DNA of 64,000 nt from Deltaproteobacteria bacterium. GTDB taxonomy: Bacteria; Desulfobacterota; Dissulfuribacteria; Dissulfuribacterales; QOAL01. The notes beneath the pieces are model-generated. The model was given only the letters and a program-made list of their open reading frames with translations. It searched no databases and was not told where the DNA came from. The position numbers and the translations under genes were made by a program. This document shows positions 1 through 64,000 of this stretch, piece by piece (position 1 is the first letter of the stretch; each line of letters starts with the position of its first letter). Location of the stretch: contig JALVJO010000038.1 of the NCBI GenBank assembly GCA_027028245.1, positions 48,496 to 112,495 on the forward strand. Direction: 5' to 3'.

Positions 1-460
1 ATAGGTTCCTGAGATTGCGGCCGTATCTCCTGACGCGTCCGAGAAAAAACCGGAGCAGAAATCTTACAATAATCATCAAGGTTATATTTGCAGCACAAAA
101 TACTATTATAAAAAGCGTATTGACCAGGACTATATTGAATAGGAAGGCGGCCACGTAGAGAAATCCTGTTGCCAGCGCATTGGCCTTAATTATGTCAACG
201 ACCTCCATCCAAAAGGATGAAAGTCTTCTGGAATAATAAAGACCAGACATGGAAAAGATGATGTGCCAGGAGAGGAGAAGACCGCAAAACAGAAGCAGGT
301 TTTGCAGACTTATTCGTATGGCCAGAAACTCTTCCAGGGAAACTATGCCCAGTTCATTTTTTACAGCAAGGGTGGCCAGTGAAAATGAACAGACAAGAAT
401 AAAGGTATCAGCAAGCTGGAAGCTTCGAAGCAGTATATCTCGACGTTCCAAGATCACCAT
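1..460 (-). CDS. Polyprenyl glycosylphosphotransferase, N-terminal part (runs off left edge)
   Basis: Translated from an ATG at 460 this frame stays open to the window edge (153 codons) and encodes a membrane protein. Four hydrophobic segments alternate with short Arg-rich loops, and the last visible residues (RVRRYGRNLRNL) match the linker that follows the transmembrane region in WbaP/EpsL-type initiating transferases. Family members load the first sugar phosphate onto undecaprenyl phosphate at the inner membrane. The catalytic C-terminal domain lies outside the window. An AAGG sequence sits 8 nt before the ATG. The divergent GT2 gene and the Wzz/Wza pair at 20.7 kb fit an exopolysaccharide role. 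The family call rests on membrane topology and the linker only. Confidence 0.7.
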   Translation of the reverse strand, partial: MVILERRDILLRSFQLADTFILVCSFSLATLAVKNELGIVSLEEFLAIRISLQNLLLFCGLLLSWHIIFSMSGLYYSRRLSSFWMEVVDIIKANALATGFLYVAAFLFNIVLVNTLFIIVFCAANITLMIIVRFLLRFFLGRVRRYGRNLRNL

Positions 461-972
461 AAAACACCCTTGATGGCATGTAATGTCGGCATGAACTGGA
501 GATTATTTCGGAGTGTCCAAAAATATCGAGAGAATCTGCGGAAAAATTCGGCTAAATTGCCTGGAGATACAAAGAGATTGAAACAAATAAATAAGAGATT
601 CATATGCCGCATCTAAAAATCTCCCCCTGCCTCACATCTCGAGGATTCTTGAATAGGTAAAAAATTATAAGAACTATATCATTTCATGGAACCTAACAAA
701 AGGAATTTTCTGGGGCAACAGGCCAAGGAGCTGGTGCTGTTCAAGGCAGATTGCTCTCTGAAGTCCTATTCCACAGGCCAGCTGGACGATAAATTTGAAC
801 ACACTTCAAGAACGTTCCGGCATGGAGCCTTTTGACCTGAGGGTATCTGATGTATTCTGGGAAGGGCAGAAAAAAAGCGGAAGGCCGGAAAAGACCTGCC
901 TGATAAACAGTTGGCTGTTGCCTTACAAAAGCTGTACCGTATAATAGAACAATTTTTCCAAAGGCAGCATCA
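461..972. other. Intergenic region with possible gene remnants
   Basis: About 510 bp between two divergent exopolysaccharide genes. A 49-codon frame begins at an ATG at 686 and stops at 835; the same frame continues, interrupted by stops, into a stretch reading DLPDKQLAVALQKLYRIIE just before the next gene. This could be a decayed small gene, but I do not recognise it. The left half is AT-rich and probably holds the divergent promoters; no convincing -35/-10 pair was found. Confidence 0.3.
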
Positions 973-2172
973 ATGGATATCCTTTTTCTTATAATCGGAG
1001 TGGTTTTTTTCCTTTCCCTTATATATCTCTATTTTCTGGCTGCAGCATCCCTGTGGCCCGGGGGAAAGACCCTGGATAAGACCAAAAAGAAGATCAAATT
1101 TGCCATTCTTATTCCTGCCCATAATGAATCGAACATACTTTTGCGGACCATAAATAGTATAAGAAACGTCGATTATCCGTCGGATCTCTACCAGATATTT
1201 GTTGTAGCAGACAACTGCGATGATAATACCGCTGAAATTGCCAGAAGGGCAGGAGCTGTATGCTGGGAAAGGAAATCACGTGACTTCGGAAAGGGATTTG
1301 CCCTTAAATTCGGCTTTGAAAAATTGCTGGAATACGAAAAGGCTGCAGCAGGCAACCCTGCTGACAATTCAAAACTGTTTGACGCGTATTTGCAAATTGA
1401 CGCCGATACATTCATAGACAAAGGATTTCTACAGGCATTAAGTCACCGCATCCAGAATGGGGCCAAGGCGGTACAGTGCAATGCCATTATTCTCCACCCT
1501 GAACGTTCGCCCATGGAAAGCCTTGCCTATCTTGGCTCGGTCCTTAACCGAACCCTCCGATATAAAGGAAGAACCAGATTAGGATTTACCACAAATTTGA
1601 TCGGAACAATGTGTTTCGCCAGCGAAGTAATCAGGAAATTCGGCTGGACTGCCACGTCTTTGGTGGAAGACATGGAATATACCATGTTCCTCCACTTGAA
1701 CGACGTCAGGGTTGTTTTTGCACCTGAAGCGAAGATTTATATTGAAATACCCAAAACCTTCAAGGAAGCAAGACATCAGAGAAAACGCTGGGACGGCGGA
1801 AAATTCAAAATTCGAAACAGCTATCTTGCCAAGCTCATTTTGGAAGGGATTAAAAAACGGGATATGAGTTATTTTGACAGCGCCATGGAGCTGCTGATCC
1901 CGCCCTTTTCAATATACGCCTTTCTAATAATCTTCTTTTTTATTCTTTTTCTGCTCCTTGACTTCCATGGGCCCAATCTGAATTTTTTCATCTGGGTAAC
2001 AGTTATGTCAGGGCTGTTGATATATGTGGCTGCCGGTCTCATACTTGCCAGAACAAGCCTGAAAGTTTACCAGAATCTGCTCTATGCTCCCTACTATCTG
2101 CTTTGGAGAAGCTGGATAGTACTGCAGCACACATTAAGCAAAAAAGAACTTCAATTTTATGAGAACAAATGA
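973..2172 (+). CDS. Membrane glycosyltransferase, family 2
   Basis: This 399-residue protein would transfer sugars from nucleotide-sugar donors during exopolysaccharide synthesis at the inner membrane. It has an N-terminal membrane segment (about residues 3-25), a GT-A core starting IPAHNES, a DxD-type metal site (QIDADT, near 140), an ED acceptor-base motif (VEDMEY, near 235) and a QRKRW box near 270, as in processive GT2 enzymes. Two or three C-terminal membrane helices follow (about 310-380). An AAGG lies 9 nt before the ATG. It is divergent from the sugar-phosphate transferase at 1-460. Its product is unknown. Confidence 0.85.
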   Translation: MDILFLIIGVVFFLSLIYLYFLAAASLWPGGKTLDKTKKKIKFAILIPAHNESNILLRTINSIRNVDYPSDLYQIFVVADNCDDNTAEIARRAGAVCWERKSRDFGKGFALKFGFEKLLEYEKAAAGNPADNSKLFDAYLQIDADTFIDKGFLQALSHRIQNGAKAVQCNAIILHPERSPMESLAYLGSVLNRTLRYKGRTRLGFTTNLIGTMCFASEVIRKFGWTATSLVEDMEYTMFLHLNDVRVVFAPEAKIYIEIPKTFKEARHQRKRWDGGKFKIRNSYLAKLILEGIKKRDMSYFDSAMELLIPPFSIYAFLIIFFFILFLLLDFHGPNLNFFIWVTVMSGLLIYVAAGLILARTSLKVYQNLLYAPYYLLWRSWIVLQHTLSKKELQFYENK

Positions 2173-2604
2173 GCACCAACAGTTGTAACAGTATGTTTGC
2201 GAAAGCTCCTGACTTTACTCGATCCTGTTCTCCAAGCATCATGATCATGAACCCGGATTATGCAGCTCGTAAGTTTGCCGAAGGTGCAAGGAGACGTACT
2301 ATAAGTACTTCAAGTGCCCGATCCCGCGGCACCGCGGGACAAATTCGGTGAAATTGCGAGCCTCTTGTGGCTCAAATGCCGAATGTTTTTGCTGTTGAAA
2401 CCTGTCACCATTTAAGTGAATATTTTCTGGCATAATATTAACGATAACCCACTTAAATTATTAAATAAAATATTTTGTTCGGCATTTGAAGTGCATAATT
2501 TGGGATGAAGGCCCCCCAAAAAGTCGAGCAGCATTTTTTAGCCCTGTATGTTAAAATCTATAAAATCAAAATCTATAAAATTTGTTGAGCAAAGGAGAAC
2601 AACC
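2173..2604. other. Intergenic region with repeat sequences
   Basis: No gene is supported here. Positions 2258-2325 resemble the palindromic repeats at 47.8 and 50.6 kb (shared GGTGCAAGG and GTACTTCAAG cores). A 9-bp inverted repeat, ATTTAAGTG at 2409-2417 and CACTTAAAT at 2451-2459, flanks an AT-rich stretch that could be the promoter or operator of the gene at 2605. Positions 2472-2506 are one copy of a 35-bp repeat found again, inverted, at 60164-60198. Confidence 0.5.
2472..2506 (+). repeat. 35-bp repeat, copy 1
   Basis: Perfectly matches 60164-60198 inverted. Here it stands 99 nt upstream of the small secreted protein gene and is not part of a coding frame I can identify. Confidence 0.6.
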
Positions 2605-2997
2605 ATGGCGAAATCCGAGGGGAGATTATTTGACAAAGTCAGTGTCTGCAAAATACTGCTCTGTTCTGTTGTCTTATCTGTCTTCATGATGGGCTCAGCA
2701 TACGGCCATTCTCCAGTACTATGGTGCTACGTGCAAGACGGGCAAGTTCATGTAGAAGCATTTTTCATGGGTGGGACCAAGATACAAAACGCCAAGATAT
2801 ACGTGGTGGACAAGAACGGCAATAAACTCCTGGAAGGAAAGACCAATGAAAAGGGATTATTCCATTTCACCCCGCCGGTGAAAGATGATATGACCATACT
2901 TCTTAGGATAGATTCCGGACACAGTGCCGAGTTCACAATTACAAAACAGGACTTCCTGGATGCTGAAAAAGAACAGGAACGGGCGACACCAAAATGA
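2605..2997 (+). CDS. Small secreted protein, similar to nickel/cobalt-transport-associated NikL-type proteins
   Basis: A 130-residue exported protein. The ATG at 2605 is chosen because an AAAGGAG ribosome site lies just upstream; a longer in-frame start at 2548 lacks one. A signal peptide (about residues 14-36, ending SAYGHS) precedes one small beta-rich domain. That domain reads like the CbiL/NikL or carboxypeptidase-regulatory fold: a sugar-like YVVDKNGNK strand, a GKTNEKGLFHF turn, then a GHSAEF stretch. Such proteins accompany metal ECF transporters or act as periplasmic metal chaperones, but no transporter gene is adjacent, so function is only suggested. Confidence 0.6.
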   Translation: MAKSEGRLFDKVSVCKILLCSVVLSVFMMGSAYGHSPVLWCYVQDGQVHVEAFFMGGTKIQNAKIYVVDKNGNKLLEGKTNEKGLFHFTPPVKDDMTILLRIDSGHSAEFTITKQDFLDAEKEQERATPK

Positions 2998-3012
2998 GCC
3001 TCTCTTATCTTA

Positions 3013-4023
3013 TCAGTCCCGGGTTAAAACCCGTCCTCCACGGACAGCACGTACAAAATAACGCCTGTTCTTGAATCCGCCCCTGTAAGGCTTTCCGTTT
3101 GAAAAATCCACAACCCAGGCCATATAGGGTGCATCCTCGCAGGTCGTGCTAGACCAATAGGCTCCGGCCCTTGCTCCTGGAAAAAACCTGCTGTTTACAA
3201 GGGGCAGCTTATCACGGAAAACCACTATACTTAATAATTCCTTGATATTGGGAAGTCTCCAGTCTGTAAAACCCCCGAGCTGGAGACCTTGGCAATATTT
3301 TAGTGCCTGTTTCCATGTCATGGGTTCCTGTTCATCGGCCTGAAACATCAGGCCAGAGGTTTCATCAGTGACTGTTCCATTGGTGCTCTTTAGAAACCTT
3401 CCAGTGGTCAAAGACGCACCTTTTACCGCAAGAACCTTCAGTTTTTCATCTATGTCAAATATTTTTACCTCATTGGCAGCAGAGCAGTATCCAATGGCTT
3501 CCCGGGTATTTCCAAGACTGGTAACAGACCAGAAACAATCACTTACATCACCGGCTGCATTGAAAACAGCAAAGACTATTCCCTGGTCGGAACCGAATGA
3601 ACCAAGGGTTTCAAGTTCATATATAGTGGGAAGTCTCCACTTTTCTCCACTCTTACTACATTGGCTATCCACAGCATCCAGGGCCTCGCTCCAGGTTGCA
3701 CCCTGGGAGTTTATTTTCCTCCAGGTCAAACCAGTAACCTGATCCAATACGATGTACTCCTGACCCTGTTCAATCACCGAATAAGAAGGCTTATTGATGA
3801 GATAGTTTCCGTCTTCTCCGAAAAAGGCCTCACCGGGCTTAGGACATGGAATCAGCCTGGAATCGTCAAAACAATGTTGCTGGCCCGTATCCGGCAGGAA
3901 CATCTCGACAGCTGTGGTATTCGTACATTCAAGCCCGTGGTCCTGGTCACCAGCGTTGGCCTGAACAGTAATTATTCCTGCAGTCATGGTTACTGCAAGC
4001 CAAATATAAAGACACCTTTTCAT
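3013..4023 (-). CDS. Secreted protein with two DUF1566 domains
   Basis: A 336-residue exported protein, last gene of the long minus-strand operon. The ATG at 4023 is preceded by GGAG and starts a clear signal peptide ending near QANAG. The mature N-terminus carries a DTGQ...PCP.PG motif shared with the protein at 60566, so the two are paralogs. Two DUF1566 (C-type-lectin-like) repeats follow, each with TWRKINS/MTWKQAL-type starts and WRLP motifs, and the second has YWSSTT and a terminal FVRAVRGG. DUF1566 domains are usually ligand-binding modules of surface proteins. The gene starts 17 nt after the 12-heme cytochrome. Its ligand is unknown. Confidence 0.75.
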   Translation of the reverse strand: MKRCLYIWLAVTMTAGIITVQANAGDQDHGLECTNTTAVEMFLPDTGQQHCFDDSRLIPCPKPGEAFFGEDGNYLINKPSYSVIEQGQEYIVLDQVTGLTWRKINSQGATWSEALDAVDSQCSKSGEKWRLPTIYELETLGSFGSDQGIVFAVFNAAGDVSDCFWSVTSLGNTREAIGYCSAANEVKIFDIDEKLKVLAVKGASLTTGRFLKSTNGTVTDETSGLMFQADEQEPMTWKQALKYCQGLQLGGFTDWRLPNIKELLSIVVFRDKLPLVNSRFFPGARAGAYWSSTTCEDAPYMAWVVDFSNGKPYRGGFKNRRYFVRAVRGGRVLTRD

Positions 4024-4039
4024 GCCGTCTCCATGCCTG

Positions 4040-4876
4040 CTATTTGACGATACTGTGAGCCACACCGTGACACCTGCCGCAGGAACCGAATTTTTTGAAC
4101 ATGACAGAAGGATGAGGCTGGCCGTGGCATTGCCTGCACCTTTTTATGGTCTTGTGTTTGTCAGGATGACATCTCGTACAGGACAGGGCGGAATGTTTTG
4201 TTCGGCTTTTTTTCAGCATCTCGTAAGCCTTTCTGTGGCAGAGGGCACAATCCTCTGGGGATCTTTCATTGGAATACCTGACATTCAGTGCCTTGTGAGC
4301 TTGATGACATGCCTTACAGCCGTCAAGCGAAGTCGCAACCGGTTTGAAACCCGCCTTGACCAATACCACACCCTGATGAGGCTGGTGACATTCCAGGCAT
4401 TCCGGAATGTAACCATGCCTGGTGTGGTGACAAACCGTGCAGTGAAACTCAGAATGCTTGGTGGTAAAGGTCATGACCTCTTTATACAGCTTTTGGTGGC
4501 AGACCCGGCACCCCTCTGCCAGATACAGGGTTGCCGGGATATCAAGGGGAGTGTGGGCCTCAGTGTGACAGCTGCTGCAATCTGTCAACTCTTTCCCGTG
4601 CGGATGCCCATGGCACCTGGAACACTTGGGTAAAATATCCTGATAATCTGTCTTCCCCGGTTTATAAACGTGAAATTTCCGGTGGCAGCTCCTGCATGCC
4701 ACCCGTTTATGACCAGCCCCGTTTATCCTTAAAAGCTTTGCAATAATCGGATGACACCTCATACATTCCTGTCGTGTAAGCCTGTCAGGATGTGGAGGAT
4801 AAAGCCCATCTGCCCAGACAAATCCTGCCCCTGCCAGGAAACACAGCCAAAGGATAAAGACTGCCTGCAGGTTCAT
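4040..4876 (-). CDS. Dodecaheme c-type cytochrome
   Basis: A 278-residue periplasmic or surface electron carrier. I count 12 CxxCH heme-attachment motifs (for example CMRCH, CRSCH, CSRCH, CGRCH), spread over nearly the whole mature protein, and many extra His residues able to be distal ligands. The pattern is a 6+6 internal duplication and matches the cytochromes at 23365 and 24182, sharing a PKC.RCHG.PHGK block with the latter. A signal peptide ends near VWADG. The start at 4876 makes an ATGA overlap with the upstream beta-helix gene, so the two are probably co-translated. Electron donor and acceptor are not shown. Confidence 0.92.
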   Translation of the reverse strand: MNLQAVFILWLCFLAGAGFVWADGLYPPHPDRLTRQECMRCHPIIAKLLRINGAGHKRVACRSCHRKFHVYKPGKTDYQDILPKCSRCHGHPHGKELTDCSSCHTEAHTPLDIPATLYLAEGCRVCHQKLYKEVMTFTTKHSEFHCTVCHHTRHGYIPECLECHQPHQGVVLVKAGFKPVATSLDGCKACHQAHKALNVRYSNERSPEDCALCHRKAYEMLKKSRTKHSALSCTRCHPDKHKTIKRCRQCHGQPHPSVMFKKFGSCGRCHGVAHSIVK

Positions 4877-6228
4877 GGACATGCTGCCCTTTTATCCATT
4901 CCGGGCACTAACAGTGCTCCCATGCATCTGTGATCAAAGGTCTTCAGATATGGTATATCCAGATACTTGCCGGCATCTACAGCCGGGGATGTGTCCAAAA
5001 TGGAAAAATCATAATTGTCAGGATCAGAAAAACGCGGATCTGCCAGTATATCTCCGCGGCCTTCAGACGGACAACCACCGTACTGCATCCTCCTTGAAAG
5101 GAAGGCGTGGTCCCTGTCCCGGTTAAATTCCGGGATCTGGCCGTTTGCAAAAATAAGATTGCTGGAAAAGTTGCCGCAGCGGGTTACCAGAAGGCCTGTA
5201 CGTATGTTGTAGACAATGATGTTATTTGCAATATCGGCCGTGGCATTGCTGTCAATTCTAACCCCTGCCCCTTCATTTCTGCTGCCGTTTGAAACTATGG
5301 TATTATGGTAAATATTAATGGGCCCTGGTGCGGAATAAGTATCCGTTGCGGAAAGACAGGCGATTCCCGATTCCAGGTTGTTGTAAATCCAGTTATTCAT
5401 GATTCCCAGGGAACCTGTACAGCCTCCACGGATAAAAATGCCCGCCTTCTTGTTGAAAAAGATTCGGTTTTCAACCACGTCTACGACAGGAAAACCAGAT
5501 GTCCTGCTTTGTCCGTAGACACCAGAAGTGCCGTTTGAGAAAATATCATTTCCGGCTGCGGCCAGTCGTACTCGGCCTTCAACACGCAGGCCTGCCCTTG
5601 CATTTTCATGGATCTGATTCATTGAAGCGTATATATGCAGGCCACTATCAGAGGAGACTGCGGCATACAGGCCGGCCTGGCCGTTTAAGAATATATCGCT
5701 CTCTATTATCCCAACCGAGGTTTCCCAGAAGCTTTCTTGTTCAATCTTCCTGATTCGTATCCCAGCGCCCTGGTTGTTAAATATACCCAAGTGCCTGCAA
5801 TCCAGTCTCAAAATATTCCTGGCATCCAAGCCTGCACGTTGATTTCCATAAATTCTGGAGTTTTCCACGTAAACATTTGCATTTTTTTCAATTCTGATGC
5901 CCCCTCTGCCGTTTCCATAAATATCGCATTCTGTCACCCTTACAGGCAGGGAACCGCGAATTCTCACGCCGCTTCTGTTGTTTTCATATATTTCATTTTT
6001 TTCCATGACCGCCTTGAATATTCCGGGATCAGGCAAAAAATTCCCTGTCTTCATCTCCCTTTTCACACCATCGGTACTGGTGGAGCCTGCTGCAGGAAAA
6101 AAACTCTGGAACTGACGCTCCTGAAGACTGCAGCCGGAAACAGGAATCAGGGGCACCAGACACAGCAAAAGAATCAGGCGAAAGTTGCGTTTGGTGCTGC
6201 TGCTCGGCTGGCCTTTTTTCATATCCAT
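4873..6228 (-). CDS. Right-handed beta-helix lipoprotein
   Basis: A 451-residue exported protein with a lipobox (PVSGC, Cys33), so it is probably anchored to a membrane. Most of the mature chain consists of short repeats of the N.I..N..AGI type (for example GNGRGGIRIE, GNQRAGLDAR, NGQAGLY), the signature of NosD/pectate-lyase-like right-handed beta-helices. The end reads DFSILDTSPAVDAG, typical of this group. No catalytic residues can be assigned. It lies between the beta-barrel protein gene (3 nt upstream) and the 12-heme cytochrome (ATGA overlap), which suggests a structural or scaffolding role in an envelope complex. Confidence 0.8.
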   Translation of the reverse strand: MDMKKGQPSSSTKRNFRLILLLCLVPLIPVSGCSLQERQFQSFFPAAGSTSTDGVKREMKTGNFLPDPGIFKAVMEKNEIYENNRSGVRIRGSLPVRVTECDIYGNGRGGIRIEKNANVYVENSRIYGNQRAGLDARNILRLDCRHLGIFNNQGAGIRIRKIEQESFWETSVGIIESDIFLNGQAGLYAAVSSDSGLHIYASMNQIHENARAGLRVEGRVRLAAAGNDIFSNGTSGVYGQSRTSGFPVVDVVENRIFFNKKAGIFIRGGCTGSLGIMNNWIYNNLESGIACLSATDTYSAPGPINIYHNTIVSNGSRNEGAGVRIDSNATADIANNIIVYNIRTGLLVTRCGNFSSNLIFANGQIPEFNRDRDHAFLSRRMQYGGCPSEGRGDILADPRFSDPDNYDFSILDTSPAVDAGKYLDIPYLKTFDHRCMGALLVPGMDKRAACP

Positions 6229-6231
6229 TTG

Positions 6232-7677
6232 TTAAAAAAACCTCTTGGACAGGCCTGCGTGTATGACATAATCTTCAATCCAGCCGTTCTCCTGTTTCAC
6301 CAACGGAACCCTGCCGCCTATCTCAAGTTTCAGGCCTTCGGCTACAAAAAACTGGAGACAGGGGGAAATAAAGAGACTGTTTCCGCCTTTGTCGGTCACC
6401 CAGGTATCTACAGGCACAGGACCTCCCGGGAGCCGCTGGGGTGTTATGACGTCCGGCCTTCCTTTCATTGCCAGGATGTGCTGCTTTCTTCTGACATGTC
6501 CCCGCCAACGGTAGTTGAATTCAAGATCTCCGTATACCGAAGGATTAAGGGGATACAGGAAGGCAGCTCCCATGTTGAATTCATCTCCGACATGCTGCCC
6601 GTTGGTAAACTTGTATGAAACGTTGATGTTTGTCTGGACTTTGTTCAGCTCTGTACTAAGGGCCAGTCCAGGCATGAAATCTACACTTCCGGAGCCCAGC
6701 GGAATCCAGCGCCAGACATCCTCCTGACGGACATCCTTGTCCTTGCCGATAGCATTTTGATCTCCAGTGGGAATGGACAAAAGGTGAAAAAAGGCAAGAT
6801 GAGTCTTTCTCTTGCCCCAAAGATGATATTTGGTGAAAAAAACAGTGTCGCCAAAGCCGGATACATTGAATTCTGCCTTTGCATCAGGGCCCGGCACCGA
6901 CTCCAGATTCACATCCACTGTTTTCCAGAAATATTTCCCGATAATACCCATGGTCAATTTGTCCGTCACCGCATACCGCATGCCCATAATCAAGGTCTTC
7001 ACATGAACGCTGCGTTCTTCTGCCGGGTAGAACAACGGAGAGCCTTGCTCGTACATATCGTCGGCAATGGTTGCAGTCTGGTGCCAGAAACGGAACAATG
7101 TGTCAAAAAGAAGTTTTCCCCTGGGCATGGGAAAGGCACTGATTCGATTGAAGGACGGATTGGTAACCATCCTGTGGTAAGGAAGCAGGTTCAGATCGAA
7201 ATTGTGCAGTCTTTTGTAAATGTATTGAAGATTATTCTGTGCTGCCCTGCAATCAGGAAAGCTTTCCAGGAGTTTCTCCAGCTGGCTGGCCGCTTCTTCC
7301 AGTTTTCCCTGCATCCGGTAGATTTCAGCCGTATTTAGCATGGAATCTACCAGCAGCTGCTTTGAGCCCGGCTGAGACATGAGAAAATCGCTGGAAAGGA
7401 TCTGGATCTTTACCTGTTCGAACTCTCTTCGGGCAAGCCCCAGCCGGCCCTGCTGCATGTGGATCTTTCCCAGCCTCAGCTTGGCTTCTACCAGAAGCGG
7501 ACACAGGTCAAGGGCTTTTTCCAGGCAGTATGTCTGGCGGTGGACATCGTGAAATGAGGCGGTTGCCTCCTGCAGCCATTCCCAGGCCTTGTCGCAATCA
7601 TCCGCTCGAAGCCCGCACGGGAAACTCCATTCCAATAAAATGGCCAGAATTATTATTGTCTTTTCCAGACGTGACAT
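6232..7677 (-). CDS. TPR-containing outer-membrane beta-barrel protein
   Basis: A 481-residue protein with a signal sequence ending near LRADD. Residues about 27-165 form tetratricopeptide-like helices (LGKIHMQQGRLGLARREFE, then AEIYRMQGKLEEAASQLEK). The C-terminal 300 residues alternate in beta-barrel fashion and end in Phe, resembling the MetA-pathway/phenol-degradation barrel family (PF13557). The barrel would sit in the outer membrane with the TPR part facing the periplasm. AAAGGAG lies directly against the ATG, unusually close, so the true start could be slightly later. Beside a beta-helix lipoprotein and a 12-heme cytochrome, it could be the pore of a porin-cytochrome conduit; this is inference. 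Confidence 0.7.
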   Translation of the reverse strand: MSRLEKTIIILAILLEWSFPCGLRADDCDKAWEWLQEATASFHDVHRQTYCLEKALDLCPLLVEAKLRLGKIHMQQGRLGLARREFEQVKIQILSSDFLMSQPGSKQLLVDSMLNTAEIYRMQGKLEEAASQLEKLLESFPDCRAAQNNLQYIYKRLHNFDLNLLPYHRMVTNPSFNRISAFPMPRGKLLFDTLFRFWHQTATIADDMYEQGSPLFYPAEERSVHVKTLIMGMRYAVTDKLTMGIIGKYFWKTVDVNLESVPGPDAKAEFNVSGFGDTVFFTKYHLWGKRKTHLAFFHLLSIPTGDQNAIGKDKDVRQEDVWRWIPLGSGSVDFMPGLALSTELNKVQTNINVSYKFTNGQHVGDEFNMGAAFLYPLNPSVYGDLEFNYRWRGHVRRKQHILAMKGRPDVITPQRLPGGPVPVDTWVTDKGGNSLFISPCLQFFVAEGLKLEIGGRVPLVKQENGWIEDYVIHAGLSKRFF

Positions 7678-7686
7678 CTCCTTTAA

Positions 7687-8412
7687 TCAACTCTGCCTGC
7701 ATATTGGACAGGATGGATTCCTGACAAGTTCCAGTTCCTGGAATTTCATGGCCTCAAAATCCATGATTAACATCCGGCCGGAAAGTGCCATTTTCCTGCC
7801 GGAGAGAAACTTTAAGGCCTCCATGGCCTGCATACTGCCGGTGGCACTGGTTACTGCTCCAAGGACAGGGGTGCATTCGGATTCCGGTGCGGACGGAAAC
7901 ACACAAGAAATACAAGGGGTGTGGGGAGGCTGAAAGACTGCCACACGTCCTTCCATACCCCAGACAGCCCCGTGGATCATGGGAATCCCCTTTTTAAGGG
8001 CACACTGGCTCAATGCATAACGGGCCTCAAAGTTATCCAGGCAGTCTATTATAATCTGGGCGTCGCCCACCAGTTCATTGACATTTTCAGAAGTGATCTT
8101 TTTATCGATTGTTTCGATTCCAGAGTCCGGGTTCAATCCCCTGAGGCATTCTTTGGCAGAACTCGTCTTTTTGGCCCCTATATGAACATCCCTGTGAAGA
8201 AACTGACGATTAAGATTGGTTATGTCCACCATGTCAGAATCACATATCCTGATTATGCCTATTCCTGCAAGTGCCAGGTTGAGTGCTACTGGACAACCCA
8301 GTCCTCCTATCCCGGCAACAAAAACCCTGCTGTTCCTCAGCCTTACCTGGGTGTCAACCCCCCAGCCCTCCAGCAGGATCTGCCTGTTGTATCTATCAAA
8401 TCTTTCCCTCAT
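7687..8412 (-). CDS. ThiF/MoeB/HesA-family E1-like adenylyltransferase
   Basis: A 241-residue cytosolic enzyme that should adenylate the C-terminal Gly of a ubiquitin-like sulfur carrier so it can be converted to a thiocarboxylate. It shows the nucleotide-binding GIGGLG (about residue 34), the acidic DSD strand end, NLNRQ, and the DCLDN motif near 130. Two zinc-type pairs are present, CISC (near 167) and CPIC (near 236). The obvious substrate is the GG-terminal carrier encoded at 11973-12236 in the same operon. It is joined to the preceding lyase as TAAATG. MoeB, ThiF and HesA cannot be told apart here. Confidence 0.88.
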   Translation of the reverse strand: MRERFDRYNRQILLEGWGVDTQVRLRNSRVFVAGIGGLGCPVALNLALAGIGIIRICDSDMVDITNLNRQFLHRDVHIGAKKTSSAKECLRGLNPDSGIETIDKKITSENVNELVGDAQIIIDCLDNFEARYALSQCALKKGIPMIHGAVWGMEGRVAVFQPPHTPCISCVFPSAPESECTPVLGAVTSATGSMQAMEALKFLSGRKMALSGRMLIMDFEAMKFQELELVRNPSCPICRQS

Positions 8413-9852
8413 TTATGCGGCACTGCATGATCCATCTGGACTGGCCAAGGGACACAGCCTTTCAACTTCAACATCCTGCTCGCCTAGATCTTTTAAAACC
8501 TTTGCCGCAGCACCAGCTGCAAGTCTTTCTGAAAATCCAACATGGCTCTCCGGACTTATTATTGCCCTGATTTCCTCCTTGGAATATGAGCTGGCTATTC
8601 CCTCCTTTTTAAAGAGGATATCAAGAAATTCTCCCCTTTTTTCAGCAGCCTCCATGGCGGCTTCGTAAATCAACTGGTGGGCCCTGTCCTTCCCCATTTT
8701 TTCCCCGATATAAAACATCAAGGCCTCGCTGCATATCAGGGGTGCTGCATTCTTAACATTATCACGGATCCTGTCCGTATGCACAACCAGCTCGTTCAAA
8801 ATAAATTTCATTTGAGAAAGGGCAGAACAGGTATACTGGCATGAATCCGTTATGGCTGCCCATTCCACCCTGACAGCCCTGTAATCCCTCTCGTGTTCAT
8901 TTATAAGGCACTCCATGCCCAGACCGGCTTGAGCCCTGACAAGCTTGGCAAGTACTGCCACCTGTTCGCACATTTCCGGGTTTCTCTTGTGGGGCATGGT
9001 ACTGGAACCTATTTTACCATGGTGAAAAGGTTCTTCCATTTCACCCAGACTGCTTCTGGAAAGCCCCCTTATTTCTTCAGCAATCTTGGCAAGGGTTCCA
9101 CATATCAAAGCCAGCAAATTTAAAAATTCCGAAAAACGGTCCCTGGAGTTATGCCACGGAGTATCAGGCGGTTTTAGCTCCAGGCTGCGGGAGAACCTCT
9201 CCAACAGCTGCGGTGCCATTGGACCGAATGAATCCATGGTACCGACCCCTCCAAAGAGCTGGCTGACCAGGATTCTTTTTCTTGTCTCTTCCAGCCTTTC
9301 AAGGTGCCTGGCCAGCTCATCAAGCCATACGGCCATCTTGAGACCCAGTGTCATGGGAAGTGCATCCTGGGTGTGAGTACGTCCTACTGTTACCACGTCT
9401 TTGAAATGTTCCACCAAGGCAGCCAGCCGCCTCATTATAGAGACAAGATCCCTGTGAACTATTAAAAGGACATCCCTGATCTCAAGAACCTGGGCGGTAT
9501 CCTGGATATCCTGCGTAGTTGCCCCGTAGTGTATATATCCCCGGCTGGACTTTCTGCATTTCACAGCCAGGGCGTTCAAGAGGGGCAGGAGGGAATGACT
9601 GGTACTCTCAAGCTCTCTTTTTACTGTCTCAAGATCCAGTTTTCTTATGTCTGCATTGGAGCTTATGTCACGGGCTGCACTGTCTGGAATAATGGCCAAT
9701 GAGGCCTGAGTCACTGCCAATACGGCCTCGACATCAAGCCAGCGCTGATATCTGTATAAATCGCAAAAGATCCTCTTTACCTCAGGTGTTGCATATCCTC
9801 TGGAATAAAATCTTGAGTCTGTTATATGGCTTGCAGGACTGCACCTGGTCAT
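8413..9852 (-). CDS. Fumarase/aspartase-superfamily lyase, adenylosuccinate-lyase-like (first of two)
   Basis: A 479-residue lyase of the adenylosuccinate lyase/3-carboxymuconate cycloisomerase group. These enzymes eliminate or add fumarate (or a related acid) across a C-N, C-O or C-S bond. Conserved regions are all present: HYGATTQDIQDTA (near 108), GRTHTQDALPMT (near 157) and the flexible-loop signature GSSTMPHKRNP (near 290) with its catalytic Ser. It is unlikely to be the purine enzyme: no purine genes surround it, a second homolog lies next door, and the context is sulfur-carrier genes. The substrate is unknown; a fumarate-linked thiol or amine is a reasonable guess. Confidence 0.8.
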   Translation of the reverse strand: MTRCSPASHITDSRFYSRGYATPEVKRIFCDLYRYQRWLDVEAVLAVTQASLAIIPDSAARDISSNADIRKLDLETVKRELESTSHSLLPLLNALAVKCRKSSRGYIHYGATTQDIQDTAQVLEIRDVLLIVHRDLVSIMRRLAALVEHFKDVVTVGRTHTQDALPMTLGLKMAVWLDELARHLERLEETRKRILVSQLFGGVGTMDSFGPMAPQLLERFSRSLELKPPDTPWHNSRDRFSEFLNLLALICGTLAKIAEEIRGLSRSSLGEMEEPFHHGKIGSSTMPHKRNPEMCEQVAVLAKLVRAQAGLGMECLINEHERDYRAVRVEWAAITDSCQYTCSALSQMKFILNELVVHTDRIRDNVKNAAPLICSEALMFYIGEKMGKDRAHQLIYEAAMEAAEKRGEFLDILFKKEGIASSYSKEEIRAIISPESHVGFSERLAAGAAAKVLKDLGEQDVEVERLCPLASPDGSCSAA

Positions 9853-9923
9853 ATTCTTGGCCTTTGCACGTGGAAAAATGGTTTTAAATGTTTAAGGCAG
9901 CAGTCTGCCTCAATTGCAACAAA

Positions 9924-11297
9924 CTAAAGTTCCTGGGGGTCTTCAGCCCTTGATCTCCTGATTTGGCCTGCAACCTGGTTTATGATATTTACCGCCTGGC
10001 CCGTGTAGGCTTCGGGACTGTCCAGCATAAAAAGATCTCCTTTACTGAAAAGACCTCCTATCCCGGGATCTTCCATCACCAGCTCGCCAATGTTTCTGTC
10101 TTCTTTTTTTGCCTTTTCCACGATTTTGTTCAACTTTTCCATTGCATTCATCTTGCCTATCTTTTCTCCCAGCCTGAAAAGAAGCCATTCCCCAGCTATA
10201 AAATCACCTTTAGATCTCAAGTTTTCGTACATTCGTTTAGTGTCTATTTCCAATGAGGACAAGATTGATTTCATATAAGAGGCAGCCGCACCTGTATAAA
10301 TGCATATTTGAGGCATTGACAGCCATTCGGCCCACAAGCACCTTGGATCCCTTTCGTGTTCATGACACATGCTCTCTATTGCAACCGCAGAGAGAGCTCG
10401 AATGTGTTTTGAAAGTGCCTGAACCCTTTGACACAAAACGGGATTACGCTTGTGTGGCATGGTAGAACTTGCAGGCTGTCCCGGGGCCGCTTCAAAGAGT
10501 TCGGCGATCTCCGATTTCTGAAGTTGGTAAATCTCGTTTGCAATCTTTGAAAACGTGGAAGAAAGCATGGCCAGACAGCAGGCTGTATCCGCGATTGCAT
10601 CGCGCCGCGTATGCCATGCCAATGGGTCATGCTCGAGGCCCAAAAGCCTCAATGTATGGCTTGCAATTTCAAGGGCGTTTTCTCCGAGAGCTGCAAGGGT
10701 CCCAACCGCACCGCCGAACTGACCATATCTAAGCCCGGAATGGCGATCTCTTATCCTATGGATATGGGACCTGATCTCCTTAAGCCAGACGGCAGTCTTG
10801 AGACCGAATGTGATTGGAAGGGCCTGCTGACCATGTGTTCTTCCTGCCATGGGTGTGTCGGCGTACCGTTCTGAAAGAAGCAGGCAATTTGTTTCTATTT
10901 CTCGAAGATCCTTGTACATAAGTCCAAGGCTCAGGCGGATTCCAATGATTTCAGCAGTATCAATGACGTCCTGGGTTGTGGCACCGTAATGAACATATTG
11001 TCCAGCCTCGCTGCTGCAGGCATGTCTCAAGGCCTGTAAGAGAGGGACCAAAGAATTCCGGCTTTTTCCATAACCTTTTCTGATTAAAGACTTATCCAAC
11101 CGGTCAAAACGGGCATTTTCAACTATCTCCCGAGCTGCAGTCCCGGGGATAATGCCCTTGTCTCCAAGGGTTGAAGCAAGCGCTGCTTCAAAATCAAGCC
11201 ATCTCTGGAAAACAGCTTCTTCTTCGAATATCTCCCGTTGTTCCGGCGTACTGAAAACATCCTGATTCAGGTGAAAATCAATCGGATGAACAGACAT
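9924..11297 (-). CDS. Fumarase/aspartase-superfamily lyase, adenylosuccinate-lyase-like (second of two)
   Basis: A 457-residue paralog of the lyase encoded at 8413-9852, with the same three signatures: HYGATTQDVIDTA, GRTHGQQALPIT and SSTMPHKRNP. Active-site residues look intact in both, so the pair may be two catalysts acting in series or a hetero-oligomer. The ends differ more than the core. The gene sits between the JAMM protease gene (gap about 110 nt) and the other lyase (gap 71 nt), the largest gaps in this part of the operon. Substrate unknown. Confidence 0.8.
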   Translation of the reverse strand: MSVHPIDFHLNQDVFSTPEQREIFEEEAVFQRWLDFEAALASTLGDKGIIPGTAAREIVENARFDRLDKSLIRKGYGKSRNSLVPLLQALRHACSSEAGQYVHYGATTQDVIDTAEIIGIRLSLGLMYKDLREIETNCLLLSERYADTPMAGRTHGQQALPITFGLKTAVWLKEIRSHIHRIRDRHSGLRYGQFGGAVGTLAALGENALEIASHTLRLLGLEHDPLAWHTRRDAIADTACCLAMLSSTFSKIANEIYQLQKSEIAELFEAAPGQPASSTMPHKRNPVLCQRVQALSKHIRALSAVAIESMCHEHERDPRCLWAEWLSMPQICIYTGAAASYMKSILSSLEIDTKRMYENLRSKGDFIAGEWLLFRLGEKIGKMNAMEKLNKIVEKAKKEDRNIGELVMEDPGIGGLFSKGDLFMLDSPEAYTGQAVNIINQVAGQIRRSRAEDPQEL

Positions 11298-11406
11298 GCT
11301 TAAGCCTCTTCCATAGGGTTAAAAACTGATCTTGATTCCATCTTACATGGAATCCCTGATATTAAGTAAGCGTCAGGATGCTCCCAAGGACAACATCGAC
11401 TGCAGG

Positions 11407-11976
11407 TCAACTGATAATAATGGGGACCTCTTTTTCCCTAATGCCTTCATAAAAGGCCCGAATAATCGGCCGTGATGGATCCACCAAGGAGATAATAAAG
11501 CTGAAAAGATTCGAATTTTTGGCCAGAATCATGTCCAGTTTGGTGGGCGTATCGCGCAGCCGATCATGATCCCATGGAACAATGTGCATGTGATAGGTGC
11601 CTATGGCAAGCAAATCATCTCTGTCGCATATTTCGTAACACTCCCTCAATTCTTCAGGGTCGGTTATCCATCCCCTCTGGGAAAGCGGGGTCTTGGAGGC
11701 CACGGCATATCTGTTCATAACGTCATCCATATAGCTCTTAAGTGGCTCGTGCATCCTGGCATTTTTCTTAAAATAAAAAATTTTCAGTACATGAGCCGCG
11801 TCACCATCCAATGTCCCTGCAAGCATGCCATAGGCTCGTTTCACCCTGGTTTCACCCGGCAGATATTCTCCCGCCAGTTTTCTTCGGCAGTGCGACTTTA
11901 CATCATCCCAGAGGGCCTCAGGGAGAAATATGTTTTTAAGACTTGATAAACCTGTCACAGAATTCGACCTTGTCAA
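11407..11976 (-). CDS. JAMM/MPN+ (Mov34) metalloprotease
   Basis: A 189-residue zinc hydrolase of the JAB1/MPN+ type. The metal site reads HMHIVPW...TPTKLD: two His of the HxH pair and the downstream Asp, with Thr in place of the usual Ser. A Glu about 9 residues before a GMLAGT strand could be the catalytic acid. Bacterial members next to ubiquitin-like carriers (CysO/Mec+ in Mycobacterium, QbsE/QbsD in Pseudomonas, HcyS/HcyD in Wolinella) free an adduct or expose the terminal GG. Here the carrier gene is immediately upstream. The frame begins at a TTG overlapping the carrier's stop (TTGA); a GTG at 11955 preceded by AAGG is an alternative start. Confidence 0.78.
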   Translation of the reverse strand: MTRSNSVTGLSSLKNIFLPEALWDDVKSHCRRKLAGEYLPGETRVKRAYGMLAGTLDGDAAHVLKIFYFKKNARMHEPLKSYMDDVMNRYAVASKTPLSQRGWITDPEELRECYEICDRDDLLAIGTYHMHIVPWDHDRLRDTPTKLDMILAKNSNLFSFIISLVDPSRPIIRAFYEGIREKEVPIIIS

Positions 11977-12236
11977 CCCCCCGCTATGGGAATAATAAGA
12001 GAAATCTCATCGTCTTGTTTAAGACTTATCTGAGACCAGTCCTTTTGCTGGACCTTGACAAGTCTGCCGTTTACAAAGATGGAAAGAAGCTTAGGCTGCT
12101 CAAAGAGCACGTTTAGACCTTCATGCATCTGGACAAGTCTTTTCATGGTCCCTTCCAGGTCAGGGGCATCGATGACAATTTCTCGCTCGTTGTCAGTATA
12201 TTTTCTATAAGGAAATGGAATTATAACGCGTGCCAT
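11973..12236 (-). CDS. MoaD/ThiS-family ubiquitin-like sulfur carrier ending in Gly-Gly
   Basis: An 87-residue beta-grasp protein ending PIAGG, the C-terminal di-glycine that is adenylated by a ThiF/MoeB enzyme and converted to a thiocarboxylate. Visible features are LSIFVNGRLV, a central QDDEISLIIP strand and no extension beyond GG. The start at 12236 is preferred over a longer open frame because the 87-residue form has the family's normal size and begins 7 nt after the kinase gene. JAMM and E1 partners follow in the same operon. Whether it feeds molybdopterin, thiamine, homocysteine or something else cannot be read here; no moaA, moaE or thiG is nearby. Confidence 0.88.
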   Translation of the reverse strand: MARVIIPFPYRKYTDNEREIVIDAPDLEGTMKRLVQMHEGLNVLFEQPKLLSIFVNGRLVKVQQKDWSQISLKQDDEISLIIPIAGG

Positions 12237-12243
12237 GATATTC

Positions 12244-13107
12244 TTATCGTGATGATTCAAGCACTTCTGAAAGGGCCTGGGGAATATATGCCAGAATCTC
12301 CGAAATCTGCGTAGCAGGATTAGGTTGAGCAAGCTCTCCTGCTCTCCTGTTTGCCCTGCCTGCCACCATGCATGCCTCCACCGGAGTCTTTCCAGCGTAA
12401 ATCAGGCCGCTGATCATGCCGGTGATAAGGTCCCCGGTACCTCCTACCGCCTCCATGGTTTCTACACATGGAGAATCGATTGTATCCACCACATTGCCGT
12501 CATGACAGATGTAATCCACTTTCCCCTTTACAAACATGGTCTTTGGCGCATTTTTAGCCGCATAGGCCCGTTGAATCAGCTCCGTGACATTTTCTTCCAT
12601 ATGGAAAATAGCACCTCTGGTAAAAGCAGGATGGTCGGCCTTTTCATCAGCCAAAAAGGTCAGTTCTCCGATATCAGGTGTAAAAACATCGTAAAATACG
12701 GCATCTCCACCCGCCTTGGCCACATACATGGAACCGGCATCTGCTATGAGCACCGGTTTCCTGGGCATTTTTTTTACTGATTGCAGCACCCGTTTATTCA
12801 ATTTCAAATCAGGCATTATGTAATGGAGGGTCATTACACTAAGCTGGAGAATGGGAAGATTTTCCTCGAGATATCGATAAATGGCCTCGCTTCCTTCCCT
12901 TTTTCCTATATCACCGGCTACAAGACCTACTGGTCTTTCACATCCCAACAGCTCGCAAACCTGGCAGGCTGCAGTCATCATGGCTTCGTTGCCCCTGTTG
13001 ATTCCAAGTTTTCTGCCGCCAATCTCAATACCTTCAGGAGAATAATCGATGTGGCCCATGACAAGGGAAAGACCTTCCACGGGTACAGATCCTGCTAAAA
13101 GCAACAT
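12244..13107 (-). CDS. Ribokinase-superfamily protein related to NAD(P)H-hydrate dehydratase (YjeF C-terminal domain)
   Basis: A 287-residue protein with the fold and signature of the YjeF/NnrD C-terminal domain: LIADAGS (near 140), an FTPDIGELT segment (near 167), and the GGTGDLITGMISGL anion-hole motif near 222. These enzymes use ATP or ADP to dehydrate hydrated NAD(P)H, and relatives phosphorylate small molecules. The fused YjeF N-terminal epimerase found in bacterial NnrE-NnrD proteins is absent, and the gene is embedded among sulfur-carrier genes. A specialised kinase in this pathway is therefore at least as likely as NAD(P)HX repair. Confidence 0.7.
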   Translation of the reverse strand: MLLLAGSVPVEGLSLVMGHIDYSPEGIEIGGRKLGINRGNEAMMTAACQVCELLGCERPVGLVAGDIGKREGSEAIYRYLEENLPILQLSVMTLHYIMPDLKLNKRVLQSVKKMPRKPVLIADAGSMYVAKAGGDAVFYDVFTPDIGELTFLADEKADHPAFTRGAIFHMEENVTELIQRAYAAKNAPKTMFVKGKVDYICHDGNVVDTIDSPCVETMEAVGGTGDLITGMISGLIYAGKTPVEACMVAGRANRRAGELAQPNPATQISEILAYIPQALSEVLESSR

Positions 13108-13110
13108 CCG

Positions 13111-13656
13111 TCAGTCTCCTATGAGCCTGATCATTTCTTCTCTTGCCGTATTGAGAGAATATGCGCAAAGGGAAAATCCTACTTCACCCGGGTCCGGGGC
13201 TTCGCGGAGCCTTTTGCCCAGCATGGACGTGGCAAGAAATGGGACATCCGGGCAACCACCTCCCGAAATATTAACGATTTCGCGGCTTTCCTTGTCCACG
13301 GTAATCTTCATGTTGGCTGCACGCACCATAAGATACCTGCCGAAATCCTTCACCCTGACGAACTGGAGGGGCTCGGTGCCCTTGGATGTTATGGGCACCA
13401 CATCCATTGGTGGCAGTCCCACCCGGTGGAGAAGCTCAACTATTGCTGATTCTGCATCAAAGGGAAACTCGACGCTCAAATCGCAGCCTGTTCTGTATGT
13501 GGGAGGCGGACTGACCACCCTTATGTCATACCCTTCGTCTCTTAAAAGCTCCTGAACCGAAATTACCGTTGTGGGATGCGCAAAAATCAGGAGTCCGCGG
13601 TCAGGCTTTCCTGTGTATTCTTTCTTTTTTTCTTTTTTCTTTTTAAACCAGAGCAT
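13111..13656 (-). CDS. Two-part protein with N-terminal DUF3343 (putative S/Se carrier) domain
   Basis: A 181-residue cytosolic protein. The start at 13656 is used because the upstream continuation of the frame overlaps the permease gene. After a very Lys-rich tail (residues 5-12), residues about 20-90 match DUF3343: LIFAHPTTVISVQELLRD, then a Thr-Gly-Cys (YRTGCD, Cys58) where the family has its reactive Cys. DUF3343 proteins accompany selenium and sulfur trafficking genes. The C-terminal half (about 90-181) is separate, with a GGGCPD motif near 135 and another Cys near 164; I do not recognise it. It lies 47 nt after the YedE-like gene, a common DUF3343 neighbour. Confidence 0.7.
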   Translation of the reverse strand: MLWFKKKKEKKKEYTGKPDRGLLIFAHPTTVISVQELLRDEGYDIRVVSPPPTYRTGCDLSVEFPFDAESAIVELLHRVGLPPMDVVPITSKGTEPLQFVRVKDFGRYLMVRAANMKITVDKESREIVNISGGGCPDVPFLATSMLGKRLREAPDPGEVGFSLCAYSLNTAREEMIRLIGD

Positions 13657-13703
13657 TATCACCTTACCCCTATAAATTTTTCCTAAAAACAGGTTATCTG
13701 GCA

Positions 13704-14780
13704 CTACCTGACAGCCGCTGGAGACCTCCGATAATACATGACTAAAACTACACATGCCATGAGCCCTGCCAGCACGGCAATCTTTCCGTAAAAAGTCGGC
13801 CCTGCAGACGTTGATCTTATTGACCAACCAATGACCAAAGCCGCACCTGTGAGCATGCCAAAACACGTAACAGCCGAATCCACGTCCCCCTGGCCTGCCT
13901 TGATCACCTGTCTGAAGGGACAACCATCTATTATTACCGAGGCCAACCCTACCAGCATCATGGCTAAAAATGTCCACAGATGACTGGTATGAGAGGCGGG
14001 TTGACCGTTCAGACCCAGATGAAACTGTCCCAGCACAAGGCTGAGCACCAATGCCCCCAGAAACGCAGCCAGCACCCCCTTAAACAAGGTGCCCTCGCGA
14101 ACAAGAAACAGGTTTCTGAAGCCACCGGTTATGCACAATCCTGAACGCTGTGCCAGACAGCCGATTACGAAGCTCACTGCCAGGGAGATAGGTACAGGTG
14201 CGTGCAGTGCGGCAGGACCAGTCTGGCCGAATACGATGAAGGCAGGCTTCATAAATAGGAAAAGAAGCAGGTTCAGGGCAAACAACGGAAAGATGTATCC
14301 GTTTATCTTGGGAAGCTTTCTCACTCTATCAAGGGCAACCCCGGCCTTTATATACCTTGCCCCAAGCCATACACCAAGCATAAGACCCAGGAGGGCAGCG
14401 CAGGCCGTCAGGTCACCTGCAGCCAGCCGGTGAATCATCTTAATTGGGCATCCTATAAACACCGCACAGCCCACTATCATAAAAAAACCCAGAAAAAAAC
14501 GTATAATGGGAGAAGAGCCTCCAGTCACCTGAAAACGCCTTGTTGCCGTTGCCATGGCAAATGATCCAAGTACAAAACCGATCAATTCCGGCCTGAGATA
14601 GCTCATTCTGACATGAGAGTGAAGCTGCATGGCCCCGGCAAGGTTTTCCAGGAAACAGGAAAGACAGATACCTGAATTTACAGGGTTGCCCAGGTATGAA
14701 AGAACGACACAGCCGGCGCCAAGGACAGCACCGGTAATAATGGAAACGTCAAAGAAGCTCTTAAACACCTCTATTCGCAT
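13704..14780 (-). CDS. yedE: YeeE/YedE-family permease of the selenium-metabolism type
   Basis: A 358-residue inner-membrane protein with about ten hydrophobic segments. Key family features are GNPVNSGICLSCF near 32, RPELIGFVLGSF near 64, GCPIK near 110, AQRSGLCITGG near 210 and DGCPFRQ near 285. These Cys line the thiosulfate or sulfane-sulfur path in characterised YeeE proteins. The sequence is closest in style to the YedE subgroup that sits with DUF3343 and selenium genes rather than to E. coli YeeE. It should import a reduced sulfur or selenium species. The upstream TPR gene ends 10 nt inside it. Confidence 0.88.
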   Translation of the reverse strand: MRIEVFKSFFDVSIITGAVLGAGCVVLSYLGNPVNSGICLSCFLENLAGAMQLHSHVRMSYLRPELIGFVLGSFAMATATRRFQVTGGSSPIIRFFLGFFMIVGCAVFIGCPIKMIHRLAAGDLTACAALLGLMLGVWLGARYIKAGVALDRVRKLPKINGYIFPLFALNLLLFLFMKPAFIVFGQTGPAALHAPVPISLAVSFVIGCLAQRSGLCITGGFRNLFLVREGTLFKGVLAAFLGALVLSLVLGQFHLGLNGQPASHTSHLWTFLAMMLVGLASVIIDGCPFRQVIKAGQGDVDSAVTCFGMLTGAALVIGWSIRSTSAGPTFYGKIAVLAGLMACVVLVMYYRRSPAAVR

Positions 14781-15334
14781 CCTCCGGCTATTCTGCGTTG
14801 AAGGTAGTAGATATCGTTTATGGCAGTTTGAATCTGTTTATCTTCAGGTTTCAGTTTTTTCTCCCTGTTCAGCTTTCCTCTGGCACTTGAAATCAGCTTC
14901 ATTATTTCGTCACCTATATAGAGAGGCGTGGTCTTGTCAACGTAATCCGGATCCAATTCTACAGCGCGGCGATAGCTGCGGACTGACTTAACAATTTGTC
15001 CCTGCTGGCTGTAAAGCCTTCCAAGCAGTACAAGGCCGTAGGCATCATCGGGATGATCTTTTAGGATTTTTAAAACCTTGGAAACGGCCTGATCGAAATC
15101 CCCTTTTTTTTCAAGATAAAGGACATCCTTATAAAGCCAGGCCTTCTTGGCCAGCTGTTCTTCATATCTCTTCTGAAGGGTATTTATACCTGGTGAGCCG
15201 TGGCTAGAGTCGGCCTTCAATTCAAGCTCGTGCTGCACAATCATGCCGGCAGTAACAGCAACAAGCACAATCAGAACAGCAGTATTCACTCGGAAAAACC
15301 AATCCACCCCTTCATTCTCCATATGGTTCGCCAT
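14771..15334 (-). CDS. Membrane-anchored TPR protein
   Basis: A 187-residue protein with one N-terminal membrane helix (about residues 14-34) and a periplasmic tail. The tail holds at least two tetratricopeptide motifs (LYLEKKGDFDQAVSKVLKI and LLGRLYSQQGQIVKSVRSYR), then a Lys-rich segment. TPRs hold partner proteins; here the partners are probably other products of this operon, since a second TPR protein gene lies at 16342. A second Met at codon 5 is also possible. No enzymatic motif is seen. Confidence 0.65.
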   Translation of the reverse strand: MANHMENEGVDWFFRVNTAVLIVLVAVTAGMIVQHELELKADSSHGSPGINTLQKRYEEQLAKKAWLYKDVLYLEKKGDFDQAVSKVLKILKDHPDDAYGLVLLGRLYSQQGQIVKSVRSYRRAVELDPDYVDKTTPLYIGDEIMKLISSARGKLNREKKLKPEDKQIQTAINDIYYLQRRIAGGCE

Positions 15335-15373
15335 TTATGAAGTGGAGCAGCAATCTTGATCTAGATCCAGGGA

Positions 15374-16342
15374 CTAAAACCGTCCGGCTCCTGAAACGGG
15401 TTCATTGGCAAAGTTGCATATCCTGACTCGACCAAGGCCCTTATCACTGGATGCATCCTTGATGCTGCTTCTAATCTTTTTCAAATCAGTACTTCCCCAC
15501 CAGTTATAGCGGGCATCAACATCCTGCTCCTGACCTTCCAAGAGGGAGATGTTATAATCTGAGTTATCAAAGATATTGTTCTCTCTTAATATGAGCCGGG
15601 GGACGGAATACAAGATGATCCCTTTTGCGTTCTTGAAAATATTGTTGAAGCGGATGCAGCATGGACCGCTTTTCTTGGTAAAGATGCCGAAGAATTTATT
15701 TTCTGTGATTTGATTATGGGATATTATAGAATTGGCAGATCCCCCGATCAATATGCCGCCGCCATTTTGCCAGATCCTGTTGTAAACAACGGGTACAGCA
15801 CATTTTATATCCATACCCCGTATATTTTTCATTCCTATGGCAACACCATTGTCGTGCAGCCTGCAGCGGCTGACCAGCACCTGTGCTGAATGGCAGTGTA
15901 TTGAGGTATGACCGTAACTGATGCTGCAAAACTCCAGGATATTGTCCCTGCTGCCGATGAAATTAATGGCTCCCCAGTCTGAGACAGACGGCCTTTTTTC
16001 AGCGCTGGTAAAGGTGATCATCTTGTCCCTTAATCCCTGGGCGATAAGTCTGCCCCTGACAATCAGTTCGGCCCTGGGGAAATGATTTGCCTTATCAAGA
16101 CTGAGTTTATCAGGCCCGAAATCCTTAATCTTTTTAAATCTGATATTGGTCCCGGGAAGGATTATCAGAGTAGCCCCCCTGTTTATCCTCACATCCCCCT
16201 TCAGGAGGATGTCTCCCTGCCACACCGTGTCAGAAGTTATTTCCGTCTTGCTGTTTATTTCCTGGACTGCATAAGCTGGAGATGAATAAAGGAGAAAAAA
16301 AACATTCAGAACAAAGAAAAAGAATCTTGCCAGCTTTACCAT
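15374..16342 (-). CDS. Secreted right-handed beta-helix protein (NosD-like)
   Basis: A 322-residue exported protein with a signal peptide ending near AYAVQE. It opens with the ITSDTVWQGDILLKGDV cap typical of NosD-type parallel beta-helices, followed by repeats such as CSISYGHTSIHCHS and NQITENKFFGIFTK, and closes with YNWWGSTD, a common C-terminal capping motif of these proteins. No catalytic carbohydrate-active residues stand out. Its start shares one base with the stop of the upstream TPR gene (TAATG). It is the second of three beta-helix proteins in the window. Confidence 0.75.
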   Translation of the reverse strand: MVKLARFFFFVLNVFFLLYSSPAYAVQEINSKTEITSDTVWQGDILLKGDVRINRGATLIILPGTNIRFKKIKDFGPDKLSLDKANHFPRAELIVRGRLIAQGLRDKMITFTSAEKRPSVSDWGAINFIGSRDNILEFCSISYGHTSIHCHSAQVLVSRCRLHDNGVAIGMKNIRGMDIKCAVPVVYNRIWQNGGGILIGGSANSIISHNQITENKFFGIFTKKSGPCCIRFNNIFKNAKGIILYSVPRLILRENNIFDNSDYNISLLEGQEQDVDARYNWWGSTDLKKIRSSIKDASSDKGLGRVRICNFANEPVSGAGRF

Positions 16343-16872
16343 TAAGATCTCTCCGCTCCGGATTTGGTCAGCATCTTAATCTCGTCTTTTATCTTCTGCT
16401 TGTCTGCAGGCCCTTGGGCAAGGGTTTCAGCCCTGGAAAATTCCTGTTCAGCATCCACCTTCCTGCCCATTTTCTCAAAAACCACGGCCTTATGTACATG
16501 AACCAGGATATCAGAAGAATTTACCTTTTCTGCAATGTTGAAATATTGCATTGCCTTTTCAAGGGCATTCTTTTTCATGAAGACCAGCCCGAGACCATCC
16601 AACGCATTGAAGTTACGGGAATCCTTTTTCAGAACCTTTTCGAATTGTTTCTGAGCTTCTTCCATCTGTCCTGCCAGCCAGTATGCCATGCCAAGCTTGT
16701 TCCTGGTTTCCAGGTCATCAGGGTTCATGAAAAGGACCATGTTGTACTGCAAAATCTGTACGGAAGGGGGGAACTTAGATATGTCACCGTGGGCAAACAC
16801 CTGGGAGGGGCCGATACACATTGCAATACAGGCCAATATACAGACTGCAGCTTCAAAACATTTCATGGTCAT
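16342..16872 (-). CDS. Secreted TPR protein
   Basis: A 176-residue protein with a signal peptide ending near QVFAHG and three tetratricopeptide units (about residues 55-150; LGMAYWLAGQMEEAQKQFE, LGLVFMKKNALEKAMQYF, AVVFEKMGRKVDAEQEFS). It is periplasmic and likely a scaffold for a complex built from this operon. It lies 51 nt after the PhnD-like gene and is translationally coupled to the beta-helix gene that follows. Confidence 0.65.
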   Translation of the reverse strand: MTMKCFEAAVCILACIAMCIGPSQVFAHGDISKFPPSVQILQYNMVLFMNPDDLETRNKLGMAYWLAGQMEEAQKQFEKVLKKDSRNFNALDGLGLVFMKKNALEKAMQYFNIAEKVNSSDILVHVHKAVVFEKMGRKVDAEQEFSRAETLAQGPADKQKIKDEIKMLTKSGAERS

Positions 16873-16923
16873 CAGATCAGTATCAGAATCAAATTCCGCC
16901 TAAAACCAACGTCTCTTTCACAG

Positions 16924-17856
16924 TCAATCTTTACGATATGGAGCCATATTGCAGAGTTTCAGCCTATCGCGTATGGGGTCATATTCTTTATCTACGGCCT
17001 TGACGAAGCCGTCTATCCACATGCGCTTAAGCACCTTTAGTACCTCCCCGTCTACCAGGACTGTCTCATCCTTTTTCAAATTTAAAAGCAATTCCAAAAC
17101 CTGTTCCTGAAGAACAGGATCAACCTGGGGCATGGCACCAATGGTGCAGTATGGCATGGGTATGCTCTCGGCTATAATGTTGAAATCCTGTTTGCGAACC
17201 TTATGTTCTTCAATCATTTGGTCCAGATCGATCCTGGGAGCCGCCCCCACATCATATTTGCCAAAATAAACTCCATAAATCACCTTTTCATGCTTTGCAG
17301 AGCCCATGGGGATGGCATAAAGTGAAAAATCGATTTCCGGGTCAAATCCATGCTTCAAAAGCATTGCATATTGGGCCATAAAGCCGAAGGGAGCCAGGGC
17401 AGGTCCGAAAATCATGCTCTTTCCCTTCATGTCCTTTATGGTCTTTATACCGCTGTCTTTCAGCGAAATTATGGTTCCTGTTGACTTGTAGCCATTTCGT
17501 CCGCGAACATCTACTGCCAGAAGCTTCATGCCGAATCTCTTATTGAGCATTATGGCGATTATGGAATTGACATGGACAAAATCCACCTTCTTTTGCTGGG
17601 CCAGATCTTCAAATTCGAACGTATTTGCCAGGACCATTTCGAATTTCCTGCCTGTCTTTTCAGAAAGATAGGCAGTAAGAGGAGCAAATCTTGCCCGGGA
17701 CTGTTCCCGGCTGTCGCAAATCATGAAGCCTATGCGGACAGGTTTTTGACTGGTGAACTTGGAGCCCTTATCTTCTTTGCTGCACCCAGAAAGGGCGAAA
17801 ATAAAAACACCTAAAATTATTGTTATTGCCTTGATATATATATTATTGGGATCCAT
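16924..17856 (-). CDS. PhnD-like periplasmic binding lipoprotein, first gene of the long operon
   Basis: A 310-residue lipoprotein (lipobox LSGC, Cys25) of the PhnD/phosphate-phosphite-phosphonate binding family (PF12974). The core reads RIGFMICDSREQSRARFAPLTAYLSEKTGRK, then the DFVHVNS and FGPALAPFGF segments of these type-2 periplasmic binding proteins. Members bind small oxyanions or act as sensory domains. No ABC permease or ATPase is adjacent, so it probably works with another protein of this operon or as a sensor. The family name does not fix the ligand; a sulfur oxyanion would suit the context, but that is inference. Confidence 0.75.
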   Translation of the reverse strand: MDPNNIYIKAITIILGVFIFALSGCSKEDKGSKFTSQKPVRIGFMICDSREQSRARFAPLTAYLSEKTGRKFEMVLANTFEFEDLAQQKKVDFVHVNSIIAIMLNKRFGMKLLAVDVRGRNGYKSTGTIISLKDSGIKTIKDMKGKSMIFGPALAPFGFMAQYAMLLKHGFDPEIDFSLYAIPMGSAKHEKVIYGVYFGKYDVGAAPRIDLDQMIEEHKVRKQDFNIIAESIPMPYCTIGAMPQVDPVLQEQVLELLLNLKKDETVLVDGEVLKVLKRMWIDGFVKAVDKEYDPIRDRLKLCNMAPYRKD

Positions 17857-17903
17857 ATCAATGATAATCTGCCCGCGTTTCCGTTAGTACAAAAATACTA
17901 GTC

Positions 17904-17933
17904 TATTTTCCCAAACAAAAACATTATTGTCAA
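17904..17933 (-). promoter_or_regulatory. Predicted promoter of the PhnD-to-DUF1566 operon
   Basis: Upstream of the PhnD-like gene the minus strand reads TTGACA (17928-17933), an exact -35 box, then an 18-nt spacer and AAAATA (17904-17909) as a weak -10. No better pair exists in the AT-rich 140 bp before the gene. It would serve the whole operon; internal promoters cannot be excluded. Confidence 0.4.
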
Positions 17934-18057
17934 GTTAAACGCAATCTAACTGTTAGAGTTCTTCTTAAATTCCAGCTTCAACTACAAAGATAAAATATTA
18001 AAGAAAATTATTAAATCACAAAAAAATAATTGTTTATATAAGATATTGAGGAGAGTG

Positions 18058-18201
18058 ATGGGTCGGCCGGCGCCAAACAAGAAGACTATTCCTTTAAAAC
18101 TGTCACTAGGACACAAAACTGGTTTCTCAATTGAATCAGGAAGACGGAAAGGGTGCTGCTGGAAGCCCGCTGAACAAGACGACTTTTGTGCTGCCATTTA
18201 A
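18058..18201 (+). CDS. Possible 47-residue small protein with Cys-rich tail
   Basis: The only evidence is a strong ribosome site: GAGGAGAGTG immediately precedes an ATG at 18058, opening a 47-codon frame that stops at 18201. The peptide is basic in its first half and has three Cys near its end (GCCWKPAEQDDFCAAI). Its last bases overlap the stop of the convergent gene. It could be a short secreted or modified peptide, a leader, or chance; nothing homologous is recognised. Confidence 0.3.
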   Translation: MGRPAPNKKTIPLKLSLGHKTGFSIESGRRKGCCWKPAEQDDFCAAI

Positions 18202-18815
18202 ATCAGGTTTCTCTGTTTGAGAAATTTTTTGATGGCAGCTTTATCTTTGCCTGAATCAGAACTTTGCACCAGCTCTTTTAAGACGGCATCGTCTATCTTG
18301 CCGCTCAACTTGTTTATCACCCTGTCGAGTACTGGAAACTTATTAAGGACCTTTCTGGTAATGACTGCTGCTGCCAGAGAATCTTGGTCAGAGTCTGATT
18401 GCAGGTACTGATCAACGGGTCCATGATAACCAAAAGGCCTAAGCCATATCATGGAATAATTATGTATAAAATACTGCTTTACCAGTGAATAGGTCTCCTG
18501 GGCAGTATTACCCTGCCTTATCCCGGGAATGGCTGAACTGGCAGGTCCTGTATAGCTGATGAATATATCCGCATCCCCCCTCTTAACCATATCCTGGCAT
18601 TCATGGATATCTGAGCACGATTTCAGATTCACCGTGGTACCAGTTCTTTCATTTATGAAAACTGCAAGAACATTGCCTACAGTCTGCTGATCAGGAGATG
18701 AATCTACAGCCAGATTCAATATTCGGCCTACACACGAAATAGCCGAATCGCAAATTATAAATTGCAAAAATATTATAGTAATGAAGATAAAGAAGAATTC
18801 TGTCCTTTTCATCAT
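18198..18815 (-). CDS. Periplasmic binding-protein-like protein
   Basis: A 205-residue exported protein. The start at 18815 is supported by AGGAGG 5 nt upstream. The signal peptide is followed by a segment of the type ILNLAVDSSPDQQTVGNVLAVFINERTGTTV, resembling the first lobe of solute-binding proteins (OpuAC/phosphonate type), then GDADIFISYTG. It is shorter than usual (about 300 residues) and may be a reduced or specialised binding protein. It lies downstream of and on the same strand as the anion transporter gene at 18955, which makes a shared function possible. Confidence 0.5.
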   Translation of the reverse strand: MMKRTEFFFIFITIIFLQFIICDSAISCVGRILNLAVDSSPDQQTVGNVLAVFINERTGTTVNLKSCSDIHECQDMVKRGDADIFISYTGPASSAIPGIRQGNTAQETYSLVKQYFIHNYSMIWLRPFGYHGPVDQYLQSDSDQDSLAAAVITRKVLNKFPVLDRVINKLSGKIDDAVLKELVQSSDSGKDKAAIKKFLKQRNLI

Positions 18816-18954
18816 GAAAGCCTCCTGATCTGTCATATCAATAAAATTCAAAGTTGGATGCGCTTATAAAAAACCTTATTAGCTGAATTGTCCAAGAAAA
18901 ATTGGATCTTTGTTTAGGTTTCTCTATCAAAGTATTTTAAGGCTGCATGGGATT

Positions 18955-20328
18955 TCATATCATATCCAGAAGTTTCCACCACAGAAAATCAAGTGGGAAC
19001 AGGACAACCACGGTGATGCCGGCCATGATAAGACAAATCCTCGTGGCATGGGAAAATTTCTCCCCTGCCAGCTGCATTCCTACCACTATGGGAGGGGCTT
19101 GGTAAGGAAAGAGTACGGTTGAAAAGCCCAGCACCTGGATGTTTAGAATGCTCGTAACAGGTATTCCTGCAGCCTTTGAAAGGGTTTCAGAAAACTGCGT
19201 GAATACTGCCGGCATTGCAGGCAATGTGGTTGCAACTCCTGTGGCTGTTGCTGCAACGCTTAGGGATAAATAATTTGAAAAATCATGCCCTGGTTTAAGG
19301 GGCAGCATTCCTAAAATCCTGTGTGCCAGGGCCTGGCCCGTACCCGAGCTGCTAATAAGCGAGCCCATTCCAAGAATTCCCGCCACAAAAATGATGGAAG
19401 CCCAGTTGATATCCCTGCTGAACCTCTTGCTGTCAAATACGGCCACGCCTGGAAACATGAGGAACACTGCTCCTGCCAGGGCAACCCATGCAGGAGATAC
19501 ATGATGCAGGAAATCTGACATCCACAGAAGGAGTAGTACGAACAAAGTAACGGTCAGCAGCCTCTCATCACGCGAAAGAGGCGGGATTCCACGGGTTTTG
19601 TTGTTCTTGACCTGCACCGGCCTGTCCGGGAAGAGCCAGACAATTAAAAGCACTATCAACAACCCCTTTAATAAGCCCAGGACAGGAAAATGAAGCAGGA
19701 GGTAGGGTCCATAAAGCAGGCTTTCATGAAACAGGTTTTCAGATACGCCGATTAAAACCATGTTGGGTACATTGGCAGGCAGAACGGCAAAGGCCGGCAG
19801 AAATGAACCCAGAATGACTGCCAGGACAATACCGGTACGCCCCCTGCGTCCCTTTTGAAATCCGAAAAAATCGGCAACAGCCAGGGATATGGGCACAAGC
19901 AGCACCACCCTGCTCATTGCAGAGGGCATCAGAAAGCTGAAAAAAACGCTGCCTGCCACCAAACCGGCAATGATCTTCACGTATGAGCCGTGCAGGTGCT
20001 GCGCAATGAACTTTCCCAGTCGCCTGCCCAGCCCGGTAGTGGTTATGGCAGAGCCTATAACAAGACCTCCAAAGATCAGCCAAACAGCCGAGGAGGCAAA
20101 TCCTGAAAATACAACTTCAGGCCTTGCAAGAGAAAACACAAGGCATACAACAAAAAAACAAAGGGCGGTTATGTGCTGGGGGATTATTCCAGTTGCCCAA
20201 AAAGAGATTGAAAGAAGGCAGACCGCAGCTATTTTTTCCTGGCTGCCGGAGAAAAAAGAGGGCTGAAAAATCAATATAAAGATAGAAGCTGCTATGGCCG
20301 CACCCAGGACGGCTGGCTTTAATTTCAT
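18955..20328 (-). CDS. SLC13/DASS-family anion:sodium symporter
   Basis: A 457-residue inner-membrane protein with about 11-12 hydrophobic segments. It resembles the divalent anion symporters that move sulfate, thiosulfate, dicarboxylates or similar: FWATGIIPQHITALCFF near 43, an SNA-like region, and GSLISSSGTGQAL near 330 with the paired hairpin loops of the family. The binding-protein gene is downstream at 18198, separated by about 140 bp. Substrate not determined; sulfate or a sulfur oxyanion would fit. Confidence 0.75.
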   Translation of the reverse strand: MKLKPAVLGAAIAASIFILIFQPSFFSGSQEKIAAVCLLSISFWATGIIPQHITALCFFVVCLVFSLARPEVVFSGFASSAVWLIFGGLVIGSAITTTGLGRRLGKFIAQHLHGSYVKIIAGLVAGSVFFSFLMPSAMSRVVLLVPISLAVADFFGFQKGRRGRTGIVLAVILGSFLPAFAVLPANVPNMVLIGVSENLFHESLLYGPYLLLHFPVLGLLKGLLIVLLIVWLFPDRPVQVKNNKTRGIPPLSRDERLLTVTLFVLLLLWMSDFLHHVSPAWVALAGAVFLMFPGVAVFDSKRFSRDINWASIIFVAGILGMGSLISSSGTGQALAHRILGMLPLKPGHDFSNYLSLSVAATATGVATTLPAMPAVFTQFSETLSKAAGIPVTSILNIQVLGFSTVLFPYQAPPIVVGMQLAGEKFSHATRICLIMAGITVVVLFPLDFLWWKLLDMI

Positions 20329-20720
20329 GGTTTTTGGAATTTATCCCTGTTTATTCCGGGCTTATCTGAATTTACCTTGGAATTAGCCATTGTATCCAGG
20401 TTGTGAAATACATTGAAAGGACTGAAACATTACCCTGTTTAGTCGGTCTTGTGTATGCCAGGAATCTTAAACAAGAATTCAATTTCACCTCTCTTCAGTT
20501 CAAGGAATTTAAAACCAAAAAACTCCAGGCCCTTCGCCTGTAACAAAAAGCTTCAGGAAAAATATTGTAAACATTTTCAAGATTTGGTAAATAAAAAATT
20601 TAACAATGACAGAAGATAAAATAAAATTTTGTGTAAAAATATAAAAACAGACTGCCCTGCAGTTTCTCTGTTGGCAACACTTTTTTTACTTAGCTTCCCA
20701 AAGGAACAATACAGGCCTAG
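20329..20720. other. Divergent intergenic region
   Basis: About 390 bp between the anion transporter and the polysaccharide genes. It is AT-rich, with poly-A/T runs, and probably holds promoters for both sides. A TTGGCA followed by a T-run at about 20672-20690 resembles part of a sigma-54 site but is too weak to claim. No gene seen. Confidence 0.5.
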
Positions 20721-22139
20721 ATGGAATCAGTGACCACAAACCATACAGCGAACAGCAGCCTTCAGGATCTCCTTCAACTTGCGTCAAGGCGTAAGCGGGG
20801 CATGTTTTTCATATTTGCTGGAACAGTTCTCCTGGTGACAGTTTGGACATTTATCCAATCACCTGTTTATGAAATCAAATCAAAAGTAATGGTTAAATAC
20901 GGCAGAGAATATATTTACCGGCCGGTTGACCTGTTGCAGCAGGGAGACGTTCAGCCCATGCTCTCTTTCAACAGGGAGGAAATTATCAACACGGAACTCC
21001 AGATCTTTAAAAGTTCCGAATTGATATCCGAGGTTATAAAATCCGTTGGAATGGATAAACTTTATCCAAAGATATATGATGATAAAAGGAGCGACCAGGA
21101 AAAGCTCTCGCTCGCTGTTGCCAGGTTTAAAAAGGACCTGGATGTCATACACGTGAAGGGCTCGGGTGTAATACAGGTTACTTTCAGCCATAAAGACCCG
21201 GAAACCGCAGTCCAGGCCGTCAGCTGTCTCGAAGATCTTTTCAGGAATCGTCACTTGAAGATTTTCAAAAGTCCAAAGATAACATTTCTGGAAGAACAGC
21301 TTCAAACCTACAAGAACAAGCTGTTAAAATCACAGGCAGACTTGGAGGCGTTCAAACTAAAAAACCATATAATCTCATTAAAGGACCAAAAGCAGCTCCT
21401 GCTCCAGGAATATTCACGAATTCAGGCCCTTCTTGTTCAAGGGAAGGGACGTGTAAGACAGCTGGAACAAAAGATAGCGGCCCTCAAAAAACGGTCCACC
21501 TATGTGCCAGTTGATGTGGTTATCTTTAAGGAAAAGGCTGAAAGCAATAACATCGATACTGCCAAAGCCAGCCTCCTTGCCCTTCAGCTGGAAGAAAGAG
21601 ACCTTCTCCAGAGATACCCTGAAAATAACAGATTGGTTAAAAACGTAAGGGCGAAAATCCATACTGTGCAAAATTTCCTGGATACCCAGGCCCAAAACAG
21701 GACCGTCAACAATAGAAGGGGTAAGAATAATGTTCACCAATACCTCGAAAGGCTTTTGATCGAGGCTGAAGCTGACAAAAAAGGACAGGAAGCAGAAAAT
21801 GAGGTGTTGGAGAAGCAGCTTACAGAAATAGAAAATCAGCTCAAGGGATTCAGCAAAAAAGAAGCCGTGCTCAACATGCTCAAGGAGAACGTGGAAATAA
21901 ACGAAAAAAGCTATAAAAACTTCATTGGCAGGCTTGAAGAAACACGGATTCTGGAGGCCATGGATAATCAGAAGATGGTAAGCATTGCCGTTATTGAAAA
22001 ACCCTTCCTGCCAGTCAAGCCTGTAAGGCCCAAAAAAGGCTTGAATATTTTAATCGGAGTCATACTCGGGTCTGCCTTAAGCTTGTCTTATGCCTTGTTT
22101 TACGATTACCTGTTTGTCAGTAAAAAAGGAACTTCCTGA
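20721..22139 (+). CDS. Exopolysaccharide chain-length determinant (Wzz/GumC family)
   Basis: A 472-residue polysaccharide co-polymerase. Two membrane helices flank a long periplasmic region: TM1 at about 29-47 and TM2 near the C-terminus (about 444-462), with a PxxP-type stretch just before it (PVKPVRPKKG). The middle (about 195-390) is predicted coiled coil with the GNVR-type tail. It has no C-terminal tyrosine-kinase domain, so any such kinase must be separate. The downstream Wza-like gene overlaps by one base (TGATG). It governs chain length and export in Wzx/Wzy-type pathways. Confidence 0.85.
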   Translation: MESVTTNHTANSSLQDLLQLASRRKRGMFFIFAGTVLLVTVWTFIQSPVYEIKSKVMVKYGREYIYRPVDLLQQGDVQPMLSFNREEIINTELQIFKSSELISEVIKSVGMDKLYPKIYDDKRSDQEKLSLAVARFKKDLDVIHVKGSGVIQVTFSHKDPETAVQAVSCLEDLFRNRHLKIFKSPKITFLEEQLQTYKNKLLKSQADLEAFKLKNHIISLKDQKQLLLQEYSRIQALLVQGKGRVRQLEQKIAALKKRSTYVPVDVVIFKEKAESNNIDTAKASLLALQLEERDLLQRYPENNRLVKNVRAKIHTVQNFLDTQAQNRTVNNRRGKNNVHQYLERLLIEAEADKKGQEAENEVLEKQLTEIENQLKGFSKKEAVLNMLKENVEINEKSYKNFIGRLEETRILEAMDNQKMVSIAVIEKPFLPVKPVRPKKGLNILIGVILGSALSLSYALFYDYLFVSKKGTS

Positions 22140-22921
22140 TGTTGATTATCCCTAAAGCAATATTTTCCATCCCTGGAAGCACCTTTTTGCCGAAAAAACC
22201 CGTATTGCTCTCAATTGCAGCTGCATTTTTTGCGGTATTGCTCCTTCAAGGCTGCAGTAATTCCCTGGTGAAAGAGCCCGTGGTTCCTGAGCAGGTTGGC
22301 AACATGCCCCTGCCTGACCAGTCCGTCAATGCCTCTATCCCTGAATATGTCATCCGCGCCGGAGATGAACTTGACATCAAGTTCTTTTATAACCGTGAAT
22401 TGAATGAAAGGGTGACAGTCAGGCCTGATGGCCGTATTTCTCTGCAGCTGGTTCATGATGTCCCTGCAGCAGGTCTGTCGCCTGAAGAATTGACCCGAAT
22501 CCTTTCAAGAAGGTATGCGGCTCACATCAAGGAGCCCGAAATCTCCGTAATTGTCAAGTCATCAGGATCCAGAAGGATTTTTGTTGACGGGCAGGTCAAG
22601 AACCCCGGACTGGTTGCCATGGGCGGCTACATGAATGTCCTTCAGGCACTGGCAAGCGCAGGTGGCGTGATGGATAGCGCACTTGAAAGCCAAGTCCTTG
22701 TAATACGCAGAAACGGCCTGGGAAAACCGTTTATAATTGCCGTAGACGTGGAAAAAATCCGCTCTGGAGAGGACACATCACAAAACATAGAGCTCAAACC
22801 CTATGATATAGTATTTGTTCCAAAATCCAGAATTGCACAGGTCAATACGTGGGTGGACCTGTACCTCAGAAAGAACATTCCCTTTGACTTCAGCGCAGGA
22901 GTCTACCGAAGTCTGGATTAA
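22139..22921 (+). CDS. Outer-membrane polysaccharide export lipoprotein (Wza-like)
   Basis: A 260-residue lipoprotein (lipobox LLQGC, Cys39). It carries a Poly_export domain (about 70-150; YVIRAGDELDIKFFYN, VRPDGRISLQLV) and an SLBB-like domain (about 155-240; RRIFVDGQVKNPG). Such proteins form the outer-membrane channel for capsule or exopolysaccharide. The start overlaps the Wzz-like stop. The pair belongs with the 1-2172 glycosyl genes, although about 19 kb lie between them. Confidence 0.85.
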   Translation: MLIIPKAIFSIPGSTFLPKKPVLLSIAAAFFAVLLLQGCSNSLVKEPVVPEQVGNMPLPDQSVNASIPEYVIRAGDELDIKFFYNRELNERVTVRPDGRISLQLVHDVPAAGLSPEELTRILSRRYAAHIKEPEISVIVKSSGSRRIFVDGQVKNPGLVAMGGYMNVLQALASAGGVMDSALESQVLVIRRNGLGKPFIIAVDVEKIRSGEDTSQNIELKPYDIVFVPKSRIAQVNTWVDLYLRKNIPFDFSAGVYRSLD

Positions 22922-23364
22922 GACACACCCGTTTTTATATGCCTGGATGATTTTTTCATATCCCGGCAATTCCCTGTAAGCTCTTTTTGCCCACTTCTGG
23001 AAAAACGCCTTTCCTGCATTCCGGCCAATCATATTGCTTGAAATAACAAAGACTAAGGTGTAAAAATTGCGTTTTAAAGAAGCTTCATTGTCTTGACTTT
23101 GTGAAAAAATGGTGCTTTTATTTACTAAATATTAGACTATTTGTGTTTTCAGGCAACTGCCGGGCAGTGAGGGGAGAGTCTTTTGTCCTGTTTTTTATCT
23201 GAAAAAACTAAAATGGACTGCGTTCTTTAATTAAGGAAGTAAAAATATTTGCAACACAACATGAGTCATTATTCACTTTCAAAATGCTCCTGGTACATTA
23301 ACAGCTTATTGGGTCGGATTGCTTTTTAATTCGGCCTTAATCCTAAAGGGAAGAGGGAGGAGTT
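22922..23364 (+). other. Leader region of the cytochrome pair
   Basis: About 440 bp of AT-rich sequence before the 12-heme cytochrome genes. A TTGACT (about 23094) followed by AT-rich sequence could be a -35/-10 pair but is weak. No riboswitch motif (for example GEMM's GGGCAAA core) is visible. The cytochrome start at 23365 is preceded by AGGGAGGAG. Confidence 0.4.
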
Positions 23365-24165
23365 ATGAGGAAAACCGTTTTCATCGCTACAATCCTATTG
23401 GCCGCACTACTTTGTCTTTCTGCAGGAAATGGTTCATGTGGAGATGATAATTCTCAGACCAAGCTGCAGAACAGTGATTGTGTCAAATGTCATCCACAGG
23501 TAGTCCACGAGAACCAGGAGGCAGGGGGAAAGCATAAAACAGCGGTCGGATGCCTTGACTGCCACGAGGGAGGACATCCCCCGCTGGTGCCGGCAGAACA
23601 GATAATACCAGAGTGTTCAAAATGTCACCAGGGAGAAGCACATTTTGAGCTTAAGGGCTGCCTGAAATGTCATCAAAACCCTCATCAGCCACTAAATATC
23701 GTTTTCAGTGAAAAAAGCAATATCGCAGCCTGCAATACCTGCCACCCCGAGCAGGTGGAAGAGGTCAAGAATAATCCCAGCGCCCACAGCAAGATTGACT
23801 GTACTTACTGCCATACCAAGCATGGCTACATTCCAGACTGCATGAAATGCCATGAACCCCACCGTGAGGGGCAGCAGTTCAAGGATTGCGTCTCCTGCCA
23901 CAAGGTACACCAGCCTCTGAATGTTGCTTACGGCGATAATATTCCGAACCAGGATTGCGGAGCCTGCCATGGAGACCTGGTAGATGAACTCGAATCCAGC
24001 AATACCAAGCATTCCAAACTGAAATGTGTTTACTGTCATAAAGCCAAGCACGGTATGAAACCAGCCTGCCAGGATTGTCACGGAGTGCCTCATCCCGCTC
24101 CAATGATGCAGAAATTCAAAAACTGCACTGACTGCCATAATGACCCGCATGCGCTGGTCAAATAG
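23365..24165 (+). CDS. Dodecaheme c-type cytochrome
   Basis: A 266-residue secreted cytochrome with 12 CxxCH motifs (CVKCH, CLDCH, CSKCH, CLKCH, CNTCH, CTYCH, CMKCH, CVSCH, CGACH, CVYCH, CQDCH, CTDCH). The two halves of six are similar, and KHSK/KHGM pairs recur. The signal peptide ends near NGSCGDD. It is shorter than the cytochrome at 24182, which starts 16 nt after its stop. Exact role (periplasmic carrier or surface relay) is not shown. Confidence 0.93.
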   Translation: MRKTVFIATILLAALLCLSAGNGSCGDDNSQTKLQNSDCVKCHPQVVHENQEAGGKHKTAVGCLDCHEGGHPPLVPAEQIIPECSKCHQGEAHFELKGCLKCHQNPHQPLNIVFSEKSNIAACNTCHPEQVEEVKNNPSAHSKIDCTYCHTKHGYIPDCMKCHEPHREGQQFKDCVSCHKVHQPLNVAYGDNIPNQDCGACHGDLVDELESSNTKHSKLKCVYCHKAKHGMKPACQDCHGVPHPAPMMQKFKNCTDCHNDPHALVK

Positions 24166-24181
24166 ATTGAAGGAGGAGATT

Positions 24182-25165
24182 ATGAAAAGCAAGATTTGGG
24201 CTGGTTGCCTTTTGGTTCTGGCTGCCATGTTTACCTTGTTCTTGTGTGCCGCCTGTGCAAAGCAGATTCAGGGGCCTGTCAAAACTGAAAAACATGCCCA
24301 GCCAGCAAAGGACACCCAGGTACAGAAGGAACAGCCTGCTGAAACTGTAGCAGAATCTGAACAAGAAAAATCAGATCAGACAGGAGCTGAGCTGTATCAG
24401 CAGGAACCAAGATCCATGAAACCGGTGGAATGCGGCGCCTGCCACAAGCGTGAATATACCAGGTTAAAGGAAAGCAACAGCAGGCACAGATTCGACTGTC
24501 TGAATTGTCACACCAAGCTTCATGCCTATATTCCTCCCAAAAACAATTATGCGGAGATAATGCCTAAATGCGCCAGGTGCCATGGTGCTCCTCACGGCAA
24601 GGCATTTACCAAGTGCCTCCAGTGCCACGAAGACCCTCATTCTCCAAAGGATATCCCCTTTTCCGCTGTGTCCAAAAAGATCAGGATAAAGGGCGGAAAA
24701 TCCGTGGTCGCCTGCCAGGTGTGCCATTACGAACCTGAAGGACGGGAAATGGAAACTCATCCCTGTAAGCACAACAAAGAGATGGGCTGTACAGGCTGTC
24801 ATGCCGACAAACACGGTGTCAAACCATCCTGTCTGGATTGTCATGAGCCGCATATTCCCGGGCAGACGTATGCTGACTGCCTTGTATGCCATCGTCCCCA
24901 CAGCGCTAAAAACATCCTGAAATATCCTGAAGATATGAACAACCAGGTGTGTGGTTCTTGTCACACCACCATTTATGAAGATCTGCAGAAAAACCATACC
25001 AAGCATTCGGAGCTGCATTGTGCAGAATGTCATGAACGGCACGGGCAAATACCAAAATGCCAGGATTGCCACGGGCTGCCTCATGGTGCTGCACTTCATA
25101 AAAAATTTCCAAACTGTCTGGAGTGTCATATTGACCCGCACAACCTGCCGGTTTTGAAAAAATAA
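24182..25165 (+). CDS. Dodecaheme c-type cytochrome, lipoprotein
   Basis: A 327-residue cytochrome with 12 CxxCH motifs (CGACH, CLNCH, CARCH, CLQCH, CQVCH, CTGCH, CLDCH, CLVCH, CGSCH, CAECH, CQDCH, CLECH). The start at 24182 is set by GGAGGAGATT upstream; an earlier in-frame Met inside the previous gene lacks one. The N-terminus is a lipoprotein signal (Cys25), followed by an acidic Gln/Glu-rich linker to about residue 80 that may span the envelope. The PKCARCHGAPHGK block links it closely to the operon cytochrome at 4040. Confidence 0.93.
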   Translation: MKSKIWAGCLLVLAAMFTLFLCAACAKQIQGPVKTEKHAQPAKDTQVQKEQPAETVAESEQEKSDQTGAELYQQEPRSMKPVECGACHKREYTRLKESNSRHRFDCLNCHTKLHAYIPPKNNYAEIMPKCARCHGAPHGKAFTKCLQCHEDPHSPKDIPFSAVSKKIRIKGGKSVVACQVCHYEPEGREMETHPCKHNKEMGCTGCHADKHGVKPSCLDCHEPHIPGQTYADCLVCHRPHSAKNILKYPEDMNNQVCGSCHTTIYEDLQKNHTKHSELHCAECHERHGQIPKCQDCHGLPHGAALHKKFPNCLECHIDPHNLPVLKK

Positions 25166-25189
25166 TAACGGCATTACAAGCAGAACAAC

Positions 25190-25234
25190 AAAGGGCCCGG
25201 CTGCCCCTAAGAGGTATCCGGGCCTTTCCTTTTT
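25190..25234 (+). terminator. Rho-independent terminator after the cytochrome pair
   Basis: GGCCCGG and CCGGGCC pair across a 17-nt loop and are followed by TTTCCTTTTT. It lies 25 nt after the second cytochrome gene. Confidence 0.7.
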
Positions 25235-25303
25235 CATTTTTTTCAAGTTACGAGCTTTAAAAGACGAACAGACCAATAAAAGACTGCCCAAGAGGATGGT
25301 TCT

Positions 25304-26731
25304 ATGAAACTGTTTGTCTCATGCCTTAATATTTCAATCTTTTTGACTGTACTCGTAGGATTGATGGTACCTGCCATTTCTTTTTGTGAAGACCTCTACG
25401 TGGATTGCTATTCCGGGAGAGATACAGGCAGGGCTTCTTCTCAAACACCATGGAAAACAATTGGGGCTGCATTAAAACATGCCAGAAATTCAGATGTAAT
25501 TTACATAGAGCCCGGCACTTATCACGAGTCCTTGAACCTTGCCATGATCCCCCTCAGGGGGGTCAGCCTTGTGGGAATATCTGACAACGGAAACAGGCCG
25601 GTTATTCACTCCGAATCTCCAGACACTGATACAATCTTTCTGGTCAACTATTATGGTGTGGTAAAAAATCTGGACATTACAGGTGCAGCAAACTCGCATG
25701 GAATAAACTGCATTGCAAATGGCGGCAGAAATCAGGCTGAAATCTCAAGATGTAATATTTACGGCAATAACGTGGGAGTGCATGTCACCACTGTTGGAAA
25801 CAGCAGTTCGGAGTGCATCCCTTTTATTCATGACAACAAAATATTTTCCAATGTCACACAGGGCATAGGAAATATGGGCCATTCAAGTGCCTTGATACAA
25901 AGAAATATTATAAATGACAATGGCAGCGGTGAGGCTGGAAATGGCGGCATCGGAAACAGGGATAATTCATCTGCTCAAATTATAGGAAATATCATTTATG
26001 CAAACAATCACTCAGGCATAGCAGTACGTGACCATGCCTCCCCCAAGATCGTGAACAACACCATATATAATCACAGTTTCTCCGGGAATCAGGCTGCTGG
26101 TATAAGGTTTGCCAACCCGCCCAATAATGACCCCACATCCATAATAAACAATATAATTGCGCAGAATACCTTTGGCTTACTTACAAAGCCTGGCAGTTCA
26201 TTGCCTGTCATTGATTATAATCTGGTTTGGAATAACTCGGCAGCCGACTATAAGGGATTCCAAAAGGGAGAACATGGCATATCTGCTGACCCGCTCATGC
26301 TGAATCCTGAAAATGGCGACTTTCATTTGACGGCAGATTCGCCATGCATAGATGCAGGCCTTACGAGCGATTTGTCAAAATATCCGGATTTTGACGGGAT
26401 CCAGCGGCCGGTTGGGGCCTCCACAGACATTGGTGCCTATGAATACATTGATGAGTCTGAATCTCCTTCAAGGCCGACGCCTCCAGTTATCGCAGCTGAA
26501 GTAAATGGACAGAATATAAATATCACCTGGAATCAGGTTCCATGGGCCAACCGTTATATTCTCTTTTATGCCCCAGAAGATATTAGTTACATAAACACCA
26601 TAAACTTGGAAAACCGCAAGGAATTTTCTACCAAATTATGGGATGGAGCCGCTTTTTTCGTGGCGGTTAAAGCATGCAATAATGAAGGATGCAGCGATTT
26701 TTCAGACATTAAATATCTTGAGATAAATTAG
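25304..26731 (+). CDS. Secreted right-handed beta-helix protein with C-terminal fibronectin-like domain
   Basis: A 475-residue protein with a signal peptide ending near SFCED. It begins DLYVDCYSGRDTGRASSQTPWKTI, the start of many pectate-lyase-like parallel beta-helix proteins, with about 10 N-rich coils (GNIIYANNHSGIAV). Positions about 335-375 hold the DAGLTSDLSKYPDFDG..RP motif common to these proteins. A C-terminal domain from about 390 (PPVIAAEVNGQNINITWNQVPWANRYILF) reads as fibronectin type III. Likely surface-exposed; no catalytic residues assigned. It follows the cytochrome pair after a terminator. Confidence 0.75.
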   Translation: MKLFVSCLNISIFLTVLVGLMVPAISFCEDLYVDCYSGRDTGRASSQTPWKTIGAALKHARNSDVIYIEPGTYHESLNLAMIPLRGVSLVGISDNGNRPVIHSESPDTDTIFLVNYYGVVKNLDITGAANSHGINCIANGGRNQAEISRCNIYGNNVGVHVTTVGNSSSECIPFIHDNKIFSNVTQGIGNMGHSSALIQRNIINDNGSGEAGNGGIGNRDNSSAQIIGNIIYANNHSGIAVRDHASPKIVNNTIYNHSFSGNQAAGIRFANPPNNDPTSIINNIIAQNTFGLLTKPGSSLPVIDYNLVWNNSAADYKGFQKGEHGISADPLMLNPENGDFHLTADSPCIDAGLTSDLSKYPDFDGIQRPVGASTDIGAYEYIDESESPSRPTPPVIAAEVNGQNINITWNQVPWANRYILFYAPEDISYINTINLENRKEFSTKLWDGAAFFVAVKACNNEGCSDFSDIKYLEIN

Positions 26732-26865
26732 CCAGGACCCCAATCCGGTTTTGACCTGACGGGGTGAAAAATTTAGGCCCTAAACAGAGACCTTGGCATC
26801 ACTTTTAATTCTGGGCGGAAGGGGGAAGGCTGCACCTGCCCTCCCCGTCTCTTTGCAGTCTCCTT

Positions 26866-28275
26866 TTAGAAATCCAACTGGCTTCTGATACCCCATATAT
26901 ATATATCATCTATCCTGGAATTTCCGCCGGCATTATCTATCCATTGAAAATCTGCACTCAGTGCAAAATACTGGTTCATCATGAAACGGTAGTAGGCCTC
27001 CACGTAGTTCTCATTTGCAGTGTGGTCATTGTCATCCTCATAATCATCTGTGAGCAGTGTCTGGCCGTATGCAAAACCAAAGGCATCACCTCCCCTGTTC
27101 CATAGGCCTCCATCCAACTCAAAACCCGCTGACCACGTGCGGTTAAAGGGAATCATCTCCCATGCGTCATCATCGCTGTTCCACACAGCACGATCATCCG
27201 TAAGGGTCTGGCTGTAGCGGGCAAAACCCTTGAGGCCTTCTATAAGTTCCTGATCAAAGGAAAGGCCCCAGCCCGTAAGGGAACTATCAGCAAGTTTTCC
27301 GGCCTTTTCATGTTCCATGCCCGGGACCTTAGCAAGGTCCTTGTTCTTGAGATATCCCCTTTTGTCAACCCAGCCATAAAACCTGTAGTTGCCGTTTCTG
27401 CCGAAAAGACCGGGCATGACGTTCATCTGCCCGGCTATCATCCCATCGTCAAAGACATTGTGCCACACGGTATCTTCGCCATGAGCCCGGACGCTTGCCC
27501 CAACAACCTTGAATTCCAGTAGATCAACGGGTCTTGCCCGCAACTGGAACGCAGGGCAGTAAAAATTGTCAGGCTCCGGGATGTTCATGCCCATGCTCTT
27601 TACAAATATATTCGAACTGAACTGGCTGGTCTCGTCACCTGCTACCTCGTTTTCATCAAAAAGTACGCTTATATCCATTTTTCCAATATCAAAACCGTAC
27701 CTGTCATCCAGGAAAGAGAACTCATAAAAGGCCTCGGATATGGTAAGGGCAGCCTCATCAAGGGCCGTGGCTGTCTTATAGGCATCATAATTGGGCACAC
27801 TGAAGCTGGGAACGTCATTGTTCAGGCCGTCTCCGTCACCACCCTCGAAATGGATAAAGAATTTTCCCCACTTGGCAAAGTCTGCATCCAGGTTGAGATC
27901 AAGGGTGTAAGAGGCATCCTGGGTAGACCTGATGTCTTCCAAGCTGTCCGTATCCCCGAGGGTGCCCATCAAGATGCCCGTGGCACCTCCTCCCAGGCTG
28001 AACCTGTCATACCAGTGTTCTTGCGGCTCGGACTCTTGTACCTGTGCCTCAGCTGCTGGGAGCGCCTCCTTTTCACCTTGGTGCTTAATGCGTGAAAGCT
28101 CTTGTTCAACACTTTCCAGCCTCTTGCTGAGATTCCTGTTTTCCTTCATAAGCTGTTTTACCATTTCTTCCAGTCTCTGCTCCCTCGGCGAGACACCTCC
28201 CCCTGCAAAAACATCGGCAAAGGCACCAAAGAACAAAACGATAACAAAAAAACACACAATTCTTTTCATTTTCAT
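26866..28275 (-). CDS. OprB-like outer-membrane porin under cobalamin-riboswitch control
   Basis: A 469-residue outer-membrane porin. After a signal peptide comes a coiled-coil stretch (about 30-68, with KENRNLSKRLESVEQELSRI) that may trimerise or bind peptidoglycan, then a carbohydrate-porin-like barrel. Diagnostic segments are GKMDISVLFDENEVAGDETSQF (near 200) and the last strand ending LDF. A cobalamin riboswitch lies directly upstream (28311-28552), so expression should fall when B12 is plentiful. It is therefore a candidate cobamide or cobalt-complex uptake porin, an inference from the riboswitch. GAGGGGG precedes the ATG. Confidence 0.75.
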   Translation of the reverse strand: MKMKRIVCFFVIVLFFGAFADVFAGGGVSPREQRLEEMVKQLMKENRNLSKRLESVEQELSRIKHQGEKEALPAAEAQVQESEPQEHWYDRFSLGGGATGILMGTLGDTDSLEDIRSTQDASYTLDLNLDADFAKWGKFFIHFEGGDGDGLNNDVPSFSVPNYDAYKTATALDEAALTISEAFYEFSFLDDRYGFDIGKMDISVLFDENEVAGDETSQFSSNIFVKSMGMNIPEPDNFYCPAFQLRARPVDLLEFKVVGASVRAHGEDTVWHNVFDDGMIAGQMNVMPGLFGRNGNYRFYGWVDKRGYLKNKDLAKVPGMEHEKAGKLADSSLTGWGLSFDQELIEGLKGFARYSQTLTDDRAVWNSDDDAWEMIPFNRTWSAGFELDGGLWNRGGDAFGFAYGQTLLTDDYEDDNDHTANENYVEAYYRFMMNQYFALSADFQWIDNAGGNSRIDDIYIWGIRSQLDF

Positions 28276-28310
28276 CCCCCTCGGTTATACACGGTTATAT
28301 ATTTTGGAAC

Positions 28311-28344
28311 AAAAAACCCGAAGCCATTATCTGACGGCTCCGGG
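28311..28344 (-). terminator. Riboswitch terminator hairpin
   Basis: On the minus strand CCCGGAGCC pairs with GGCTTCGGG across a 10-nt loop and is followed by a run of T. It is the probable switching platform of the cobalamin riboswitch. Confidence 0.75.
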
Positions 28345-28552
28345 CTGCCCGCTAATCCCGTCCACCTCGGATCAGGTTCAGGTCTCCGCTGAATCAAATC
28401 CTTCATCTTCTGCCTCCAGGTATCCTGACTCGTGGATCAACCTAATTTCTGAGCCTTCCCGTTGCATGAACAGTGGCATCGTCAGATTTCGTCCCCACTC
28501 ACAGTGGCGGGCCCGCTCTGGATTTTCACCAGATTCCCTGAAAGACAGAATG
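28345..28552 (-). promoter_or_regulatory. Cobalamin riboswitch
   Basis: The minus strand contains the conserved order of the B12 aptamer: CTGGTGAAAATCCAGAGC, then CCCGCCACTGT, then GCCACTG, GGGAAGG and the B12 box GAGTCAGGATACCTGG. The core is about 28410-28545. It is followed by a terminator and then the porin start, so ligand binding likely stops transcription. A GAACCTGATC stretch in the platform resembles a thiamine motif but lacks the rest of it. Confidence 0.88.
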
Positions 28553-28800
28553 AATGATTATTCATTTTAAGATCTTTGTGAAATATATGTCAACAGAAAT
28601 TCTTTACCATGACAAATATTTTTTGCAGTGAATCCGCCAAGACCTGGAGCAGTAATCTCCTGTCCCGGATTCGGCTCCAGTTTTTGCAGCAATCCAGATA
28701 AGTATGGGCAAGGCAGAATACTATCTTATCCGTTTACTGCTAAAATAATGCCTGCTGAAATGCCTACTGTTTGCCAAAGACTACTAAATAAGCAAACTAT

Positions 28801-29025
28801 GGGAGCATTCCTAATTTCCCCCCCATTTGTGCCATTGGCAAGGAAGGAGTGTTTCTTAAAAGGTTTCACCACAAGGAAGCCAACTTCAGCCGCAGTCAAG
28901 CCGCAAAGATTGGCCATGTCTGTATTCGAGAAGGATTTGAAATTTGCACAGCGTCTTGGTGAACCTTGAAAGAAATACACCCATCCTTGCCCTTCTTCAT
29001 CCAGGTACAAACCCGGAATGCCCCC
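28801..29025 (-). repeat. MITE-like element, copy A (225 bp)
   Basis: This 225-bp sequence matches 53750-53973 in opposite orientation with about 85% identity by eye. Both copies end in inverted repeats: GGGAGCATTCC at one end and GGAATGCTCCC (here GGAATGCCCCC) at the other. It carries no intact gene, although both copies keep a partly open frame. Size and structure fit a non-autonomous transposable element. It sits just after the gltA-type gene's stop. Confidence 0.65.
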
Positions 29026-29031
29026 CAGAAA

Positions 29032-30405
29032 CTACAGTCTGCCTTCCATAAAGTCGACCATGGACCGGGCGGCAATTCTTCCCTGGTAGGCTGCCTTTGC
29101 CACAGTCTGAGGGCCAAGAACATCGTCTCCGCCGGCAAATATCCAGGGGACAGAGGTCTGAAGGGTCTCAGGGTTCACTTCAAAGGTGCCCCATGGGGCC
29201 CTTTTAATTTCTATGCCCTTTACAGCAGTAGGATCCACGTTCTGACTGATGGCTGCAATTATACTGTCGGCCTGGATCATGAAATTGGAACCTTCAATGG
29301 GAACAGGCCTTCTTCTTCCTGATTCATCCGGCTCTCCAAGCTCCATCCTGATGCACTCTATCCTGTCAAGTCTTCCCTTGCTGCCGTGAATGGCCACGGG
29401 AGCTGCCAGGAATTCCAGGCGAACTCCTTCTTCCTCCAGGTGATGGATCTCGGCCTGGGATGCAGGCATTTCCTTCTTGGTCCGCCTGTAGAGGATAAAG
29501 ACATCCTTTGAACCAAGACGAAGGGCGGTGCGCGCCACATCGATTGCAACGTTTCCTCCGCCTACTACCACTACTCTTGCTCCCAGATCCAAGTCTGCAC
29601 CGAGGTTTACCTCCCTGAGGTAATCTACGCCGTGCATCACGCCCTTGAGATCTTCACCGGGTATGCCCAGTTTCCTGCTCTTGTGAGCTCCTATCCCAAC
29701 AAAGACCGCGTCAAAGCCCTCGGACTTCAATTCTTCCAGGGTCTTGTCCCTGCCGATGGTGATATTGCTTTTGATCTCAACGCCGCAGGCTTTGAGTGCA
29801 TCAAATTCGGCCTTTATGATATCCCTGGGCAGCCTGAAGGCAGGTATCCCCACACTCAGCATACCTCCAAGGACAGGAAGTGAATCGTAAATAGTGCATT
29901 TAACTCCTTTATGGGCAAGGTTGTAGGCCACGGTCATACCTGCCGGCCCGGAACCCACGATGGCCGCCTTCCTGCCGGTGGGAAGGGCACAGGGCTCCAT
30001 GAGGGTCTTGTTGTTTTCCACCATCCAGTCCACTATAAAACGCTCCAGCATGCCTATGGCCACTGGCTCGCCCTTTTTCCCCCTGATACAGTGTCCCTCA
30101 CACTGGAATTCGTGCGGGCAGACCCTTGAACAGACTGCGGGCATGGAACTTGTCTTTCTTATGGTCCAGTAGGCCTTTTCGATTTCGCCTTCCCTCAGAA
30201 GCTTTATAAAGGCGGGAATATCGTTATGCAGGGGACAGCCCTTCCTGCAGCCGGGTTTTTTACACTGGAGGCATCTTTCAGCTTCCATCCTGGCAGTTTC
30301 CGGGTCGTATCCAAAAACTATCTCGTCGAAATTGCGAATTCTTTCCTCCGGGGACAGTTCCTTGGGTTTGTGGCGCTGGATGGCCATCCTTTCCTTGGGC
30401 TTCAC
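29032..30405 (-). CDS. gltA: NAD(P)-dependent glutamate synthase, GltD-like/homotetrameric type
   Basis: A 457-residue cytosolic flavoenzyme. An N-terminal Fe-S part (about 40-110) has Cys clusters CLQCKKPGCRKGCP and CSRVCPHEFQC...C, followed by FAD-binding GSGPAGMTVAY (near 150) and NAD(P)-binding GGGNVAID (near 285). It matches the GltD-like proteins annotated as homotetrameric glutamate synthase. NfnB/SudA are close relatives, but no partner gene such as sudB or nfnA is adjacent. The GTG start at 30405 is supported by AAGGAG upstream. Ammonia assimilation is the conventional role. Confidence 0.75.
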   Translation of the reverse strand: MKPKERMAIQRHKPKELSPEERIRNFDEIVFGYDPETARMEAERCLQCKKPGCRKGCPLHNDIPAFIKLLREGEIEKAYWTIRKTSSMPAVCSRVCPHEFQCEGHCIRGKKGEPVAIGMLERFIVDWMVENNKTLMEPCALPTGRKAAIVGSGPAGMTVAYNLAHKGVKCTIYDSLPVLGGMLSVGIPAFRLPRDIIKAEFDALKACGVEIKSNITIGRDKTLEELKSEGFDAVFVGIGAHKSRKLGIPGEDLKGVMHGVDYLREVNLGADLDLGARVVVVGGGNVAIDVARTALRLGSKDVFILYRRTKKEMPASQAEIHHLEEEGVRLEFLAAPVAIHGSKGRLDRIECIRMELGEPDESGRRRPVPIEGSNFMIQADSIIAAISQNVDPTAVKGIEIKRAPWGTFEVNPETLQTSVPWIFAGGDDVLGPQTVAKAAYQGRIAARSMVDFMEGRL

Positions 30406-30484
30406 TCGATTCTCCTTGACAAGGTAATTGACTAATGTCTAAATGCTTTCAAAAATCAATGTATAAGGGTGTTTTCACAGAGAA

Positions 30485-30682
30485 ATGGAATATTACTGCG
30501 AAAAAGATAACCGCCAGACAGATATAAGTAAAGGGTGCAGGCATCCCAATGATTTCTGCCAGCACCGCCAGGCCTGCATGATTCATTTTCTGGAACAGGA
30601 AGAAAAGAGAAACCAAAAAATCGGGGAAGAAACGTCCCCGAAAACCCTTAGCGAGACCAAGGAAAATGACCAGAGAATGTAA
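30485..30682 (+). CDS. Small Cys-rich hypothetical protein
   Basis: 65 residues with five Cys (YYCEKDNRQTDISKGCRHPN, then FCQHRQAC), probably a metal-binding or Fe-S-like fold. The C-terminal third is polar. It overlaps the next gene by 17 nt, suggesting an operon. Ribosome site weak. Function unknown. Confidence 0.5.
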   Translation: MEYYCEKDNRQTDISKGCRHPNDFCQHRQACMIHFLEQEEKRNQKIGEETSPKTLSETKENDQRM

Positions 30683-31511
30683 AATTACAGTACTTTGTGA
30701 AAACAGCGTGGCAGGGCCCTTCGGCCTTACGGGTGAGCACGGCTGGGCCGCATACGTGGAGACAGACGGATGCAGGATACTTTTCGATACCGGCCAGGGT
30801 CAGGGCCTGGTCCCCAACAGCCTCATCCTGAAAAAGGATCTTGGCAAGATAGATTCCATTGTGCTGAGCCACGGACATTATGACCACACCTCTGGGCTGC
30901 CCCAGGCAGTGCAGCTCAGGGGTGAAGTACCAGTCTATGCCCATCCCGATATCTTCCTGGACAGGTACTGGTCAAGAGGGGGACAGAAGAGACATATCGG
31001 AATAAGGTTCAAGAAATCCTGGCTGGAATCCCTTGGCTGCAGGTTTGAATTCAGGACAGGCTTTGCGGAGATTTATCCAGGGATCCATATAACAGGAGAA
31101 GTACCGAGAACTACCGATTTCGAACCACCTGATCCCAACATGAAGATACCCGGAGAAAAGCCGGGAGAAATGCTTCAGGACCAGCTTCGAGATGACCTGT
31201 CAATGGTGATAGATACCCGGGAAGGACTAGTGATCCTACTTGGCTGTGCCCATGCCGGGCTAGTAAACATCTTGAATTGGTGCTCTGAAAACCTGCCTGG
31301 AAGACCTTTTCACACGGTTATCGGGGGTACCCACCTGGGTTTTGCCGGAGCTGACCAGTTCGAGAAAACACTTGCGGCCCTGGACCAGTTCGATATCAAA
31401 AGACTTGGTGCGTCCCACTGTACCGGGCTTGAAAACAGTTCCAGGCTGTACTGTGCCCTGGGCAAGAGGTTTTTTCATGCCTCAGCAGGCATAACCGTGA
31501 CCATCGGCTAA
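30666..31511 (+). CDS. Metallo-beta-lactamase-fold hydrolase
   Basis: A 281-residue protein with the SHGHYDHTSG zinc motif near 60 and the HAGLVN and SHCTG segments downstream, as in the beta-lactamase fold used by MBL-type hydrolases. A related family includes DHPP synthase-like and flavodiiron-associated MBLs; substrate unknown. AAGGAAA precedes the start. It overlaps the small Cys-rich gene upstream. Confidence 0.75.
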   Translation: MTRECKITVLCENSVAGPFGLTGEHGWAAYVETDGCRILFDTGQGQGLVPNSLILKKDLGKIDSIVLSHGHYDHTSGLPQAVQLRGEVPVYAHPDIFLDRYWSRGGQKRHIGIRFKKSWLESLGCRFEFRTGFAEIYPGIHITGEVPRTTDFEPPDPNMKIPGEKPGEMLQDQLRDDLSMVIDTREGLVILLGCAHAGLVNILNWCSENLPGRPFHTVIGGTHLGFAGADQFEKTLAALDQFDIKRLGASHCTGLENSSRLYCALGKRFFHASAGITVTIG

Positions 31512-31526
31512 TTTGCATCCTTCCAT

Positions 31527-33713
31527 CTATTTAATGCCACCTGTACCCCAGCCGCCGATTCCAAGGAGTTCAACATTTACAAGGAACGAGGTATCATCGG
31601 AATCGGTCTTCAGCTTTCCTTCAACCGCCCAGCAGCTTGACTGGTATCTCAGGGCATAGCGAGATTCTATCTGGCGGGATTCCTCAAAATTCTGCTTGAT
31701 ATGAAACATGAATGACCATGCCTTGGTAAGTGCTGCCCGAAGGTCGCAGTTTAATTCGTTTACGTCTGTGACCTTGTGATACCTGTAATCGAGATCCAGG
31801 GTGCTTCCCAGATATCCTGTGTAGTGCCACCGGACGTTGTGAGTTCTGAAACCATCCCCATAGAAATTATAGGTGGTGTCGTACCTCATATAAAAACGCC
31901 GCAGGGGCCGGAAATCGATCTCCCCGTAAAGATCGGAGAGATTTCTTTTGGGCATGTCGTGAACAAGGTTCAGGGTGGGAACCTGTTCAAAGTTGTAATC
32001 CTCAAAGATTTTAATCCTGATGAGGTCGGAATAGGAAAAGTGACCGTGCCCCAGTTCCCCCTTGTTGCTCAGAAAGCTCAGCATGGAAAACCTGATCCTG
32101 TTGATCTGGTTGTAATAATCCTGGCGGTCGATCTGGGGAATATTGTCATCACGTTTATCAGGGGTGTAGAGGTACTGGATCCGGGGTATGATGCTGTGAC
32201 GCCAGAGCGAATGTCCGGAGAATTTATAATTCCTGGCAAAGGTCTTGCTGAGATCTGCCTGAAGGGTATAGCGGAACTTGTTGTCTGTATCATTGGGCCT
32301 GTCGCCAGTTTCTTCCTCCCCGTATGCCACGTATATTGTATCGTCAAGACTGCCGGTAAAAACCAGATCTCCCCAGTCAAAAAGGTCAAGAGGCATGCTG
32401 AGACAGGGCGACATCTTTATCCTGTGTTCCTTGGTACCCTGCTCACGCCAGTAATCCGTGTAATCGAAATCCATCTGGTAATAAAGGGGCGAATTAAAGA
32501 GCCTGGTCTTGAAGGCGTGGAACAAGACGCTGGGCAGTGTCTGAACTGTATATGCCCTTTCCCCAAAGTAGTGGTTGTCGTTGTATCTTCCGTGAAGTGC
32601 CAGGAAGGTATTTTCCGATTCCCTGGTTATCTGGGCAGTAGACGGACGGATTTCATCTGCGTCTTCTGCAAGGGAGCGATTGAAATACTTCTTGAACACG
32701 TCATTACTGGCATCAAAGCCCATTCGTCCATTGTCAAATTCCTGGAGGTAGTCCATATCACTCATGAGGTCCACGTCCAGCTTTGCGTGAAAACCCATGG
32801 GTAGTCCCTGATCCAGCTTCCCCCTTATCCACCACCTGAAATCATTGCCCCTGATCTGCCCGTCTCCGTTGAAGTCGTCATCGTCCTTTTTGTCATTTAG
32901 AAAATTGTAGCGGATCACAGCCTTGTCTTCCCCGGAAAATACATGCCTGTATTCAATGCCTTCCATCCAGCCGCGGCTGTACATGGGATGCTGGTAAAAG
33001 GTCAAATCCATGCTGTCGTTTAGGGCCAGAAAGAAAGGTATGTTGACGCCCACGCCATTTCGTTTTGAAGAGGTGAATTCCGGAATCAGAAAACCTGTCT
33101 TTCTGTACCTGTTTATGGGTACGTAAAGCCATGGGGTAAAAAATACCGGGATGTCCCGTATCTGAAAACTGCTGTTTCTGGCCTTTGCCTCACCGTTAAC
33201 AGTAAGGGTCAGGTCAGAACACTTGAATTTCCAAGCCTGTTTGGGCAGAGGACAGGTGCTGATGGTAGCCTCTGTGGCATGGTACTGCTCAGGTCCCACC
33301 TTCTCCAGGCGCTTTGCTGTAAGATGTATGTTGTTTCTCTTGAGATAGAGAAAGGCGCTGTCCATCCTCCCGGTTGAAGTCCTCAGGTCGATTTCTCCTC
33401 TTGAGCCCTTGAGGACATCCTGGTCCATGTGTATAACCACATGTCCCCTGGCCAGTATCTTCTGGCCCTCCTTGTCATAAAGGACCTGGTCTGCATAGAC
33501 CTTGAGCTTGTCCTTTATTATCTGGACCCTGCCCTTGGCAATAAAGACCTTAGACTGGTGAAAAAATATTATCCTGTCTGCCTTTATATCCCAGGGCTGG
33601 TCGGCAGATTTGGCAGCTGAAGAAACACCAGCACTAAGAATAATCAGGAAACCAAGAATTGATATGCACAAAGAGGCTGATATGAAGGCCGATCCACGTC
33701 CAGCCATGGTCAT
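31527..33713 (-). CDS. lptD: LPS assembly outer-membrane protein LptD
   Basis: A 728-residue protein with a signal peptide, an N-terminal OstA/LptA-like domain (about 50-150; ADQVLYDKEGQKILARGHV) and a long C-terminal beta-barrel, the architecture of LptD, which inserts lipopolysaccharide in the outer leaflet. The start at 33713 makes an ATGA overlap with dgt, preferred over a longer reading that lies inside dgt. Length fits the family. Confidence 0.85.
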   Translation of the reverse strand: MTMAGRGSAFISASLCISILGFLIILSAGVSSAAKSADQPWDIKADRIIFFHQSKVFIAKGRVQIIKDKLKVYADQVLYDKEGQKILARGHVVIHMDQDVLKGSRGEIDLRTSTGRMDSAFLYLKRNNIHLTAKRLEKVGPEQYHATEATISTCPLPKQAWKFKCSDLTLTVNGEAKARNSSFQIRDIPVFFTPWLYVPINRYRKTGFLIPEFTSSKRNGVGVNIPFFLALNDSMDLTFYQHPMYSRGWMEGIEYRHVFSGEDKAVIRYNFLNDKKDDDDFNGDGQIRGNDFRWWIRGKLDQGLPMGFHAKLDVDLMSDMDYLQEFDNGRMGFDASNDVFKKYFNRSLAEDADEIRPSTAQITRESENTFLALHGRYNDNHYFGERAYTVQTLPSVLFHAFKTRLFNSPLYYQMDFDYTDYWREQGTKEHRIKMSPCLSMPLDLFDWGDLVFTGSLDDTIYVAYGEEETGDRPNDTDNKFRYTLQADLSKTFARNYKFSGHSLWRHSIIPRIQYLYTPDKRDDNIPQIDRQDYYNQINRIRFSMLSFLSNKGELGHGHFSYSDLIRIKIFEDYNFEQVPTLNLVHDMPKRNLSDLYGEIDFRPLRRFYMRYDTTYNFYGDGFRTHNVRWHYTGYLGSTLDLDYRYHKVTDVNELNCDLRAALTKAWSFMFHIKQNFEESRQIESRYALRYQSSCWAVEGKLKTDSDDTSFLVNVELLGIGGWGTGGIK

Positions 33714-34813
33714 ACCACAGAAGAAGGCATGAAGATCCTGCTGTAAAGGTTCTGGGCATAACGATCGGTCATTCCGGCAATGAAATCGCATACATCCCTT
33801 TCATAGGGGGTATTGTCCTTTTCAACGCACCTTTCCTCTTCAAAAAGCCTGGAACGCTCTCTTATGAAGGCATCTTTGTCTTTTAGAAAGTATTGGTAGA
33901 GCTCCTGCAGGATCTTTCTGGCCTTTTCAAACTCATTGTGGACCTGGGGAGCCCGGTAGACATTGTCATAGAGAAATGCCCTTAGTTCCAGCATTGTATC
34001 CAGCATCAGGGGACTTATGTCGAGTTCCATCTTCTGGGGGGTGACCCTTGTACTGGCAATCACATCCTTTATCATGGAAGATATCCGGCTTCCATGGGTA
34101 TCCCCCAGAACCCTTGTCACATCCTCGGGTACCAGAGACGCCTTTATCACGCCGCTTCTTATGGCGTCGTCTAGGTCGTGACTCAGATATGCAATGACGT
34201 CTGCTATCCTTACAACCCTGCCCTCCATGGTCTTGGCACACTCTCCAGGGACCTTGGGGATGATATTGCCAAAGCCCTTGGAATGCTTCAGGATGCCGTC
34301 TCTTACCTCATAGGTCAAATTCAGACCCCTTCCGCCGTTTTCCAGCACGTCCACTACCCTGAGGCTGTGCCTGCAGTGACTGAAACCTCCCGGGACTATC
34401 TCATTCAAAATGGTCTCTCCGGCATGCCCAAAGGGAGTGTGTCCAAGATCATGGCCCAGGGCAATGGCCTCTGTAAGATCCTCGTTCAGTTTCAGAGCCC
34501 TGGCGATGGTCCTTGCAATCTCGGCAACTTCCAGGGTATGGGTAAGCCGCGTACGGTAATGGTCTCCCATGGGGGAAAGAAAGACCTGGGTCTTGTGCTT
34601 AAGCCTTCTGAAGGCCTTGCAGTAGACGATACGATCCCTGTCACGCTGAAACGCAGTCCTGATATTGCAGGACTGGGACTTGATGCGTCTTCCCCTTGTC
34701 TTACTGCTGAGACAGGCATGGGGGCTCAGCATCTCCCTTTCCCTGAGCTCTATCTCTTCCCTGACGGTGAGGAATTTGACCTTTGCGGTTTTGAGCCCTG
34801 AATCTATATACAT
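33710..34813 (-). CDS. dgt: Deoxyguanosinetriphosphate triphosphohydrolase-like HD protein
   Basis: A 367-residue HD-domain protein with RDRIVYCKAFRRLKHKTQVF near 57, TRLTHTLEVAEIAR near 88, and GHDLGHTPFGHAGE near 118. It hydrolyses dGTP or another dNTP to nucleoside and triphosphate in characterised relatives. It is in one operon with lptD downstream and pgsA upstream. Direct substrate not known. Confidence 0.85.
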   Translation of the reverse strand: MYIDSGLKTAKVKFLTVREEIELREREMLSPHACLSSKTRGRRIKSQSCNIRTAFQRDRDRIVYCKAFRRLKHKTQVFLSPMGDHYRTRLTHTLEVAEIARTIARALKLNEDLTEAIALGHDLGHTPFGHAGETILNEIVPGGFSHCRHSLRVVDVLENGGRGLNLTYEVRDGILKHSKGFGNIIPKVPGECAKTMEGRVVRIADVIAYLSHDLDDAIRSGVIKASLVPEDVTRVLGDTHGSRISSMIKDVIASTRVTPQKMELDISPLMLDTMLELRAFLYDNVYRAPQVHNEFEKARKILQELYQYFLKDKDAFIRERSRLFEEERCVEKDNTPYERDVCDFIAGMTDRYAQNLYSRIFMPSSVV

Positions 34814-34868
34814 GGTAAAATGTTATAATGGGAACAAATAGGCAAAGCAAGCCGCTCGAACGCCCATT

Positions 34869-35912
34869 TCAAAAAAATTCCCCCTTGCAAAACAATTCCC
34901 TGTGGAGCCAGATGTCAGCTGCCAGATAAAACAGCAAAGCAGCCGAGGCCAGGGTAAGAAACCATAACACCACTATAACCATCTTCACGCCGGCCAGAAG
35001 CAGGGCCGCAGACACTGCAAGCAATGCCGGAAGCAGGAATCTCTTCTTGAATATGGAGATATCCCGCCTGTTCTCCTGTGCAGCCCACATGTCAATACCC
35101 TGGACGGCAAATTCCACGGCCAGTATCAGCACCACCAGAAGGTGGGCGTTTTCCGGGGCAAAAGGAAGAAGGCCCAGGACGGAAAGAGGCAGCACCAGGG
35201 ATGAGGCCAGATGAAAAAGGCCCTTCCAGCCTGCCTTCAGGACAGAGGGAAGACAGGCCGTTACGTACTGGAAACCCGATGCCAGGGTTATTGCCAGGAC
35301 AATTGTGCCGTACAGCAGGTTTATGGTTCCGGGAGAAAAAATAAGGGCTATCAGCAGACCTGCTGTCTCAAAGGCCAGGGCTGTCTTCAACCTGCTGCTG
35401 AGCAGGCCGGTCTTGAAATATATGGCAATCCCCAGGAAAAGTGTGGCAACGAAAAGCCCTGAAAGAAAGGAGATGGTGATGAGCTTATCGGGAAACGTGG
35501 CTGTCAGTAGAATGAGGCCCACTCCCACCATCTGAATAGTGGTCTTGATCTTGGCAAGCTCGGTAACCTTGAGTTCCTTGCTCCCAGGGGTCATGAACCT
35601 TCTCATCTCGGTAACCAGGAATTCCCGAAGGAATATGGGCCACACTATCCACATGGGCAGAATGTTCAGATCTGCCAAAGGAACCAGGGTGACTGCTACA
35701 AATATCTTGTCGGCTATAGGGTCCAGAAGCTTGCCAAGGGCTGTAACACCATATTTCCTGGCCATGAGACCGTCCAGATAGTCTGTAAGGCCGAGAAAGG
35801 TCAATATCACCAGGGCCGTGAACCTGGAGGTCGTCCCCCCGTAAATGAGAAAAAGTGGCAGGGGCAGGAGAACAATTCTCAATGCCGTTATCTGGTTTGC
35901 ATTTATCTTCAT
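34869..35912 (-). CDS. pgsA: CDP-diacylglycerol-glycerol-3-phosphate 3-phosphatidyltransferase with a long C-terminal membrane extension
   Basis: The start at 35912 forms an ATGA overlap with the gene upstream. Residues 1-185 match PgsA, including the CDP-alcohol phosphotransferase signature TDYLDGLMARKYG...LLDPIADK (near 45-70). The protein is 347 residues, about 155 longer than usual: the tail is several more hydrophobic segments ending WLHRELFCKGEFF. The extension might be a fused membrane domain whose role is unknown. It makes phosphatidylglycerol phosphate at the inner membrane. Confidence 0.85.
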   Translation of the reverse strand: MKINANQITALRIVLLPLPLFLIYGGTTSRFTALVILTFLGLTDYLDGLMARKYGVTALGKLLDPIADKIFVAVTLVPLADLNILPMWIVWPIFLREFLVTEMRRFMTPGSKELKVTELAKIKTTIQMVGVGLILLTATFPDKLITISFLSGLFVATLFLGIAIYFKTGLLSSRLKTALAFETAGLLIALIFSPGTINLLYGTIVLAITLASGFQYVTACLPSVLKAGWKGLFHLASSLVLPLSVLGLLPFAPENAHLLVVLILAVEFAVQGIDMWAAQENRRDISIFKKRFLLPALLAVSAALLLAGVKMVIVVLWFLTLASAALLFYLAADIWLHRELFCKGEFF

Positions 35913-36517
35913 TCCATGTCTCCCCCGAGCTCCTGCCAGAGGGGATAAAATGCCCTCATAAGATCTCCCCTGGTGCGACTGAGATCCTGGACGTCCTTGA
36001 TGAATTTCCTGTAGTGTTTTATAGGCCCCACGTCTATCTGCACCATCAAGGGGTCGCAGAAATACCAGGTGCACCTGTAAGGCCGCTGTATCCTTGGGAG
36101 AATACATCCCTTTTCACCAATAAACTGGCAAATTGCTTCCCCGTCAACATCAAGGTCGTATGGCGGTATAGAAAGCCCCAGAGACAGGAAGGTAATGATA
36201 TCGGCAAATTCGGGAAATCCGAACTTGTTGGCGCAGCAGACAGTGCCGCAGTAAGGACAAACCCTGGAAGTATAATACTGGATAAAGGGATCGAAGTCTT
36301 GGAAACACTTGTTCATTATCAACGCCTTTTCAAAGACTTCATCCAGCCTGTTTCTGTGCTGCGAAAAAAAATCTTGCAGAAACTGGATCTTGTTCCAGAA
36401 ATCCTCTGGTTTCCTGTAATCAAGCCTTGGGAAAACCGTGGTATCAAATCCTGCAATCATAGATCTTACCTTATTGAAAAAGGACACCCTGACAGGCTCG
36501 TCAGGTATATCTTTCAT
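35909..36517 (-). CDS. Cys-rich protein of unknown function
   Basis: 202 residues with a Cys cluster CPYCGTVCC (near 87), then CQFIGEKGCILPRIQRPYRCTWYFC (near 130-155; Cys/Arg-rich), reminiscent of YkgJ-like zinc- or Fe-S-binding proteins. No membrane segment. Upstream of and coupled to pgsA by ATGA and overlapping manC by 17 nt. Function not known. Confidence 0.55.
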   Translation of the reverse strand: MKDIPDEPVRVSFFNKVRSMIAGFDTTVFPRLDYRKPEDFWNKIQFLQDFFSQHRNRLDEVFEKALIMNKCFQDFDPFIQYYTSRVCPYCGTVCCANKFGFPEFADIITFLSLGLSIPPYDLDVDGEAICQFIGEKGCILPRIQRPYRCTWYFCDPLMVQIDVGPIKHYRKFIKDVQDLSRTRGDLMRAFYPLWQELGGDME

Positions 36518-37622
36518 AACCCTTGTTCCTGAGTTCCTCTACCAGGTCTCGAACCCTGTCCAGCTGATCTCTGGGACAGACAAGGACCGCATCTCCTTCT
36601 GCCACTACTACTATATCGGAAAGCCCCACGGCAGCCACCAGCCCCGGGCCTTCAGATATCATGAGCATGCCCTTGCAGTCCAGTTCCACAGCATTTCCTC
36701 CAAGGGCGTTACCGTTTTCATCCTTGGGGGAAAGCTCGTAATAGCTTTCCCAAACACCCATGTCATGCCAGTCAAAGGAACATGGAAAGACCACCAGGGC
36801 CAGGTTTCCTGCACTGCCATTGGGCGGCTTGCACCTGGCCATCTTTTCCAGGACGGCGGTATCAAAGGCGTCGTCGGGAAGCCTGGCATATCTCCTCCGG
36901 GTAGAGCTTCCGGAAGCGCCAAGATCACCTGTTTCTGCAAGCTCCATCAGGGGGCTCCATATGGAAAAGGCATCCATGCTCAATGCCTCCTTCAACACAG
37001 GAGTCGAAAAGGAAAGCATGCCGCTGTTCCATAAAAACCGCTTGGAGCCCAAGTATGCTGAGGCTGTTTTCCTGTCGGGTTTTTCATGAAAGGCAGTGAC
37101 CTCCATACACTGATGTCCCTTGCACTGGTCCACTGTACTTCCCGCCTCTATGTACCCGTAGGAGGTTTCCACACGTCGGGGCCTTATGCCGTAAATTACA
37201 ATGGCCGGATTTTGGGAGGCCCATTCCATTCCTGCCTCCATGGTCTTCTTGAACTCCTCCAGGGGCCTTATAAGATGATCCGAGGGAAAGACAGCAACCG
37301 TTGATCCGGGAGATCTTTTATCTATGAGAAGGCTGCCGTAAATGACGGCAGCGGCAGTACCCTTTGGAGACGGTTCCACTATGATGTTTTCAGCCGGGAT
37401 ATCAGGCAGCTGGGAGGCAACTTCCCGCAGGTGATACGACTTGCAGAGAATCCATATGTTTTCAGAGGGAAACAAGGCTTCCGCCCGCTCCACGGTGCGC
37501 ACCAGAAGCGTGACCTCGCTCTGTATCTTGAGAAACTGCTTGGGGCGGTGCCTCCGGCTCTTGGGCCAGAGCCTCGTTCCTATTCCCCCGGCCAGTATCA
37601 GGGCATGAAAATTCTTGTTCAT
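36501..37622 (-). CDS. manC: Mannose-1-phosphate guanylyltransferase
   Basis: A 373-residue nucleotidyltransferase that makes GDP-mannose. It starts NKNFHALILAGGIGTRLWPKSRR, the classical signature, and has FPSDHLI near 110 and EKPDRKTA near 195. It has only the nucleotidyltransferase domain, with no C-terminal phosphomannose isomerase. The start at 37622 gives an ATGA overlap with rsmE. GDP-mannose could feed the exopolysaccharide or LPS. Confidence 0.88.
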   Translation of the reverse strand: MNKNFHALILAGGIGTRLWPKSRRHRPKQFLKIQSEVTLLVRTVERAEALFPSENIWILCKSYHLREVASQLPDIPAENIIVEPSPKGTAAAVIYGSLLIDKRSPGSTVAVFPSDHLIRPLEEFKKTMEAGMEWASQNPAIVIYGIRPRRVETSYGYIEAGSTVDQCKGHQCMEVTAFHEKPDRKTASAYLGSKRFLWNSGMLSFSTPVLKEALSMDAFSIWSPLMELAETGDLGASGSSTRRRYARLPDDAFDTAVLEKMARCKPPNGSAGNLALVVFPCSFDWHDMGVWESYYELSPKDENGNALGGNAVELDCKGMLMISEGPGLVAAVGLSDIVVVAEGDAVLVCPRDQLDRVRDLVEELRNKGYERYT

Positions 37623-38368
37623 ATCTGCTTGGCACTCCAAAAAAATTGCGAAATGACCGCAGCACTGTACACGGCAGCCGTGCCACTCCTGAGAATCCTT
37701 GGGCCAAGGCCTGCGGGCTCAAACCCTCTGCCAATAAAACGGGCCGTTTCTTCACGGCTGAACCCCCCCTCAGGCCCCACTGCAGCGGTGATTGGAAAGG
37801 GCTGCTCCTTTCCCTGTAAAAGCTCAAGGAGGCTGATATCCATATGCTTCTCTGAAAGGACTATCTTGAAACCACTGCCAGAAAGGCCGGAAAGCACCTC
37901 CTGGACAGTACAGGGCTTAAGCACCCTGGCAGTCTTGATGCCGCGGCACTGCTTCAGGCCGTGAAGACTGAGTGACTGCCAGCGTTCCCACTTCCTGGAA
38001 AGGCGGGACGAGTCAGCCCGGACAATGGTCCTGCTGGTCAAAACAGGCTGTATCAGGCCGACCCCTATCTCGGAAAGCTGCAAGACTGCCTGATCCATCC
38101 TTTCGCCTTTTATTATTGGCAGAATCATCCTGAGAGGGACCAGATCATCTACTGTTTCAACCGGACCGCTCCTCTTAAGAATCACCCTGTCTGCATGTAT
38201 CTTTTTGATACGCGCATGCACCAGGCTGCCCAGACCGTCAACCAGCCTGACAACACTGCCCGCCTCAAGCCTCCTGACCCTGACCATGTGGAAATGCTCC
38301 CGGCTGTCAAGGCAGATGTCTTCATCCTTCAGTATTTCCGGGGAAACAATGAATTCAGGCGCCCTCAT
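37619..38368 (-). CDS. rsmE: 16S rRNA m3U1498 methyltransferase
   Basis: A 249-residue SPOUT-fold methyltransferase with an N-terminal PUA-like region and the C-terminal knot: GPEGGFSREE near 195 and LGPRILRSGTAAVYSA near 220. It methylates U1498 in 16S rRNA. Coupled to prmA upstream by ATGA. Confidence 0.88.
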   Translation of the reverse strand: MRAPEFIVSPEILKDEDICLDSREHFHMVRVRRLEAGSVVRLVDGLGSLVHARIKKIHADRVILKRSGPVETVDDLVPLRMILPIIKGERMDQAVLQLSEIGVGLIQPVLTSRTIVRADSSRLSRKWERWQSLSLHGLKQCRGIKTARVLKPCTVQEVLSGLSGSGFKIVLSEKHMDISLLELLQGKEQPFPITAAVGPEGGFSREETARFIGRGFEPAGLGPRILRSGTAAVYSAAVISQFFWSAKQI

Positions 38369-39306
38369 CCAGTCTTTTCAAATTTCAGCAGGAGCCACTC
38401 CGGCTCCTTGACATCATTTTTTGTAGATACCAGGGCCAGACCTTTTTCCCTGTACGATTCAATTATTTCAGCATCCTGGCCCTGGATGATACCGGATGCC
38501 AGCAGCACGCCCCCTTCTGCAACAAGCCGTGCTATTTCCCTGGAAAGAAACAGCAGGGTATCCCGGTCCAGGTTTGAAAGCACCAGGTTGAAGGGACCTT
38601 CCAGCTCCCAAATAGGGGTACTGCTGACAAAGACGCGTTGATGAACATGATTCAGGTGAATATTCTTCCTTGCCGTATCTACTGCATCCTGGTCGATATC
38701 CACGGCCATGACATCGCTGGAACCAAGCTTTGCAGCAGCAATAGCCAGTATTCCCGTGCCTGTGCCGATATCAAGTACGGCTGCATCCTTGAGAAATCCC
38801 GACACGGCCAGCTCCTCAATTGCCTCGAGCATCAACCTGGTGGAGGCATGTGTGCCCACACCGAAGGCCCGGCCTGGATCTATCTCAATGACTACCTCCT
38901 CCTCATCCGGTACCCAGGGCTCCCAGCTGGGTTTTACCACAAGACGTTTTCCCAGCCTTAAAGGTTTGAAATACTTCTTCCAGCCATCAGCCCAATCCTC
39001 TTCCACGATCTGATGCGTGCTCCAGCTGATCCTGGGATACTCGGAGTGGAGCTCGAGAATTTCATAAAAATAGGTTTCTATCCCCTTGAGCGCTCCAGAT
39101 TCTATGTCTTCCTCGTTCAAATAGGCCTTGATTACAAGATTTCCCTGGGTATGTGAATCCTTGTCTTGCTCTTCTTCCACGATTACGCCGCGATGGAGCT
39201 CGGATACCAGAAAGTCCACCAGGGCTTCTGAAAGATCCTCAGAGGTCCTTACCCGTAGTTCGATCCAGTATCTTTTCCCATCTTTGGTACCTGGTTTGCT
39301 AATCAT
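38365..39306 (-). CDS. prmA: Ribosomal protein L11 methyltransferase
   Basis: A 313-residue SAM-dependent methyltransferase. It has DPGRAFGVGTHASTRLMLEAIE near 142 and VLDIGTGTGILAIAAAKLG near 175 with the later NLVLSNLD motif. It trimethylates ribosomal protein L11. First gene of the prmA-rsmE-manC-pgsA run; divergent from gspE. Confidence 0.9.
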   Translation of the reverse strand: MISKPGTKDGKRYWIELRVRTSEDLSEALVDFLVSELHRGVIVEEEQDKDSHTQGNLVIKAYLNEEDIESGALKGIETYFYEILELHSEYPRISWSTHQIVEEDWADGWKKYFKPLRLGKRLVVKPSWEPWVPDEEEVVIEIDPGRAFGVGTHASTRLMLEAIEELAVSGFLKDAAVLDIGTGTGILAIAAAKLGSSDVMAVDIDQDAVDTARKNIHLNHVHQRVFVSSTPIWELEGPFNLVLSNLDRDTLLFLSREIARLVAEGGVLLASGIIQGQDAEIIESYREKGLALVSTKNDVKEPEWLLLKFEKTG

Positions 39307-39418
39307 AAATATGGTGATATTCCGATAATTTCAGTAGTTGCTTTGCAGGATTTAGATCCGGGGCATCAAGGCCGGATTATTCCATGCATGATAACAGATT
39401 GACCTTGGCCTACAAGAC

Positions 39419-41161
39419 ATGAATAACATTTACGAACAACCTGAATTCATTTTTCCGCTGCTGGAAAGAAACAGGCTGCTTCCACAGGAAAAAATAGAAG
39501 CCCTAAAGAAAAAGGCCCATATAGCCAAACGAATGGGCATAGATCTTATTCAATGGATTGACTCTCTGCAGGTGACCAGAAACGGTTCCAAGGATGAACT
39601 GCTGTCAGAAGCTGATATACTGGAGGCTGTCTGCAGCGAAAGGGGCTGGAGGTTCAAACGCCTGGACCCCCTCAAGCTCGACATAAATGTCGTAACCAAG
39701 ACCTTCCCCTCTTCCTTTGCCAGAACAAGACTGGTACTTCCTGTTGAATGGCATGGAAACATCCTGGAGGTTTGCTGCTACTACCCTGAAGACGATGAAC
39801 TCAAGGAAGACATAAAGAGGGCATGCCAGGCAGGCATCCAGTTCACCGTCTCTCCCAGGTCAGATATTGAACGTGTAATAGCCGAATTCTTTGATTTCAG
39901 AAAATCTATCGCCGCCGCCCAGGACGTATTGAGCGCTCCTGAAGTTGATATCGCAAACCTCGAACAGTATGTAAAGCTTTCTTCCCGAGACGGCGGGGCT
40001 TCCAGCGACAAGCATATCAACAAGGCTGTGGACCACTTGTTTCAGTATGCCCTGAACGAAAGAGCAAGTGACATCCACATAGAACCCAAGAGAGATGAGT
40101 CAGTGGTGCGCTTCCGCATAGATGGCCAGCTTCATACCATACACAGGCTGCCAAGGGTGGTCCATGAGGCACTGTGCACCAGGATAAAGGCCCTTTCAAG
40201 GCTGGATATAGCTGAAAAAAGACGCCCCCAGGATGGAAGGATAAAACTTTCCTGGAAGAAAGAGGACGCCGAGGTGCGCGTGTCAACGGTGCCGGTTGCC
40301 TTTGGAGAAAAGGTGGTATTGAGGCTTCAAAGCGCCGAGATACTCATGAGTGATCTGGAGGAACTGGGATTTTCCCCAAGAGATCTCAAGACCTACAAGG
40401 CCTTTCTCCAAAACACCTATGGGATGATACTAATGACAGGCCCTACTGGAAGCGGAAAATCCACCACCCTTTATTCCACCCTGAGATACCTGAGTTCTCC
40501 CGAGGTAAACATCGTTACCGTGGAAGACCCCATCGAGATGGTCTATGAAGATTTCAACCAGATTGCTGTCCAGCCTGGCATAGATGTTACCTTTTCCACA
40601 ATACTCAGGAACATACTGCGTCAGGATCCCGACATAGTTATGATAGGAGAAATCCGGGACCCTGAAACAGCACGATATGCCGTCCAGGCAAGCCTTACAG
40701 GCCACCTCGTTTTTTCCACCCTTCATACCAATGATGCTGCCGGGGCCATTACCAGGCTGCTGGACCTTGGCCTTGAGCCTTACCTCATTGCCTCTACGCT
40801 CATAGGGGTGGTGGCGCAGAGACTGGTCCGGATGATATGCAGAAGCTGCAGGGAGGAAAGGATTATTTCAGCCCGGGAACTGGCTGCCTTTGGATGCCGG
40901 ATAAATTCAGAAAAGACCCGGGCATGGAAGGGAAGCGGCTGCAGCATGTGCAGAAACACCGGCTATCACGGCAGAATTGGAATATATGAGGTCCTTTCCG
41001 TCTCTTCCAAAATCAAAAAGATGATCCACCAGGGCAGTTCTGAAGGCGCCATCAGGAAACAAGCCGTCAAGGAAGGTATGAAGAGCCTGAAATACGATGC
41101 CTGCATGAAGATGCTCTCTGGAATAACCACCATGGAAGAGATAGCACGGGTTACCTATTGA
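39419..41161 (+). CDS. Type II/IV secretion-type ATPase (GspE/PilB family)
   Basis: A 580-residue hexameric ATPase, likely powering a type II secretion or type IV pilus machine. It has the N1E-like domain, Walker A GPTGSGKST (near 342), Asp box, Walker B VMIGEIRDPETA (near 408), His box and a zinc-type CRSC...CSMC pair (near 478 and 518). No pilin, secretin or inner-membrane pil/gsp genes are adjacent. Cytosolic, membrane-associated. Confidence 0.88.
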   Translation: MNNIYEQPEFIFPLLERNRLLPQEKIEALKKKAHIAKRMGIDLIQWIDSLQVTRNGSKDELLSEADILEAVCSERGWRFKRLDPLKLDINVVTKTFPSSFARTRLVLPVEWHGNILEVCCYYPEDDELKEDIKRACQAGIQFTVSPRSDIERVIAEFFDFRKSIAAAQDVLSAPEVDIANLEQYVKLSSRDGGASSDKHINKAVDHLFQYALNERASDIHIEPKRDESVVRFRIDGQLHTIHRLPRVVHEALCTRIKALSRLDIAEKRRPQDGRIKLSWKKEDAEVRVSTVPVAFGEKVVLRLQSAEILMSDLEELGFSPRDLKTYKAFLQNTYGMILMTGPTGSGKSTTLYSTLRYLSSPEVNIVTVEDPIEMVYEDFNQIAVQPGIDVTFSTILRNILRQDPDIVMIGEIRDPETARYAVQASLTGHLVFSTLHTNDAAGAITRLLDLGLEPYLIASTLIGVVAQRLVRMICRSCREERIISARELAAFGCRINSEKTRAWKGSGCSMCRNTGYHGRIGIYEVLSVSSKIKKMIHQGSSEGAIRKQAVKEGMKSLKYDACMKMLSGITTMEEIARVTY

Positions 41162-41177
41162 TTCAGGAACTATACAT

Positions 41178-42677
41178 TTATCCCTTTATGAAACTATGAA
41201 GCAGCCTGCTCTTACTGGGATGCCTGAGCTTCTTCAGGGCCTTGGCCTCTATCTGCCTGATGCGCTCCCTGGTAACTGCAAAATCCCTTCCTACTTCCTC
41301 CAGGGTCTTATTTGTGGTCTCTCCAATTCCGAACCTGAGTCTCAGGATCTTTTCTTCCCTGGGAGTAAGGCTGGAAAGCGCCAGACGCACCTGGTGAGTG
41401 AGGTTTGTCAGGATGGCCTGCTCATCCGGCTGAGGTGTCTTCTTGTCCTCTATGAAGTCGACAAGTTCACAGCCTTCATCGTCTCCTATGGGTGTTTCCA
41501 GGGATAGGGGCTGGTTCAGCAGCTTCAGGATGTTCTGAACCTTTTTAACCGGACAATCCAAAAGCTCGGCCAGCTGTTCCGGCGTGGGCTCCCTGCCCTT
41601 TTCCTGAACATATTCCTTGGCAGCCTTGCAAAGCCTGTTCAAGGTCTCGACCATATGCACAGGAATCCTGATGGTACGCGACTGGTCGGCAATGGCCCTG
41701 GTGATGGCCTGCCTGATCCACCAGGTGGCATAGGTGCTGAACTTGTAGCCCTTCCTGTATTCAAATTTTTCCACCGCCTTTATCAAGCCTATGTTGCCTT
41801 CCTGTATCAGATCCGAAAGATGCAGCCCCTTGTTCACATGTCTTTTTGCAATGCTGACCACCAGGCGAAGGTTGGCCTTTATGAGCTGTTCCTTGGCAAA
41901 ACGGGCCTGCTGCAGACCATTGTAGTAGCCGCGGACTATTTCGTGGAGAGATTTTTCCGAGAGCCCTGTGGTCCTGAAAAGATCCTTCATGCTTGTGGCG
42001 CCGGATTCATTCATGAACTGGTCAAAAGAGAGCCTTACCACATGAAGAAAATTCTTATCCAGCCTGCCTCCGCCAAGAAGTGAAAGCATTTTCTGGGGAA
42101 TGAGAAGCAGCTCCTGGTTTATTTTGCGCCTTTCGTCCAGGTCATCTGTCCGGTTTATTGCCTTTATCAGTTTTGAGCGTCTCTTTTCCAGGTAAGAAAT
42201 CTTTTTGACCGTTCGGAAAACCGGTCCCAGGGCAGCAGGATGGGTACTGAAGGTCTCCTTCTGATTCTCTTTTGATATGGCAGAGGAGCAGCTGTTGATC
42301 TGCTCCAGCATGAGACTTACCACCTGGGGAATATGGAGGGCGCAAAACACATAGTCTTTTTCGCTCTCCTCCAGGTGTTTTGCGATCTTCCCCTCCTCCT
42401 CCCTGTCCAGTATATCGCCGCTGCTCATCTCTCTGAGATAGAGCCTGATGGGATCAAGACGGGCCGACTTGGATACTGCCGCACCTGAACCTGGCGAAGA
42501 CAGATCAGCTTCGACATGTGCGGCCGGGTCCCTCTCAGCATCTGCAACCAGGTCACTCAGAATGGATACATCCATTGTCCCGCTGGATTCAGCCAGTTCG
42601 GCAACAGGATTTGGTGTTCCCAGGCCGGCGCCTTTGGGCTCTGTCTCCAAAGAAGCTTTGGTGTTTTTTTCAGTCAT
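41178..42677 (-). CDS. rpoD: Primary sigma factor RpoD (sigma-70)
   Basis: A 499-residue sigma-70 with region 1.2 ([13 protein letters not shown]), region 2 ([40 protein letters not shown]...[11 protein letters not shown]), region 3 and region 4 ([52 protein letters not shown]). Directly downstream of dnaG in the usual macromolecular-synthesis order. It directs housekeeping transcription. Confidence 0.95.
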
Positions 42678-42727
42678 GGATCGTTCTCCCTCTCCCTTTA
42701 AGACTAAAGACCTTGCCTGTCTTCAGT

Positions 42728-44521
42728 TCACCTCAGGCCCTGGAGCTTTTTCAGAATCTCCGCTGCCTGATCCTCCTCTTGAGTTTGGCGCATTTCATCC
42801 ATGAGATGCATCCTGAGTGCCTTCTTTTTTCTGGCCCGGCAAAAATCCTTCAGCCCTGAGATCATCTCCTGCTGATCCCCGCACGGGGGAAATTCGGCAG
42901 ACAACCTAAGTGCAAGGGCCTTCAGGCCTGGTGCATCCTCTAATCTTCCGCATAACGATGACAGGTCGCACCTGCCTGATATATTATAAAGATTAACCAT
43001 TGATTCCCAGAGTTCCAGAAGCCCCCTGTCGGAAAGCCATATATCAAGGCCTTCATCCAGGAATTCTTCCATGAAATGAGGATAGCAAAGTATGAAACCC
43101 AGGAGTTTTCCTTCTGCCCTGTTGGAAATCCTGAAAACAGTCCTGACTGGTTTCTTTTCCTGACTCTCGTCTGCCTGAGGGGACCTTTTCAGCTGCAGTT
43201 TCCCGGAAGAGGCTCCTTGGTCCTGCTTGAGTTTCTGCCAGAGGCTTTCCTCTCTGATTCCCATCCTCTGGGCAATATGACCTACAAGCAGGGATTTTCG
43301 CACAGGATCTGAGATCTGTGAGACGGATTCCAGGACAATTTCCACCGCCTTGGCCTTGCCCTCCGTATCATTGCCGAATCTCTTCCTGCCGATTTCAAGC
43401 AGAAAGTCAATCCCGGATGGGGCATTTTCAGCCAGTTCTGACAGGCTGGCGGCCCCTTCCTTCCTGACAAAACTGTCCGGATCCTCTCCTTCGGGCAGGG
43501 TCAGCACCCTGGGCCGTATACCGAACCTGTAGCATACAGGAAGGGCCCTTGAGGCCGCCTTTATACCTGCTTCATCCGCATCAAAAAGAAGGATCCATTC
43601 CTTGGTGATGCCCTTCATCCTCCTTGCATGATCCTCTGTCAAGGCTGTGCCAAGGGTGCCCACAGCTTCCCTTATCCCGAACTGCCAGAGGCTTACCACG
43701 TCCATGTAGCCTTCTACTATCAGCCCGGCACCGGCTTTCCTGATGGAAGACTTGTTTTCAAAAAGGCCATAGAGAATCCTTCCCTTGTGATAGACCGGAG
43801 ACTCGGGTGAATTTATGTATTTTGGCTGCTGCTTTTCCGTCTCCTGAGAAATCACCCTGCCTCCAAAGGCAACTACGCGCCCTGCGTGATCCCTTATGGG
43901 AAACATGACCCTGCCCCTGAACCTGTCATACCATCCCGGCGCATTGGTCCTTTTAATTATCAGGCCTGCCTTTTCTGCCAGGGAAAGGGACTTGCCCCTG
44001 TCTTCAAGAAACTTGATGAGTCCGTCCCAGGAATCAGCGGCCCATCCCATGGAAAATTGCCTGATGGTCCTTTCCGAAAGGCCTCTGGCCTGAAGATATG
44101 TCCTTGCATCAAGGGCCGAGGCGGAATGGCTGAGCAGGTGGGAAAAATAATCTGCTGCTTCCTGATTTATGTCAATAAGGGCGTCTTTTTCCCGGATCTC
44201 TTTTTTGCGAAATCTTGATACAGGGCGTTCGGGGATCTCGATGCTGAGCCTTTCAGCAAGCTGGCGCACGGCTTCTACAAATGACAGCCCCTGGATCTTC
44301 ATAAGGAATTTAAAGACATTGCCGCCTTCCCCGCAGCCAAAGCAATAGAATATCTGCTTGTCTTCATTGACAGAGAAGGAAGGATCCTTGTCGGGATGGA
44401 AGGGACACAGGCCCACCCAGTTCCTGCCCCTCTTCTTGAGCGGCACATACTCCTGGATAATCTGCCTGATGTCGGCAGATTCGTGAATCTTCTGGAGTAT
44501 GTCTTCAGGAATGTAACCCAT
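42728..44521 (-). CDS. dnaG: DNA primase
   Basis: A 597-residue primase with CHC2 zinc finger (CPFHPDKDPSFSVN...YCFGCGEGG, about 40-65), TOPRIM motifs (EGYMDV near 270, DADEAG near 315) and a C-terminal DnaB-interaction region. It primes replication forks. First of the dnaG-rpoD pair. Confidence 0.95.
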   Translation of the reverse strand: MGYIPEDILQKIHESADIRQIIQEYVPLKKRGRNWVGLCPFHPDKDPSFSVNEDKQIFYCFGCGEGGNVFKFLMKIQGLSFVEAVRQLAERLSIEIPERPVSRFRKKEIREKDALIDINQEAADYFSHLLSHSASALDARTYLQARGLSERTIRQFSMGWAADSWDGLIKFLEDRGKSLSLAEKAGLIIKRTNAPGWYDRFRGRVMFPIRDHAGRVVAFGGRVISQETEKQQPKYINSPESPVYHKGRILYGLFENKSSIRKAGAGLIVEGYMDVVSLWQFGIREAVGTLGTALTEDHARRMKGITKEWILLFDADEAGIKAASRALPVCYRFGIRPRVLTLPEGEDPDSFVRKEGAASLSELAENAPSGIDFLLEIGRKRFGNDTEGKAKAVEIVLESVSQISDPVRKSLLVGHIAQRMGIREESLWQKLKQDQGASSGKLQLKRSPQADESQEKKPVRTVFRISNRAEGKLLGFILCYPHFMEEFLDEGLDIWLSDRGLLELWESMVNLYNISGRCDLSSLCGRLEDAPGLKALALRLSAEFPPCGDQQEMISGLKDFCRARKKKALRMHLMDEMRQTQEEDQAAEILKKLQGLR

Positions 44522-44569
44522 GGGAACCCTGTCTGCCCTCCAGGCTCGCCGGCCAGGGGATGGTAGAGG

Positions 44570-45001
44570 TTATTGATTCACGGTTCGGCCAAGAGCCTCT
44601 ATAAGCCCTTGGGATAGTTTTGTCAATTTTCCTTTTCTGTCCGTGGATGCATGTTTGGTATGTCCCTGGACTACCAGCCTGCCGGAACGGGTAATCCTGT
44701 AACTGAATGTTATGGAATAAGACGAGATTTCCCTGATCCCCGTTTCTATTTCCAGAAGATCGTCATAGGTGGAGGAGGATTTGTAGCGCAGGTAGGCCTC
44801 CACTACCGGAAACAGTATGCCCTCTTCCTCCATGGCCCTGTAGGGCCTGTTAAGGACATTTCTCATGAACTCGGTACGCCCGATCTCAAAGAGCCTGAGG
44901 TAGGCCCCGTAGTATACCACCCCTGCCTTGTCCGTATCGCCGTAGATAACCCTGTAAGGCACGGTGAATCTGATGCCCCTGGGCCTGACTTCATTTTTCA
45001 T
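44570..45001 (-). CDS. YbgC-like acyl-CoA thioesterase (hotdog fold)
   Basis: A 143-residue 4HBT-fold protein: YGDTDKAGVVYYGAYLRLFEIGRTEFMR near 19-46 with the Asp-containing active-site helix. It probably hydrolyses short-chain acyl-CoA. Joined to apgM by an ATGA overlap. Confidence 0.8.
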   Translation of the reverse strand: MKNEVRPRGIRFTVPYRVIYGDTDKAGVVYYGAYLRLFEIGRTEFMRNVLNRPYRAMEEEGILFPVVEAYLRYKSSSTYDDLLEIETGIREISSYSITFSYRITRSGRLVVQGHTKHASTDRKGKLTKLSQGLIEALGRTVNQ

Positions 45002-46317
45002 TTTTTCTTCTTGGGATCAAGCTCCACATACCTGGGCTCCGCCCCTATGAAATGGGGCAGGATGCGAAAACCATCCTGGAAGACGATCCCAGTCTTTTTG
45101 GCTGCAGGCTCGTTAAAGGCCGCATGGGGATTATTCTTCACATCCAGACTGTCGTAAATGACAAAGGGCACCGGACTCTTGGCATGGGTCTTTATGGCAA
45201 CAGGGGTATAATGGTCGGTTACAATCATCATTCTGAAGGAACAGCCCATGTTCTTCAGCCCCTCGAAGACCGGCCCCACGACTTCCTTGTCAAAGTGTTC
45301 AATGGCCTTGATCTTTTCCTGGACATCTCCCAGATGTCCCGCTTCGTCCGGGGCCTCCACGTGAAGAAAGACAAAGTCCTTTTCCTTGAGTTCCCTGAGG
45401 GCTGCCCTGGCCTTGGCACCGTAATCGGTATCCAGAAAGCCCGTTGCCCCCTTGATGTCTGGTGCGTCCAGGCCTGCCCATATCCCAAGCCCCTTGATGA
45501 GATCCACTGCCGCTATGACGGTTCCTTCCAGGTCATACTGCTGGGGTATGGTGGCTACCACAGGTCTCCTGCCCTGGCCCCAGGGCCACAGGGCATTTGC
45601 AGGAAGCTTCCCCTCCTGCTGCCTCTTTTCATTAACCGGATGCCTGTGAAAGAAATTTATGGCCTTCTTGAGGACCTCGTAAAGAAGCGGTTCATCCTCG
45701 TAAACACGCCAGGCCTCGGTTACATCGTGGCCTGTGTAATCGTGGGGAGGAACAGTTGCAATGCCTTCAGGGCCCCCGCGCCAAAGCAGAAGATGACGGT
45801 AGCTCACCCCGGGGAAAAGCTCGAAAGACCTGCTTTTTACCAGCTCGGCAAGATCCGTTACGAGTATCCTGGCCTCTTCGGTGGAAATATGGCCTGCACT
45901 GTAGTCTTCCATAAAAACCCGGCCTTCCCTGAAGCTGAGTGTAACGAGATTGCACCTGAATGCCACGTCTTCCGGGTTCATGGCAACCCCCATGGCAGCG
46001 GCTTCCAGGGGCCCCCTACCCGTATAGTATTGAGCCGGATCGTAACCCAAAAGGGACATGTTGGCCACGTCACTTCCTGGTTCCATGTCGTCAGGTATGG
46101 TATTTACGAGGCCTAATTCCCCCATCCTCGTAATGAGGTCCATGAAGGGCGTTCTGGCTGCCTCCAGAACGGTCTTTCCCCCGAGTTCATCCAAGGGGAA
46201 ATCCCCCATCCCGTCTCCAAGAAGTATTATGTACTTGTCTGCTGGGTGGGGTATCCTTTTCTCTTCTATCTCCTTACCAGCTTCCTGGTCCTGCAGTTTT
46301 GCTTTTTCCTCATCCAT
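44998..46317 (-). CDS. apgM: 2,3-bisphosphoglycerate-independent phosphoglycerate mutase, archaeal type
   Basis: A 439-residue ApgM-type enzyme of the alkaline-phosphatase superfamily: LLGDGMGDFP near 31, VANMSLLGYDPAQYYTGRGPLEAAA near 84, HVEAPDEAGHLGD near 320. It interconverts 3- and 2-phosphoglycerate in glycolysis/gluconeogenesis. Lies 5 nt after hom. Confidence 0.88.
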   Translation of the reverse strand: MDEEKAKLQDQEAGKEIEEKRIPHPADKYIILLGDGMGDFPLDELGGKTVLEAARTPFMDLITRMGELGLVNTIPDDMEPGSDVANMSLLGYDPAQYYTGRGPLEAAAMGVAMNPEDVAFRCNLVTLSFREGRVFMEDYSAGHISTEEARILVTDLAELVKSRSFELFPGVSYRHLLLWRGGPEGIATVPPHDYTGHDVTEAWRVYEDEPLLYEVLKKAINFFHRHPVNEKRQQEGKLPANALWPWGQGRRPVVATIPQQYDLEGTVIAAVDLIKGLGIWAGLDAPDIKGATGFLDTDYGAKARAALRELKEKDFVFLHVEAPDEAGHLGDVQEKIKAIEHFDKEVVGPVFEGLKNMGCSFRMMIVTDHYTPVAIKTHAKSPVPFVIYDSLDVKNNPHAAFNEPAAKKTGIVFQDGFRILPHFIGAEPRYVELDPKKKK

Positions 46318-46322
46318 CCTGA

Positions 46323-47648
46323 TCAGTCCTCCAGTGCCTTTAGATCCTCTATTCTTATTATCATGGTCCTGTCCAGGACGAATTCCTGAGCATCTATTTC
46401 TTCCAGGGCCTTTCTGACCCGGCCTTCGTCGGCTTCGTGGGTAACCATGACTATGGGTACTGAGGAAGATTCCCGGCCCCTGCCCTTCTGGACCACAGAG
46501 GCTATACTTATCTGTTCTTCCCCAAGAATTCCTGCAATCCTGGAAAGCACTCCGGGCTGGTCCTTTACGGTGAAACGAAAATAGTATTTTACCCGCACCT
46601 CTTCCATGGGCCTGATCCTGGCAGATGCCACGTGTTCAAAGGGAATGGATAGGGCTGGCACCCTTTGGGTGCATCCCTTGACGAGGTTTCTGGCTATGTC
46701 CACCACGTCTGCCACGATGGCGCTTCCCGTGGGCATTTGTCCTGCACCCATGCCATAGAGCATGACCTTGCCAACGCTGTCCCCGGTAAAATAGAACGCA
46801 TTGTAAGCCCCGCGTACCTGGGACAGGAGATGATCATTGGATATCATGGTGGGGTGTATCCTCAGATCAACTATTCCGTTTTCCTGCCTGCCTATTGCAA
46901 GAAGTTTGATGCTGTAACCAAGTTCGGCTGCAAAACTTATGTCCACCGGCGTAAGGCGGCTTATGCCCTCGGTGTAAATGTCGGAAAGGCCTATCCTTTG
47001 TCCAAAGGCAAGGGTTGCCATGATTGCCAGCTTGTGGGCGGTGTCTACCCCTTCTATATCATAGGTTGGATCAGCCTCGGCATAACCCAGCCTCTGGGCC
47101 TCCTTCAAGGCATCCTGAAAAGGCAGCCCCTGGTCTGTCATACTTGTGAGGATATAATTGGCTGTGCCATTCATTATTCCCAGAACCGTGCTGATGTTGT
47201 TGGCCGCCAGCCCTTCCTTCACAGCCTTTATGCAGGGTATGCCACCGCCTACGCTTGCCTCAAAGCCTATCTCAACTCCGGCCCTTGAAGCAGCCTCAAA
47301 GATCTCGAAACCGTGTGTGGCAAGAAGGGCCTTGTTGGCCGTCACCACGTGTTTTCCACTCTCGATGGCCTTGAGCACAAAGGTCCTTGCAGGCTCCAGG
47401 CCGCCAATGAGTTCTATGAATATGTCAAGATCAGGGTCCTGAAAGAGCCTTTCAACATCATCGGTGAGAATATCAGGCGGGACGGCAAAACCGCGATCCG
47501 TTTCAAGATCCTTGTCACAGATCCACTTAAGGTTTACCGGACACCCTGCCCTTTCCTCAAGCATATCCTTTCCAGACAGCAGTATCTTGGCCGTACCGCT
47601 TCCCACTGTTCCAAAACCAAGAAGTCCAACATTCAACGTCTGTTTCAT
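46323..47648 (-). CDS. hom: Homoserine dehydrogenase
   Basis: A 441-residue NAD(P)-dependent enzyme: GLLGFGTVGSGTAKILL at the start, VTANKALLATHG near 105, GIMNGTANYILT near 165, AEADPTYDIEGVDTAHKLAIMA near 196, and a C-terminal ACT domain (from about 350) for feedback control. It makes homoserine for Thr/Met synthesis. GGAGCGGG precedes the ATG. Confidence 0.92.
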   Translation of the reverse strand: MKQTLNVGLLGFGTVGSGTAKILLSGKDMLEERAGCPVNLKWICDKDLETDRGFAVPPDILTDDVERLFQDPDLDIFIELIGGLEPARTFVLKAIESGKHVVTANKALLATHGFEIFEAASRAGVEIGFEASVGGGIPCIKAVKEGLAANNISTVLGIMNGTANYILTSMTDQGLPFQDALKEAQRLGYAEADPTYDIEGVDTAHKLAIMATLAFGQRIGLSDIYTEGISRLTPVDISFAAELGYSIKLLAIGRQENGIVDLRIHPTMISNDHLLSQVRGAYNAFYFTGDSVGKVMLYGMGAGQMPTGSAIVADVVDIARNLVKGCTQRVPALSIPFEHVASARIRPMEEVRVKYYFRFTVKDQPGVLSRIAGILGEEQISIASVVQKGRGRESSSVPIVMVTHEADEGRVRKALEEIDAQEFVLDRTMIIRIEDLKALED

Positions 47649-47790
47649 TTCCCGCTCCAGTTACCGGACCTGTCCCGGACAGGATATTTTTTATGAAGCC
47701 AAGATAGAGATGGAAAAGGTCCTCGAACCTGCAAAAGGCCTAAAAGGATTAATTTCCATAATTTCACAATAAGTCTGTGCAAATTCTCAT

Positions 47791-47898
47791 GTATCTGCTT
47801 ACAAGGTACGGAAGATACAAGACGGAGGTCGCGCTGGAGGTACAACGCGTACTTCAAGCGTCTGATCCTGCCAGATGCGCCTGCCTGTGAGCAGATAC
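47791..47898. repeat. Palindromic repeat, copy 1 (108 bp)
   Basis: The ends are inverted repeats (GTATCTGCTTACAAGG and CCTGTGAGCAGATAC), the centre carries GTACTTCAAGCG, and the sequence is related to 50602-50707. It would form a large cruciform or RNA hairpin in the divergent hom/ABC-transporter promoter region. Confidence 0.65.
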
Positions 47899-48075
47899 TA
47901 ATTTCCAGGTCAGGATACTCTAAACATTTAAAAACCTTGAAGCAACCCTTTGGATGCTAACCGTTTTTTTCATCCTCTTTTGGAGCCAGGCGGATTGCAG
48001 GCTGAAGATTTCGTTTGAACCATCAGAAACCAGTCAGCACTCAGCTTCAGCCATGAAACAGCCGATAAATATTAT

Positions 48076-49053
48076 GTGAATTGCAGCCCTAAAAAATATA
48101 AGATATCACCTGAAGCCGGTGCGCTCCTGGCAGCATCTGCATGGATCGTATTGATCTCGTGCCTGCATCTTTTCATAACTGCCCAGGGGAATCCCGGGAA
48201 AAAAATACGGGTGGGTTTTCTGCCCATTACCTGTCACCTCCTGCTGCCTGTGGCAATGGAACGAAACAAGTGGTTTGCAAAACGGGTGGAAACCGTAAAA
48301 TTCACGTCCTGGCCCGACATGATCGAATCCATAAAGGGAAAGGAGCTGGATGCGGCCTTTATTCTGGCACCAATTGCCCTTTCCCTCATGAGCCAGGATG
48401 TGCCGGTAGATATAGCGCTCCTCGGTCACAGGAACGGGACATGCCTGGTCACGTCCAAAAAGGAAGATATAAAGACTGCCAGGGAACTTTTGGGGAAAAC
48501 AGTTGCAATACCAATAAGATTCAGCACCCAGAATCTGGCCCTTCAGCAGTTTCTGCGGAAAAACGGCGTTGACCCCAAATACCTGAACCTCGTGGAGCTT
48601 CCTCCTCCTGATATGCCCTCGGCACTGGCATCAGGTGCCATAGACGCCTACATAGTAGGAGAGCCATATGCAGCCCAGGCGGAAATTGCCGGAGCCGGAA
48701 AAATACTCCACCGTATCCAGGACCTTTGGCCCAATTTTATTTCAAGTGTCCTGATAGTCAGGAACGATGCCCTTGAGGAACACAAAAAAGAGCTAAACCA
48801 GATTATCAGCATACTCTATTCCCAGGGTGAATGGATAGAAAACCACCGGGACAGTGCAGCGCAGATAGGGGCAGCATTTTTTGGCCTTCCCGATGAACTG
48901 CTCTTAAGGGTGCTTGAGGCCTCTCCCAGGCGCGTGAGCTACCGGGCTCTTACGCCCAAGCTCCGTGAATTGAACGAGATTGGAGGCCTCATGGTAAAAT
49001 ACGGCCTGTTGAAGCAAAGGCCGCCTTGCAGGATCTATAAAAAATGGCACTGA
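48076..49053 (+). CDS. ABC transporter substrate-binding protein (NitT/TauT/SsuA-like)
   Basis: A 325-residue protein starting at GTG 48076 with an N-terminal membrane/signal segment (about 17-36), then a NMT1/SsuA-type core (IRVGFLPITCHLLLPVAMERNKWFAKR; LDAAFILAPIALSL; GAIDAYIVGEPYAAQAEIAG). It would capture a small organic or sulfur compound and hand it to the permease/ATPase that follow. Ligand unknown. Confidence 0.8.
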   Translation: MNCSPKKYKISPEAGALLAASAWIVLISCLHLFITAQGNPGKKIRVGFLPITCHLLLPVAMERNKWFAKRVETVKFTSWPDMIESIKGKELDAAFILAPIALSLMSQDVPVDIALLGHRNGTCLVTSKKEDIKTARELLGKTVAIPIRFSTQNLALQQFLRKNGVDPKYLNLVELPPPDMPSALASGAIDAYIVGEPYAAQAEIAGAGKILHRIQDLWPNFISSVLIVRNDALEEHKKELNQIISILYSQGEWIENHRDSAAQIGAAFFGLPDELLLRVLEASPRRVSYRALTPKLRELNEIGGLMVKYGLLKQRPPCRIYKKWH

Positions 49054-49802
49054 ACCACATGAAATTCTTCTATGGGTTTATCCTGATTATTGCCGTTTGG
49101 ACAGGGATCCGGCAGGCCTTTGAGATTCCTTCATATCTTCTGCCAGGACCAATGGAAGTCAGCAGGGCGCTCTTGGAAACGGCAGAAAGCGGTCAGCTGT
49201 TCAGGAGCACTGTGGCAAGCCTTTACAGGGTCACCTGGGGCTTTTATCTGGCAGTGCTTACCGCTGTGCCCCTTGGCCTGGCAATGGGACGCCTGGAGAA
49301 GCTCAGGGATATAATGAACCCGGTGATACAATTTTTAAGGCCCATATCACCCCTGGCATGGATACCAATGGCCCTTATGTGGTTCGGCATCGGGGACAAG
49401 CCGGCCATTTTCCTCATCTATCTTTCTGCCTTTTTCCCCATGGTGGTCTTTACCGTAAGCGGTGTAGCCGGGATAAATAAGACTTTCCTGCGTGTTGCTG
49501 AAAATTTCGGACTAAAGGGCCGGCACCTTTACCTGAAGGTAATTCTTCCTGCAGCCATGCCGGAGATAATCGTAGGCCTGAGGATCACCCTGGGCACCGC
49601 ATGGCTCGTTATCGTTGCCGCAGAGATGATAGCAGTAAAATCCGGCCTCGGATACCTGATCATAGATGCCAGAAACTCTCTCAGGATGGACAAGGTAGTG
49701 GCAGGTATGTTTGTTATAGGGATCATAGGCTTGGCCCTTGATCACCTGATAAGACTCCTGGAGGAACTTCCCTGGGTTGAATGGAGCAGAAAGAGAAGAT
49801 GA
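49044..49802 (+). CDS. ABC transporter permease (SsuC/TauC-like)
   Basis: A 252-residue inner-membrane protein with about six helices and the EAA-type loop (ENFGLKGRHLYLKVILPAAMPEIIVGLR, about 152-180). Overlaps the preceding gene by 10 nt and the ATPase by ATGA. Partner of the binding protein. Confidence 0.85.
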   Translation: MALNHMKFFYGFILIIAVWTGIRQAFEIPSYLLPGPMEVSRALLETAESGQLFRSTVASLYRVTWGFYLAVLTAVPLGLAMGRLEKLRDIMNPVIQFLRPISPLAWIPMALMWFGIGDKPAIFLIYLSAFFPMVVFTVSGVAGINKTFLRVAENFGLKGRHLYLKVILPAAMPEIIVGLRITLGTAWLVIVAAEMIAVKSGLGYLIIDARNSLRMDKVVAGMFVIGIIGLALDHLIRLLEELPWVEWSRKRR

Positions 49803-50587
49803 CCAAGATCCTGGTAAAAGGGCTTAAAAAGACCTTTTTGGAACGGAGAAGCCGTCTCAGGTATCCAGGCCAGTGCCACCACCGTGAGACCTGCCTGGTC
49901 CTTGACAATCTGACCTTTTCCGTGGATCAGGGCAGTTTTACCTGTTTTGTCGGCCCTTCCGGTTGCGGAAAATCCACACTTCTAAGGATAATCGCAGGCT
50001 TTGAATCAAAGAATGAAGGAACAGTCCTTATTGATGGAAAGGTCCTCCATGCACCCAGTGAAAAACACGTGTTTGTATTCCAGGAAGACGGGCTCTTCCC
50101 CTGGCTCACTGCGTGGCAGAACGTGGCCATCGGGGCACGCCGCATAACTGATCCTGAGAAGAGAACCCACGAAATAGAAGAACACATTGAACTTGTGGGC
50201 CTTTCCGGCTTTGAAGATCACTATCCCCACGAACTTTCAGGCGGCATGAAAAGAAGGGCAGAGGTGGCCCGGGCTCTCATTGTGGAGCCGGATATACTTT
50301 TCATGGATGAGCCCTTTGGAGCACTGGATTTTGTCACCAGGCTTCAGATGCGCGAGGAAATGGTAAACGTCCATACCATGTACGACATGACCATCCTTTT
50401 CATCACCCACGACATTGATGAAGCACTTCAGCTCGGCGACCAGGTCATAGTGCTGAGCGATCGGCCTGCCAGGATAAATGCAGACATCAAGCTGGACTTT
50501 CCCCACCCCAGGGATCTGACCACCGGCTCCATTGCCGAGATCAGAAAAGAGATATACTACCAGATGGGACTGCACCCTGCCCTTTAG
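49799..50587 (+). CDS. ABC transporter ATPase (SsuB/TauB-like)
   Basis: A 262-residue ATPase with Walker A GPSGCGKST near 59, Q-loop, signature LSGGMKRRAEVARAL near 150 and Walker B ILFMDEPFGALD near 173. The start at 49799 is chosen from the ATGA overlap with the permease. Confidence 0.88.
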   Translation: MTKILVKGLKKTFLERRSRLRYPGQCHHRETCLVLDNLTFSVDQGSFTCFVGPSGCGKSTLLRIIAGFESKNEGTVLIDGKVLHAPSEKHVFVFQEDGLFPWLTAWQNVAIGARRITDPEKRTHEIEEHIELVGLSGFEDHYPHELSGGMKRRAEVARALIVEPDILFMDEPFGALDFVTRLQMREEMVNVHTMYDMTILFITHDIDEALQLGDQVIVLSDRPARINADIKLDFPHPRDLTTGSIAEIRKEIYYQMGLHPAL

Positions 50588-50601
50588 AACCAATCAGGCG
50601 T

Positions 50602-50707
50602 TAAGCGTTCAGAGGGTACCACATCTGCTGTGTTGGCGGGCGCTTGAAGTACAGGGAGTACGACTACACACCCGCCGCCTTGCATCTGCGGCACCTTCTG
50701 AACGCTT
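50602..50707. repeat. Palindromic repeat, copy 2 (106 bp)
   Basis: Nearly the entire 106 bp is an imperfect palindrome (TAAGCGTTCAGAGGGTACC at one end, mirrored at the other), with a core related to 47791-47898. Between two convergent genes; may serve as a two-way terminator or be a small mobile element. Confidence 0.65.
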
Positions 50708-50761
50708 ATAGAATGGGGAGGGTATGCAACAAAACTCGACATAACCCTGTGATCAGTTACA

Positions 50762-51361
50762 TCAGGCGGCAAGGGCTGGCTTCACATAGGGCTGGACCCT
50801 GTAAGGTGCACCGGAGGGAAGGATGCCCCTGATCTTTTCAATATCCTCGTGGTCCAAGAGGCCGGGCACAAAGGTTGTCCTGAAAAGACACCTGATGCCG
50901 CAGTCCAGTATTAGCTTCACGGATTGTTCAAGGACGCCGGTATCTACGGGCCTTCCAGCCAGGACATGATATTTTTCCCAGGGCGCCTTTACATCCATTG
51001 CCACAAAATCCAGGAGATCTTTCTCTAAGAGCCTCTTTAGAACCTTGGGCCTGCTGCCGTTTGTATCCAGTTTGACCTTGAGGCCAAGGGCCTTGACCTG
51101 TTCCAGGAAATCGTCAAGATCTTGCTGAAGCGTGGGTTCTCCCCCGCTTACCACAAGGGCAGTGACCTTGCCCTTTCTTCGGGACAAAAAGCTTAGGATC
51201 TTCTCTGTCCCTGCTTCAGCAGCCTCAGGAGATGAACGGGGAATCAAAGGTCTGTTATGGCAAAAGGGGCAGGAGAAATTGCAGCCTTGTACAAAACAGG
51301 TAGCTGCAATCTCCCCTGGAAAATCCGACAGGGTAAAGGGAACAAGCCCTCCTATCTGCAT
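50762..51361 (-). CDS. nrdG: Anaerobic ribonucleotide reductase activating protein
   Basis: A 199-residue radical-SAM enzyme. The 4Fe-4S motif CNFSCPFC is near 27-34, followed by VSGGEPTLQ near 71. It installs the glycyl radical of NrdD, encoded 7 nt upstream. Length and motif fit the NrdG/PflA type. Confidence 0.88.
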   Translation of the reverse strand: MQIGGLVPFTLSDFPGEIAATCFVQGCNFSCPFCHNRPLIPRSSPEAAEAGTEKILSFLSRRKGKVTALVVSGGEPTLQQDLDDFLEQVKALGLKVKLDTNGSRPKVLKRLLEKDLLDFVAMDVKAPWEKYHVLAGRPVDTGVLEQSVKLILDCGIRCLFRTTFVPGLLDHEDIEKIRGILPSGAPYRVQPYVKPALAA

Positions 51362-51368
51362 GAATGAC

Positions 51369-53501
51369 TCAAGCCCCCTTGACCCTGAATCTCTTCCTGA
51401 TGGTAAACTCTGCCCGCTTTCCGTCGTTCCACTGGTTCACAGGGCGAAGATAACCCACCACCCTTGAATACACCTCGGTATTCTGCCCGCAGTCCGGGCA
51501 GATCTCCTTTTCTCCGCTGAGATAGCCGTGCTCCGGACAGATGGAAAAGGAAGGAGTTATGGTGAAATAAGGAAGAGAATAATTATGGCAGACCATTTTC
51601 ACAAAATTTCTCACGCTTTCAGGGTCAGGGGCTGCCTCTCCGAGAAACACATGAAGGACAGTACCGCCTGTATAGCGGGACTGGAGCGGCTCCTGCAGTT
51701 CCAGTACCTGTATGATATCGTCTGAGAAGTTCACAGGAAGCTGGGTTGAATTGGTATAGAAAGGGGTTCCGGTTGCTTCCATGTTGCCGACCCTTATGGC
51801 CGGAAACCTCTTCTGGTCAATCCTTGCAAGTCGGTAGGCGGTCCCTTCTCCAGGAGTGGCCTCCAGGTTGTAGAGGTTTCCCGTCTCTTCCTGAAAGACC
51901 ACCAGGCGGTCCCTGATGAAGTCCAGCACCTTCTGTGTGAATTCCACTGCCTCGGGGTCAGAAAGATCCTTGCCAAGGAAGTTCAGGCAGCCCTCGTTCA
52001 TGCCGATGAGGCCTATGGTTGAAAAGTGGTTGCTCCAGTATCTGTCAAAACGCCTCTTCACGTTTCTGAGATAGAATTTCGTATAGGGATAAAGACCCTG
52101 CTCGGCAAACTGTTCCAGCACCTTTCTCTTGCTCTCCAGGCTGGTTCGTGCAATCTCCATGAGCCTTTCCACCTGGTCCAGGAAATCGTCCTCGGTCCCG
52201 GCCCTGTAGCCTACAGCTGCCATGTTGAGGGTAACGACACCGATGGAACCGGTCAGGGGATTGGCTCCGAACAGGCCTCCGCCCCTTCTTTCAAGGGTCC
52301 TGACGTCCAGGCGCAGGCGGCAGCACATGGAACGGGCGTCATCGGGAGACATGTCGGAATTGACGAAGTTGGCAAAATAGGGAATGCCGTATTTTGCAGT
52401 GACCTCCCATAGTCGTTCTATGCCCGGGTTGTCCCAGTTGAAGTCCTCGGTGATATTATAAGTGGGTATTGGAAATGTAAAAACCCTGCCTCTGGCATCT
52501 CCCTCGGCCATGACTTCCAGGAATGCCTGGTTGAAGATATTCATCTCTTCCTGAAATTCAGAATAGGTCTCGGGCCTATACTCACCGCCTATTACAACGT
52601 GCTGGTCCTTCAGGGTCTCAGGCGGTTCAAGGTCCATTGTGAGGTTGGTGAAAGGTGTCTGGAAACCAACCCTTGTGGGCACGTTTATATTGAATACAAA
52701 TTCCTGGAGGGCCTGTTTCACCTCGCGGTAGGACAGATTGTCATAGCGTACAAAGGGGGCAAGCAGGGTGTCAAAATTGGCAAAGGCCTGGGCCCCGGCT
52801 GCCTCTCCCTGAAGTGTATAAAAAAAGTTGACAATCTGCCCAAGGGCACTTCTGAAATGTTTGGCAGGACTACTTTCCGCCTTGCCCGGCGCTCCGCGGA
52901 AGCCCGACAGCAAAAGATCCTGGAGATCCCAGCCCACGCAGTAGACAGAAAGCAGGCCCAGATCGTGAATGTGAAGATCCCCCGAGAGGTGAGCTTCCCG
53001 AACTTCCGGGGTATAGATCTTGTTCAGCCAGTAGGTCTTTGTGATCTCGCTTGATACATAGTTGTTAAGGCCCTGGAGGGAATAGGCCATGTTGCTGTTT
53101 TCCTTGACCTTCCAGTCCAGGCGTTCCAGGTATTTTTCTATCAGATCCATGTCTGCCTTCTGGATCATCTCCCTGATCCTGGCATGCTGGTCCCGGTAGA
53201 GAATATAGGCCTTTGCGGTACGCTTGAACGGAGATGCCAGAAGTACTTCCTCTACAAGATCCTGTATCTCCTCAACGCTTGGCAGGGATTGCTCAAATAC
53301 ATTCTGGGCCAGGGTCATGACCCGTATGGTAAGGCGGCGGGCTTCAACTTCACCAAATTCCCCCGTAGCCCTGCCGGCCTTCAAGATGGCACCTGTAATC
53401 TTCGAGCTTGCAAAGGGTACAACCCGGCCGTCTCTTTTTATTATCCTGTCAAAAATGACCGGAGAGCTTTCAACACCTGTCATCCCCTGTCTGATATTCA
53501 T
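51369..53501 (-). CDS. nrdD: Anaerobic ribonucleoside-triphosphate reductase
   Basis: A 710-residue glycyl-radical enzyme that makes dNTPs without oxygen. The start at 53501 is set by AGGAGGGG just upstream; an open frame extends further but has no ribosome site. It has an ATP-cone domain at the N-terminus (KRDGRVVPFASSKITGAILKA), a core with LHIHDLG and GSIGVVTLN, a zinc-type CPEHG...CPDC site near 665-680 and the radical site RVVGYLR near 690. Confidence 0.93.
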   Translation of the reverse strand: MNIRQGMTGVESSPVIFDRIIKRDGRVVPFASSKITGAILKAGRATGEFGEVEARRLTIRVMTLAQNVFEQSLPSVEEIQDLVEEVLLASPFKRTAKAYILYRDQHARIREMIQKADMDLIEKYLERLDWKVKENSNMAYSLQGLNNYVSSEITKTYWLNKIYTPEVREAHLSGDLHIHDLGLLSVYCVGWDLQDLLLSGFRGAPGKAESSPAKHFRSALGQIVNFFYTLQGEAAGAQAFANFDTLLAPFVRYDNLSYREVKQALQEFVFNINVPTRVGFQTPFTNLTMDLEPPETLKDQHVVIGGEYRPETYSEFQEEMNIFNQAFLEVMAEGDARGRVFTFPIPTYNITEDFNWDNPGIERLWEVTAKYGIPYFANFVNSDMSPDDARSMCCRLRLDVRTLERRGGGLFGANPLTGSIGVVTLNMAAVGYRAGTEDDFLDQVERLMEIARTSLESKRKVLEQFAEQGLYPYTKFYLRNVKRRFDRYWSNHFSTIGLIGMNEGCLNFLGKDLSDPEAVEFTQKVLDFIRDRLVVFQEETGNLYNLEATPGEGTAYRLARIDQKRFPAIRVGNMEATGTPFYTNSTQLPVNFSDDIIQVLELQEPLQSRYTGGTVLHVFLGEAAPDPESVRNFVKMVCHNYSLPYFTITPSFSICPEHGYLSGEKEICPDCGQNTEVYSRVVGYLRPVNQWNDGKRAEFTIRKRFRVKGA

Positions 53502-53749
53502 CAACCCCTCCTGAACTCTTCCATTTTTTGAATACATCTTAAAATCGTTGATTTTCGACGCCCACATCATGTTGGATATCCTTTGATGGTGCACCACTAT
53601 ATATCGTGGAATAAACCCTTCGTCAAGGGGGCAAGATATTTCAGGGCAAATGATCAAAAAAGAGATTTGGGGGCTTGATAAAAACAGACAAAAATCGCCC
53701 CTTCTAGACCACAAACAGGAGCGTTTTCATAAGATTGGCAGATAAGGCC
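53502..53749. other. Intergenic region before nrdD
   Basis: About 250 bp. A TTGA...TTGTCA type AT-rich stretch likely includes the nrd promoter. No gene supported. Confidence 0.4.
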
Positions 53750-53973
53750 GGGAGCATTCCCAGTTTGTCCCTGGACGAAGAAGGGCAAGGATCGGTGCAT
53801 TTCTTTCAAGGTTCACCAAGCCGCTGTGCAAGTTTCAAATTCTTCTCGAATACAGACATCGCCAATCACAACGGCTTGACTGCGGCTCAAGTTGGCTTCC
53901 TTGTGGTGAAACCTTTCAAGAAATACCCCTTCGTTGCCAGTAGCACAAATGGGGACAAACCTGGAATGCTCCC
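53750..53973 (+). repeat. MITE-like element, copy B (224 bp)
   Basis: Matches 28801-29025 in the opposite direction. Starts GGGAGCATTCC and ends GGAATGCTCCC, giving terminal inverted repeats of about 20 bp including AGTTTGTCCC. It carries no intact gene. It lies 17 nt after the stop of the MCP gene on the minus strand, so it also is at a gene's 3' end. Confidence 0.65.
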
Positions 53974-53990
53974 CATAGGCCAAAGGGAGG

Positions 53991-55928
53991 TCAGGAATTC
54001 CTGGCAGCTTCCTCAAGGGCATCTTCATCCACCTGGTATCTTTTCATGAAAGAATGCAGTTCTCCTGCAGAGGCCACGATTGTCTGGTGGGCGTTTATGA
54101 TTTCAGCTGCAACGTTGGACAGCAGTTTCGCATGGTCATACAGCTGGGCCGCACGCGACTGGAGATCTGCCATGATTTGTTCGGCAGTTTCCATGCTGCT
54201 GCTCATTTGGCCGAAGGTGGCATTCTGCTGTTCGGTTGCACCAGCCATATTCCCGGAAAGTTCATCTCCTCTTGCGATTATCCTGGCTATCTGCTCCACT
54301 GCCTCAACTGATGTAGAGGTATCCTTCTGGATATCTTCGATCATGGCCGTTATTTCATCAGTGGCCTTGCCGGTCTGCTTTGCCAGGTCCTTTACCTCGT
54401 TGGCCACAACAGCAAAGCCCTTTCCGGCCTCTCCTGCGCGGGCAGCCTCGATTGTGGCGTTAAGTGCCAGCAGGTTGGTCTGCTCCGAGATGCCCTTGAT
54501 CACCATGATGATATGGCTGATCTTTTCAGAACTCCTGGCCAGGCCGTGGATCACATCCAGGGTGGAGGAGGCCTTTTCATGGGCCTGGTTGGCAATATCT
54601 GCAGTTTCAACAATGTTCTGTGCAATTTCAGTTGAGGCAGATTCCATCATCCTGGCAGCCTCTCCTATGGAAGAAAGGGCATCATGGGCCTTTTTGGCAC
54701 TTTCAGAGACCTCCTGAGCATAAAGATTCAGGGTTTCTGACCCGCCCTTGAGGGAATCGCCGGCCTTTGCCAGATGCCCTGCCTCCTGGGCAAGCTTCCT
54801 GGCGTCGGCCTGGACCAGGCGGCAAAGGGTGCCGGTACTGTGCATAACCGCGTTTGCCATGCGGTGCAGGCGCCCGATCTCGTCCATGGATGAATATCTT
54901 GAAGCCGATGTGAACTCTCCCTTGGATACCTGCTTCATGAAGTCCAGGAGACCCTTAATAGGTCTTGTCATAAAACCTGTAAGAAGGGTGATGACCAGGC
55001 CAAAAAAAAGGGTCATAAGCAGAAAACCTCCCAGAAGCTTGTATATGACCGAATTGAGAGTCTGCCATCCCTGGGAGTCATCAAGGGCAAGGGCCATGAT
55101 ACCACCGTCCCTTCCGGAATAAAAATGCATTGGAAATAGAGAATAGGCCCTTACTCCTTCTACGGCAAAGACCCGGCCAGATGCAGCCTGGCTCAGGAGT
55201 TTGCCTTGGGGCAAATGGTCGAAGGCATCCCTGGAAGTTGCTCCCCCCATAACCAGGCCGCTTCGGCTGCTTCCTTTCCCGGCTGCCCATGTATTATCCC
55301 TGACGAACCAGGCCAGGTCCATGGTCTCTGAGTTTCCCTTCAACTTTCTGAATACGTTCATTACCGGGATATTGAATTCTATTATGCCTGAAAACATGCC
55401 GTTGTAGCTGACAGGGGAGAGGCTTCTCAGGAAAAGGCCGTCCGGACCGGGTTCAAGCCCGGCAAGTTTCTTTCTGTCTTTTATGGCATCCCTTAGCATG
55501 GGACGGTACACGGAGGCAGTAGCTCCCCTTTTCACAGCTGGATTTGTACTGAAAATGACCTTTCCAGCCGCATCGTAAAAGGTAAAAAAACCTGAAAGTG
55601 ACTTTGAGCCTGAAACAGTTTTAAGGAGAGGCTGAACAAATTTTTTCAGTATCTGGGCATCCTTCAAGGCAACGGCAAACTGGACATCGTTCATGCCGGT
55701 AAGGCTGTCTGCAAGAAGCTGTCCAGAGGATTCCGCATCAGAAAACTCAACAGGGATCCTGGCGTTCAGGACCTTTAGTTCCTGCACCAGCCTCTGGTTT
55801 TCTGCCTGGGACAGGGTGCGATCCAGGATCAGGGCCATTGCCGCGGCAAAAACCACCAGAAGGGCCAAGACCGGCAAGATGATCTTGGTTCGAAGTGATG
55901 CATCCCTTAACTTGAAAAATTGAATCAT
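53991..55928 (-). CDS. Methyl-accepting chemotaxis protein
   Basis: A 645-residue receptor. TM1 about 15-35, a periplasmic sensor of about 265 residues, TM2 about 303-322, a HAMP domain and a coiled-coil cytoplasmic signalling domain with [26 protein letters not shown] (near 495), the CheA/CheW contact. Methylation helices flank it. Upstream is the Tll0287-like heme protein gene; the two may form a redox- or ligand-sensing pair, but that is inference. Confidence 0.88.
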
Positions 55929-55981
55929 GTCTCAAGACTCCTGCGGAGATATGGGCACTGCTGCCCGGGCATGAAACAGGC

Positions 55982-56719
55982 CTAGTGGACTGGAAAGGAC
56001 ACGCTTATGGCACCCCTGAGGTCCCCTATCTTGTAACCCTCCTTTACGTGGCCTGATATGTCCTTCTGTCCCTTGGGGCCTCCATGGCATTTGAGGCAGG
56101 CCTTCTTGATGTAAATAGGCCTCATGTAACGGTAGAGGCCGTTCACGAACTCGCCATAACCTTTGCCCTTGGGATAATCAGGGGCCTCGAATTTTTCCAG
56201 GACCTTTTTTTCGAATGTGTCAGGCTGGTTGTATGCATTCCTGTACTTGAAGGTCGTCTGCTTGATGTTGATATCCGTTCTGGCCTTCAGGATCTGGCCA
56301 GTCTCCCTTCCGAACACGGCAGGTATGTACATTTTGAAGGCAGTTCCCTTCTTGTTGATTCTATCCTGGTTCATCTGAACGCTCATCCTGGCGGCGTCCA
56401 TCACCTGGTTCAATACACTTTGAACAGATGGTGGAAGCTCTGACACGTCTTTTCCAGTGATTTTTTTGAAATTCTCAAGCATGGCTGCCTGAACAAAATC
56501 CGGTGTAAAACCCTTGTTGCCCTTTGACGGATCGTTGATGAGATCCTGGTTCCTGGCCACCACGCCCCGTCCTGCCACAATCATGGCAGCAGTATACTCC
56601 CCGATCTGCTGGGCATCTGATTTCTGAAGCGGAGAAGCAAAAGGTGAAGGGCCTGGCATGGAAAAAAGGATGATTGATGCAAGAAAGCCTGAAAAAACTG
56701 TGGTGACGATCCTGGTCAT
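55982..56719 (-). CDS. Secreted Tll0287-like (DUF3365) heme protein
   Basis: A 245-residue protein with a signal peptide and one CLKCHGG c-type heme site near 210, followed by GYKIGDLRGAISVSFP. This is the Tll0287/DUF3365 domain found alone or as the sensor of receptors. The start at 56719 has GGGAGAGTTAGT upstream. It lies on the same strand as the MCP gene and 53 nt upstream of it. Confidence 0.75.
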   Translation of the reverse strand: MTRIVTTVFSGFLASIILFSMPGPSPFASPLQKSDAQQIGEYTAAMIVAGRGVVARNQDLINDPSKGNKGFTPDFVQAAMLENFKKITGKDVSELPPSVQSVLNQVMDAARMSVQMNQDRINKKGTAFKMYIPAVFGRETGQILKARTDINIKQTTFKYRNAYNQPDTFEKKVLEKFEAPDYPKGKGYGEFVNGLYRYMRPIYIKKACLKCHGGPKGQKDISGHVKEGYKIGDLRGAISVSFPVH

Positions 56720-56964
56720 ACTAACTCTCCCTGATATTTTTTTGCACTTTAAACCAAGCTGCATGGGGCCCTGATGGACTTTTCCGGCACCTGAAACCGG
56801 ATTCATCCTTTTAATCGTCCATGAGAAAAAAAATCTTTAACCCAAATTGTGCACATTAAATGCCTTAAAAAATGACTTTTCTTAATCCAATTTGATTTTG
56901 ACAAAGATTGCTCCCCGCCCTAAAGTGCCTGTTGTCATGGCATATCCAATGCCCGGGAGCAGAT

Positions 56965-58725
56965 TTGAATCACAACGGTTATTCTCTAACAAACAGGATC
57001 AAGAAACTCATACGGCCCTATGCCCCAAGGGTACTTGCCGCAGTCTTCTTCAGTCTCCTGGTCTCAGGGCTTAACGGCACCATTGCATGGCTTGTTAAGC
57101 CTGCCATGGATTATATCTTCGTTGAAAAACGCTACGAATATATTGCATTCCTGCCTTTAGGCCTGCTGCTTCTTTACATATTCCGGGGCGGGGCGAGCTT
57201 TATCCAATCCTATCTCATGAGAACTGCAGGCTTCAGGCTGGTCCGCGACCTCAGGAACAGCTTCTTTTCCAGAATGGTATATCTGCCGGTTACGGCTGTC
57301 AGCAGGCAGACCAGTGGCGACATGGTCTCAAGGCTGATGAACGATATCGGCATGCTGAGTGCAATCCTGTCTGACAGCTTCCGAAGCTTCCTGGTTCAAA
57401 TACCATCCATCATAGTGCTAATAGGCGTTGCCCTTTACAGGAAATGGGACCTTGCGGTCCTGAGTTTTCTGCTTCTGCCCTTTATCACCTATGGCACCAG
57501 GGTGCTGAGCAAGTATGTCAGAAAGAGGAGGAAGAAGGTTCAAAGATACCTTGCAAAACTCACCCACAGGATGAGCGAAACTGCCACAGGCATAAAGGTC
57601 ATCAAGATCTTCGGCATGGAGGATTACAAGATACAGCAGTTTCTCAGGGAAAATCAGAACGCCTACAGGCAGTTTTCCAGGGTTGTAAAACTCAAGGAGG
57701 GAACCAAGTTCCTCATAGACCTTTGTTCAGGACTGTCTGTGGCAATCATCCTGGGATACGGTGCCACCCTGGTGGTAAAGGGAGAGATGACCTCTGGAGA
57801 CTTCTTCTCAGTGCTTACTGCCATAGTCATGGCCTTTACCCCTCTAAAGAAACTTGGCGGGGCTTACAGCACGTTTCAGGAGTCCGTGGGGGTGCTTGAA
57901 CGCGTGGACAGGTTCCTGGAACTGGAACCGGAAAAAGGGGGCAGCATCAAGACTCCTCCCCTTGAACGGGAACTCCTATTTCAGAACTGCTCCTTTTCCT
58001 ATGACGGAAGGAACGAAATTCTGAGCCAAATAGATCTATCCATCCCAAGGGGGAGCGTGGTGGCTCTGGTTGGTCCAAGCGGAGCAGGGAAATCGACCCT
58101 TGTGGACCTGATCCCCAGGTTCATTTCCCCTACTTCGGGCCGCATCCTCTGGGACGATATCGACCTCCAGGACCTGGAGCTAAAGTCCCTCCGCAGACAG
58201 ATAGCAGTAGTAAGCCAGGATATCGTACTTTTTTCCGATACCATAAGAGAGAACATCTTGGCTGGAAAACCTGACTGCACAGACGATGAAATCATCAGGG
58301 CGGCCAGACTCGCCCATGCCCACGAGTTCATAATGGAACTTCCTGATGGCTATGATACAGTGCTTGACGAGAGGGGACTTAACCTTTCAGGGGGGCAGAG
58401 GCAGCGAATCGCATTTGCACGGGCAATACTTAAAGACGCCCCTGTTTTTATCCTGGACGAGGCCACAAGCTCCCTGGATACAGTCTCTGAGCAGGCAGTG
58501 CAGAGAGCGCTGAAAAACGTGGTGAAGGAAAGGACCACCATAATTGTTGCCCACAGGCTTTCCACCATTCAAAATGCAGACAAGATAGTAGTTATGGACC
58601 GCGGAAGGATACTGGCCTCTGGCACCCACGAAGAACTGATGAAAGATTCCAGCCTCTACCAGGACCTTTACAACACTACAGCAGCTTCACCGGATTCCGG
58701 CACCAGAATAGATGCAAGATATTGA
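56965..58725 (+). CDS. MsbA-like ABC exporter
   Basis: A 586-residue half-transporter: about six membrane helices (about 20-300) fused to an ATPase with GPSGAGKST (near 375), LSGGQRQRIAFARAI (near 478) and ILDEATSSLD (near 498). MsbA-type proteins flip lipid A; similar exporters move other lipids. The start TTG at 56965, with GGGAG 7 nt before, is preferred; longer frames begin at 56908. A 14-bp overlap with the next gene indicates an operon. Confidence 0.8.
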   Translation: MNHNGYSLTNRIKKLIRPYAPRVLAAVFFSLLVSGLNGTIAWLVKPAMDYIFVEKRYEYIAFLPLGLLLLYIFRGGASFIQSYLMRTAGFRLVRDLRNSFFSRMVYLPVTAVSRQTSGDMVSRLMNDIGMLSAILSDSFRSFLVQIPSIIVLIGVALYRKWDLAVLSFLLLPFITYGTRVLSKYVRKRRKKVQRYLAKLTHRMSETATGIKVIKIFGMEDYKIQQFLRENQNAYRQFSRVVKLKEGTKFLIDLCSGLSVAIILGYGATLVVKGEMTSGDFFSVLTAIVMAFTPLKKLGGAYSTFQESVGVLERVDRFLELEPEKGGSIKTPPLERELLFQNCSFSYDGRNEILSQIDLSIPRGSVVALVGPSGAGKSTLVDLIPRFISPTSGRILWDDIDLQDLELKSLRRQIAVVSQDIVLFSDTIRENILAGKPDCTDDEIIRAARLAHAHEFIMELPDGYDTVLDERGLNLSGGQRQRIAFARAILKDAPVFILDEATSSLDTVSEQAVQRALKNVVKERTTIIVAHRLSTIQNADKIVVMDRGRILASGTHEELMKDSSLYQDLYNTTAASPDSGTRIDARY

Positions 58726-59215
58726 AACAATCCTAGCAAGGGACTTTATCCTCCTGGCTCTCCTTGGAGCAAGCAATACCCTTCCCATTGTGGCCAGGCT
58801 CCTTCTTAAGGAACGCCTTGAGACGCCGGTGGACTTCAACAGGAATTTTCTGGACGGCAGACCGCTTTTCGGCCCGCACAAGACATGGAGGGGAATAGCA
58901 GCCAGCCTTTGGGGAACCGCCCTCCTGTCTTGGATGGTCCACATGGGTTTTGTCACTGGGTTGAAGCTTGCCCTCTTTTCCATGACTGGAGATCTTGTTT
59001 CCAGCTTCTTAAAAAGAAGAATGAATCTCAAGAGTGGTGCCCGGGCCACAGGGCTTGACCAGTCCATAGAGTCATTCCTGCCCCTTGCAGTGATGAAAGA
59101 TCAGCTTGGCATATCCTGGACTGAATGCCTTGGCATTACTATCTTGTTTACCATGCTGGAAATTATTCTTTCTCCAATCTTTTACCGCCTGGGTTTCAGA
59201 AGGCATCCCTATTGA
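58712..59215 (+). CDS. CDP-archaeol synthase-like (CarS/DUF46) membrane protein
   Basis: A 167-residue protein with about four or five hydrophobic segments and DGRPLFGPHKTWRG near 47, the CarS signature. Archaeal CarS transfers CTP to an archaetidic acid. Bacterial versions are known but uncommon; what lipid it acts on here is unknown. Confidence 0.72.
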   Translation: MQDIETILARDFILLALLGASNTLPIVARLLLKERLETPVDFNRNFLDGRPLFGPHKTWRGIAASLWGTALLSWMVHMGFVTGLKLALFSMTGDLVSSFLKRRMNLKSGARATGLDQSIESFLPLAVMKDQLGISWTECLGITILFTMLEIILSPIFYRLGFRRHPY

Positions 59216-59925
59216 ACAAGAATCCTGCCATGGCCTGCCTGAAAGCCGACTTTCACATCCATACAGCCGAGGACCAAAAGGATCTGGTCCGCTACAGTGC
59301 CCTGGAACTTATAGACATGGCAAGGGAGAAGGGGTTTTCATGCCTGGCAATAACCAACCATGACATCTGTACATGGACCGAATATCTCAGGGACTATGCC
59401 AAAGAAAGGGGGATATGTCTCCTGCCGGGCATGGAGGCAACCATTGAGGGCCGCCATGTGCTGCTTATAAATTTCGATTTCAGGAATCTTCCTTCGATTT
59501 CGACATTTGAAGACCTCTACAGGATAAGGCGTCAAGATGCCCTCATAATCGCCCCCCATCCCTTTTATCCAAGCCTTGTGGCCCTTAGAAAAAAATTCAT
59601 AAAACACATCGGGCTCTTTGATGCTGCAGAATGGTCCCACTTCTTCTGCAAAAGGATAAACTTCAATATCAAGATGGAAAAGACCTCCAAAAGGGCAGGC
59701 CTTCCCATAATCGGAACCTCGGATGCCCATCAAAGAAAGCAGTTCGACACCACCTATACCTTAGTAGATGCCGAAACACCAGAGCCCGGGGCCGTGGTTC
59801 AGGCCGTCCGCCGCGGAAGGGTGGAGGTGGTTACAAGACCCCTTCCCCTTTTGAGACTTCTTGAAATCAACGTCAAGATGGCCCTCAGGAACAAGATTAT
59901 AAAAAGACTTGGATCTAAAAAATGA
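59212..59925 (+). CDS. PHP-domain phosphoesterase-like protein
   Basis: A 237-residue protein with metal-binding motifs DFHIHT near 12-17, TNHD near 49, IIAPHPF near 115 and GTSDAHQ near 172. PHP proteins hydrolyse phosphoesters; substrate unknown. The start TTG at 59212 overlaps the stop of the CarS-like gene (TTGA); a downstream ATG at 59230 is the alternative. Confidence 0.75.
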   Translation: MNKNPAMACLKADFHIHTAEDQKDLVRYSALELIDMAREKGFSCLAITNHDICTWTEYLRDYAKERGICLLPGMEATIEGRHVLLINFDFRNLPSISTFEDLYRIRRQDALIIAPHPFYPSLVALRKKFIKHIGLFDAAEWSHFFCKRINFNIKMEKTSKRAGLPIIGTSDAHQRKQFDTTYTLVDAETPEPGAVVQAVRRGRVEVVTRPLPLLRLLEINVKMALRNKIIKRLGSKK

Positions 59926-59968
59926 TCAGGCCTTAAGACATCAATAAACCGAAATTTCAATAAGATAG

Positions 59969-60003
59969 CCTAAAGACTTAAAGTATCTGTTTAGGTTTTT
60001 TCA
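59969..60003 (+). terminator. Rho-independent terminator after the msbA-like operon
   Basis: CCTAAA and TTTAGG pair across a 20-nt loop and are followed by T6. Confidence 0.5.
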
Positions 60004-60163
60004 GACGTAAACTCAGCTGTCATAAGTATAGTAACGGCAAGGTGAAGCAGAATGGTACGTCATCCCCCTTACAGCACCGTAAATACAAGCCTCGTTTACG
60101 GTACACAGTGTGTAAATCAAACAATCAACGTTCCTCATGAAAGTATTTATCCTGCATCACATT
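60004..60163. other. Intergenic region with inverted repeat
   Basis: ACCGTAAA and TTTACGGT form an 8-bp inverted repeat at about 60077-60104. No gene seen. Confidence 0.4.
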
Positions 60164-60198
60164 ATCCCAAATTATGCACTTCAAATGCCGAACAAAAT
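60164..60198 (-). repeat. 35-bp repeat, copy 2
   Basis: The sequence is identical to 2472-2506 in opposite direction (core TTCGGCATTTGAAGTGCA). Here it covers the last codons and stop of the broken reverse-transcriptase frame. Confidence 0.6.
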
Positions 60199-60345
60199 GA
60201 TTTCTTTTGATATGATGCCACTGCTGTCGTAGATATGCGTCTTCTCCTCGTTCATCTTGAGTAAAAGTTCTTCTTCCGAATAGTGGCTGTTCCGCCTTCC
60301 AGGAACAGCACAAAACAACAATATCATCCGCATAAATTTCCTGGC
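60181..60345 (-). pseudogene. Reverse-transcriptase fragment, frameshifted
   Basis: One minus-strand frame reads EIYADDIVVLCCSWKAEQ, the catalytic YADD box of reverse transcriptases; a frameshift then continues as EEELLLKMNEEKTHIYD, the segment that follows it in group II intron and retron enzymes. Upstream domains are missing, so it is a remnant of about 50 residues. Type (group II intron, retron or other) is unclear. Confidence 0.55.
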
Positions 60346-60385
60346 TTCTGCTTGACTTCAGTCTCCGACACAGGCATAAAGTTAT

Positions 60386-60450
60386 AAAATAAGGGTTATT
60401 ATTCATTATTCGTTATTCATTATTCACTGTTTGCTGTTCACTATTCGTTG
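60386..60450. repeat. AT-rich short tandem repeat
   Basis: A variant of ATTATTC/GTTATTC is repeated several times, continuing as CACTGTTTGCTGTTCACTATTC. May hold the promoter of the gene at 60566. Confidence 0.5.
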
Positions 60451-60565
60451 CTAACTATTTTGTTTCAGGAAAAAGGATTAGGCAGAAGGAAAAGTGAATG
60501 GCGTTTTTGAGGCATTAGGCGGGCAAGCGCCTGGAAATACGAAAAACTTTTTTTCGGGGGTGTTT

Positions 60566-61222
60566 ATGATGAAAAAGATGGAAAAAGAAAGGAAAAAATG
60601 GGCGGGCGTCAAAATGGCTTTTTTGCCAGCTATATTTCTGGGCCTTTTGATGTGGACCGGGGCTGCCTGGGCCGCCGATTATAATCCTCTGCCCGACACC
60701 GGGCAGACCAAGTGCTATGATGAAGAAGGCAACGAAATAAATCCCTGCCCGGCCCCTGGCGATGATTTCTACGGCCAGGACGCAAATTACCAGGGTCTGC
60801 AGCCGTCATTCACTAAACACATAAATTTTAACGGCACCGGCGACGATGTAACTGTTGACAACAATACAAAATTGATGTGGATGACAGGCACTGCGGATAC
60901 TGACGGGGACGGGGATATTGATGGTGATGATAAAGTTGCCTGGCAGGATGCCGTTGATTACTGCGATGATCTTGTTTACGCAGGCTTTGACGACTGGTAC
61001 CTGCCTGACATCTTTATGCTTTTAACCATTGTAAATTATGGCACTTATAGCCCTGCCATAGACACCACGGTGTTTGACTGTGAGTTGTCCAATTACTGGT
61101 CTTCCACTACTGGCGCGTATAATGCCGATCACGCGTGGGACGTGCATTTCCGAAACGGCTACGACAATTGTTTCATTAAGACCAATTATTACTATGTCCG
61201 GTGCGTGCGAGACGGTTCTTGA
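60566..61222 (+). CDS. Secreted DUF1566 (C-type-lectin-fold) protein, hypervariable
   Basis: A 218-residue exported protein. The ATG at 60566 follows GGGGGTG; an earlier in-frame start at 60494 lacks a site. The signal peptide ends near AWAAD. The mature N-terminus has the DTGQ...PCP.PG motif also found in the operon protein at 3013. A Ca-like DTDGDGDIDGDD stretch is near 130. The C-terminal domain ends YWSSTT..YYYVRCVRDGS and includes the 143-bp variable segment 61069-61211. DUF1566 domains are known DGR targets; ligand unknown. Confidence 0.8.
   Translation: MMKKMEKERKKWAGVKMAFLPAIFLGLLMWTGAAWAADYNPLPDTGQTKCYDEEGNEINPCPAPGDDFYGQDANYQGLQPSFTKHINFNGTGDDVTVDNNTKLMWMTGTADTDGDGDIDGDDKVAWQDAVDYCDDLVYAGFDDWYLPDIFMLLTIVNYGTYSPAIDTTVFDCELSNYWSSTTGAYNADHAWDVHFRNGYDNCFIKTNYYYVRCVRDGS
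61069..61211 (+). repeat. Putative DGR variable region, copy 1 (VR1)
   Basis: 143 bp aligned without gaps to 61893-62035. 112 of 143 bases are identical; the flanks diverge sharply. I count 31 differences: 15 at codon position 1, 10 at position 2, 6 at position 3. Most variable codons could come from AAC or AAT, as expected for adenine mutagenesis. The template is not in the window. Confidence 0.65.
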
Positions 61223-61578
61223 GGGCATAAAGATCCATCTGATTCCGGCAAAGGAGGTAAAGCGTTCAACAGGCCGAAATCATTTTTTACATCGCTGAGT
61301 TTGACAGCGGCGTTGAGCCGTCAAAAAAAGTCATGGATTAAGAGTGTTTCTGGTTATTCTTCCAGGGAGCGGGCAAAGAGGCCGCGCGGGCCTTTCTCTC
61401 ATCACGGGGCTACGGAGCTTTAAGAGAGGCAATGTGGCTTTTACCATAGGTTTAAGCGGATTTCTTTTGAAGATAAGGCGGGCGGGCTTTCATGCTGTGA
61501 TAGTTGAGGAGGTGAAGTCTTTCTCAAAGGGCGTAGAACTCCAACCCCTGGCTTTTTATAGTTTGAAGGAGGCAAGGC
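61223..61578. other. Intergenic region between the DUF1566 genes
   Basis: About 355 bp. An orphan ribosome-like site (AAAGGAGG, near 61251) has no following start codon, so the region may contain a decayed gene. A GTG-started 105-codon frame from 61344 overlaps the next gene and looks like chance. Confidence 0.3.
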
Positions 61579-63219
61579 ATGAAAAACTTTTTAATGATGC
61601 TGCTATGTTGGGTGGTTGTTTCAGGAGCAGGCCCTGCTTGGGCCATAGGGCCTTATGTTGATAATGGAGACGGCACGGCAACAGACCAGGGGACAGGTCT
61701 TATGTGGATGCAGTCCACGGCAGACATTAACGGGGATGAGGATATGGATGATAATGATAGACTTCCCTGGAAGGATGCCCTTGAGTACTGCGAGAATCTC
61801 AATTTTGCTGATTATACGGACTGGCGTCTGCCTAACGAGCGGGAACTCAGAAGCATTGTCAAAGACGATACCTTTAACCCTGCCATAGATCCGGTGTTTG
61901 ACTGTGAGTTGTCCCCGTACTGGTCTTCCACTTCTCTCGCGAGTGATGCCAGTTACGCCTGGTTCGTGAATTTCGCCGTCGGCGGCGATAATTGGCAGAA
62001 TAAGACCAATCATAACTATGTCCGGTGCGTGCGAGGCGGACTGTCCGGCAGTGGGCCATTTGATCTATCGATTATTTTAGCCGGCACAGGCGGGGGCACG
62101 GTAACCAGCAATCCCGCGGGCATAGATTGTCCGGGCGACTGCACGGAAAGTTACCCGAGCGGCCAGGCTGTCCAGCTCACGGCAACCCCTGATCCTGGAA
62201 GCGTGTTCTCAGGCTGGAGCGGGGATTGCGCAGGCACTGATCCTGATGTTACTGTTACCATGGATGGGGCAAAAAGCTGCACTGCTGCCTTTGATGTTGC
62301 TGTGTCTTCTTTCACCCTCACGGCAGCTGTTGATCCGGCAGGCGGGGGCACGGTAACCAGCAATCCCGCGGGCATAGATTGTCCGGGCGACTGCACCGAG
62401 GATTATAATGACGGAACCGCTGTTGCCCTTACGGCCAATCCGGCAGCGGACTATGCCTTTGACCACTGGACAGGTGATTGCGCCGGAAGTAACCCTGTGT
62501 GCGACCTTACCATGAACAGCGACAGGGATGCCACCGCCCACTTTGTCTGCACTGCCATAGGCGCGCCTGCTGCCAATGATCCAGGTAATACAATTTCCTC
62601 AGGCACAGCCTACCAGGTTAGCTGGGCTGCGGTTGATGGAGCCCAGGATTACGTGATCCAGGAGGCTACAGATGCAGCTTTTACCGCCATTGTGAGCACC
62701 CATACAGTTGCCACCACCCAGCAGCAATACACCCATGATGTTGCAGTGGATACCACCTATTATTACCGGGTGAGAGCCCGGCGGTCCTGCGGAAGCGAGA
62801 GCCCCTGGAGCAATGTGGTGGACATGACTGTGCTTACTCATGTACTTTCTCATTTTGACCTTACCGGCCAGTGGAATTGGTACTACAGGTTTGGCAACCT
62901 TATGTTGAGCGGTATTTTTGAGGTTCAAAACGTAGGGGACCAGGAATACCACGGCCTGGTCACCGTCGATTTTTATCTTTCCGATGACCGCCAGTTGGAT
63001 GGGAATGATCTCTTTCTTAACAGACGAACAGTAAATATTCAGGGTCATAGAACCCTGATATCTTCGTATGGGCATTGGTTGAGGGGGATATTGAGGTGGT
63101 GGTTGACGAGGAGAAGTTTGGGATTCCCTTCTATTCCCAATCAGATAATCGCCGTCATTGATCCTGACAATCTCATTGATGAAACCAATGAAGGAAACAA
63201 TGTTATTCCCAGTCCGTAG
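61579..63219 (+). CDS. Large secreted DUF1566-repeat-fibronectin protein, hypervariable
   Basis: A 546-residue exported protein with GGAGGCAAGGC before the ATG. The signal peptide ends near AWAIG. Residues about 20-155 form a DUF1566 domain, including the variable segment (61893-62035), here about residues 105-152. Two similar repeats follow (about 160-240 and 245-320; GGGTVTSNPAGIDCPGDCT), the divergent InlB-like repeats of bacterial surface proteins, then a fibronectin type III segment (about 330-415) and a last beta-rich domain. Unlike the first gene, the variable segment is followed by 395 further residues. Confidence 0.75.
   Translation: MKNFLMMLLCWVVVSGAGPAWAIGPYVDNGDGTATDQGTGLMWMQSTADINGDEDMDDNDRLPWKDALEYCENLNFADYTDWRLPNERELRSIVKDDTFNPAIDPVFDCELSPYWSSTSLASDASYAWFVNFAVGGDNWQNKTNHNYVRCVRGGLSGSGPFDLSIILAGTGGGTVTSNPAGIDCPGDCTESYPSGQAVQLTATPDPGSVFSGWSGDCAGTDPDVTVTMDGAKSCTAAFDVAVSSFTLTAAVDPAGGGTVTSNPAGIDCPGDCTEDYNDGTAVALTANPAADYAFDHWTGDCAGSNPVCDLTMNSDRDATAHFVCTAIGAPAANDPGNTISSGTAYQVSWAAVDGAQDYVIQEATDAAFTAIVSTHTVATTQQQYTHDVAVDTTYYYRVRARRSCGSESPWSNVVDMTVLTHVLSHFDLTGQWNWYYRFGNLMLSGIFEVQNVGDQEYHGLVTVDFYLSDDRQLDGNDLFLNRRTVNIQGHRTLISSYGHWLRGILRWWLTRRSLGFPSIPNQIIAVIDPDNLIDETNEGNNVIPSP
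61893..62035 (+). repeat. Putative DGR variable region, copy 2 (VR2)
   Basis: See copy 1: 143 bp, gap-free, conserved ends GTGTTTGACTGTGAG and GTCCGGTGCGTGCGAG shared with 61069-61211. Confidence 0.65.
62087..62144 (+). repeat. 58-bp direct repeat, copy 1
   Basis: Identical to 62339-62396. It encodes the GGTVTSNPAGIDCPGDC part of the two InlB-like repeats; perfect DNA identity suggests recent duplication or conversion. Confidence 0.8.
62339..62396 (+). repeat. 58-bp direct repeat, copy 2
   Basis: Identical to 62087-62144. Confidence 0.8.
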
Positions 63220-63232
63220 CCAGCTATTTTTA

Positions 63233-63264
63233 GAAAGCCCCTTTTTGAAGGGGCTTTCTTTGTT
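63233..63264 (+). terminator. Rho-independent terminator after the second DUF1566 gene
   Basis: GAAAGCCCCTT and AAGGGGCTTTC pair across a short loop, followed by TTTGTT. Confidence 0.75.
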
Positions 63265-63871
63265 CAAGGGACCTTGTTTACCTCAAAGCCGTAATCTTTC
63301 TCTCCTTCTTGTAACGGTGTCCCAAATAGCAAAACGGCAACAAAATTTTATATGTGCAAGTAAGGATTATGATATAGAGAGGCCGGATCAAGTCTGGTGC
63401 AGCTGATGTCACACATGTTTGAGTGTATCACGGCTTTATTCATTCTGATAGCCATTATGGACTGGTTTATCTATCCATCCCACCATCCCGGTTTTATCGT
63501 TCAAACTATTAACAGCCTTCACGGGCCAGGACTTCATCATTACTACGGACTCGTATGCCACCCTGCACCTCTCACTGAACCTTGGCTTTGGCCTTGCGCT
63601 TACCCATCCCCAAGAAGCGGGCAACAGTACATGCTTCCCTGGTTAAGACATTTACCCTCTAAGCAATCGCATCCTCAATCACACCACGTGCCTGACCAAG
63701 TATCTGGCTTCACGATATTTGGCACGTTTACCCTCCCGTAGCCCGAATCAGATCCGCTTGCACCGCATATCAGACCTGACCGTTACCAGCCATGTCCTTG
63801 CCATTCGTGTTGTCTGCTGGTGGGGTTAGGTCTGGGTGACGCAGGCTGGGTTTTCCCGCCATGCAAAACAA
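63265..63871. other. Intergenic region, possible remnant of a mobile element
   Basis: About 600 bp with no convincing intact gene. A minus-strand frame near 63436-63624 reads RFSERCRVAYESVVMMKSW and KAVNSLNDKTG, which has the flavour of mobile-element leader sequences, but I cannot assign it. Neither strand contains the conserved ends of the variable region, so this is not the DGR template. Confidence 0.3.
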
Positions 63872-63904
63872 ACAACAAAAAGGCAGCCTTTCTACAGGCT
63901 GCCT
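63872..63904 (-). terminator. Rho-independent terminator of the right-edge gene
   Basis: On the minus strand GGCAGCC and GGCTGCC pair and are followed by TTTTTGTTGTTTG. Confidence 0.75.
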
Positions 63905-63941
63905 TTTCTTATTTTTGTGCATTTTTTGAGCTGATAATCTA

Positions 63942-64000
63942 TCAGCTCTTTACTTCTATCTGTTTGGCCCTGCTTTCTTCTTTCTTGGGAAGTTTTACCT
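63942..64000 (-). CDS. Small heat-shock protein (Hsp20-like), C-terminal end only
   Basis: The last 19 codons before a TGA read VKLPKKEESRAKQIEVKS, very like the C-terminal PK..IEVK tail of Hsp20/alpha-crystallin proteins. The rest lies beyond the window. A strong terminator follows 38 nt later. A perfect AGCTGATA...TATCAGCT palindrome spans the stop. Confidence 0.55.
   Translation of the reverse strand, partial: VKLPKKEESRAKQIEVKS

Follow-up and report, generated by a model that had tools for sequence, protein, structure and literature searches.

The window, the whole 64-kb stretch of DNA that was analysed, belongs to a draft genome of 205 contigs (G000, 96% complete) and carries on its minus strand an OprB-family porin gene headed by a cobalamin riboswitch leader. 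The features of this unit are:

28564..28593, (-): sigma-70-like promoter, TTGACA-18-TAAAAT (consensus match only, 11/12 bases)
28418..28539, (-): cobalamin riboswitch aptamer (RF00174, 89.9 bits, E 6.6e-21)
28377..28393, (-): P13-like hairpin TTCAGCGGAGACCTGAA, seen in the computed leader fold
28309..28346, (-): intrinsic terminator, 13 pairs and a T-run (leader fold and sequence)
28276..28282, (-): Shine-Dalgarno-like GAGGGGG (read from the sequence)
26866..28275, (-): OprB-family porin of 469 aa, a single-gene unit (PF04966, E 2.6e-25)
28072..28188, (-): N-terminal helix or coiled coil after the signal peptide, residues 30-68 (AlphaFold2, moderate confidence)
27784..27846, (-): near-invariant acidic segment EGGDGDGLNNDVPSFSVPNYD, residues 144-164 (alignment A2 and the 55-row alignment)
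26869..28002, (-): beta-barrel part, residues 92-469 (AlphaFold2, and Foldseek match to 16-stranded porins)

The aptamer and terminator stand directly before the porin gene, in the position, strand and order given by a first-pass annotation of this DNA. The aptamer score is far above the RF00174 gathering score of 31.5 bits, and an Rfam scan of the entire window returned the cobalamin riboswitch as its sole match. A covariance model built from 21 local riboswitches gives the aptamer 128.6 bits, a score from a training set that includes this aptamer itself. The promoter-like site lies just 5' of the aptamer. The hairpin loop GCGG is complementary to CCGC in the aptamer segment GGCCCGCC, a candidate L5-L13 kissing loop, and the P13-like hairpin occurs as CAGCGGRGACCTG in the leaders of most members of the order. 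The terminator, its 13 pairs and T-run read at 28346-28315, falls between the aptamer and the porin start codon, as expected of an RF00174 expression platform. In 11 other porin- or cbiK-type leaders a terminator hairpin is found ~55-75 nt 3' of the aptamer, its stem sequence differing among related leaders and its position being similar; of three further leaders scanned, L043 has a weak candidate, L142 a distant one, and L047 one immediately 3' of the aptamer. The leader fold has a modest dinucleotide-shuffle z-score (-1.6 to -1.8); the evidence for a riboswitch comes from its covariance score and from its conservation. The spacing of the Shine-Dalgarno-like element suggests that translation may start at the second ATG (28269). 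The leader thus shares with RF00174 riboswitches the aptamer core, the conserved boxes, the candidate L5-L13 pairing and a transcription terminator, but the usual outer-membrane targets of these riboswitches are TonB-dependent receptors, whereas the target here is an OprB porin. Regulation of the porin by a B12 riboswitch is well supported. Terminator-type cobalamin riboswitches normally switch genes off at high B12, and the window riboswitch would presumably respond to its ligand in the same OFF direction.

The porin scores 90 bits against the PF04966 OprB profile (cut-off 22.9), and the Pfam search found no match to plug or TonB-dependent barrel domains, which places the protein outside the BtuB type. 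The description of the target as a carbohydrate-porin-like protein and not a TonB-dependent receptor is therefore borne out. An AlphaFold2 model made from nine sequences (mean pLDDT 62, moderate confidence) shows a signal peptide, a coiled-coil helix and a beta-barrel; with this moderate-confidence model the top PDB match in Foldseek is the Pseudomonas putida OprB (4gey, E 1.2e-16). A sequence search of solved structures gave chance coiled-coil matches only. The window protein has its sequence family and predicted fold in common with the carbohydrate-selective P. putida porin, but differs in its N-terminal coiled coil, its conserved acidic segments and its metal-gene neighbourhood, and sugar transport is not indicated. 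The cyanobacterial iron-porin subfamily NF033921 was tried and rejected (14.6 bits against a cut-off of 100). The downstream neighbour (25304-26731, +) is convergent with the porin, which leaves the porin alone in its unit and rules out read-through to another B12 gene as the real target.

A search for the same porin behind B12 riboswitches in relatives, proposed in the first-pass annotation, was positive both within the order and beyond it. OprB matches were found in 21 of the 46 genomes of the window's order, eight of the loci being cut by contig ends. When riboswitch and porin coordinates were compared, requiring an upstream position on the same strand, 13 of the 14 porins whose upstream DNA is visible, not counting feo-linked copies, had a B12 riboswitch 5' of the gene. 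The riboswitch directly precedes the porin in G000, G001 and G002. The commonest arrangement is riboswitch-cbiK-porin with a periplasmic-type cobaltochelatase (G006, G009, G011, G013, G014, G017 and G021; the G017 porin, split over two contigs, is presumably one gene). A pterin-binding gene lies between riboswitch and porin in G007 and G012, and CbiK, BtuCDF-like genes and CbiL do so in G008. Three loci are feo-linked (G000:C122, G017:C169 and G007:C47), and one (G044:C220) has neither riboswitch nor feo. Since the riboswitch-porin arrangement is conserved in relatives, chance is excluded as its origin. The CbiK proteins that head the operons have signal-peptide-like starts, consistent with the periplasmic CbiKp of Desulfovibrio. 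PMC4162548 lists a CbiKp gene. Elsewhere in the order, other genera have the riboswitch and cbiK followed by a different ~430-aa coiled-coil protein, Porin_4-like or unassigned (L026, L028, L031), as if the porin slot were occupied by unrelated porins; L027 has the same gene order, on a contig cut before any riboswitch.

The survey was extended to the flanks of 60 OprB loci of the phylum outside the order, and adjacency was measured on these loci. A regular-expression scan for riboswitches missed several known cases and was replaced by the local covariance model. An upstream same-strand B12 riboswitch was found at 12 of the 60 loci, eight of which were confirmed by an Rfam re-check. Seven combine the riboswitch with CbiMNQO (L131, L136, L142, L149, L150, L154 and L156), one with CbiK-CbiL (L137), and two have CbiK-BtuCDF-CbiL downstream (L140 and L148). 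The gene order is FeoB, riboswitch, porin in L116, and FeoB, riboswitch, CbiK, CbiL, porin in L129, whose riboswitch has weaker scores (41 and 27 bits). A generous background, set by an 8-kb window and no more than 6 riboswitches per 3 Mb, gives each locus a 0.8% chance; against it, 12 of 60 corresponds to P ~7e-14 with shared ancestry left in; a rough count by families still gives P ~7e-6. Another six loci (L103, L109, L110, L118, L123 and L128) show FeoB linkage and no riboswitch; linkage of OprB to feoB recurs across the phylum. At five loci (L104, L113, L123, L141 and L145) OprB lies near CbiM/Q/O-like genes without a B12 riboswitch; these are possibly nickel systems. In a quick maximum-likelihood tree of 55 porins, in which the deep branch order is uncertain and long branches are flagged, porins with the cobalt or riboswitch context form three or more separate groups, and the genus group of the window has as its sister the feo-linked paralogues from the window's family. 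Iron and cobalt contexts interleave on the tree; the same channel type has therefore moved between both.

Among the neighbours, CbiMNQO and FeoB are importers, of Co2+ and Fe2+ respectively, and CbiK inserts Co2+ into sirohydrochlorin. What these neighbours share is a divalent metal; Co2+ is the one tied to B12, and OprB proteins have precedents as iron porins, so Co2+ entry is favoured. The porin is most likely the outer-membrane door for the cobalt needed for B12 synthesis. More specifically, we propose that it is probably a divalent-metal porin, produced under B12 shortage, through which Co2+ would reach the periplasm. Plentiful coenzyme B12 would bind the leader RNA, the terminator would form and the porin would not be made; when B12 is short, transcription would continue past the leader and the porin would reach the outer membrane. 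There it would act as a passive divalent-metal channel, raising periplasmic Co2+ for B12 synthesis. In relatives, the incoming cobalt would arrive beside the signal-peptide-bearing CbiK or the CbiMNQO encoded in the same operon. The riboswitch at the window locus and the linkage to cbiK or CbiMNQO in relatives assign the porin to the B12 regulon as a predicted cobalt-uptake component; gene context points to Co2+ as its substrate.

OprB-type iron porins are among the closest known systems. FeoP of Acidithiobacillus is an OprB-family ferrous-iron porin (PMC2631029); a passage of PMC545781 predicts a Fur-boxed OprB porin with feoAB in Geobacter sulfurreducens; and Slr1908 is described, in work cited in passages of PMC9723758 and PMC11126600, as an iron-selective OprB-like porin with experimental transport. 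With such porins known, the window porin appears as their cobalt-regulated variant. It is OprB-like as Slr1908/SomB are, though outside their subfamily (NF033921). The context of FeoP and the G. sulfurreducens porin, OprB beside feoAB, is shared by a second copy in the window's own genome (C122), which sits in a feoAB locus, is 80% identical to the window porin and has the same conserved acidic segments. The window copy, in contrast, is under a B12 riboswitch and has no feo neighbour. This raises a question within the cobalt-entry explanation, and not an exclusive rival to it: the channel may be a broad one for Fe2+, Co2+ and Ni2+ without selectivity, its regulation alone being specific to cobalt and B12. 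We regard this as a substantial possibility that falls short of even. It is favoured by the close paralogue, by the interleaving of iron and cobalt contexts on the tree and by the OprB loci near CbiM/Q/O-like genes that lack a riboswitch. That G000 retains both copies, each with its own regulator, could hint at a degree of specialisation; otherwise nothing contradicts it.

The porin had also been proposed to stand in for BtuB and to offer an alternative uptake route. Six Plug-domain receptors are found in the G000 genome, none behind a riboswitch, and in local alignments they are at most 35% identical to the riboswitch-controlled BtuB-like proteins of relatives; the porin is thus the only riboswitch-controlled outer-membrane gene seen in the draft. 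To this extent the first proposal holds for G000. As a general rule, replacement of BtuB is rejected: relatives carry both, with receptor genes behind separate riboswitches in G001, G002, G004 and G008 (L159, L161, L168 and L173), those of the same-genus G001 and G002 (L159 and L161) being on contigs other than that of the riboswitch-porin unit. The second proposal stands as uptake linked to both B12 and cobalt, but coexistence with BtuB and the neighbours CbiK, CbiMNQO and FeoB favour cobalt ions over cobamides as the substrate. Entry of cobamides, cobinamide or tetrapyrrole precursors through the porin, to feed a BtuCDF-like transporter, is unlikely. Porin, BtuCDF-like and CbiL genes do share one riboswitch operon in L045, L140 and L148, and the lack of a riboswitch-linked BtuB in the 96%-complete G000 draft fits such a role. 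However, same-genus relatives keep their BtuB-like receptors, many porin operons have CbiK or CbiMNQO without BtuCDF, the closest paralogues are FeoB-linked, and cobamides are larger than what porins normally pass. What speaks against cobalt entry is that in G000 the window porin and the cobalt genes lie in separate operons; a periplasmic-type CbiK and BtuCDF-like genes lie behind a second B12 riboswitch on contig C168. A weak B12-riboswitch-like element on C29 (L049, 4658-4786; 31.8 bits with Rfam, 64.5 bits with the local model) is 3' of a receptor gene, not 5', and precedes lexA and a DnaE-like PHP gene, an odd target.

It is improbable that the protein is a general or carbohydrate porin whose B12 control serves envelope or metabolic adjustment and not metal uptake: PF04966 is named for carbohydrate-selective porins, many other OprB loci of the phylum have no metal neighbour in the scanned flanks, and acidity is not special to metal-linked members, but the linkage to CbiK, CbiMNQO and FeoB is repeated in separate tree branches and the annotated operons have no sugar genes between riboswitch and porin. 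Barrel acidity and net charge did not separate metal-linked from other OprBs in the phylum, and charge was rejected as a metal-porin marker.

The favoured cobalt-entry explanation adds an outer-membrane component to a known set of genes. A Desulfovibrio cbiK-btuCDF-cbiL operon with a B12 element is described in part of PMC545781, and several relatives here have the same riboswitch, cobaltochelatase and ABC transporter together with the porin, which the passages of the B12 section of that paper do not mention. The main text of a 255-genome survey of RNA regulons (PMC3766115) does not contain the word porin, and full-text searches of the literature open without subscription turned up no porin assigned to a cobalamin-riboswitch regulon. 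According to a 2021 review, no cobalt-specific outer-membrane receptor has been confirmed (PMC7689651). A porin that recurs in B12-riboswitch operons beside a cobalt chelatase or a cobalt ECF importer is a named, testable candidate for outer-membrane cobalt entry. It also shows a single channel family changing between iron and cobalt regulons, both forms being present in the same genome. It is possible, if rather doubtful, that these porins form a dedicated Co2+-conducting class, derived from OprB-type metal porins that entered B12-riboswitch operons in three or more separate lineages of one phylum. Such a class, if true, would be the first cobalt-specific conduit of the outer membrane.

Two other observations were made. 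Family B12 riboswitches also precede a gene for a ~275-aa pterin-binding (MtrH/AcsE-like) methyltransferase (L048, L160, L166, L172 and L174), followed in three of these loci by a sodium:solute-symporter-like gene. A dispersed repeat of ~220 bp (85-89% identical, ~40 copies in the genome) occurs in the window at 28720-28940, in the gap that separates the riboswitch promoter from the gltA-like gene upstream of it, and at ~53755-53978, and yields similar spurious ORFs.
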